From: Acidobacteriaceae bacterium
GTDB taxonomy: Bacteria; Acidobacteriota; Terriglobia; Terriglobales; Acidobacteriaceae
Reading direction: 5' to 3'
NCBI GenBank assembly: GCA_030041955.1
Contig: JASIAO010000067.1
Span: 1 to 38,140, forward strand
DNA: 38,140 nucleotides
Shown: piece by piece, positions 1 to 38,140 of the stretch
Numbering within the stretch: the first letter of the stretch is position 1
Layout of the letters: each line of letters starts with the position of its first letter
Notes under the pieces: model-generated
Database searches by the model: none
Told to the model about the DNA's origin: nothing
Seen by the model: the letters and a program-made list of their open reading frames with translations, nothing else
Made by a program: the position numbers and the translations under genes

Positions 1-417
1 GCGCTGGGCGCGGCCTTTTGTCCGACGCTGCCGCCGGCGGGCCCATGGACAGCGCGGGAGCAAGCGTTGAGCGCGGCGCATAACGCATTCGCGGAAGTCT
101 TCTTCATCACCCTTGCCGTAATGTGCCTGACGCTGTTCCGGACAACGGCGCGCAACCGCACGCTGACACGGAACAAGCGGCGGCGCAATCGCGTGTACAC
201 GGTGTGCGGCACGGTGATGGCATTGTGTGGAGTGGTCGAGTTCATCTGCCACCGGATGCAGCCGATCCCCATGTGGGGCCCGGTGGGGTCAATCTTCTGC
301 TGCGAGTTCGTGGCGCTCGAGGCATTTGGCGTGGCGTGGCTCGCGAAGGGCAAGACGCTGCGGATGGGAAAAAAGACGGGGCGGGCGGCGAAGGACAAAC
401 AGGCGGTGGGGGTGTAG
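1..417 (+). CDS. Integral membrane protein, C-terminal part
   Basis: The reading frame is open to the window edge, so the gene begins upstream. The TTG at 67 used by the ORF track is an internal codon; the frame already codes from base 1. The visible 138 residues hold about three hydrophobic stretches (AFAEVFFITLAVMCLTLF, a segment around VYTVCGTVMALCGVVEFI, and a C-terminal one ending in AFGVAWLA), separated by a basic loop with RNKRRRNRVYTVCG. This basic-loop pattern recalls a family of multi-pass membrane proteins of unknown function (DUF998-like) found in Acidobacteria and Bacteroidetes; the match is from memory. The tail is Lys/Arg/Gly-rich and cytoplasmic by the positive-inside rule. 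A bidirectional terminator follows about 75 bases after the stop. The function is unknown. Confidence 0.6.
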   Translation, partial: ALGAAFCPTLPPAGPWTAREQALSAAHNAFAEVFFITLAVMCLTLFRTTARNRTLTRNKRRRNRVYTVCGTVMALCGVVEFICHRMQPIPMWGPVGSIFCCEFVALEAFGVAWLAKGKTLRMGKKTGRAAKDKQAVGV

Positions 418-491
418 GGGCAGAGCAAGACGGCGCCGTTTCTCGTCGCCTTGGTTCTTCGCTCAGGACGACTGCTCTTTCCATAACAAAC

Positions 492-521
492 AAGCCCCGA
501 CTCCAATGAGCCGGGGCTTTT
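492..521. terminator. Bidirectional intrinsic terminator
   Basis: An 8-bp GC-rich stem (AAGCCCCG / CGGGGCTT) with a 12-base loop is followed by TTTT on the plus strand and framed by A-rich sequence on the other side. It lies between the convergent membrane-protein gene (+) and the receiver-like gene (-) and can end both transcripts. Confidence 0.8.
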
Positions 522-572
522 CGTGCGGAGGGGCTTTCCAACCGGTAAAAGCTAAACCCTAACCGCTGCTCG

Positions 573-1481
573 TCAGGCTTCCGCGTATTCCATCTCCTGC
601 TCTTCGTCGAGGCCGTGGCGGCGCAGCAGCGTGGGCAGGTTCTGCGAGAAGGCGCTGCGCGGCATCACCATGTCGCAGCCGGCTTCCAGCGCCTTGGCTT
701 TCAGGTCCCCCTGCAGGTGCGAGAGGAATCCGATGACTGAGGTGCCGCGCTTCAGCTTCGCCTTCAGTTTCGGAATGAGCGTGAGCGGCTTGGCCGCGGC
801 ATTGTTCAGATCGAAGACGATCAGCGACGGGCGCTCCTCTTCGGGCGCCTCGACGATTTTGGCCAGCGTCTCCGGCTCGTTCTTAACGAAGGCCACTTTG
901 ACCCCGATTTTGCGCGCGGTCTCGTTGATCTTCGCGAAGAAGAACAGGTCCTCGATGAAAAGGAAAATGCGCGTGGGCGCGTCCTCGCGGACCGGCGGCG
1001 CGGGCGGCTCCCATGGCGCGGGCTCCGCATAATAGCCGTTGCCGTTCACGTTGCCGTTGCGGAGCTCGATGGTCGAGGGGGGCGCGTCGGCAACGTTGCC
1101 GTTGACGGTGCGGTAGCTGTGGTCCATGGGACCGACAAAGACGCGCTCGCGGCGCTGCTTGCCGCGGCGGCGACCCCCTCCGCCCTGGCCTCCCTGCGGC
1201 TGGCCGTTGCTCTTGAAGAAGCGCTGCTGGCTCGAAGGCTGCGGCTTGGGCGGCTTTTGCTTGTGCTGGTGGGGCTGCGCTTGGGCAGGCTGCTGGCCCT
1301 GCGCCTGGGGCTGTTGCTGCCCGCCGGCGTGCGCGGCTGCTCCCTTGTTGCGCTTGCGGCGGCGACGGCGGCGACGGCCGCCCGGAAATTGTCCCTGATT
1401 CTGGGCTTGCGCCTGATTCGAGGCCTGAGCCTGGGGCGGCGCTTCCGCCGGAGGCTGAGACTGGTTCTGCTCTGATGTCAT
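573..1481 (-). CDS. Disordered Arg/Gln-rich protein with C-terminal receiver-like domain
   Basis: I start this at the ATG at 1481 (302 residues) rather than the track's 1601, because AGGAAG sits seven bases upstream and the extra 40 residues look non-coding. Residues 1-165 are low complexity: Gln/Pro/Ala repeats, an Arg/Lys run (GGRRRRRRRKRNKG) and an RGG-like stretch (GGGRRRGKQRRERV), which suggests nucleic-acid binding. Residues 170-290 resemble a response-regulator receiver fold: an acidic pair after strand 1 (FIED, E177/D178), an Asp at the phospho-acceptor position (IVFDLNN, D224), a Ser near the Thr/Ser switch (GFLSHL) and Arg in MPRSAF where the invariant Lys is expected. It may therefore be a non-canonical receiver. 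It is monocistronic and ends at the shared terminator. I do not recognise a named function. Confidence 0.75.
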   Translation of the reverse strand: MTSEQNQSQPPAEAPPQAQASNQAQAQNQGQFPGGRRRRRRRKRNKGAAAHAGGQQQPQAQGQQPAQAQPHQHKQKPPKPQPSSQQRFFKSNGQPQGGQGGGGRRRGKQRRERVFVGPMDHSYRTVNGNVADAPPSTIELRNGNVNGNGYYAEPAPWEPPAPPVREDAPTRIFLFIEDLFFFAKINETARKIGVKVAFVKNEPETLAKIVEAPEEERPSLIVFDLNNAAAKPLTLIPKLKAKLKRGTSVIGFLSHLQGDLKAKALEAGCDMVMPRSAFSQNLPTLLRRHGLDEEQEMEYAEA

Positions 1482-2015
1482 GCGTGCACTTCCTGGTGCG
1501 ATAGATAAGGTCCCTGGTCCCATCCCGACGCTGTCGGCGATTGCTCGAGCGGCGGGGTCACAAAGCGGAATGCAGGAACGCGGTGTTAGGTCTAAGGTCA
1601 AGCTCCGGCGTCAACACCCTGACAGAAACTGACGGATATCCCCGGAAAGTTAAGTTTGCGGCAAAGCGGCACCGAACTGGCTCCCGACTGAACGGGGGAG
1701 CCGGCGGAACACCACGAAATGCCACGTCGATCAACGGAACGCAATCGAAATCGCCGTCCGATCCTGATTCACCATTCGCCACCGGATCTCCGCAGCCAGC
1801 ACACTGCCGGGGCGGGTTCCGGGGCCGATTCCAGACTCTCGAGAATGCGGCGAGCCTCGCCGAGTTCACAGCATGGCGTCAGCCGCTCGATAGGTAAGTC
1901 CAATACTACTCCGAGAGCACTGCACTGGCAAGCTATTTGATGCGTGGGAGGGAGCGGGGCGATGCACGGAGGGATGGGGCGGGTTCCGGGGCGGCGAATC
2001 GGGTAGGCGGGAAAG
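1482..2015. other. Gene-poor intergenic region
   Basis: About 530 bases without a convincing gene. The track ORFs here (1541..1897 and 1719..1940 on plus, 1558..1869 and 1769..2221 on minus) lack recognisable domains, good ribosome sites and sensible composition. TTGACG and TTGACC motifs (minus strand, near 1596-1614) could be -35 elements for the receiver-like gene, but I see no matching -10 at normal spacing. Confidence 0.5.
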
Positions 2016-2046
2016 CAAAAAGCCATCCGCATGGGCGGATGGCTTC
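2016..2046 (-). terminator. Intrinsic terminator, minus strand
   Basis: An 11-bp perfect stem (AAGCCATCCGC / GCGGATGGCTT) with a 4-base loop is followed on the minus strand by TTTTT. It ends whatever transcript crosses 2050-2350 from the right: the candidate RNA and/or mutM read-through. Confidence 0.8.
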
Positions 2047-2212
2047 TCGATGGCCAGTCACTGGCCTCCCTAAAATTCCCTTCCTCCTCGCGGTGTCCGG
2101 GATGCTTGCATTCCGGCCGGGGCAAAACCTTGTAAGGGATGCTCTCGGCGGCCGGAATTCTCTGTCGCAGTGACCCTTCTGTGGAGGGCCTGTGCGTCGC
2201 TGGCATCGTGCA
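2016..2212 (-). ncRNA. Candidate structured small RNA with its own terminator (6S-like shape)
   Basis: Read on the minus strand, about 190 bases fold as a long rod. The 5' CGATGCCAG (2208-2200) pairs with 3' CTGGCCATCG (2057-2048) with a single bulge. GGCCCTCC pairs with GGGAGGCC further in, and a perfect 10-bp arm ATTCCGGCCG/CGGCCGGAAT (2149-2158 with 2110-2119) closes the apical part. Large unpaired stretches separate the two. A strong terminator follows. No ORF or downstream gene is attached, since the next minus-strand gene starts 535 bases further on. A closing stem, a central bubble and an apical hairpin at this length are the layout of 6S RNA, but I cannot match conserved 6S sequence. 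A long leader or trailer of mutM is the alternative. Confidence 0.4.
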
Positions 2213-2346
2213 TAAGAGCAATTGGCGGGCCGTTTCGATTGCTCCGGAAAATCAATAACTTAGGAGAAAAGTGAGGGCGCGTACGCTTCCGATTCCCGTA
2301 GAGCGTCGAGGGGGCCTTCCATAAATCCATAAAGGAACGCCGCAGA

Positions 2347-3168
2347 TCAGTGCTGGCAATGAGGGCAGAAGTGGGTTCCGCGGCCGGCGAGGACGATGCG
2401 GCGGATGGGGGTTCCGCAGACGCGGCACGGTTCACCCTGCCGGCCGTAGACGCAGTGTTGGATCTGGAAGAATCCCTCCGAGCCATCGGCGTCGACGTAA
2501 TCCGAGACGGAGGAGCCCCCGGCGCGAATGGCCGCGCGGAGGACGGAGCGCAGGGCATCCCGGAGCCGGTCGAGGCGTGGGCGGGTGAGCCGGCCGGCGG
2601 GGCAAGTAGGGCGGATTCGAGCGCGGAAGAGGCTTTCGTCGGCGTAAATGTTGCCCACGCCGTGAAGCAGAGACTGGTTGAGCAGCGCGGCTTTGATCGT
2701 GAGCTTGCGTCCGCGGAAGAGCGCGGCAAACTCGTCGCGGGATATGGTGAGCGGCTCGTGGCCGGGGCCGGCGAAGTCGTGCACGAGGGCCAGTCGGCCG
2801 AATCGCCGGGGATCGACAAAGCGGAGCTCGCGGCCCGAGGCCAGGTGCAGGATGGCATGGGTGTGTGGCGGGAGTGGGACTTCGGGCACAGAGACGAGCA
2901 GGCGTCCGGTCATGCCAAGATGAACGAGCCACTGAGCCTGGTTCGAATGAGCTTTGCGGGACCGGGGATTCGCAAGGTCGAAAACGATGTGTTTGCCGAC
3001 GCGCCGGACGCGGTCGATGCGCCGCCCCGCGAGGGCGGATGCCATCGCATCGGGCGGGGTCTTGAAGGGCTGTTTGAATGAGGAGAGCCAGGCGGAGCGG
3101 ATGGTGTCGCCATGGATGCGGCGATGGACGCCGTTGGCGATGGTTTCGACTTCAGGCAGTTCGGGCAT
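2347..3168 (-). CDS. mutM: Formamidopyrimidine-DNA glycosylase (Fpg/MutM)
   Basis: 273 residues, the usual length. This bifunctional base-excision enzyme removes 8-oxoguanine and formamidopyrimidines and nicks the abasic site. The protein opens with MPELPEVE, so after Met removal Pro is the catalytic N-terminal nucleophile and Glu3 its partner. RLLVSVPEVPLPPHTHAIL and the DPRRFGRL motif belong to the N-terminal beta-sandwich. LNQSLLHGVGNIYADESLFRARIRP is the helix-two-turn-helix. The C terminus carries the zinc finger CxxC-x16-CxxC (CRVCGTP ... THFCPHCQ). The gene stands alone and is transcribed away from the TonB receptor gene, with a shared upstream region of about 230 bases. The 3' end encoding the zinc finger shares a 12-base block with the palindromic repeats described elsewhere. 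Confidence 0.97.
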   Translation of the reverse strand: MPELPEVETIANGVHRRIHGDTIRSAWLSSFKQPFKTPPDAMASALAGRRIDRVRRVGKHIVFDLANPRSRKAHSNQAQWLVHLGMTGRLLVSVPEVPLPPHTHAILHLASGRELRFVDPRRFGRLALVHDFAGPGHEPLTISRDEFAALFRGRKLTIKAALLNQSLLHGVGNIYADESLFRARIRPTCPAGRLTRPRLDRLRDALRSVLRAAIRAGGSSVSDYVDADGSEGFFQIQHCVYGRQGEPCRVCGTPIRRIVLAGRGTHFCPHCQH

Positions 3169-3198
3169 AGCTGATTACGAGTCTAGTGTCGCGGAGCA

Positions 3199-3225
3199 GG
3201 TTCCGTCGGATGCACTGCCGGAACC
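3199..3225. repeat. Inverted repeat in the mutM/TonB-receptor divergent region
   Basis: GGTTCCG and CGGAACC face each other across 13 bases, about 30 bases upstream of the mutM start. This could be an operator or a chance palindrome in GC-rich DNA; only the sequence symmetry supports it. Confidence 0.3.
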
Positions 3226-3328
3226 GGGCATGATCGCGTCAAGAGAAGGCTTACTAAGGGCGGATCGAAGCCTCGGCACAGCGATCCGGCCCCGGAAAAC
3301 GAACCGGTAAACTCTTCCGGGATTCCGC

Positions 3329-3358
3329 TTGACACGCCGTTGGCCGCGGAAGTACCTT
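3329..3358 (+). promoter_or_regulatory. Candidate sigma-70-type promoter for the TonB receptor gene
   Basis: A perfect -35 hexamer TTGACA (3329-3334) is followed after 18 bases by TACCTT (3353-3358), a weak -10. It would give a leader of about 35 bases before the ATG at 3401. The -35 match is the main support. Confidence 0.45.
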
Positions 3359-3400
3359 CGATAGTCCAAAAAATCAGCTTTGAGCGCGAGGCCAAATTCA

Positions 3401-6400
3401 ATGAGAACTCCATTTAAGATAAGAAAACCTTTACAGCTGACCCTTTACAGTTTCCTCTTTGCGCTGGCCATTCTGCTCCTGAACCGCACCGGCAGGGCGC
3501 AAACCGAAAATGCGACCCTCCAGGGCAGCGTTACCGATCCCTCAGGCGCAGGTGACCGTCACCAACGCAGCCACCGGAGTGGCGCGCTCGCTGACTACCA
3601 ACAGCGCCGGAGAGTTCACCGTGGTCGGACTGATTCCAGGTACGTACTCGGTGCGCGTCGCCCATGAGGGATTCAAGTCGGCCGAGGTGAACGGGATCGT
3701 GCTGAGCGTTAGCGCCCACGAACAGATCCCCATTCAGCTCACCGTTGGAACCGCAACCCAGACCGTCACCGTGAACGGCAGCGCCATTCAACTGCTCACG
3801 ACATCCCCGGCGGTTTCCACTGTCGTCAACCAGCAGGAAGTCGCCAACATGCCCCTGAACGGCCGCAGCTTCCAGGACCTGATGCTGATGGTGCCGGGTG
3901 TGACCACCGTGAACCCCCAGACCGCCAGCTCGCTCTCGGACCACAATGGCGTTTCGCTGATCCAGGTCGACGGCGGCTCAGGCTACTCCAATGCCTTCAC
4001 CGTCGACGGGGTAAGCGCGAACTTCGGCTCTGACAATAACGGCGGATTCGCCGGCATCGGAGGCGCCGGCGGCCTGGCCGCGGCTACCATTCTGGGAACC
4101 ACCCAGGCCCTCGTGCCCGTCGACGATCTCAAGGAATTCCGCGTGGAGACGAACAGCTATGCTGCCGAGTATGGAGGTTACTCCGGAGGTCAGTTCGTCT
4201 TCGTTACGCGCTCCGGAACCAACACCTTCCACGGCAGCGCCTCTGACTATTACCGCGACACGATTTTCGACGCCAACGACTACTTCAACAACTACTATGG
4301 GACGCGCAGGCAGCCGCTGCTGCAGAACGATTTCAGCGGTACGCTCGGAGGCCCGGTACAGATTCCCCACTTCTATAACGGGAAGGATAAGACCTTCTTC
4401 TTTGTCAATTACGAAGGGCTCCGTGCAAACCTGCCCGGCGCATCGTACCTGCAGTACGTTCCCACCGCCGCCGCCCGTGCATCGGCCACCGGCACCATGG
4501 CGGCTTTTCTCAACTCTTTCCCCACGTCGAACGTGGCCAACGCTCCCGACCTGGGAGACGGCCTCACCACCTTCGTCGCCGGCTATCCCTCCCTCAATAA
4601 CCTGAACACCTACGACCTGCGCATTGACGAGGACCTCACGAAAAACGAAGAACTATTTGCGCGGGCCAGCAACACCAACTCCACGGCCACCTCCTACTTC
4701 CTCGCTCAGATCGAGCACCTGAAGCAGAACACCCGCATGTACACGGCCGGTCTCACCAGTTCCTTCGGTCCGCGCATTACCAACCAGTTCCGCGCTAACT
4801 TCTCCCTGAGCGCGGGCCCCCAGTCCGGCGGCGATTACGTCCAGCCCGGCGCCGATCCTTTCAACATGATCACCGGCGGCGGCTATCCGGCGAACATCCC
4901 CAACATCTACATCGGCGTCTTTTACTATCCGGCCGTCGGCAGTCTTTATTCCCAGGCCTACCTGGGAGTGAACGAAACTCGCCAGGTCGATGTTCCCGAC
5001 AACCTGACGTGGGTGGTAGGTCGCCATCAGATGAAGTTCGGCGTTGACTACCGCATCCTCAACTCCACCCAGCTTCCGGAGAGCCCGCTGGTGGGCTACG
5101 AGTACTACAGCGAGGCAACTCTGCTCGCGAACACCTCGGATTACATCTACAACTACTCCTATGGGAGCTTTTACCCGGGAGTCTGGGACTTCGCGGCATA
5201 CGCCCAGGACCAGTGGCAGGTGAACCACAGGCTCAGCCTTTCCTACGGTCTCCGTTGGGATCTGATGCCTCCCCCAACCGTGAGGCGGGGCAATGTTCCC
5301 TATACCCTCGTCAATCAGAACAATCTTTCCGCGCTCGCCTTAGGCTCGCCTGCCGCGCCTTACGATACGTATGACGACGACTTTGCGCCTCGTTTGGGAG
5401 TGACGTATCTTGCCCGGACAGCGCCCGGCTACGAGACCCAGGTTCGCGGCGGAGTGGGCGTGTTCTATGACTCGGCCGTGAATGAGGGCAACGCGCAGAT
5501 CGGCTTCTACTCGCCGGGGTTCTCCGACGGTAACTCCTTCTGCCCGTACTCCTATTGCAACATCGTGGGAACGTACTCTTACCCCCTGCCTGCTCAGTAC
5601 CTTTACACGCCCATTCAGTACCCGCCGGTGCCTCCGTTTACTTCCCTGTACTATGCGGTCTCGCCACACTTTGCCAATCCGTATACGATTCAGGGGAATA
5701 TCGCCGTGCAGCAGGATTTCGGCGCGAATAACGCCGTCACCTTCGACTACGTCGGGGCCTTCTACAGGAAAGGGATCGAGTTCAACGACACTTATGTCTA
5801 TCCCTATAACCCGAACTTCCAGTTTGTCGATTTCGAAACAAATGCATTACGTTCCGCCTATAACTCGGGCCAGTTCACCTTTCAGCATCGCGTCAGTAAC
5901 GGCCTCTATGCCTATGCTGGATACACCTGGTCGCACGACATCACGCAGAATCAGATCAACTCATTTACCCCGTACCAGAAGGGCAACTCCGGGGCCGACC
6001 TGAGGAATAATTTCAACGCTGTTCTCACCTGGGATGTCCCTTACGCCTCCGGCAATCACCTCGTGGACGCTCTTGCCGCGCACTGGGGCGCCGATATTCG
6101 TTTCATGGCGAGAACCGGATTTCCCATTACCCTCTACGGCGCCAAAGGGTCATCTGCAGCGTCGGATGGCCAGAGCGTTTCTCCCGGGCTTGACTTCGTG
6201 CCCAACCAGCCGCTGTATCTCCACGGCACTTACAACGGCGCGCAGATACCCAGCGGCGTGCAGTTGAATCCGGCGGCCTTCACGTCAGCTCCGGTTGGTG
6301 TTAACGGTACCGTGCCCCAGAATTATTTCCGCGGCTACGGGATGAGCCAGTGGAACGTCGCCCTTCGTCGCGACTTTCCCATCTACGAGAGGACTCATCT

Positions 6401-6593
6401 CCAGTTCAGGGCGGAAGCGTTCAACCTCTTCAACCGTGCGAATTTTGGCGCGATCGACGATTATCTTCCCGACCTGACCTTCGGACAGGCCACCGACAGC
6501 CTGGCCGCTGCACTGACTCCCGGCGCGAGCTCCGCGCAGTATCAGTCCGGAGGTCCGCGTGAACTGCAGCTGGCTTTGAAAATTCTCTTCTGA
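3401..6593 (+). CDS. TonB-dependent receptor (Oar-like) with carboxypeptidase-regulatory domain; apparent frameshift near N terminus
   Basis: This is an outer-membrane receptor of the large acidobacterial type, about 1,064 residues if both frames are joined. The ATG at 3401 opens a signal peptide (LTLYSFLFALAILLLNRTGRAQ) and the start of a carboxypeptidase-regulatory/Cna-B-like domain (ATLQGSVTDPSGA). The frame then breaks near 3536-3552, and the same domain continues one frame over as IPQAQVTVTNAATGVARS. The plug follows (VANMPLNGRSFQDLMLMVPGV), then a long beta-barrel ending GGPRELQLALKILF with the terminal aromatic residue typical of barrel insertion. The track ORF 3510..6593 lacks the signal peptide, so its start is artificial. 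A GH128-like hydrolase follows on the same strand, so the pair may import oligosaccharides; the substrate is inferred. Without a correct N terminus the protein would not be exported. Confidence 0.85.
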
Positions 6594-6623
6594 TCTTTCC
6601 GGAGGAGAAGGGCAATGGATAAG

Positions 6624-6667
6624 AATGGGCCCGGCTCAGCCCCCGCTCGGTGGGGCGGCCGCGGCCC
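6624..6667 (+). repeat. Stem-loop between receptor and hydrolase genes
   Basis: ATGGGCC and GGCCCAT enclose an inner GCCCC/GGGGC pairing. There is no T-run, so this is more likely an attenuator, a processing hairpin or an mRNA stabiliser than a full terminator. It separates the two possible starts of the hydrolase gene. Confidence 0.4.
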
Positions 6668-6698
6668 ATCCAGTGCATCCGAGCCCAAAAGGATAAAC

Positions 6699-7505
6699 AT
6701 GAAGTCCGCAATTCTTCCCGTAATTGTCTTACTCGGTCTGACTCTCACCTCCCGGCCTCTTCTGGCCGCTTCTCCTGAAAAAGGCGTCGGCGAGTATTCG
6801 CAGCCTCATGGCGCCAGGGTCCTTACCGAGCTGAAAGTCTCCTGGTATTACGACTGGAAACCACGGCCGGACGTTGCGGGAGCGCCCGCGAACGTGCAGT
6901 TCATCCCCATGATCTGGGGTCCGCAGAACCTTAACGAGGCGGATCTGCAGGCGGCGAAGGCCGGCGGCGCGGGCATCGTTCTGGGCTTTAACGAACCGAA
7001 CGAACCATCGCAGTCAAACATGACCGTGGAAGAGGCCCTGGATGCCTGGCCGAAGCTCGAGGCGCTGGGCATGCGCCTGGGAAGTCCGGCGGTGGGAACA
7101 GGTGACGACGTGAAACCGGACGGATGGCTGGCGCGGTTTATGGCAGGCGCGAAGCAGCGCGGGTACCGCGTCGATTTCCTGTGCCTGCACCCCTACCAGT
7201 CGAGCTTCGATCCGCAGATCGCTGCGCGCGACCTGGTGCGCGAAGTGACGGAGATGCACGAGCGTTACCATTTGCCCATCTGGGTGACGGAATATGCGAT
7301 CGCAAACTGGGAGGGCAAGCCGGTAACTCCGGATGCGGCGACGGAGGCGAACTTCGTGCGGGAGTCGACAGCCGCCATGGACAAGCTGCCGTTTGTGGAG
7401 CGTTATGCGTGGTACGGCGCGGTAACGAATCAGCCGTATTTTTCAACCAATGAGAGCGACGGGAAGATGACTCCCGTGGGCAAGGCCTGGAGCGAAGCGC
7501 ACTGA
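6699..7505 (+). CDS. Secreted glycoside hydrolase, GH128/Asl1-like catalytic core
   Basis: 268 residues from the ATG at 6699, chosen because AAGGA lies just upstream and the product then begins directly with a signal peptide (MKSAILPVIVLLGLTLTSRPLLAA). The track start at 6615 also has a GGAGGAG site but would put 28 hydrophilic residues before the signal. The mature part fits the Glyco_hydro_cc (Asl1-like) TIM barrel. It shows SWYYDWKP near strand 1, LGFNEPNEPSQ around residue 96 with the likely acid/base Glu, LCLHPYQ, and WVTEYAIANW with E198 as the likely nucleophile. Family members act on beta-1,3-glucans, so fungal wall or plant glucan is a plausible substrate, by inference. It sits just downstream of the TonB receptor. 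Confidence 0.8.
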   Translation: MKSAILPVIVLLGLTLTSRPLLAASPEKGVGEYSQPHGARVLTELKVSWYYDWKPRPDVAGAPANVQFIPMIWGPQNLNEADLQAAKAGGAGIVLGFNEPNEPSQSNMTVEEALDAWPKLEALGMRLGSPAVGTGDDVKPDGWLARFMAGAKQRGYRVDFLCLHPYQSSFDPQIAARDLVREVTEMHERYHLPIWVTEYAIANWEGKPVTPDAATEANFVRESTAAMDKLPFVERYAWYGAVTNQPYFSTNESDGKMTPVGKAWSEAH

Positions 7506-7563
7506 GCGGCTGGCCGCATGGCGACGGCCTCAGCCGCAGCCGAGGCAAAGCCGCCAATGCAAA

Positions 7564-8040
7564 CTAAGCGGAAGCGGGCTGCTCGGATCTGGGTGCCGGT
7601 GCGGGCTTGGTGGCTTTGGCTTCTGAATAGAGAGCAGATCCGACGATCGTGCCAACCAGCGTTCCCGCCAGCGCTCCGGCCGTCGTGTCCACGGCAAGCC
7701 GCTGCGTGAAGAGTCCGCTCAGATACATGAAGCTGGCGTTGGGAATCAACGCTCCAACCACCCACACGATCAGACCCGCGCGGACCGCGGTGAGCGTTCC
7801 GGCGCCAAAGCGGGGGAGCATGGCTGCATAGAGGTAGACGGCGATGACGCCTCCGAGGATGCCGAGGATATTGACCCACATAATTTCGTAGGTGGAGACA
7901 GTGGGATGACCAAGGGCATGCATTTCGGCGGTCCACTCGGCTCCAAGCATGCGGCCATTGACGGCGTAACCGAGGAGATCGACGACCAGACCGCCGAGAA
8001 CACCGCCGAGTAGTACACGTCTTAGATTAACTTTTGTCAT
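7564..8040 (-). CDS. Small four-helix membrane protein, paralogue A
   Basis: 158 residues with a strong GGAGGAGG site just before the ATG. Four hydrophobic segments are seen: VLLGGVLGGLVVDLLGYAV, IMWVNILGILGGVIAVYLYAAM, GLIVWVVGALIPNASFMYL and GALAGTLVGTIVGSALY. The C-terminal tail is Pro/Ala-rich. It aligns without gaps to the 158-residue product at 9899-10375, sharing LGG, ALGHP.(V/M)ST.E, YLYAA..PR(F/Y)G.G and TIVG.ALY. I recognise the pattern as a conserved acidobacterial membrane protein of unknown function. It lies immediately downstream of the amidohydrolase on the same strand (147-base gap). Confidence 0.8.
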   Translation of the reverse strand: MTKVNLRRVLLGGVLGGLVVDLLGYAVNGRMLGAEWTAEMHALGHPTVSTYEIMWVNILGILGGVIAVYLYAAMLPRFGAGTLTAVRAGLIVWVVGALIPNASFMYLSGLFTQRLAVDTTAGALAGTLVGTIVGSALYSEAKATKPAPAPRSEQPASA

Positions 8041-8187
8041 TTCCTCCTCCAGTGGGGGACGCGCGTAGGATAACCGCGCCCGGGAGCAGGCGCAATGAAA
8101 AACTACGGTGGAGACGCGCTGGAGTTAACGTTCCGCACGCCGTTCGCGCCGGAGTGCGATCCGGCCGCGAGCACAGTTACTGAAGAG

Positions 8188-9522
8188 CTATTCGAGCGTG
8201 AGTACTTCCTGGCCATCGCGCTTATATACGACGCCGGCTTTCATCACGAAGTTCACTTTGCTCATCACGGAGATATCGTCGAGCGGATTGCCGGGAACCG
8301 CTACCAGGTCGGCGTACTTGCCGGCGGTGACGCTGCCGAGTTCGTCATCGTGACCGAGCAGTTGCGCGGCGTTGATGGTCGCCATTTGCAGTGTGTAGGC
8401 GGGCGGCAGGCCGGCTTTGACCAGATAGATGAAGTCGTGCCAGTTCTGGCCGTGCGGGTAGACGCCCGCGTCGGTGCCATACGCAAATTTGACGCCGCCT
8501 TTATACGCGCGAGAGACGGTGTTCATGATCTGCGGGCCCACAGTCAGGGCCTTGGCGGTGACGGCGGGCGGATAGGCACCTAGTTTCGCCTGCTCGGTGA
8601 CATATACCGCCGTGTAGACGGTGGGGCAGTAGAAGGTGTGGTGCTGGACCATCAGCTTGATGTCCTCGTCGTCCATGAACGTGCCGTGCTCGACGGAGTC
8701 CACGCCGGCGATGACGGAGCGGCGGATGGCCTCGGCCCCGTGAGCGTGAACGGCGACCTTCATGCCGTAGTCGTGCGCCGTGGCGACGAGAGCGTCAAGC
8801 TCGTCCTGGGACATCTGCGGGCCGGAGCCATTGGTGCCCAGATCCATGACGCCGCCGGAGGGCATGGCTTTGATGAGGTCGGCGCCGTTCTTGTAGTGAA
8901 GACGGACAACTTTCCGGGCTTCGTCCGGGCCGTTGAAGATCGACTGCAGCGGGCCGGGGTCGCCCTGGAGTTCGAGGCTGAGGCCGTTGGTGCGGTCGGC
9001 GTGGCCGCCGGTGGTGCTGATCGCCGGTCCGGCGGTGAAGATGCGCGGGCCGACGACGTTGCCGGCGGCGATTTCATCGCGGAGCGCAACGGTGTCGTAG
9101 TCGGTGTCGCCCACGTTGCGGACGGTTGTGAATCCGGCGAGCAGGGTGCGGCGCGCGTAGAGTGTAGAGCGCAGAACCTGATTTGCGAAGTTGAGATGCG
9201 CGGCTTCCATGTACGTGTTCTTGCCAAACTGGCCGTCGAGGTGGACGTGGTCGTCGATGAGCCCCGGCAGACACGTGACGCCGCTGAGATCGATGACGGT
9301 GGCCCCGTCGGCGGAGGCGACACCCGGCTCGACTTTCTGAAACTTGTCGCCCTGAATGAAGACCGAGGTGGGGCCGAGCATCGTGCCGGCAACGCTGTCG
9401 AACAGCGCGGGGCAGTGAACGACGGTGAGGGAAGCCGAGGGCGCGGTTTGCGAGAACGCAATGGCGGGGGACAGACAGAGGAGCGCGGCGGCGACGCGGC
9501 GCAGAGATCGGATAAGCGACAT
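8188..9522 (-). CDS. Secreted metal-dependent amidohydrolase (imidazolonepropionase-like)
   Basis: 444 residues from the ATG at 9522, preceded by GGAGA; the track's start at 9564 adds 14 residues ahead of the signal peptide (RRVAAALLCLSPAIAFSQ). The amidohydrolase-superfamily barrel shows the first metal pair HVH at residues 92-94 (LIDDHVHLDG), a later metal-binding region VAVHAHGAEAIRR, SVEHGTFMD and the Asp-containing YGTDAGVYPHG. The C terminus folds back into the small beta-sandwich (GKYADLVAVPGNPLDD). Relatives include secreted Xaa-Pro dipeptidases, prolidase-like enzymes and cyclic-amide hydrolases, so a peptide or amide substrate in the periplasm is likely but cannot be specified. It lies between two paralogous membrane-protein genes. 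Confidence 0.88.
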   Translation of the reverse strand: MSLIRSLRRVAAALLCLSPAIAFSQTAPSASLTVVHCPALFDSVAGTMLGPTSVFIQGDKFQKVEPGVASADGATVIDLSGVTCLPGLIDDHVHLDGQFGKNTYMEAAHLNFANQVLRSTLYARRTLLAGFTTVRNVGDTDYDTVALRDEIAAGNVVGPRIFTAGPAISTTGGHADRTNGLSLELQGDPGPLQSIFNGPDEARKVVRLHYKNGADLIKAMPSGGVMDLGTNGSGPQMSQDELDALVATAHDYGMKVAVHAHGAEAIRRSVIAGVDSVEHGTFMDDEDIKLMVQHHTFYCPTVYTAVYVTEQAKLGAYPPAVTAKALTVGPQIMNTVSRAYKGGVKFAYGTDAGVYPHGQNWHDFIYLVKAGLPPAYTLQMATINAAQLLGHDDELGSVTAGKYADLVAVPGNPLDDISVMSKVNFVMKAGVVYKRDGQEVLTLE

Positions 9523-9898
9523 CGTGGGGTTCTCCTTTGGAGGGTGCAGGAAGATTGGTAGCACTATAGCGGAAAGGCAGGGGCGCGGCGAGATAGAGTG
9601 CGCGCGGTTGCCAATGCGGCGCGCGCGAATCTACGATGTCAGCCTCCCCACAGGCCAGCACAGGATTGTCTCGGAATATCGCGGCACTGTATCCGCGAAA
9701 CGTAGTTCCCGTTTCCAGGACACGACCGGCGCCGCCCTGGAGTACACAGACAATCCGATTCGGAGGTGAGTGATGGGCTCAGCGGGGTTCCGGGTTTCAG
9801 CACACAGAGTTTCCGCCGGAGAAGCCTCAGGCGCAAAAGTAGGACAATGACCGCCGGCTGCGGTTTCTGCGCCAGGTTTCGGTTCGGCGCGCAGCCGA
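9523..9898. other. Intergenic region with a -10-like element for the amidohydrolase
   Basis: About 375 bases. On the minus strand TATAGT (complement of 9563-9568) matches the -10 consensus at five of six positions, about 41 bases upstream of the amidohydrolase ATG; no good -35 is seen. The plus-strand ORF 9425..9769 extends out of the antisense of the amidohydrolase and has no recognisable domain. Nothing else convincing. Confidence 0.35.
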
Positions 9899-10375
9899 TC
9901 AGGCGTGCGCGGACTGCTGCGTCTGTATCGTCTCGACGGTTGCCGAGGCCGGCGGCTCTTTGTAGAGCGCGGCTCCGACGATGGTGGCCACAACGATCTC
10001 CACCAGGAAGCCGGCCGTCGTGTACAGCGCGAGGTGCCGCGAGAAGAGGTGCGGGATGACCATGAAGCAGAGATTGGGCAACAGCCCGGCCAGCGCCCAC
10101 ACCGCCAACCCCGCGCAGATCGCGGTCTTTACGCCCTTGCCATAACGGGGACGAATGGCGGCATAGAGCCAGATGGCGATTAGCCCCATGGCGATGCCGA
10201 CCAGCTCGTAGCCAATCATTTCGCTCGTCGACATCCCGGGATGGCCGAGCGCCCGCATGCCGGCGAACCAGCGCGGCGCGAGAATGACCCCGTCGACCAG
10301 GAATCCCAGCACATCGGCAACGATTCCAGCGACGATACCACCGAGGATCACTCGGCTCCAGTTGATCTTGCCCAT
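9899..10375 (-). CDS. Small four-helix membrane protein, paralogue B
   Basis: 158 residues from the ATG at 10375, which has GGAGG five bases upstream; the track start at 10429 adds 18 unlikely residues. Its hydrophobic segments are VILGGIVAGIVADVLGFLV, YELVGIAMGLIAIWLYAAI, GLAVWALAGLLPNLCFMVI and GFLVEIVVATIVGAALY. It has the same length as the product at 7564-8040 and aligns with it gap-free, including ALGHPGMST and YAAIRPRYGKG. The conserved ALGHP motif lies after helix 1. The function is unknown; conserved polar residues around it may mark a ligand or partner site. It is separated from the amidohydrolase by about 375 bases, so co-transcription is uncertain. Confidence 0.8.
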   Translation of the reverse strand: MGKINWSRVILGGIVAGIVADVLGFLVDGVILAPRWFAGMRALGHPGMSTSEMIGYELVGIAMGLIAIWLYAAIRPRYGKGVKTAICAGLAVWALAGLLPNLCFMVIPHLFSRHLALYTTAGFLVEIVVATIVGAALYKEPPASATVETIQTQQSAHA

Positions 10376-10488
10376 ATTGCCTCCTCTGGAAACGGACGGG
10401 AGTATACGCCCGGTGAGATCGAGAGGCAATCAAAATGGAGAACCGGGGCACAGTTCCGGGGCGAGGACCTCGGAAATATCCGGGTCCG

Positions 10489-10719
10489 TCAGCAGCCGTA
10501 GCTGCGGGGCTCTTCCTCAATCCAGGGATGGCTTTGCATGGGGACGAAGGTGCGCTGGAAAAAGGCGTCGTCGACGACGTAGCACTCCCCGTCCTCGTCG
10601 CGGACGACCCACTGGCCGGGTTTCACGTTGACGAATCCGAGATCGGTAGCGACGGTCGCAGGCTCGGTGGCTTTCGTGGCGTCGACCAACAGGGGCCGGC
10701 ATGTACGAAATGCGCTCAT
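10489..10719 (-). CDS. Small PGDYG-like protein
   Basis: 76 residues from the ATG at 10719, preceded by a strong GGAGG; the track's 150-residue version begins far upstream without support. The core NVKPGQWVVRDEDGECYVVDDAFFQRTFVP resembles the PGDYG domain, a short domain of unknown function in which a PGD/PGQ turn is followed by an Asp-rich strand. The product is cytoplasmic, with no signal or membrane segment. It is divergent from lhr, with about 190 bases between the starts. The domain assignment is from memory of the pattern. Confidence 0.7.
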   Translation of the reverse strand: MSAFRTCRPLLVDATKATEPATVATDLGFVNVKPGQWVVRDEDGECYVVDDAFFQRTFVPMQSHPWIEEEPRSYGC

Positions 10720-10906
10720 GGTTCCTCCGCCGGCAACGGGGCCGGCACGTCTTATTGAATCGCCGGGAGCATAAAAATCCGCCAGGGGAGATGTAAAGGC
10801 TTTGCGGGATGTGACGCTTGGATTCCGAGTGGGCGATGGAATCGGAAGCAGTTGCGAATAGCAGCAATGGGCGAAGACAAAACGAAAATCGGCGTAGAAT
10901 CGGAGG

Positions 10907-15362
<4,456 letters not shown>

Positions 15363-15379
<17 letters not shown>

Positions 15380-15572
15380 GCCGGCGTCCACATCCGGGCA
15401 GCGGCCGCTCGTGGAGGGCGAGGATTTCTATCGCGAGGGGCCGTACGTGGTATTCACTGAGGCGTATCACCGGCGCCGGGGGTATTGTTGCGGATCAGGG
15501 TGCCGGCACTGTCCGTGGAGAAGCAGCGAAAAAACGGCCAGCGGTGAGACGGCCGGCGACGCGGCAAGGTAG
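15363..15572 (+). CDS. DUF5522-like small Cys-rich protein
   Basis: About 69 residues if started at the GTG at 15363; TTG at 15342 is possible. Either way it overlaps the 3' end of lhr in another frame, so translation is probably coupled. The diagnostic stretch is EGEDFYREGPYVVFTEAYHRRRGYCCGSGCRHCPW, with a CC-x3-C-x2-C cluster that could bind a metal. That pattern matches the small DUF5522 family of unknown function. The C-terminal tail is Ala/Ser/Gly-rich. The start codon is uncertain; the domain is well conserved. Confidence 0.75.
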
Positions 15573-15600
15573 CAGGTTGGTGAGTTAGCGGAGGTGCGCG

Positions 15601-15634
15601 TTCCCACTTCTGCCAAAGCGGGCAGAAGTGGGAA
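15601..15634. repeat. Palindromic 3'-end hairpin, copy 1
   Basis: A perfect 14-bp inverted repeat, TTCCCACTTCTGCC / GGCAGAAGTGGGAA, with a 6-base loop. It lies 28 bases after the DUF5522 stop and 24 bases before the (convergent) GH13 stop, so it can form at the 3' end of both transcripts. There is no T-run. A close relative occurs at 22106-22140. Confidence 0.75.
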
Positions 15635-15658
15635 CCCCGATGAAGAAGGACCTGCGTG

Positions 15659-17404
15659 TTACTCCACTTTGCCGATGTACACGCCGTAGGGGCCGAGGGC
15701 GATGTGGCGCAGGGTGTGAGTGTCGGCTTCGCCGGGGGATTTCATCAGCGTCTTCACGCGATCGCCGGAGATGCCCTGCGCGCTCAGATCGAAGCTGACG
15801 GTCTGTGGCTGGGCGGTGAAGTTGCAGGCGACGACCACCGCTTCTCCACCGGGCGATTTGCGCAGCCAGGAGAGAACGTTGTTGTCAGTCGTGTTCAGCA
15901 TGATCTCCTCGCCGGAATGGAGTGCGGGATCGGACTTTTTGAGCGCGATGATCTGCTCGTACCACCGCAGGATGGAGTCAGGATCGCGCTCTTCCGCAGC
16001 GACATTGACAGTTTTGTAGCTGGGTGGGATGGGCAGCCAGGTTTTCGCGGCGGCTGAAAAGCCGGCGTCGATGCCCGAATCCCACTGCATGGGCGTGCGC
16101 TCGCCGTCGCGTCCCTTTTCCTTGGGCCAGCCGGTAATGCCGATGGGGTCGCGGACATCCTCTTTGCGCGTCGGCACGGTGGTGACCATGCCGATCTCGT
16201 CGCCGTAGTACATCATGGCGGTGTCGCGCGAGGCGAAGAGGACGGCAGCGAGCATGCGGCCGAGATCGATGCGGTGATCGTCGGTGACGAACCGATCCCA
16301 GCGGTGATTGTCGTGGTTGTCGAAGACGAAGAGCGGCTGGTCGCCGTTGATTTCGGTTTCAGCCTCGTTGATGCGAGCACGGAAGAGCGGGACGTCGAGC
16401 TTGCCAATGAAGCCCACTTCCATGTCCATCGGCAGCTCCAGCTCGTCGTTGTGGGCGCCGTACATGCGGCGCAGATCGCTCACCGAATCCAGATACGTTT
16501 CGCCGATGAGAATGACTTTGCGGCTGGTGGTCTCGTCGGCGACCTGGCGCAACTCGCGGAGAACGTCGTGTACTTCAGGAAGGTTATCGGTGTAGGTCGA
16601 CTCGACTTCCTTGTCGCCCCACGCATCGAGCAGAGGCTTACCGTCGGGGCCGAGGATGTAGGGCTCGTCCCGGTCCTGAGGATCCTCAAACAGCGCGGTG
16701 ATCGCGTCGAGACGGAAGCCGGCGACACCGTGCCTGATCCAGAAGCGCTCCACGTCGTACATGGCCTTGCGCACCTGGGGGTTGTTCCAGTTCAGGTCGG
16801 GCTGCTGAATGTAGAAACGGTGGTAGTAGTACTGCTGGCGCGCGGGATCCCATTGCCAGGCGGAGCGGCCGAAGACGGAGAGCCAGTTGTTGGGCGGTTC
16901 GCGATGGCCGTTCACGTATTTGGGATCGCGCCACATGTACCAGTCGGCTTTGGGATTCGTGCGCGAGCTCGCGGACTCCTTAAACCACGGGTGCTGATCG
17001 GACGTGTGGTTGAGGACGAGGTCCATGATGATGCCGATGTTGCGCTTGCGGGCTTCGGCCACGAGGCGGTCGAAGTCGGCCAGGGTCCCGTACTGCGGGT
17101 CGATGGAGTAGTAATCGGAGATGTCGTAGCCGAAGTCGACCTGGGGCGACGGATAAATCGGCGTAAGCCAGATGGCATTGATGCCGAGGCGCTGGAGATA
17201 GTCGAGGCGGGAGGTGATGCCGTTGAGGTCGCCGATGCCGTCGCCGTTCGAGTCCTGGAAGCTGCGCGGATAGATTTCGTAGATGACGGCGTTCTTCCAC
17301 CAGTTGGGATTCTGCTGAACGGCGGAGGTGGATTGCGCGCGGAGGCCGGCGGCGAGCGCCAGCGCGAAGAAGACACACGAAAGGCGGCGAACTGCTGGAT
17401 GCAT
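15659..17404 (-). CDS. Secreted GH13 alpha-glucosidase/oligo-1,6-glucosidase
   Basis: 581 residues from the ATG at 17404, with GCAGGA upstream and a signal peptide (CVFFALALAAGLRAQ) directly after. All GH13 regions are visible: DLVLNHTSDQHPW (I), GFRLDAITALFE with the nucleophile D233 (II), LIGETYLDS with the acid/base E302 (III) and FVFDNHDNHRWDRF (IV). The (beta/alpha)8 barrel opens with WWKNAVIYEIYPRSFQDSNGDGIGDLNGI and is followed by a beta-sandwich C-domain. The QPD/GxxDL pattern places it with alpha-glucosidases, oligo-1,6-glucosidases or trehalose-hydrolysing relatives; the exact substrate cannot be settled. Export implies periplasmic hydrolysis of maltodextrins. It is convergent with lhr/DUF5522. 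Confidence 0.9.
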   Translation of the reverse strand: MHPAVRRLSCVFFALALAAGLRAQSTSAVQQNPNWWKNAVIYEIYPRSFQDSNGDGIGDLNGITSRLDYLQRLGINAIWLTPIYPSPQVDFGYDISDYYSIDPQYGTLADFDRLVAEARKRNIGIIMDLVLNHTSDQHPWFKESASSRTNPKADWYMWRDPKYVNGHREPPNNWLSVFGRSAWQWDPARQQYYYHRFYIQQPDLNWNNPQVRKAMYDVERFWIRHGVAGFRLDAITALFEDPQDRDEPYILGPDGKPLLDAWGDKEVESTYTDNLPEVHDVLRELRQVADETTSRKVILIGETYLDSVSDLRRMYGAHNDELELPMDMEVGFIGKLDVPLFRARINEAETEINGDQPLFVFDNHDNHRWDRFVTDDHRIDLGRMLAAVLFASRDTAMMYYGDEIGMVTTVPTRKEDVRDPIGITGWPKEKGRDGERTPMQWDSGIDAGFSAAAKTWLPIPPSYKTVNVAAEERDPDSILRWYEQIIALKKSDPALHSGEEIMLNTTDNNVLSWLRKSPGGEAVVVACNFTAQPQTVSFDLSAQGISGDRVKTLMKSPGEADTHTLRHIALGPYGVYIGKVE

Positions 17405-17663
17405 GTTGTCCTGCTCCCAAAGAAATGGTGGTGCGGCAATCCGCTCTGGTGTGGCGGCGTAATTGTGAACCAAGGAACGAAACTACCACAGAAGCCGCGG
17501 CACCGGGGCGAGATGTGGCGGCCGGGCGCACAGCCTGCGGAAAAACCGGGTGGTGCCAGTTCGATCTGCTTCACCCAGCCGGACACTTTGTCCACCGGTT
17601 TCCGCCTGCCGGCTCACGCGAAGCCCGGATCGTTGCGTTTCCCTGGAGTGAAAAGTTGCCCTC

Positions 17664-17701
17664 AAAATCAAAAGGCCGTCCGCAAACGCGAACGGCCTTC
17701 C
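17664..17701 (-). terminator. Intrinsic terminator of the desaturase gene
   Basis: The stem AAGGCCGT / ACGGCCTT (17672-17679 with 17692-17699) with a 12-base loop is followed on the minus strand by TTTTGATTTTG. It lies about 20 bases after the desaturase stop. Confidence 0.8.
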
Positions 17702-17719
17702 TTCAAACCCTGAAGAGGT

Positions 17720-18685
17720 CTACGCCCCAGCCGGCCGCGGATTCTGCGGATCGAACTTCGCCGTCTTGATCTCTCGCGCCAGGCCCACTTTCTTGAGCAG
17801 CCAGATCCCCCAGTAATTCGGATCCAACTCATACCACTTGAGGCCATGCCGAGCCGACACCGGATGCGCATGGTGATTGTTGTGCCATCCCTCGCCGCCC
17901 GTAATCAGCGCCACCCACCAGTTGTTCCTGGAGTCGTCCCGCGTCTGGAACCGCCGCGATCCCCACATGTGCGTCGCCGAATTCACCAGCCACGTCGCGT
18001 GCAGCCCCAGCGTCGTCCGCAGGAAGATACCCCACAGCACGCACGGCCATCCGCCAATCGCGTACAGAATCCCGCCCACCACCACCATCGGAACCCAGTG
18101 GTATTTGCTCAGCCATACATAAAAGCGGTCCCGCATCAGGTCCGGCACATACCGCGCCAGCGCATCCGTCTCCCCGCTCAGCGCGTCGCCAATCAGGATC
18201 CAGCCCGCGTGCGCCCACCATCCGCCCTCATGCGGGGTATGCGGATCGCCCTCGTGGTCCGACAGCTGATGATGCACCCGGTGCAGCGATACCCAGAAAA
18301 TCGGCCCGCCTTCCATCGCCAGCGTCCCGCACACCGCCAGCGCGTACTCCAGCCACTTCGGCACGCGATACCCGCGGTGCGTCAGCAGCCGGTGGTAGCT
18401 CATCCCGATGCCCACGTTGGTCGCCAGCACCCACAGTACCAGCGCGCAGATCAGCGCCTTCCACGTAAAGAAGAACAGCGCCGCAATCGCGCCCGCGTGA
18501 AACACGACCATAAACACCGTCGTGATCCAGTTCACGCCGCTCTGCGACTTGCGCCCCAGCTTTGGCATAGGGTGCGTGTCGGCTTTCGGCGTAGAAATAA
18601 GGGTCGGGCGAACCGCCGCGGAGGCCGAGACATCGACACCTTCCACGAACACGGGGGGCACTGCAGTTTCCAAATTCATAGGCAT
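17720..18685 (-). CDS. Acyl-CoA/acyl-lipid desaturase (delta-9-type fatty-acid desaturase)
   Basis: 321 residues. A membrane di-iron enzyme that introduces a double bond into acyl chains to tune membrane fluidity. The three histidine boxes are intact: HRLLTHRG, HRVHHQLSD and WHNNHHAHP, with spacing typical of stearoyl-CoA desaturase-like proteins. Hydrophobic segments flank the first box (ITTVFMVVFHAGAIAALFFFTW, ALVLWVLATNVGIGM) and follow the second (VPMVVVGGILYAIGGWPCVLWGIF). The N-terminal 45 residues are variable and soluble. Two close starts exist (18685 and 18679, MPMN), neither with an ideal site. It has its own terminator and lies in a minus-strand pair with the GH13 gene, but the terminator argues for separate transcripts. 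Confidence 0.93.
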   Translation of the reverse strand: MPMNLETAVPPVFVEGVDVSASAAVRPTLISTPKADTHPMPKLGRKSQSGVNWITTVFMVVFHAGAIAALFFFTWKALICALVLWVLATNVGIGMSYHRLLTHRGYRVPKWLEYALAVCGTLAMEGGPIFWVSLHRVHHQLSDHEGDPHTPHEGGWWAHAGWILIGDALSGETDALARYVPDLMRDRFYVWLSKYHWVPMVVVGGILYAIGGWPCVLWGIFLRTTLGLHATWLVNSATHMWGSRRFQTRDDSRNNWWVALITGGEGWHNNHHAHPVSARHGLKWYELDPNYWGIWLLKKVGLAREIKTAKFDPQNPRPAGA

Positions 18686-18869
18686 GAAAAAGTCGTCTTC
18701 CGGGGGGATTTTCGAGACCTTGGCCCGCGCAAACCTGCGACGCCTCTTTTCACCCTACCAGCCGCACCCCCGCCCAGGCTGTAACACTTTTGTAAGCCGC
18801 CCGGATCCCGGGGTGCCCCATCCTCGCCGCGCGCTTCTGGTGCGACAGAGTGGGCAACCGACGAGGTCG

Positions 18870-19133
18870 CTACCGAATCGTCTCCACCAGCCGATACCGA
18901 TCCAGCGTGATCTCCGCGCGAATCGCCGCGACCTCGCGGGGGTACCGAAGCCGCGCGAATGCGACCCACGCGCTGCGATAGGCCTCCCACGCTTTCTCCG
19001 CACTGGCAGGACCGTCGGCCGTCACGGCCCCGTCCTCGACATCCGCCCTGGTCTGCGTTCGCAACTGCTCCAGCGTCTTCGCGTATTCGCCATCCAACAA
19101 CCCCAGCTCCCAGGCGTATCCTGAACTTCGCAC
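18870..19133 (-). pseudogene. LprI-like (DUF1311) fragment
   Basis: 87 residues with a GTG start and an in-frame TAA 33 bases upstream. LGLLDGEYAKTLEQLRTQ and AWEAYRSAWVAFARLRYP are the pattern of the lysozyme-inhibitor LprI/DUF1311 family, whose proteins are normally about 120-150 residues with a signal peptide and paired cysteines. Here the signal peptide and the cysteines are absent and no ribosome site is seen, so a 5'-truncated remnant seems likelier than a working gene. It sits between the desaturase and the start of the phosphatase gene, and its start faces the latter only 65 bases away. Confidence 0.4.
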
Positions 19134-19197
19134 CCGGGCCCCGCACCGCCCCGTCGTTTACGAATCTGTAACCCCCACGGGAGACCATAATCCTGCG

Positions 19198-22086
19198 ATG
19201 ATTCCCCGCTCTCTGCGCGCCTTCTGTTCTTCGCTCTTCCTGCTCGCCGCCGTCGCCGCCGCCCAAAGTTCGCATCCGCCCATCCACCTGCCTTCCAGCA
19301 AAGAAATCCTCGGTCCCGTCCCCGGCTCCCCGCAGCAGATGAACAGCCTGCCCATGACCGCCGCCTGGTCTCCCGGCCATCGCTATCTCGCCTTCGTCAA
19401 CGCCGGCTTCGGCACCGTCGAGTCCGACTACGAGCAGTCCATCGCCATCCTCGACACTTCCACCGGCAAGCTCACCGATTTCCCCGATCCCCGCACCGCC
19501 ATCATTACCCCGCAGACGATGTACTCCGGCATCGCCTTCTCCTCCGATGGCTCGCGTCTCTACGTCAGCTTCGACTCGCTCAGCGCCCCCAGCGGCGGCC
19601 AGCCTGACCAGACCGGCAACGCCATCGTCGTCTACCGCTTCACGCCCGCCTCCGGTGACGCCGCGCCCACACTCACCCCCGACTCCGTCCTCCCCGTTCC
19701 TCTGCGTGCTCTCGAAGGCGACCAGATCCAGCACCACGGCGAATACCAAACGCCCGAAACCGACGCCATCCCAGCGCCTGCCGGGCTCGCCGTCGTCCAT
19801 ACCGCGAACGGCCCCGACAAAATTCTCGTCGCCGACGAATACTCCGACGACGCCGTCCTCCTCGACTCCTCCACCGGCAGGCTCCTCACTCGTTTCGATC
19901 TTTCCAGCGGCCCCATCATCCCCAGCACCTACCCCATCGCCGCCGTCGCTGCGCCCGATGGCCGCCGCGCCTGGGTCTCTCTCTGGAACGGCTCCGCCGT
20001 CGCCCAACTCGATCTCCGTTCCGGCCGTGTCCTCCAGCGCCTCAGGCTCATGCCACCCGCGCACAAAGTGGATCCCAGTTCCCACCCCGTCGCCATGACC
20101 CTTTCGCCCGACGGCCGCCGCCTCTACGTCGCCCTCGCCAATCGCGACACCGTTGCCGCCATCGATGTCGGGCGCCGCCGCATGCATCTCGCCGCGCTCT
20201 ATGACACCCGCCTGCCCGGCCAGACTCTGTTCGGCGCCATGCCCGACGCCGTCGCTGTCTCACCCGACGGCGCCACGCTCTTCGTCGCCAACTCCGGCTC
20301 TGACGCCGTCGCTCTCTTAGATCTGCGCGCACCCGCTACCGTCCACGATTCCCCGCGTCACATCGGATTCATCCCCACCGAGTGGTATCCCACCGCCCTC
20401 GCCGTCGACGCTACGCACCTCTACGTCGCTACCGCCAAAGGCAAAGGCACCGGCCCCAATGATTTCGCCCAGGCCCCGGCCGCGAACCCCTCGCCGCACC
20501 AGGATAACCGCCTCGTCGGCCGCAAGAGCACCTACATCCCCTCGCTGCTCCACGGCTCGTTGGCCACCATTGACATCGCCCAGGCCCGCGCCAATCTCGA
20601 CGACCTCACCCGCCAGGTGGTCGAGAGCAACATGATGCACGCCGCTCAGCAGACCGTCGCCTTCCGGAACGGTGGCGATCCCATCAAACACGTCATCTAC
20701 ATCATCAAAGAGAACCGCACTTACGATCAGATCCTCGGCGACCTCGGCGTGGGTGACGGCGACGCCGCCCTCACCATGTACGGCAAGAACATCACTCCCA
20801 ACCTCCACGCTCTCGCCCGCCAGTTCGGCGTCCTCGACAACTTCTACGACTCCGGCGAAGTTTCCGGCGACGGCCACGTCTGGTCCACCGCCGCCATCAC
20901 CAGCGATTACACCGAGCGTACCTGGCAGGTCGGCTATCGCGGCCGCGAGCGCGTTTACGACTTCGAAGGCGTCGTGGAAGGCGGCTACCCACTCCTCGAG
21001 CACATCCCCGACATCGACACCCCCGATTCCGGCTACATCTGGACCGACCTCGCCCGCCACCACATCTCCTACTACCACTTCGGCGAGTTCATCTCCTCCG
21101 AGTTCTGCGACGAAGCCGGAACCGTGCGCAAAGCCCAGCTCCCCGAACAGGCCGGGACCCCTGAAGGCCACCATCCCTGTCCGCATCCATTCATCCGCAG
21201 GGGCGATCCCATCCCCGCCAACTATGGCGGCGGCATCAGCCAATACCCCTGGAACATTCCCTATATCTATAAGGACATCGCCACCATGCCCGAGTTAGTC
21301 GGCCACTTCGATCCCGAGGGCGCCGACTTCGAGCTCAGCTTCCCCGATCAGTTCCGCGCCAGCGAGTTCATCACCCACTTCAATCAGTGGGTTGCCGACC
21401 TCAAACAAGGCCATGACACCATGCCCGCCTTCGTCATGCTGCGCCTGCCCAACGATCACACCGCCGGCACGCGCCCAGGCAGCCCCACTCCGCGCGCTTC
21501 CGTCGCCGATAACGATCTCGCCGTCGGCCGCGTCGTCGACGCCGTCTCCCACTCGCCCTTCTGGGATTCAACCGCCTTCGTCATCCTCGAAGATGACGCC
21601 CAGGACGGCGCCGATCACGTCGACGCCCACCGCTCCATCTGCCTGGTCGTCAGCAAATACGCACCCCGCCGCCCCGGGTCCCCGGCGAGCTCCCCCGACG
21701 GGGGTGGTAACCCCACGCCCTTCGTGGATCACAATTTCTACACCACGGTCAGCGCCGTGCATACCATCCTCACCCTCCTCGGCGCGCCGCCCATGAACAA
21801 CAACGACGCCTTCGCCCCGCTCATGTCCCCCGAGTTCTCCGGAGCCGGCGACCAGCCGCCCTATACCGCCGATTACCGCAATCGCGACAACGGTCTCATC
21901 TACACCGCCAACTCGCCCCGGGCCGTTGGCGCCAAACAATCCGCGAAAATGGACTTCTCCCACGAGGACCGCGCTCCCGTCCGCACTCTGAACATCATCC
22001 TCTGGAAGGACGCGATGGGGAACAAACCCGTCCCCCCGCAGCTCCTCCATGAGAAAAACATCAACGGCGACGACGACGGCGATTAG
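19198..22086 (+). CDS. Bifunctional YncE beta-propeller / alkaline-phosphatase-family phosphoesterase
   Basis: 962 residues with a signal peptide (FCSSLFLLAAVAAAQ). Residues 40-440 are a beta-propeller of the YncE/YVTN type, with repeats such as VAVSPDGATLFVANSGSDAVALLDL and VAMTLSPDGRRLYVALANRDT. Residues 490-940 form a phosphoesterase of the alkaline-phosphatase superfamily: KHVIYIIKENRTYDQILGDLG with the nucleophile-region Asn/Thr, TPNLHALARQFGVLDNFYDSGEVSGDGHVWS, FVMLRLPNDHTAG and FVILEDDAQDGADHVDAHR with metal-binding Asp and His residues. Release of phosphate from periplasmic phospholipids or phosphoesters is likely, but the substrate is unknown. The same two-domain fusion is common in Acidobacteria. 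It is C-ending in codon use, unlike the G-ending lhr. Confidence 0.92.
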   Translation: MIPRSLRAFCSSLFLLAAVAAAQSSHPPIHLPSSKEILGPVPGSPQQMNSLPMTAAWSPGHRYLAFVNAGFGTVESDYEQSIAILDTSTGKLTDFPDPRTAIITPQTMYSGIAFSSDGSRLYVSFDSLSAPSGGQPDQTGNAIVVYRFTPASGDAAPTLTPDSVLPVPLRALEGDQIQHHGEYQTPETDAIPAPAGLAVVHTANGPDKILVADEYSDDAVLLDSSTGRLLTRFDLSSGPIIPSTYPIAAVAAPDGRRAWVSLWNGSAVAQLDLRSGRVLQRLRLMPPAHKVDPSSHPVAMTLSPDGRRLYVALANRDTVAAIDVGRRRMHLAALYDTRLPGQTLFGAMPDAVAVSPDGATLFVANSGSDAVALLDLRAPATVHDSPRHIGFIPTEWYPTALAVDATHLYVATAKGKGTGPNDFAQAPAANPSPHQDNRLVGRKSTYIPSLLHGSLATIDIAQARANLDDLTRQVVESNMMHAAQQTVAFRNGGDPIKHVIYIIKENRTYDQILGDLGVGDGDAALTMYGKNITPNLHALARQFGVLDNFYDSGEVSGDGHVWSTAAITSDYTERTWQVGYRGRERVYDFEGVVEGGYPLLEHIPDIDTPDSGYIWTDLARHHISYYHFGEFISSEFCDEAGTVRKAQLPEQAGTPEGHHPCPHPFIRRGDPIPANYGGGISQYPWNIPYIYKDIATMPELVGHFDPEGADFELSFPDQFRASEFITHFNQWVADLKQGHDTMPAFVMLRLPNDHTAGTRPGSPTPRASVADNDLAVGRVVDAVSHSPFWDSTAFVILEDDAQDGADHVDAHRSICLVVSKYAPRRPGSPASSPDGGGNPTPFVDHNFYTTVSAVHTILTLLGAPPMNNNDAFAPLMSPEFSGAGDQPPYTADYRNRDNGLIYTANSPRAVGAKQSAKMDFSHEDRAPVRTLNIILWKDAMGNKPVPPQLLHEKNINGDDDGD

Positions 22087-22105
22087 ACACAGGCGAGATT
22101 CGAGT

Positions 22106-22140
22106 GTCCCACTTCTGCCTCATGTTGGCAGAAATGAGAC
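22106..22140. repeat. Palindromic 3'-end hairpin, copy 2
   Basis: GTCCCACTTCTGCC and GGCAGAAATGAGAC enclose a 7-base loop. On the minus strand the two mismatches become G-U pairs, so the RNA of that strand folds completely; on the plus strand two A-C mismatches remain. It begins 19 bases after the phosphatase stop, the same kind of place as the copy at 15601-15634. Confidence 0.65.
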
Positions 22141-22177
22141 GGTACGATTCCTGCCTGATTCCACTTTTCTTGTGTGA

Positions 22178-22221
22178 ACCGGGAGATAGCTAACAGCTTA
22201 GACCGGGCAGATAGGTAACAC
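22178..22221 (+). repeat. Two direct repeats resembling an insertion-sequence end
   Basis: ACCGGGAGATAGCTAACAG (22178-22196) and ACCGGGCAGATAGGTAACAC (22202-22221) are near-identical 19-20-base units starting 24 bases apart. Repeated transposase-binding units of this kind (AGATAGGTAACA) are, from memory, found at the ends of IS481-type elements. No transposase ORF is present, so this would be a solo remnant. Confidence 0.4.
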
Positions 22222-22560
22222 GTTTTCGCCGGTGTTATTGTTTCGCCAGACGGATTGGCCGGCCGCCGTAGCCCGGCGACCGCCCCTGGGCGGCGCGCCG
22301 GTTTCAACCCGCGCGCCTTGCATTCGGATTAGAGCGCGGCTTCAGTCGCTGAGGCCCACTCCACCCCAAATCACCAAATTTTCACTTCCCAGCCGCACCC
22401 GAACTGTGCTCCAATGTCCGGTACCGGACAAAACCAGGATCCCGCAGGGCTCAGGTCCCCGCGACCGCCACAGCGCGGTAGCCCTCGACCCATCGAAAAA
22501 CAAACCGGCGTTTCTGGATTTTGCCGCAGGCTGTCCCCCGGCCGGAACGAGGGGATTCCC
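22222..22560. other. Intergenic region upstream of the small membrane ORF
   Basis: About 340 bases, GC-rich with CG-rich inverted repeats around 22260-22320. The ORF track shows only composition-driven frames. No gene is seen. Confidence 0.4.
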
Positions 22561-22800
22561 ATGAGAACGACCGGTTGGCTTTGCATCCTGGCAGCCGCGC
22601 TGCTTTTCCTGGCAGCCTTGAACACCGTTTATACCTGGAACTTCTCCGCCGAAACGATGACTCTCCACGCCCAAACACCTCAGCAGCTTCCATGGCAGGT
22701 AGAAGCTGGCATTGAGGTCCTCTCCGGCGTGGCCTTCCTGCTCCCCGGCATCGGCATGCTCACCCCCTTCGGCCCCCGTCGCCATCGCAGCGGCAGCTAG
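22561..22800 (+). CDS. Small two-segment membrane protein, hypothetical
   Basis: 79 residues from the ATG at 22561, preceded by GAGGGG; the track start at 22414 adds 49 low-quality residues. Hydrophobic segments WLCILAAALLFLAALNTVY and IEVLSGVAFLLPGIGMLTPF are joined by a polar loop. No known domain is recognised. It lies downstream of the possible insertion-sequence end, in a gene-poor 1-kb stretch. Confidence 0.5.
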   Translation: MRTTGWLCILAAALLFLAALNTVYTWNFSAETMTLHAQTPQQLPWQVEAGIEVLSGVAFLLPGIGMLTPFGPRRHRSGS

Positions 22801-22840
22801 GCCCCCCGCCCGATCCGCCGCGCCGCTTATCATCGAATCC

Positions 22841-23038
22841 ATGCGCTACCGGCTGGTCCTCGCTTTCTCCGCGCTGCTTTTTCTCCTTCCTGCTGCCGCT
22901 CCGGCCCCCGCTACCCACGCCCGTCGTCGATACCATCCGCGTCGACCCCTGCTACGGCACCCCCCTCAACGCCCAGGGCGAACCCATCCCATCCCCTCAC
23001 CTCCCGCCCCGGCCTCATCTCCGCCCGACTCGCACTGA
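22841..23038 (+). pseudogene. Possible decayed secreted-protein gene
   Basis: The ATG at 22841 starts a good signal peptide (LVLAFSALLFLLPAAAPAP). Shortly afterwards this frame turns into Arg/Pro-rich sequence, while the neighbouring frame reads TPVVDTIRVDPCYGTPLNAQ, which looks like real protein. A frameshifted remnant explains both better than an intact 65-residue protein. There is no homologue I can name. Confidence 0.3.
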
Positions 23039-23136
23039 GCCGTCGCGGCGCAATATATCGATGGCAACGCCTGAACCCCTGAGGGTTCCGCAACGTAACG
23101 ATCACGGTTACAAAATCGTCGCAGGGAGCACCGCTC

Positions 23137-24474
23137 ATGTTTGTTTCCGGCCCGGCAGCATCGCAGTCGTCAACCGATGCTCCTCACAAAATGATCCCCG
23201 CGGGCATGGGGCTTCAGTTCTTTCTCGTTACCGTCCTCTTTTTCTTCTGGGGAATGCCCAACAACCTCAACGATGTCCTCATCCGCCAGTTCATGACGTC
23301 GTTTGCGATCACCCGCTTCAAGGCCGGCCTGGTGCAGTCGGCCTTTTATCTCGGCTATTTCGTTCTCGCCACCCCCGCCGCGCTGTTAATGCGTAAATAC
23401 GGTTACAAATTCGGATTCGTCGCTGGCCTGCTCCTCTTCGGCGCCGGAGCCATCCTCTTCTGGCCTGCCGCCGCCGTCGACCGCTACTGGTTCTTCCTCG
23501 CCGCGCTCTTCGTCATCGCCGCAGGCCTCTCGTTTCTTGAGACCGCTTCCAACCCCTTCGTCGCGCAGATGGGCGACCCCGCCAGCGCCGCCCGCCGCCT
23601 CAACTTTGCTCAGGCTTTCAATCCCCTCGGCGCCATCTCCGGCGTCCTCATCGGCACGGTCTTCATCTTTTCCGGCATCGAGCTCACCCCCGCGCAGGTT
23701 TCCGCTATGCAGTTGGCGGGCAAGTACCACGCCTACCTGCGCCGCGAAACCATGCGCGTCGTCACGCCCTACCTGGTCATCGGCGCGGTAGTGATCTTCT
23801 GGGCTATCCTCATCGCCCTCACCAAATTTCCGCGCATCGAAAGCGAACACGAAGGCGAATCCGGCGACCACGGCCACTTCGCCGAGCTCCTCCGCCAGCC
23901 CAACTTCCTCTTCGCCGTCCTCGCCCAGTTCATGTACGTCGGCGCCCAGGTCTGCACCTGGAGCTACTTCATCCAGTACATCCAGGAAACCACCCACCAG
24001 CCCGAGAAAACCGCCGGCTACATCCTCACCGGCACCCTGGTCGCCTTCGGCGTCGGCCGCTTCAGCTCCGCGGAAATCATGCGTCGCGTCCGCCCCGACC
24101 GCCTCATGGGTCTCTACTCCGTCATCAACGTCGTGCTCGTCGCCATCGGCGTCCTTGCCCCCGGCTGGATCGGCATCGGCTCCATTTTCCTTACCAGCTT
24201 CTTCATGTCCGTTATGTACCCCACCATCTTCGCCCTCGGCATCGAAGGCCTAGGCCGCAACACCAAAATCGGCGGCTCCTTCATAGTCATGGCCATCGTC
24301 GGCGGCGCCGTCCTCACTCCCCTCATGGGCTGGCTCTCCCAAATCACCCACAGCATCGCCGAAGCCTACCTCGTCCCCCTCGGCTGCTACGTCGTCGTCG
24401 CGTTCTATTCCTATGTGGGACATCGCATGGGCCGCCCCCGCGCCACCAGCCTCACCAACCCCGCGGAAGCCTGA
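23137..24474 (+). CDS. fucP: MFS sugar permease, FucP (L-fucose:H+ symporter) family
   Basis: 445 residues and about 12 hydrophobic segments. The family signature is clear: LFFFWGMPNNLNDVLIRQF, KAGLVQSAFYLGYFVLATPAALLMRKYGYK and FLETASNPFVAQMGDPASAARRLNFAQAFNPLGAISG. Asn and Glu residues in these motifs are those used for sugar and proton binding in FucP. The domain order and length are usual. GGGAG lies 8 bases before the ATG. L-fucose is the best guess, but FucP relatives also carry other hexoses (glucose/galactose, GluP type). The convergent gene downstream is unrelated; lutABC begins about 1.3 kb further on. Confidence 0.88.
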   Translation: MFVSGPAASQSSTDAPHKMIPAGMGLQFFLVTVLFFFWGMPNNLNDVLIRQFMTSFAITRFKAGLVQSAFYLGYFVLATPAALLMRKYGYKFGFVAGLLLFGAGAILFWPAAAVDRYWFFLAALFVIAAGLSFLETASNPFVAQMGDPASAARRLNFAQAFNPLGAISGVLIGTVFIFSGIELTPAQVSAMQLAGKYHAYLRRETMRVVTPYLVIGAVVIFWAILIALTKFPRIESEHEGESGDHGHFAELLRQPNFLFAVLAQFMYVGAQVCTWSYFIQYIQETTHQPEKTAGYILTGTLVAFGVGRFSSAEIMRRVRPDRLMGLYSVINVVLVAIGVLAPGWIGIGSIFLTSFFMSVMYPTIFALGIEGLGRNTKIGGSFIVMAIVGGAVLTPLMGWLSQITHSIAEAYLVPLGCYVVVAFYSYVGHRMGRPRATSLTNPAEA

Positions 24475-24512
24475 GGTGGCGAGAGGGCCGAAGCTTCCCG
24501 TTTGCCCGGCGG

Positions 24513-25666
24513 TTATTGCGGCTCAGGCGTCGCAGGCGTGTTGTCGCGCAGGCGCTGGGATTCCTCCTCGCTGAGGATGCGGGCATCGGCGCGAAACAGC
24601 CGGTAGCGGGTGAAGGTCACGTCGTTCAGGTAATTCTGCACCGGGATGACCGTGGTGGGGCCGAATCGGACGCCCGGGAGGATGGGCATCCTGCCCAGCG
24701 CGACGCCGTGGAGCGGGACGATGTACGGGCGGCCGCCGAGGATGACCGAACCATATTCGATCAGGATGCCGCTGGCCGGCTCGAACAGCTTCGCCGGGTC
24801 GGAGACGATGGAGATGCGAAGAATGCTGCCCGTGCTGGGATCGACGGCGATCTCGCCGTGATACGCGGGCGCATCTGCGTCACCCCCACATCGACCACAT
24901 AGTGCGATTTCTCCGCAGGCACCTGATACCGAAATACGGCAAGCTGCGTCTCCTGGCGGCGTTGCCAATAGCCCCAGGTAAGCGAGCCCTGCTCGGCATC
25001 GCCAAGGACAATGGCGAGAATGGGTCCGAACTCGCCGCTGGTCGTGAAGCCCAAATTGCCAGCCGCGGCAGTCTCGCCGTTGAGCGCCTCTCTGCCATCC
25101 CGGTAGGTCACCGGGGCGCTGACCTGGACCGTAAACGACAGCGGCAGCAGGTCCAATCCGACCAGTTCATCGGTCGACGTAGCAGCGTCCTGATGGGCGG
25201 AGACCGCGGCGTCGCGAGCCTGTTCCATTACCGCATCCAGGGAGGCCTCGGCGGTCTGGAAGTGCAGGGTCTGGCGGACGGCAAGAAGGTTGGGCAGGTT
25301 GTGGATGGTCCGGTTCGCATACTCGACAGCAGAGTCGAAGATCTTTTTCTGCGCGGAAGCGTCGGGCGGAGGATCGGGGGACACGTCCGACGCAGGTAAA
25401 GAATAGAAGGCGGATCCGTCGGCCAGAATCAGAAGCATGTTCCGCGTGTGCGTCCCGGGGAACCGGGCCTGCCATGCGGCGAGACGCTCAGCGGTGACGC
25501 GCTCGGTGAGGGCAAAACCGGCGAGCTGGCTCGGCATTACGTCGTCGGACAATCCGCCGTCGGCGCTGAGGATCTGCTCCATCTGGGCGACGGTGACGCG
25601 CTGGGCCGCCTGCGCTAGCGGAGCAAGCAACGAGAGGGTAAGGACCGGAATGAGGCGGGAGCGCAT
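24513..25666 (-). pseudogene. Secreted acidobacterial protein of unknown function, split by a frameshift
   Basis: Two overlapping frames make one protein: 24761..25720 gives the N-terminal part, and 24513..24968 supplies the C-terminal part. I start at the ATG at 25666, which has AGGAAA upstream and a signal peptide (RSRLIPVLTLSLLAPLAQA). Frame 1 runs to SHYVVDVG; frame 2 resumes GDADAPAYHGEIAVDPSTGSILRIS and ends DNTPATPEPQ. The break lies at a run of five G (coding strand, 24883-24887). A sixth G would restore VVDVGGDADAPAYHGE, so a one-base loss or a sequencing slip is likely. The product is about 384 residues. I know similar secreted acidobacterial proteins with a GEIAVDP.TG.ILR motif but no function. 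Confidence 0.6.
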
Positions 25667-25828
25667 GCGCCGTTTCCTGGCGGGATTATAAGCCGCAATC
25701 TCTGGCTCCGGTCGCTTCAACCCCCGTCAGCCCACCCCCTCAGGCTGGCGGCTTTCACTCGCCCAATGGTTCAATGAACTATCGGGGCATCACTCAACTT
25801 GGCCCGCCCGCACCTCCGAGGATCCGCC

Positions 25829-26569
25829 TTGCGCATCTCGCTCTTTATCACGTGCTATAACGACGCGCTCTTCCCCGCAACGGGCCAGGCCGTCGTGCGC
25901 GTCCTCGAGCGCCTCGGCCACACCATCGACTTCAACTCCGCCCAAACCTGCTGTGGCCAGATGCACTGGAATACCGGCTACCTCCGCGAAGCTGTTCCTA
26001 TCATCCGTCACTTCGTCTCGACCTTTCGCGACGCCGAAACGATCTGCATCCCCTCATCCTCCTGCGTCGCCATGATCCGCGACCACTACCCCAAAGCCGC
26101 CCGCGAATCCGGCGATCCCGACTTCATCGCCGACGTCGACGCTCTTCTCCCGCGTGTCTTTGAATTCTCCGAGCTGCTCGTCAACCGTCTCGGCGTCGAA
26201 GACGTCGGCGCAACCTTCCCGCATCGCGTCACCTACCACGCCAGTTGCCACTCGCTGCGCAGCCTGCGCCTCGGCGACATTCCCTTCCGCCTCCTGCGCC
26301 AGGTGCGCAGCCTCACCCTCTGCGATCTCGAAGGTCTCGACCAGTGCTGCGGCTTCGGCGGCACTTTCGCCATCAAGAACGCCGACGTTTCCTCGGCCAT
26401 GCTCGCCGACAAGACTCGCTGCGTCTTCAATACCGGCGCCGAAGTCTGCACCGCCGTCGACAACTCCTGCCTCATGCACCTCTACGGCGCGCTCCATCGC
26501 CAGCGCACGCCCCTCCGCACTGCGCACCTCGCGGAAATCCTCGCCTCCGAAGCAGAGGGCGCCTCATGA
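25829..26569 (+). CDS. lutA: L-lactate-oxidation complex subunit LutA
   Basis: 246 residues from the TTG at 25829, six bases after GAGG and just before the conserved RISLFITCYNDALFP; the track start at 25799 adds ten residues. LutA carries two cysteine-rich (CCG) domains that bind iron-sulfur or heterodisulfide-type centres: TCCGQMHWNTG near residue 40 and QCCGFGGTFAIKN near 190, each with a paired upstream Cys (PSSSC, YHASCH). With LutB and LutC it oxidises L-lactate to pyruvate in the cytoplasm. The stop overlaps the lutB start (ATGA). Confidence 0.93.
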   Translation: MRISLFITCYNDALFPATGQAVVRVLERLGHTIDFNSAQTCCGQMHWNTGYLREAVPIIRHFVSTFRDAETICIPSSSCVAMIRDHYPKAARESGDPDFIADVDALLPRVFEFSELLVNRLGVEDVGATFPHRVTYHASCHSLRSLRLGDIPFRLLRQVRSLTLCDLEGLDQCCGFGGTFAIKNADVSSAMLADKTRCVFNTGAEVCTAVDNSCLMHLYGALHRQRTPLRTAHLAEILASEAEGAS

Positions 26570-27993
26570 CCGAGCCCCGCTCCGCCGATTTTCCCCACGC
26601 CGCTCGCGAGGTCCTTCAGGACTCGCAATTGCGCCGCAACGTCGCGCACGCCACCGACGTCATCCGCAACAAGCGCGATCGCGTCGTCGCCGAATGTTCC
26701 TCCTGGCAGGACCTCCGCGACGCCGGCAGCGCCATCCGCCAGCATGTCCTGCGCCATTTAGATCAGTATCTGTTACAGTTTGAATCCGCCTGCACCCAGG
26801 CCGGTGGCCAGGTTCACTGGGCCGCCGATGCGGCCGACGCCAACCGCATCCTCCTCGATCTCCTCGTCCGCCACAACGCCCGCGAGATCGTCAAGATCAA
26901 GTCGATGACCACGGAAGAAATCGGCCTCAACCGATCGCTCGCGGCTCACGGCATTGCCGCCGTCGAAACCGACCTCGCCGAATTGATCATCCAGCTCGGC
27001 CGCGACCAGCCCTCACACATCGTCGTCCCTGCGCTGCACAAGAATCGCCGGCAGATTCGCGACCTCTTCCAGCGCGAAATGCACCTCGACTCCCTCGGCG
27101 ACACCGCCGAAGACCTCACTGCCGCCGCCCGCCAGTATTTGCGGCAAAAGTTTTTCTCCGCTTCTGTAGCAGTCAGTGGCGCAAATTTCCTCATCGCGGA
27201 AACCGGCAGCGTCGTCATCGTCGAATCCGAGGGCAACGGCCGCATGTGTCTCACCCTCCCGCGCGTCCTCGTCTCCATCGCCGGCATCGAGAAAGTCATC
27301 CCCCGCTATCGCGATCTCGACGTCTTCCTCCAAACCCTCCCCCGCTCCGCCACCGGCGAGCGCATGAACCCCTACAACTCCATCTGGACCGGCGTCCACT
27401 CCGGCGACGGCCCCCAGGAGTTCCACGTCATCCTTCTCGACAACGGCCGCAGCCGCATCCTCCGCGACCCCGAAGCGCAGCAAACCCTCAAATGCATTCG
27501 CTGCGGAGCCTGCCAGAACGTCTGCCCCGTCTACCGTCAAACCGGCGGCCACGCCTATCGCTCCGTCTACGCCGGCCCCATCGGCGCCATCCTCACGCCG
27601 CAACTGCACCGGCTCCAGGAGGGAGCGTCGCTCCCGTACGCATCATCGCTCTGCGGCGCGTGCTACGAAGTCTGCCCCGTTAAAATCGACATCCCCGAAG
27701 TCCTCATTCACCTGCGCGGCCAGGTCGTCCGCAAACAGCAGGCGACACTCACCGGAAAACTCGGCGCATGGAACCTCGGCATGCAACTCGCCGCGCAGAT
27801 CTTCGTCAGTGGCGATCGCCTCGCCCTCGCGGAAACCCTCGGCCGCCTCGGCCAGCGCCCCTTCGTCCGCTCCAGCGGCTTCATCGAGCGCCTCCCGTTC
27901 ATGTTCTCCGGCTGGACCCGGTTCCGCGACCTCGCTCCCCTCCCCGCCGAATCCTTCCGCGAGTGGTGGGCCAAACGGAGCACTACCCCATGA
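26566..27993 (+). CDS. lutB: L-lactate-oxidation complex subunit LutB, iron-sulfur
   Basis: 475 residues from the ATG at 26566, overlapping the lutA stop; the track's 26245 start runs backwards through lutA in another frame. The N-terminal 300 residues form the LUD domain (KIKSMTTEEIGLNRSL, NFLIAETGSVVIVESEGNGR). Then come two ferredoxin-type clusters: CIRCGACQNVCPVYRQTGGH and LCGACYEVCPVKIDIPEVL. The C-terminal part (LGAWNLGMQLAAQIF) is the usual LutB tail. It passes electrons from lactate oxidation onward. Overlapping starts imply translational coupling across the operon. Confidence 0.95.
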   Translation: MTEPRSADFPHAAREVLQDSQLRRNVAHATDVIRNKRDRVVAECSSWQDLRDAGSAIRQHVLRHLDQYLLQFESACTQAGGQVHWAADAADANRILLDLLVRHNAREIVKIKSMTTEEIGLNRSLAAHGIAAVETDLAELIIQLGRDQPSHIVVPALHKNRRQIRDLFQREMHLDSLGDTAEDLTAAARQYLRQKFFSASVAVSGANFLIAETGSVVIVESEGNGRMCLTLPRVLVSIAGIEKVIPRYRDLDVFLQTLPRSATGERMNPYNSIWTGVHSGDGPQEFHVILLDNGRSRILRDPEAQQTLKCIRCGACQNVCPVYRQTGGHAYRSVYAGPIGAILTPQLHRLQEGASLPYASSLCGACYEVCPVKIDIPEVLIHLRGQVVRKQQATLTGKLGAWNLGMQLAAQIFVSGDRLALAETLGRLGQRPFVRSSGFIERLPFMFSGWTRFRDLAPLPAESFREWWAKRSTTP

Positions 27994-28649
27994 CCGCGCG
28001 CGACACCATCCTCCGCAGCATTCAGGAAAATCTCCGCGCCGCCGAACGTCTCGCCGGCCCAGGCCCAGGCCCCGGCTCCGGGGGCGACGATCTCATCTCC
28101 CGCCTCTATCGCGAAGCCGCGCCCCGTACCCCCGCCGACCGTCTCGCTCTCTTCGAGCACAACCTGCGCGACTACGAAGCCGGAGTCGCCTACGCATCCC
28201 CCAACACCATCGCCGAAGCCGTCGCCTGCTCGCTCGCCGCTCGATCTCTCACGCGCATCGCCATCCCTGGCGGCCTCCCCGCCGAGTGGCTTCCCTCCGG
28301 ATTTCTCTTCGAGCCGGCCGACGACTGCGATCCAACCGCGCTCGAAACCTTCCAGGGTGTCCTCACCGCCTGCACCCTCGCTATCGCCGAAACCGGCACC
28401 ATCGTCCTCCAATCCGCGCCCGGCCAGGGTCCGCGCCGCCTCTCGCTCGTCCCCGACTATCACCTGTGCGTCGTGTTCGATCGCCAGATCGTCGACACCG
28501 TTCCTGAAGCCTTCGTGCGCCTCGCCGCCAGCGCGACCCTGCCCACCACCTTCATCTCCGGCCCCTCGGCCACATCCGACATCGAAATGACCCGCGTCCG
28601 CGGCGTCCACGGCCCCCGCACCCTCGAAATCATCCTCGCCAAAAGCTGA
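27990..28649 (+). CDS. lutC: L-lactate-oxidation complex subunit LutC
   Basis: 219 residues from the ATG at 27990, overlapping the lutB stop (ATGA). This is a small LUD-domain protein, third subunit of the lactate complex: LTACTLAIAETGTIVLQSAPGQGPRRLSLVP is the core motif, and SATSDIEMTRVRGVHGPRTLEIILA the C-terminal one. The N-terminal helix RDTILRSIQENL is typical. An unusual Gly/Pro run (GPGPGPGSGG) sits at residues 24-33. The operon ends at a strong bidirectional hairpin near 28840. Confidence 0.94.
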   Translation: MTARDTILRSIQENLRAAERLAGPGPGPGSGGDDLISRLYREAAPRTPADRLALFEHNLRDYEAGVAYASPNTIAEAVACSLAARSLTRIAIPGGLPAEWLPSGFLFEPADDCDPTALETFQGVLTACTLAIAETGTIVLQSAPGQGPRRLSLVPDYHLCVVFDRQIVDTVPEAFVRLAASATLPTTFISGPSATSDIEMTRVRGVHGPRTLEIILAKS

Positions 28650-28825
28650 CTCCCGCCCCGCAATATCCTCCAAATCTCCCAATCTCCCAAAACTCGTCAA
28701 GAGTATGTGGAAAAATCTAAAGTAACAATCATTGATACGAAATAACTTCCGGGCCGCCGCTCCGCAACATATTTGGCAGGCCTATTCCTTCGGTTTGGTA
28801 TTCTGAACTTATAGGGTGAAAAACA

Positions 28826-28853
28826 AAAAGCCTCGCTCGCCGGCGAGGCTTTT
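28826..28853. terminator. Bidirectional terminator downstream of lutC
   Basis: An 11-bp stem AAAAGCCTCGC / GCGAGGCTTTT with a 6-base loop, with A- and T-runs on both sides. It lies about 175 bases after the lutC stop. The minus-strand gene it might end is not visible, because the nearest one to the right ends at 29217. Confidence 0.8.
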
Positions 28854-28889
28854 CTCTTTGCACACTGAACCTGTTCCTTAAACCCTAAC

Positions 28890-28943
28890 CCCTGTTTTCA
28901 ACAACTTCCCGGGGGATGAGGGGGATGATTTTCGAGAACAGGG
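28890..28943. repeat. 54-bp repeat with terminal inverted repeats, copy 1
   Basis: Begins CCCTGTTTTC and ends GAGAACAGGG, with a G-rich core containing GGGGGATGAGGGGGATGATT. It is nearly identical to 29085-29137. The ends can pair to make a stem of up to ten bases with one G-T mismatch. It lies in the 570-base gap after lutC and has no coding capacity. Confidence 0.7.
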
Positions 28944-29084
28944 CAAGGCAATCTATCCGACGAACGGCATTTACTGATCACTGACATCTGATCGCTGACT
29001 ACTCTTTTCCCGAGGTTCGCAAAACTGGAAGAGAACGAAGGCAACCGCGCTCTAGATGCCAACCGCTGACCTGTGATCCCTGAT

Positions 29085-29137
29085 CCCTGTTTTCAATAAC
29101 TTGCCGGGGGATGAGGGGGATGATTTCGAAAACAGGG
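29085..29137. repeat. 54-bp repeat with terminal inverted repeats, copy 2
   Basis: Begins CCCTGTTTTC and ends GAAAACAGGG, so its ends are perfectly complementary for ten bases. It differs from copy 1 at four positions, including one missing T. The two copies start 195 bases apart; the spacer (28944-29084) has CTGATC-rich sequence but no gene. Confidence 0.75.
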
Positions 29138-29216
29138 AACGGCCATGCGGGATGGGTCTGCAACACCAGCGGAGCTGCCTTCGAGGACACCAACGAACCT
29201 GGGGCCTGCCAACTGG

Positions 29217-29462
29217 CTAACCCGCTGCCTGCTGAACCGCCAACGGCAATTGCTCCACCACAGCAATCCCCGCACGCCGCAGGAGCTGAAAAATGGTGGG
29301 GGGGGTGAGCCGGGTCGCGTCGAACTCCACGCGGATCGTCTTCCATTCCTCGTCAATCGAAATGCGCCGGATCCCGTACACCTCGCGCAAATTCCCGATC
29401 GCCGCCATCGCGGCCTCGGTCGGATGCCCCTCATAGCGGTACTGCACGTCGAGCTGCGTCAT
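29217..29462 (-). CDS. HMA-like small protein without the metal-binding cysteines
   Basis: 81 residues with an ATG at 29462. Predicted pattern beta-alpha-beta-beta-alpha-beta: LDVQYRYE, AMAAIGNLREVYGIRRISIDEEWKTIRVEFDATRL, then TIFQLLRRAGIAVVEQLPL. This matches the ferredoxin-like fold of heavy-metal-associated domains (GI..I.ID....I.V.FD......I...L..AG), but no CxxC is present, so copper or zinc binding of the usual kind is unlikely. It ends at 29217 and lies downstream of the MBL gene, with 81 bases between them. The role is unknown. Confidence 0.65.
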   Translation of the reverse strand: MTQLDVQYRYEGHPTEAAMAAIGNLREVYGIRRISIDEEWKTIRVEFDATRLTPPTIFQLLRRAGIAVVEQLPLAVQQAAG

Positions 29463-29543
29463 GCCTCGATGATACAGGGTGAGGAGGCAGGGGCTGGGGG
29501 GCTACCGGCTACCAGCTTCTCGCTACATCCTATACCCTATCCC

Positions 29544-30173
29544 CTACCCCCTAAGGAAAGGATTGGTCGCTCGTTCTTCTCCAATCGTCGTCTCCGGACC
29601 GTGCCCCGGAATCACCCGCGTCTCGTCCTCGAGCGTCATCAGCCGGTCGTGCAGCGACCGAAGGATCTGCCGCCCGTCGCCGCCCGGCAAATCTGTCCGC
29701 CCGATCGACCCGGCAAACAGCGTGTCGCCGGCCAGCAGCAGCCGCTCCGCCGCAAAATGCAGGCAGATGCTCCCCTGCGTGTGCCCAGGCGTGTGGATCA
29801 CCTGCGCGGGATGCGCCGCCAGCCCCACCACCATGGAATCCTCCGCGCTCTCGTCCGGCGGAGCCACCTCGGGCGTGGGTATTCCCAGCCATCCGGCCTG
29901 CACATCCATCATGCGCAACAGCGGCAAGTCTTTCTGATTCAGAAGAATAGGAGCACGAGTGGCCTGCTTCAGCTTCAGCGCCCCACCCACGTGGTCGATA
30001 TGCGCATGGGTCACTACAATCTGCTTCAGCGTGAGCCCCATCTCCGCCAGTCGCCTCAGGATATGCGGGATATTGTCTCCCGGATCGACCACCATCGCCT
30101 CTCCCGTCGCCTCATCGCCCGCCAGGATGCAGTTGCAGGCCAGCGGACCCACCGGAAATGTCTCAAGAATCAT
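29544..30173 (-). CDS. MBL-fold hydrolase, YcbL/glyoxalase II-like
   Basis: 209 residues, the usual length of short glyoxalase II-like hydrolases. The zinc-binding motifs are complete: THAHIDHVGG (HxHxDH), then HTPGHTQGS, LAGDTLFAGSIGRTDLPGG with the metal-bridging Asp, and VIPGHGPETTIGEER. The N terminus ACNCILAGD with DPGDNIPHI is typical. It may hydrolyse S-lactoyl-glutathione-type thioesters or similar bacillithiol/CoA esters; the substrate is not known. The HMA-like gene follows downstream. An 18-base palindrome lies just upstream of the start. Confidence 0.9.
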   Translation of the reverse strand: MILETFPVGPLACNCILAGDEATGEAMVVDPGDNIPHILRRLAEMGLTLKQIVVTHAHIDHVGGALKLKQATRAPILLNQKDLPLLRMMDVQAGWLGIPTPEVAPPDESAEDSMVVGLAAHPAQVIHTPGHTQGSICLHFAAERLLLAGDTLFAGSIGRTDLPGGDGRQILRSLHDRLMTLEDETRVIPGHGPETTIGEERATNPFLRG

Positions 30174-30191
30174 CGACTTAATTCTCCACCG

Positions 30192-30209
30192 GGAGGGGAA
30201 TTTCCCTCC
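30192..30209. promoter_or_regulatory. Palindrome upstream of the MBL hydrolase
   Basis: GGAGGGGAATTTCCCTCC is symmetric at all but one base pair. It is centred about 27 bases before the minus-strand ATG at 30173, so it may serve as an operator or be part of the 5' leader. A palindrome by chance is possible. Confidence 0.3.
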
Positions 30210-30331
30210 GCCCCCTGACTTCAGAATAGGCTGCCGTCAGCCGTTAATCAGGAAAATCCTGGCATCCTGGTCAACCGCAGGGGCGCTCCCTGGCATCTTA
30301 TGTCACGATTTGACCTTTCGGGGTCCAGGCT

Positions 30332-30508
30332 ATGCATTCTGTCCCTTCTCTCGTTGACGTGCTCCGCAGCACCCTTAAGCGCCTCGAGCATAACGAGGAA
30401 TTGGCTCCCGACGATCCTCGGCTGGTCGAGTTGCGTCGCTCTCTCCTGCGCACCATCGCCGAGCTGGAATCACGGCGTCACGATCCGCACGAATCCTCCG
30501 TCGCCTGA
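30332..30508 (+). CDS. Small 58-residue conserved-looking protein (not in ORF track)
   Basis: The ATG at 30332 opens 58 residues ending at the TGA at 30506-30508. The product (SLVDVLRSTLKRLEHNEEL, then DDPRLVELRRSLLRTIAELE) is rich in charged residues and predicts two amphipathic helices, possibly a coiled coil. I recall similar short acidobacterial proteins, but no function. Upstream GGGG is a weak ribosome site. The coding pattern, with hydrophobic heptad spacing and no stops, argues against a random frame. Confidence 0.55.
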   Translation: MHSVPSLVDVLRSTLKRLEHNEELAPDDPRLVELRRSLLRTIAELESRRHDPHESSVA

Positions 30509-30643
30509 CTGCCGCGCAGTGCCCATCGTTCCCCAGCGAATCTCGTTGGCCCTCCACGCAGCACCCGAACCGCAACACACAACGCGGTTTTCGAGTCCAA
30601 TCGAATACCCTTGTGCTGTCCATTCTGGATCAGGAGGTAACCC

Positions 30644-31369
30644 ATGCTCCCGTCGGTTCGGCTTTCTGAACGTCCGTTTTTTGCCCTTCTGCTGGTCGCC
30701 CTCACCGTCCTCATCGTCCCACAGCTCGCCCTGGCGCAAACCGACGTCAGTGCCAGCATCTACGGCGCTTTCAGCGGCACAACCACTGGCGACGGCACGC
30801 AGCAGAGCCCCGCAAACCAGGCGGGCGGTCTCATCGAGCTACGCCACATTGCCAATCCGATTTTCGGCTTTGAGGCCACCTACTCCTTCAATAGGGCTGA
30901 CCAGACCTACACCAGCCATCCGGGCGCGTGTCCCGCGTTCGGCTGCACCATCTCGACAGAATCGGTGAGCAGCAATGCCCACGAAATCACCGCCGACTGG
31001 GTGCCCTCGCTGCACATTGCCAATCTGCGCCCCTTCGCCGTGCTCGGCGTCGGTTTGCTGCTCAACGTGCCCGCCACCGCCCAGGCGACGGTGACCACCA
31101 CGGCGCCTTGTGAGGGCCTGCAATGCTGTCTGGAGTGCGCCGCCGGCTCGACCGTCACAACCACCACCACCAGCCCCACCCAAACCAGCACCAAGGCAGT
31201 CTACGTCTATGGTGCCGGTCTCGACTGGGGCCTGCTGCCGCACCTCGGCCTGCGCCTGCAGTACCGTGGCAATCTCTACTCCGCGCCGAATGTCACGAAG
31301 CTCTTCTCCTCGACCAGCACCTTCGCCCACACCTCGGAACCGATGATCGGGGTCTATTTGCGCTTCTGA
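30644..31369 (+). CDS. Outer-membrane beta-barrel protein
   Basis: 241 residues. AGGAGGTAACCC directly before the ATG is a very strong ribosome site. A signal peptide (FFALLLVALTVLIVPQLALAQ) precedes alternating hydrophobic strands (IELRHIANPIFGFEATYSFNRA, FAVLGVGLLL, YVYGAGLDWGLLPHLGLRLQYRG) and a C terminus ending GVYLRF, with terminal Phe as in barrel proteins. An unusual loop, APCEGLQCCLECAAGS, has four cysteines and is flanked by Thr-rich sequence. It resembles the OmpA/OprF-like outer-membrane barrels of Acidobacteria; the function is unknown. Confidence 0.8.
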   Translation: MLPSVRLSERPFFALLLVALTVLIVPQLALAQTDVSASIYGAFSGTTTGDGTQQSPANQAGGLIELRHIANPIFGFEATYSFNRADQTYTSHPGACPAFGCTISTESVSSNAHEITADWVPSLHIANLRPFAVLGVGLLLNVPATAQATVTTTAPCEGLQCCLECAAGSTVTTTTTSPTQTSTKAVYVYGAGLDWGLLPHLGLRLQYRGNLYSAPNVTKLFSSTSTFAHTSEPMIGVYLRF

Positions 31370-31373
31370 ACGC

Positions 31374-31405
31374 AAGACGGGCAGGCTCTATGGCCTGCCC
31401 GCCTT
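31374..31405. terminator. Hairpin between the barrel gene and secG
   Basis: CGGGCAGGC / GCCTGCCCG (31378-31386 with 31393-31401), loop TCTATG, extended by AAG/CTT. It lies between convergent stops (31369 and 31424). A short T-run is lacking, so it is a hairpin terminator by position and stability only. Confidence 0.5.
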
Positions 31406-31423
31406 GAATCCTGTGTCGGGACT

Positions 31424-31714
31424 CTATTTCTTCGCTGGCTGCGACGTCGTCGTGCCCGACAGCACCGACGTGTGGTGCGACGTCTGGTGCTGCATCATCA
31501 CCGTCAGCGCAATCGACGTCAGCACGAACACCACCGCCAGCCACGCCGTGGTCTTGGTCAGCAGGTTGGCCGCCGAACGCGGTCCGAACGCTGTCTGCGA
31601 GCCCTGCCCGCCGAAGGCCGCGGCCAGATCGGCGCTCTTGCCCTGCTGCAGCAGGATGATCACGATGAGCAGGATGCAAACAATAATGTGGATTGCAGTT
31701 ATGAGGTAAATCAC
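31424..31714 (-). CDS. secG: Protein translocase subunit SecG
   Basis: 96 residues from the GTG at 31714; the track's 31795 start reads backwards through the tRNA gene. Two transmembrane helices, YLITAIHIIVCILLIVIILLQQG and TTAWLAVVFVLTSIALTVMM, are joined by the conserved loop KSADLAAAFGGQGSQTAFG. The C-terminal tail is Ser/Thr/His-rich. SecG joins SecYE in the inner membrane and assists preprotein insertion. The start is 35 bases after tRNA-Leu on the same strand, so the two are probably co-transcribed. Confidence 0.93.
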   Translation of the reverse strand: MIYLITAIHIIVCILLIVIILLQQGKSADLAAAFGGQGSQTAFGPRSAANLLTKTTAWLAVVFVLTSIALTVMMQHQTSHHTSVLSGTTTSQPAKK

Positions 31715-31749
31715 GCTGTTTTCAACCTTCTTGGGCGCGGCGGTATTCT

Positions 31750-31835
31750 TGGTGCGGAAGGGGGGACTTGAACCCCCATGCCTTTTGGGCGCCACCCCCT
31801 CAAGATGGTGTGTCTGCCAATTTCACCACTTCCGC
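31750..31835 (-). tRNA. tRNA-Leu (anticodon GAG)
   Basis: A complete long-variable-arm tRNA on the minus strand. The acceptor stem GCGGAAG pairs with CTTCCGC, and discriminator A plus encoded CCA follow. The anticodon stem CCATC/GGTGG closes the loop TTGAGGG, giving GAG. The D-arm region TGGTGAAATTGGCAGACAC and T-loop GTTCAAGTC are canonical. The variable arm pairs GCGCCC with GGCAT-adjacent sequence. It reads Leu codons CUU/CUC. Confidence 0.95.
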
Positions 31836-31857
31836 ACTTCAGGCCGATCTTCACCCA

Positions 31858-31866
31858 AGTATAACA
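31858..31866 (-). promoter_or_regulatory. Extended -10 promoter for tRNA-Leu/secG
   Basis: On the minus strand TGTTATACT (complement of 31866-31858) is an extended -10 (TGnTATAcT). Transcription would begin about 16 bases before the tRNA 5' end at 31835. No strong -35 is seen at 17 bases, which the extended element can compensate for. Confidence 0.55.
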
Positions 31867-31879
31867 AAGCCACTGGATG

Positions 31880-31912
31880 CCCCATTCAAGCCTTTTCATG
31901 GCTTGAGCGGGG
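31880..31912. terminator. Hairpin downstream of the TldE-like gene
   Basis: TCAAGCC / GGCTTGA (31886-31892 with 31900-31906) with loop TTTTCAT and flanking CCCC/GGGG pairing. It lies just after the minus-strand stop at 31919 and ahead of the tRNA promoter. No T-run, so it is only probably a terminator. Confidence 0.45.
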
Positions 31913-31918
31913 TCCAGT

Positions 31919-33595
31919 TTACTGCGGCGGCGGAGGATAATACGGCAGCTTTTCATTTCGCGTCTGCGTCCGTTCCACCGTCACATCGTCGAATAGCAGC
32001 GCCGGGGCGATGATCGTCGTCGGAACCGGCCCGTACATATTGTCCACGCGCGAATCGCTGCCCGCCGCGACAGTCCCCGAACGGAAGGAGCGCAGGTCAA
32101 AATCCGCGATCCGCGCCCCGCGCACCAGCTGCCGCGAACCGTCCGCGACCTTGATCCGGTAGATGGTCCGCGCTTCGCTGCCGCCTTTCGTCTGCAGCAG
32201 ATACACCGAGTCCAGACCCTCGTCTTTGCCCATGGCAACCAGCTTCTTCGTCAGGTCGTCGTCGCTCAGGCCGCCGGTCGCCTCGATCCGCAGTACTCCG
32301 ATCATCGGTCGCGCAGCTCCGGCCGGCCCGGAGCGCCCATGTCCGTTGGAAGCAGGGAAGTCCTTCACCGGCTCGCGTCCGATCAGATAGTTCACCAGCT
32401 TGCCCTCGTCCACCAGCGTCACCGCTTGCGCGAGAACTCCCTCGTCGTCGATGGCGTACGCGCCCAGCAGCGCCTTGCCGTCGAACTCGGTCAGTGTCGG
32501 ATCGTCGACCATCTTCAGGAAGTCCGGCAGCACGCGCGACTGATACGCGGTCGCGAATGCCCCGGTGGTACGCGCCGTCGAGCCCAGCTCGGGCCGGTTC
32601 GCCCCTACCGACTGAGCGAAGAACTGGTCGAAGCTGCGCGCCGCGGCGCTTGCGGAAAAGAGGACCGGCCCGTGATATTCATCGCCCATCACCGGCGCCT
32701 GCTGCAATTCGTGCAGGCCTTCGAGGATCGAAAGCACGCCATGATGGAAACGATCCGCCGAGCCAAGTCCCGCCGCGTCCGGACTGTCGACCGGGAACGA
32801 GCGCTCGAGGCGCATCCCATCCGGCGCCTGCCCTTCAACCACCGCTTCCGCGCGGTATTCAGGCGTACTGGCGCGAACAACCGTGCCCTCGGAGTTCACC
32901 AGATACTCCGTCCGCACCATCCCTTCCACTTCGCCGCGCGATACCTCGACCTGATCGGTGTAGGCCTTCGCCGTGGGATCGGTGAGGCACAGTCCGGAAC
33001 CTTCCACGATGCGCTGCTTCCAGTCATCGCGGTCCAGCGACAACGGCACGTCTGGCCCGAGAAAGATCGTCGGCTTCTGGTGCGAGAAATCGTCCGCCTG
33101 GGGCGGCGTCTGCACCGATTTCAGATCCGCCTGCTTCTGCGCCCAGGCATTCAGGGCGTTCTTGTAAGCCTCATCGGTCGCGGCCCACAGCGCGAAACGC
33201 AGTCCGATCGCGTTATTGTCGGTGGGCGCAATCTGCACACTTCCTTCGCCGCGTGCCGAGGAGTTGTCCGATTTGTAATCGCCCACCCGGATCGTGACCC
33301 GCGCTACGCGCACTCGCGTCTCGTCCTCGCTCGTCAGCGCGCCCCATGCGGCTCTTGCCTCATACCGTGTGACGTCGTCGATCCGGTATTCGATGAAGTA
33401 CGGCTTCTGCATGCCGGCCAGCTGCAGATGCGCCTCGCTGCGCTCCAGCTCAGCGAGCATGGCACTCAGAACAGGATCCTTTTCCGCATCCGCCCGCGTG
33501 GCCGTGGGGTGCACAGTCGGCCCGGCGGTCTGCGCAAAGACGGGCGCAACGACCGTGAGAGCAAAGATGGCTATGAACACTCTGCGGACGATCAC
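31919..33595 (-). CDS. Secreted TldE/PmbA-like protein (metallopeptidase partner)
   Basis: 558 residues from the GTG at 33595, whose GTGA overlaps the stop of the upstream gene; the track's 33871 start enters that gene's frame. A signal peptide (VFIAIFALTVVAPVFAQ) opens the protein. The TldD/PmbA fold is seen in the variable N-terminal half (VRVARVTIRVGDYKSD, VEGMVRTEYLVNSEGTVVRAS) and the C-terminal half (VLPDFLKMVDDPTLTEFDGKALLGAYAIDDEGV, LIGREPVKDFPASNGHGRSG). There is no HExxxH motif: the equivalent place reads GPVLFSASAAARSFDQFF. In the TldD/E complex the E subunit is the inactive scaffold, so this is the TldE-type partner of the next gene. It is translated by coupling with that gene. 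Confidence 0.85.
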   Translation of the reverse strand: MIVRRVFIAIFALTVVAPVFAQTAGPTVHPTATRADAEKDPVLSAMLAELERSEAHLQLAGMQKPYFIEYRIDDVTRYEARAAWGALTSEDETRVRVARVTIRVGDYKSDNSSARGEGSVQIAPTDNNAIGLRFALWAATDEAYKNALNAWAQKQADLKSVQTPPQADDFSHQKPTIFLGPDVPLSLDRDDWKQRIVEGSGLCLTDPTAKAYTDQVEVSRGEVEGMVRTEYLVNSEGTVVRASTPEYRAEAVVEGQAPDGMRLERSFPVDSPDAAGLGSADRFHHGVLSILEGLHELQQAPVMGDEYHGPVLFSASAAARSFDQFFAQSVGANRPELGSTARTTGAFATAYQSRVLPDFLKMVDDPTLTEFDGKALLGAYAIDDEGVLAQAVTLVDEGKLVNYLIGREPVKDFPASNGHGRSGPAGAARPMIGVLRIEATGGLSDDDLTKKLVAMGKDEGLDSVYLLQTKGGSEARTIYRIKVADGSRQLVRGARIADFDLRSFRSGTVAAGSDSRVDNMYGPVPTTIIAPALLFDDVTVERTQTRNEKLPYYPPPPQ

Positions 33596-35316
33596 TGCTG
33601 CACCTCCGGCGTGGCGTCGGCTGTCGGCGGCGGCAAAATCGGCGGTCGCGCCGTGCCCTGCGGCGTTCGCTGCGTCTCCAGTTGGCTCAGCAGAATGGCC
33701 GGCGAGATCGCGGAGACCGGAATCGAACCCGATTCCGCGCCGCAGTCGCCGTTGAATACCTCGCTCTTGTCGCCGGTGGCCACGATGCTCTTGAGCGCCG
33801 CCTGCGGCGTCCCGACAATACTCACGCCCCGCACCAATTCGTCCGGGCGACCGTCGGCGTATACGCGCCACACGACCAGCGGAACCACCGAAAACGCCTG
33901 CGGCATGCCGCGCGTGGTCAGCGCAAAGCCGGATGAAATGTCCTCGAAATACAGCCCATACGGTTTGCCCTGCTTTTTCGCCTCCTCGATCAGCATCTTA
34001 CGCAGCTTCGCCTCCGGCACCATCTTCTTCGAGGCGACGAACAGATTGCCCTGGCGTCCGGTGGGCAGCAGGCCGTCCTGTGCGCGGCCGTGGCCGTTGG
34101 AGTTGGAGAACGCCGCAATGGGCAGCCGCGACATCAGGAACGTTTTCAGCACCCCGTCGTCGATCAGATCGACCTTGCGCGCAGGTTGTCCCTCGTCATC
34201 GTATTGATAGCTGCCCATCAGCCAGGTGCCCTGGAAGCTCTGCTGCGTCGGGTCGTCGTAGACCGAGATGAAGTTCGGAAGGATTGGCTTGCCGATGTCC
34301 TTGGTGAAGGTCTCGCCCTCCTGATCGCCGCGCTGTCGCTGGCCTTCCAGCCGATGCCCCAGTACCTCGTGGAAGAACACCGCAGCGGCGCGCCCGCTCA
34401 GCAGCGCCGGACCATTGAAAGGCTCGGTCACCGGCGCGGTCCGCAGCTTTTCGAGGCTTGCCGCAAGTTGATTCATGGAGTTCAGCATCACCGGTTGACC
34501 GGGCAGCCCCGCCGGAGCTTCGGCTTCGAATCCGGCCATGCGATAGAGGTCCATGCCGTCGTCGGCCCGGGTCATAGCGACCGCCACCACTCGCGCCAGG
34601 CGGTACGGCTTTACCACCCGCGTGCCCTCCGAGGTGACGAAGTAGCTCGTTTCGTCGGTGACAAAGAGCATCACGAAGTTGGCATAGATATGCGGATACC
34701 TGCGAAAGACCGCGGAAAGAGCGCGCGTCCGCTCCTTCCACGCCGCGCTGTCATACTCCGGCGGCGGAGCAGGCGCCCCGTTCGCGGTCACCGCCGTTTC
34801 CTGCGAGAAGTCCGGCGAATTGTCTTCCTCTGTGGCGCGGACCTGCTCCTCGGTCTTCACGCGCAAATACGTCTCCATCGCTCGCTGGTAGTCGGAGTTC
34901 GTCGCCCACCACAGGCTCCGCTCGATGGCCACGCGATCGTTATTCAGCGGCAACGCCACAGTGTGTACCGCGCTGGCGCGATGCTCGCCGTGCGTGTTGT
35001 CCAGTTGGTGATCGCCCACCCGCACCACGATGTCCGCATTTCGGGAGTGCTCCATGTTGGAGCCGATCAGCGCGCCCTGCTGCGCCATCACCACGGATTC
35101 GTAGCGGTCGTGCGCGGCGTAGCTGATGTAGTACGGAGCCTGCCGAGGAGCAGTGCCTGTGGCGCCCGCCGAAGCCGGGGCGGCCAGATCCGTCATGGCC
35201 CGGTGCAGCTCCGACGACATCGCGTCCAGCAGCGGCGAGGAGTTTTGCGGGTACGCGGAAGAAAAACCGAACAGCACCGTTGCGGGCAGGCAGAGCAGAA
35301 GAAAACGGCGTCTCAT
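33592..35316 (-). CDS. Secreted TldD-like metalloprotease
   Basis: 574 residues from the ATG at 35316 (35340 is possible; the track start at 35367 is not needed). A signal peptide (RRRFLLLCLPATVLFGFSSAYPQ) precedes a TldD/PmbA domain with the zinc motif HEVLGH at about residues 316-321 (AVFFHEVLGHRLEGQRQ). TFTKDIGKPILPNFISVYDDPTQ and GVLKTFLMSRLPIAAFSNSNGHGR are TldD hallmarks. Canonical TldD is cytoplasmic and helps process peptides such as microcins; this one carries an export signal. With the TldE-like gene 4 bases into its end, it probably forms a periplasmic heterodimeric protease. Confidence 0.88.
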   Translation of the reverse strand: MRRRFLLLCLPATVLFGFSSAYPQNSSPLLDAMSSELHRAMTDLAAPASAGATGTAPRQAPYYISYAAHDRYESVVMAQQGALIGSNMEHSRNADIVVRVGDHQLDNTHGEHRASAVHTVALPLNNDRVAIERSLWWATNSDYQRAMETYLRVKTEEQVRATEEDNSPDFSQETAVTANGAPAPPPEYDSAAWKERTRALSAVFRRYPHIYANFVMLFVTDETSYFVTSEGTRVVKPYRLARVVAVAMTRADDGMDLYRMAGFEAEAPAGLPGQPVMLNSMNQLAASLEKLRTAPVTEPFNGPALLSGRAAAVFFHEVLGHRLEGQRQRGDQEGETFTKDIGKPILPNFISVYDDPTQQSFQGTWLMGSYQYDDEGQPARKVDLIDDGVLKTFLMSRLPIAAFSNSNGHGRAQDGLLPTGRQGNLFVASKKMVPEAKLRKMLIEEAKKQGKPYGLYFEDISSGFALTTRGMPQAFSVVPLVVWRVYADGRPDELVRGVSIVGTPQAALKSIVATGDKSEVFNGDCGAESGSIPVSAISPAILLSQLETQRTPQGTARPPILPPPTADATPEVQQ

Positions 35317-35478
35317 TGGTTGAACCGAAGGATGGGCCATTGTAACAGCGGAAGATAGAGCCGCCATGAAGCCTCGGAGGCCATCCCAAAACGCCAGTCC
35401 AGCGCCTCGGCTGGTCCAGCGGTCCCAGGAACCCAGCTCTCATGGGAATTCCGGCTGCGCCAGACCGGGCCTGCGGAG

Positions 35479-35484
35479 TACAAT
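35479..35484 (+). promoter_or_regulatory. -10-like element upstream of ftsH
   Basis: TACAAT matches the -10 consensus at five of six bases, but no good -35 sits 16-18 bases before it. It would give ftsH a leader of about 185 bases containing two hairpins. Confidence 0.3.
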
Positions 35485-35549
35485 ATGGGTTACCTGTCAG
35501 GCCCGGCCGCAGGCGCAAAGAGGAATATTCTGACATTCGGGTCTGACTT

Positions 35550-35622
35550 CCGCCTCCTCAGGCGGTTGTCTGGCGTCTAATTCAAGTGGGTAAGCGGGCC
35601 TGGACTGAACCACCCTGGGTGG
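35550..35622 (+). repeat. Two hairpins in the ftsH leader
   Basis: CCGCCT/AGGCGG with loop CCTC (35550-35565) and CCACCC/GGGTGG with a single-base spacer (35610-35622; the loop would have to open inner pairs). Neither has a T-run. They may affect ftsH translation or mRNA decay. Confidence 0.3.
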
Positions 35623-35673
35623 GATTGCGCGATCGGCGGGCTGCTTTCGAGAAGATAGAGAGGGTTATCCCTG

Positions 35674-37587
<1,914 letters not shown>

Positions 37588-37608
37588 GCCCGGCCCACTC
37601 AATCACCC

Positions 37609-37638
37609 GCAAAGGCAGCCCGCAAGGGCTGCCTTTTG
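37609..37638 (+). terminator. Intrinsic terminator downstream of ftsH
   Basis: An 11-bp stem AAAGGCAGCCC / GGGCTGCCTTT capped by a GCAA tetraloop and followed by TTTTGCTTT. It lies about 20 bases after the ftsH stop and separates ftsH from lptE. Confidence 0.88.
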
Positions 37639-37670
37639 CTTTGCGCTGCATCTGCGACAATACGGGCAGC

Positions 37671-38140
37671 ATGTCTTTTCGTCTTTCGGTTCTGCTGGCG
37701 CTCCCGCTGCTGCTGCTGGGCGGATGCGCCGGCTATCACACCGTCGGCTCGGCTGCACATTTGCCCAGCGGCGCGCGTACGCTGGCGATTCCATCCTTCA
37801 GGAACAGCACGCAGTCATACCAGACCGAGGCTGCGTTCACCCAGGCCGTCATCCGCGAGTTCACCAATCGCACCTCGTACCACATTGTTGCGGGCGAGGA
37901 TCCCGAGGCCGACGCGACCCTGCGCGGCACCATCACCAGCTTTCAGATCGTGCCGCTGACGTATGACAACACCACCGGCCAAACCTCCAGCTACCTGGTC
38001 ACGATTACCGCGCGGCTGGCGGTCGTCGACCGCAACGGCAAGACCATCTGGCAGAACCCGTCGTATATTTTCCGCCAGCAGTATGAACAAACCGAGGATC
38101 TGGCCAGCTTCATCCAGGAAGACTCAGCCGCCACCCAGCG
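37671..38140 (+). CDS. lptE: LPS-assembly lipoprotein LptE, N-terminal part
   Basis: The frame from the ATG at 37671 stays open to the window end and so is missing from the ORF track. The first 19 residues are a lipoprotein signal with lipobox LLGGC, after which the Cys would be lipidated. GYHTVGSAAHLPSGARTLAIPSF and TEAAFTQAVIREFTNRTSYHIV are LptE patterns; the later LTYDN..., YLVTITARLAVVDRNGKTIWQN fits the conserved beta-strand core. LptE sits inside LptD in the outer membrane and helps LPS reach the surface. The C terminus is outside the window. Confidence 0.85.
   Translation, partial: MSFRLSVLLALPLLLLGGCAGYHTVGSAAHLPSGARTLAIPSFRNSTQSYQTEAAFTQAVIREFTNRTSYHIVAGEDPEADATLRGTITSFQIVPLTYDNTTGQTSSYLVTITARLAVVDRNGKTIWQNPSYIFRQQYEQTEDLASFIQEDSAATQ

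Follow-up and report, generated by a model that had tools for sequence, protein, structure and literature searches.

The window, that is the whole stretch of 38,140 nucleotides of an Acidobacteriaceae genome that was analysed, was found to carry on its minus strand a structured RNA gene (positions 2016-2206; predicted start at approximately 2206 and terminator end at approximately 2016), which is distinguished by its fold energy, its homologs and covariation. The promoter motifs in front of this gene, together with its fold, its complementarity to a second small RNA and its co-occurrence with this partner, suggest that it encodes what is probably a sigma-54-controlled two-site sponge (target mimic) for the partner. 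A wider reading, which we advance more tentatively, is that the two RNAs form a circuit confined to the Acidobacteriaceae, in which a two-site RNA controlled by sigma-54, an activator and IHF would sequester a small RNA with an invariant seed of 17-18 nt, and one signal would reset a whole set of mRNAs.

Few bacteria are more common in soil than Acidobacteria. For the phylum as a whole, however, a survey from 2022 counted just 4 distinct small RNAs with an annotation (PMC9029176), and our literature search, which was partial in its coverage and leaves an earlier description possible, found no description of such a small RNA in Acidobacteria. Two apparently undescribed RNA families are thus presented together, with a predicted interaction, a predicted sigma-54 switch and the exact sites to mutate. 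RNA-based regulation in Acidobacteria would thereby become directly testable, and a dedicated, promoter-controlled sponge could be set beside the mostly enterobacterial examples.

Structure of the RNA element

The region had been marked in a first-pass annotation, made from the letters of the sequence, as a candidate free-standing structured RNA, and the presence of a folded RNA on the minus strand was borne out. At 2016-2212, this strand has a predicted fold energy of -81.7 kcal/mol, where shuffled sequences average -64.7 kcal/mol (z -4.2; 0 of 200 shuffles), DNA comparison revealed the element in 12 of 12 genomes of the source genus (the 11 others at E values of 1e-27 to 1e-7), and compensatory changes were found among the homologs. 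The conserved parts of the RNA are: (i) a 5′ hairpin; (ii) a long central hairpin with an internal GAGAGC block (2109-2158, minus strand); (iii) a third hairpin; (iv) a 3′ block, GGGAGGCCAGUGAC; and (v) a perfect intrinsic terminator, AAGCCATCCGC/GCGGATGGCTTTTT (2016-2045, minus strand), whose pairing is kept within the genus by double changes. The apical arm (ATTCCGGCCG/CGGCCGGAAT) and the strong terminator described earlier are both present on the minus strand, the arm with compensatory changes. Of the complementary ends reported for the RNA, GCCAG/CUGGC proved to be conserved, and the rest of the outermost stem (CGATGCCAG/CTGGCCATCG) did not. The homologs have no conserved reading frame in the element, with neither a shared start nor a shared frame; on the same ground, a hidden peptide was rejected.

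The check for compensatory changes that had been proposed for homologous regions yielded changes supporting the hairpins. In a sequence-only alignment (A2), 20 of 36 pairs were changed on both sides, as compared with 10.1 in shuffles and with only 7-11 when the structure was slid along the alignment; in the long central hairpin, the same alignment showed changes on both sides in 8 of the 10 outer pairs. A model-fitted alignment (A4), which leans towards the structure, gave 27 of 36 pairs changed on both sides and 90% of cells paired, versus 30-45% with the structure slid. Covariation supports the 5′ hairpin, the long central hairpin with its internal GAGAGC block and the third hairpin. A further small hairpin, GGCCAGUGACUGGCC (2052-2066, minus strand), lies over the 3′ block and has 100% of its cells paired; it hardly varies, so covariation is no test of it.

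Distribution

A covariance model built from 21 members recognized the element in 19 of 95 family genomes, representing 16 of 79 genera. Divergent forms occur in further genera, and the carriers overall amount to roughly 20-25 of the 79 sampled genera of the family. A pattern derived from the 3′ block was found in 85 of 398 family genomes, at one place each (the reversed control gave 2 matches); most of these 85 pattern matches were inspected, and the one in genome G333 (locus L057) looks like a chance match in coding sequence. Of 67 records from a named collection, about 52 belong to Acidobacteriaceae or to unnamed Acidobacteria, the named carriers being Granulicella, Edaphobacter, Acidipila, Silvibacterium, Bryocella and Paracidobacterium. 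About 14 matches to the 3′ block outside Acidobacteria (Pseudomonas, Cyanobium and others) were set aside as apparent chance matches, with low sigma-54 scores and no clear terminator.

Some loci have peculiarities of their own. One record titled Verrucomicrobia (locus L078; CAJCIP010000058.1) has the full arrangement, linked gene included; it is probably an acidobacterial metagenome bin under a wrong label. Genus g17 appears to carry two copies of the sponge locus (L174 and L203 in genome G027; L202 in G121). In the Granulicella-type loci L138, L120, L087, L139 and L141, the putative sponge has a terminator-like hairpin whose U-tract is weak and whose loop, CUUCCGGGGAGGGGAG, is conserved, possibly as a further pairing or protein site.

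Predicted promoter and candidate upstream control sites

Directly upstream of the RNA lies a sigma-54-type promoter, ACGGCCCGCCAATTGCT (GG-N10-GC; 2217-2233, minus strand). The motif AA[C/A]GG-N10-GC, which has the spacing of sigma-54 promoters, is found there in 12 of 12 genus members, and the transcription start predicted from it falls exactly where the conservation of the RNA begins. The -24 element of the source genus is CGG, one base off the usual TGG. Stronger versions occupy the same place across the family: other genera have textbook sigma-54-type sites (TTGGCACGCAGATTGCT, TTGGCATACAGATTGCT), and high-scoring sites are present at the expected position in almost all family loci, while the chance matches in other phyla score low.

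Upstream of the promoter, TAAGTTATTGATT (2250-2262, minus strand) agrees with the IHF consensus at 9 of 9 positions and lies 16 nt before the sigma-54 site. All 9 positions are matched in 17 of 28 mutM-linked loci (versus 0.1% of shuffles), and the spacing of 16 nt is the same in all six mutM-linked loci measured. The consensus is present only in this mutM-linked group, being absent in the Granulicella/Edaphobacter group. Two blocks still farther upstream are candidate enhancer (activator) sites: site 1, TTATGGATTTATGGAAG (2316-2332, minus strand), was found in 12 of 12 genus members and in a looser form in most family loci, and site 2, TCTACGGGAATCGGAAG (2286-2302, minus strand), is a conserved block. 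The source genome encodes rpoN and Hfq and has ten activator-domain matches. A search for the activator via its own promoter, in which a weight matrix of site 2 was run over the activator loci, gave one high score (locus L149); this candidate was dropped, as the match looks like codons of the activator's own C-terminal helix-turn-helix (LYRKLK).

The view of the element as a free-standing RNA is supported by its own sigma-54-type promoter, its own terminator, the compensatory changes and the lack of a reading frame. Given the promoter and the sites upstream of it, the element is probably an independently transcribed small RNA rather than read-through from mutM.

The partner small RNA

A search of 95 family genomes with the 14 best-conserved letters of the RNA led, in most positive genomes, to a second place, which in the source genome lies at G000:C294:13777-13790 (locus L219, 478-491, plus strand). 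Here another small RNA gene is predicted, with the same 14 letters on the strand opposite to its own. The 14-mer is present in 28 of the 95 genomes, versus 4 matches of a reversed-pattern control. The partner gene, which occurs in many genera of the family, is composed of an unconserved body, an invariant (G)TTGCGTCACTGGCCTCCC and, directly after it, the terminator GGCACGAAC...GTTCGTGCCGTCTTTTTTT; the seed, UUGCGUCACUGGCCUCCC, is directly 5′ of this terminator, and the RNA is predicted to end at GTTCGTGCCGTCTTTTTT. The five letters TTGCG, which adjoin the 14-mer on its left and lie outside the search pattern, are nevertheless identical in 30 of 30 aligned loci, and in one genus (locus L216) the same seed is followed by a different terminator. 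Among 250 sampled genomes of the class, the exact 17-letter seed occurred only inside the family; outside it, the same sample held a few scattered one-mismatch matches, about as many as the reversed control. In two genomes the partner RNA is located near the tmRNA gene (loci L193 and L198), and a Rfam search showed that the tmRNA matches at partner loci are separate genes.

Complementarity and co-occurrence of the two RNAs

The 3′ block (3′ site; 2057-2070, minus strand), which is the most conserved part of the element, matches the partner seed (GUCACUGGCCUCCC) as its exact reverse complement, and in 32 of 33 homologs it can pair with the seed at 14 of 14 positions. The 5′ end of the RNA, GCCAGYGACGYA, is complementary to an overlapping part of the same seed, and the corresponding 5′ site, GCCAGCGACGCA (2193-2204, minus strand), forms 11 of 12 pairs in 30 of 33 homologs, a number reached by 0.3% of shuffles. 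This second site is recognizable only in the mutM-linked group and has one central mismatch in the source genus. The predicted cognate duplexes have energies of -30 to -36 kcal/mol (z -3.2 to -4.7), and at most 1 of 200 shuffles was as good.

The predicted fold hides most of the 3′ site within the GGCCAGUGACUGGCC hairpin, and a free stretch ahead of the site (AUUUUA) is a possible toehold. Several genera have lost the arm of this hairpin, yet keep the pairing letters GGGAGGCCAGTGAC, as is expected of a pairing site. The hairpin was dropped as an essential feature, genera g9, g17 and g78 having kept only GGGAGGCCAGUGAC.

The partner was found in 19 of 19 model-positive and in 9 of 76 model-negative family genomes (Fisher p 1.5e-13, a value that overstates independence, because presence and absence follow clades). 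Most of the nine partner-bearing model-negative genomes have a divergent form of the putative sponge upstream of the same linked gene; in genome G078, the partner is present and no sponge was found beside the linked gene. From genus to genus, the seed and its complement have scarcely varied, although nearly all of the sequence surrounding them has changed. As the partner seed is invariant, compensatory changes between the two RNAs cannot be shown; base pairing between them would be the simplest reason for the conservation.

Proposed mechanism and direction of control

According to the mechanism that we propose, sigma-54 RNA polymerase would transcribe the RNA of approximately 190 nt under an enhancer-binding activator, with IHF assisting in the mutM-linked group. 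Its 3′ site and its 5′ end would both pair with the partner seed, helped by Hfq. An active sigma-54 signal would thus lead to titration or destabilization of the partner by the RNA, and the partner's targets would be released. These targets are probably the start regions of mRNAs, since the CCUCCC end of the partner is able to pair with Shine-Dalgarno sequences. The roles are assigned from the plan of each molecule: the partner looks like a regulator, with an invariant seed beside a U-rich terminator and the anti-Shine-Dalgarno CCUCCC, and the RNA of the window looks like a sponge, with two complementary sites and separate sigma-54 control.

The complementarity itself is symmetric and silent on which RNA controls which. 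The main rival explanation reverses the direction, the RNA of the window being a sigma-54-dependent, trans-acting regulator of mRNAs and the second RNA its sponge or antagonist. A sigma-54 promoter of its own resembles those of regulatory RNAs such as glmY, and GGGAGG could pair with C-rich mRNA stretches too. We nevertheless consider this arrangement unlikely, because the RNA of the window is long and structured and offers two sites for a single stretch of the partner, whereas the partner, with its invariant seed, U-rich terminator and variable body, is planned like a base-pairing regulator.

Gene neighborhood

The sponge candidate had initially been described as lying upstream of nothing, which is wrong: a conserved gene encoding an arginine-rich protein with a receiver-like domain (573-1481, minus strand) starts approximately 540 bases downstream on the same strand. 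This linked gene follows the RNA, in the same order and orientation, in 45 of roughly 50 family loci examined. Its product combines a degenerate receiver-like domain with an N-terminus that is rich in arginine and glycine and probably disordered; matches to PF00072 in 7 of 10 members stay below the cut-off, and no Pfam family was found above it. The long conserved 5′ leader of the gene (1486-1895, minus strand) contains a hairpin, GAGCGGCUGA..GCUCGCCGC, near its start and a ribosome-binding site within a small hairpin, GCACCAGGAAGUGC, immediately 5′ of the ATG. Direct pairing between the partner seed and the beginning of the receiver-like mRNA found no support (mean of -15.3 kcal/mol, versus -16.2 kcal/mol for shuffled sequences).

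The conserved gene order, the succession of a structured element and a terminator, and the fact that the leader of the receiver-like gene is conserved too would also fit a cis-acting leader or attenuator of this gene. Such a role is quite improbable, since the linked gene has a sigma-70-like promoter of its own, TTGCCA-N17-TAGTAT (1903-1931, minus strand), situated approximately 100 nt past the 3′ block of the RNA, with -35 and -10 boxes conserved in the homologous loci. Moreover, the gene is present in 88 of 95 family genomes, mostly without the RNA element, and a leader function would leave the complementarity to a distant RNA unexplained.

On the other side of the RNA, the source genus has mutM (2347-3168, minus strand), encoding formamidopyrimidine-DNA glycosylase (Pfam PF01149, PF06831 and PF06827). 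As mutM ends approximately 140 bases upstream on the same strand, the RNA could be its 3′ tail, produced by read-through ending at the terminator and perhaps processed to a 3′UTR-derived RNA, a scenario which the first-pass annotation had named as refuting its own proposal. We judge it very unlikely. The interval between mutM and the RNA holds the sigma-54-type promoter together with the IHF and enhancer blocks. In addition, mutM is the upstream neighbor only in part of the family: of about 50 loci, 22 have mutM at this place and another 22 have a divergent OmpH-like gene there, so the RNA is not simply a tail of mutM. In Granulicella and Edaphobacter, mutM is not adjacent to the RNA.

Comparison with known regulatory RNAs

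CrcZ of Pseudomonas and the Qrr RNAs of Vibrio are regulatory RNAs switched by a sigma-54 activator; CrcZ sequesters Hfq via A-rich motifs, and the Qrr RNAs act on mRNAs. Their sigma-54 control is like that predicted here, but the sequence plan of the acidobacterial RNA differs. The glmY gene of Escherichia coli has a sigma-54 promoter, several upstream activator sites and IHF (PMC6075780), and GlmY acts as a decoy (PMC7073468). The features of the enterobacterial GlmY system (QseF/GlrR, sigma-54, IHF) have as putative counterparts here the sigma-54-type promoter, the two candidate activator sites and, in the mutM-linked group, the IHF consensus. GlmY, however, decoys the protein RapZ, which acts on GlmZ, whereas the molecule decoyed here appears to be a small RNA, bound by direct base pairing; the activator sites of GlmY (TGTN12ACA) are also different, and no Rfam relation was found.

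A functional likeness is offered by the sponges SroC (for GcvB), the chbBC spacer (for ChiX), 3′ETS-leuZ and RbsZ, in which the complement of a small RNA seed titrates that small RNA (PMC8383071). The feature in common is an RNA carrying the complement of such a seed. These examples come from enterobacteria, and several of them are processed from mRNA or tRNA transcripts; in contrast, the acidobacterial RNA appears to have a structured gene dedicated to it, with a separate sigma-54 promoter and two sites for a single seed.

Decoying of a protein, in the manner of CsrB, CrcZ or GlmY, was also weighed, in which case the reverse-complement stretch of the second RNA would be there for another reason. 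The motif GCCAGYGA is repeated at both ends of the RNA, GGA motifs are also present, and GlmY is a precedent for a sigma-54 decoy RNA. This explanation has very little probability in our view, as a protein site gives no reason for a second conserved RNA of matching distribution to carry its exact reverse complement. In the source genome (96.7% complete), CsrA (PF02599) is absent by a search that was positive in control genomes, and a protein sponge of the CsrB/RsmZ type was rejected on this basis.

The covariance-model check (6S and others) suggested in the first-pass annotation matched no family: no Rfam 15 family was found above the gathering score in the window, in 18 family loci or in the partner RNA locus. 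The likeness to 6S RNA (RF00013) noticed there is one of length, long hairpin and general plan, and the chance that the element is a 6S RNA is negligible, given that the 6S model had no match in the window at the gathering score, nor at E up to 10, that the features of the RNA point to pairing with a small RNA, and that the source genome has a separate 6S RNA elsewhere (G000:C45:3735-3925, locus L031), with 63.4 bits, above the Rfam cut-off.
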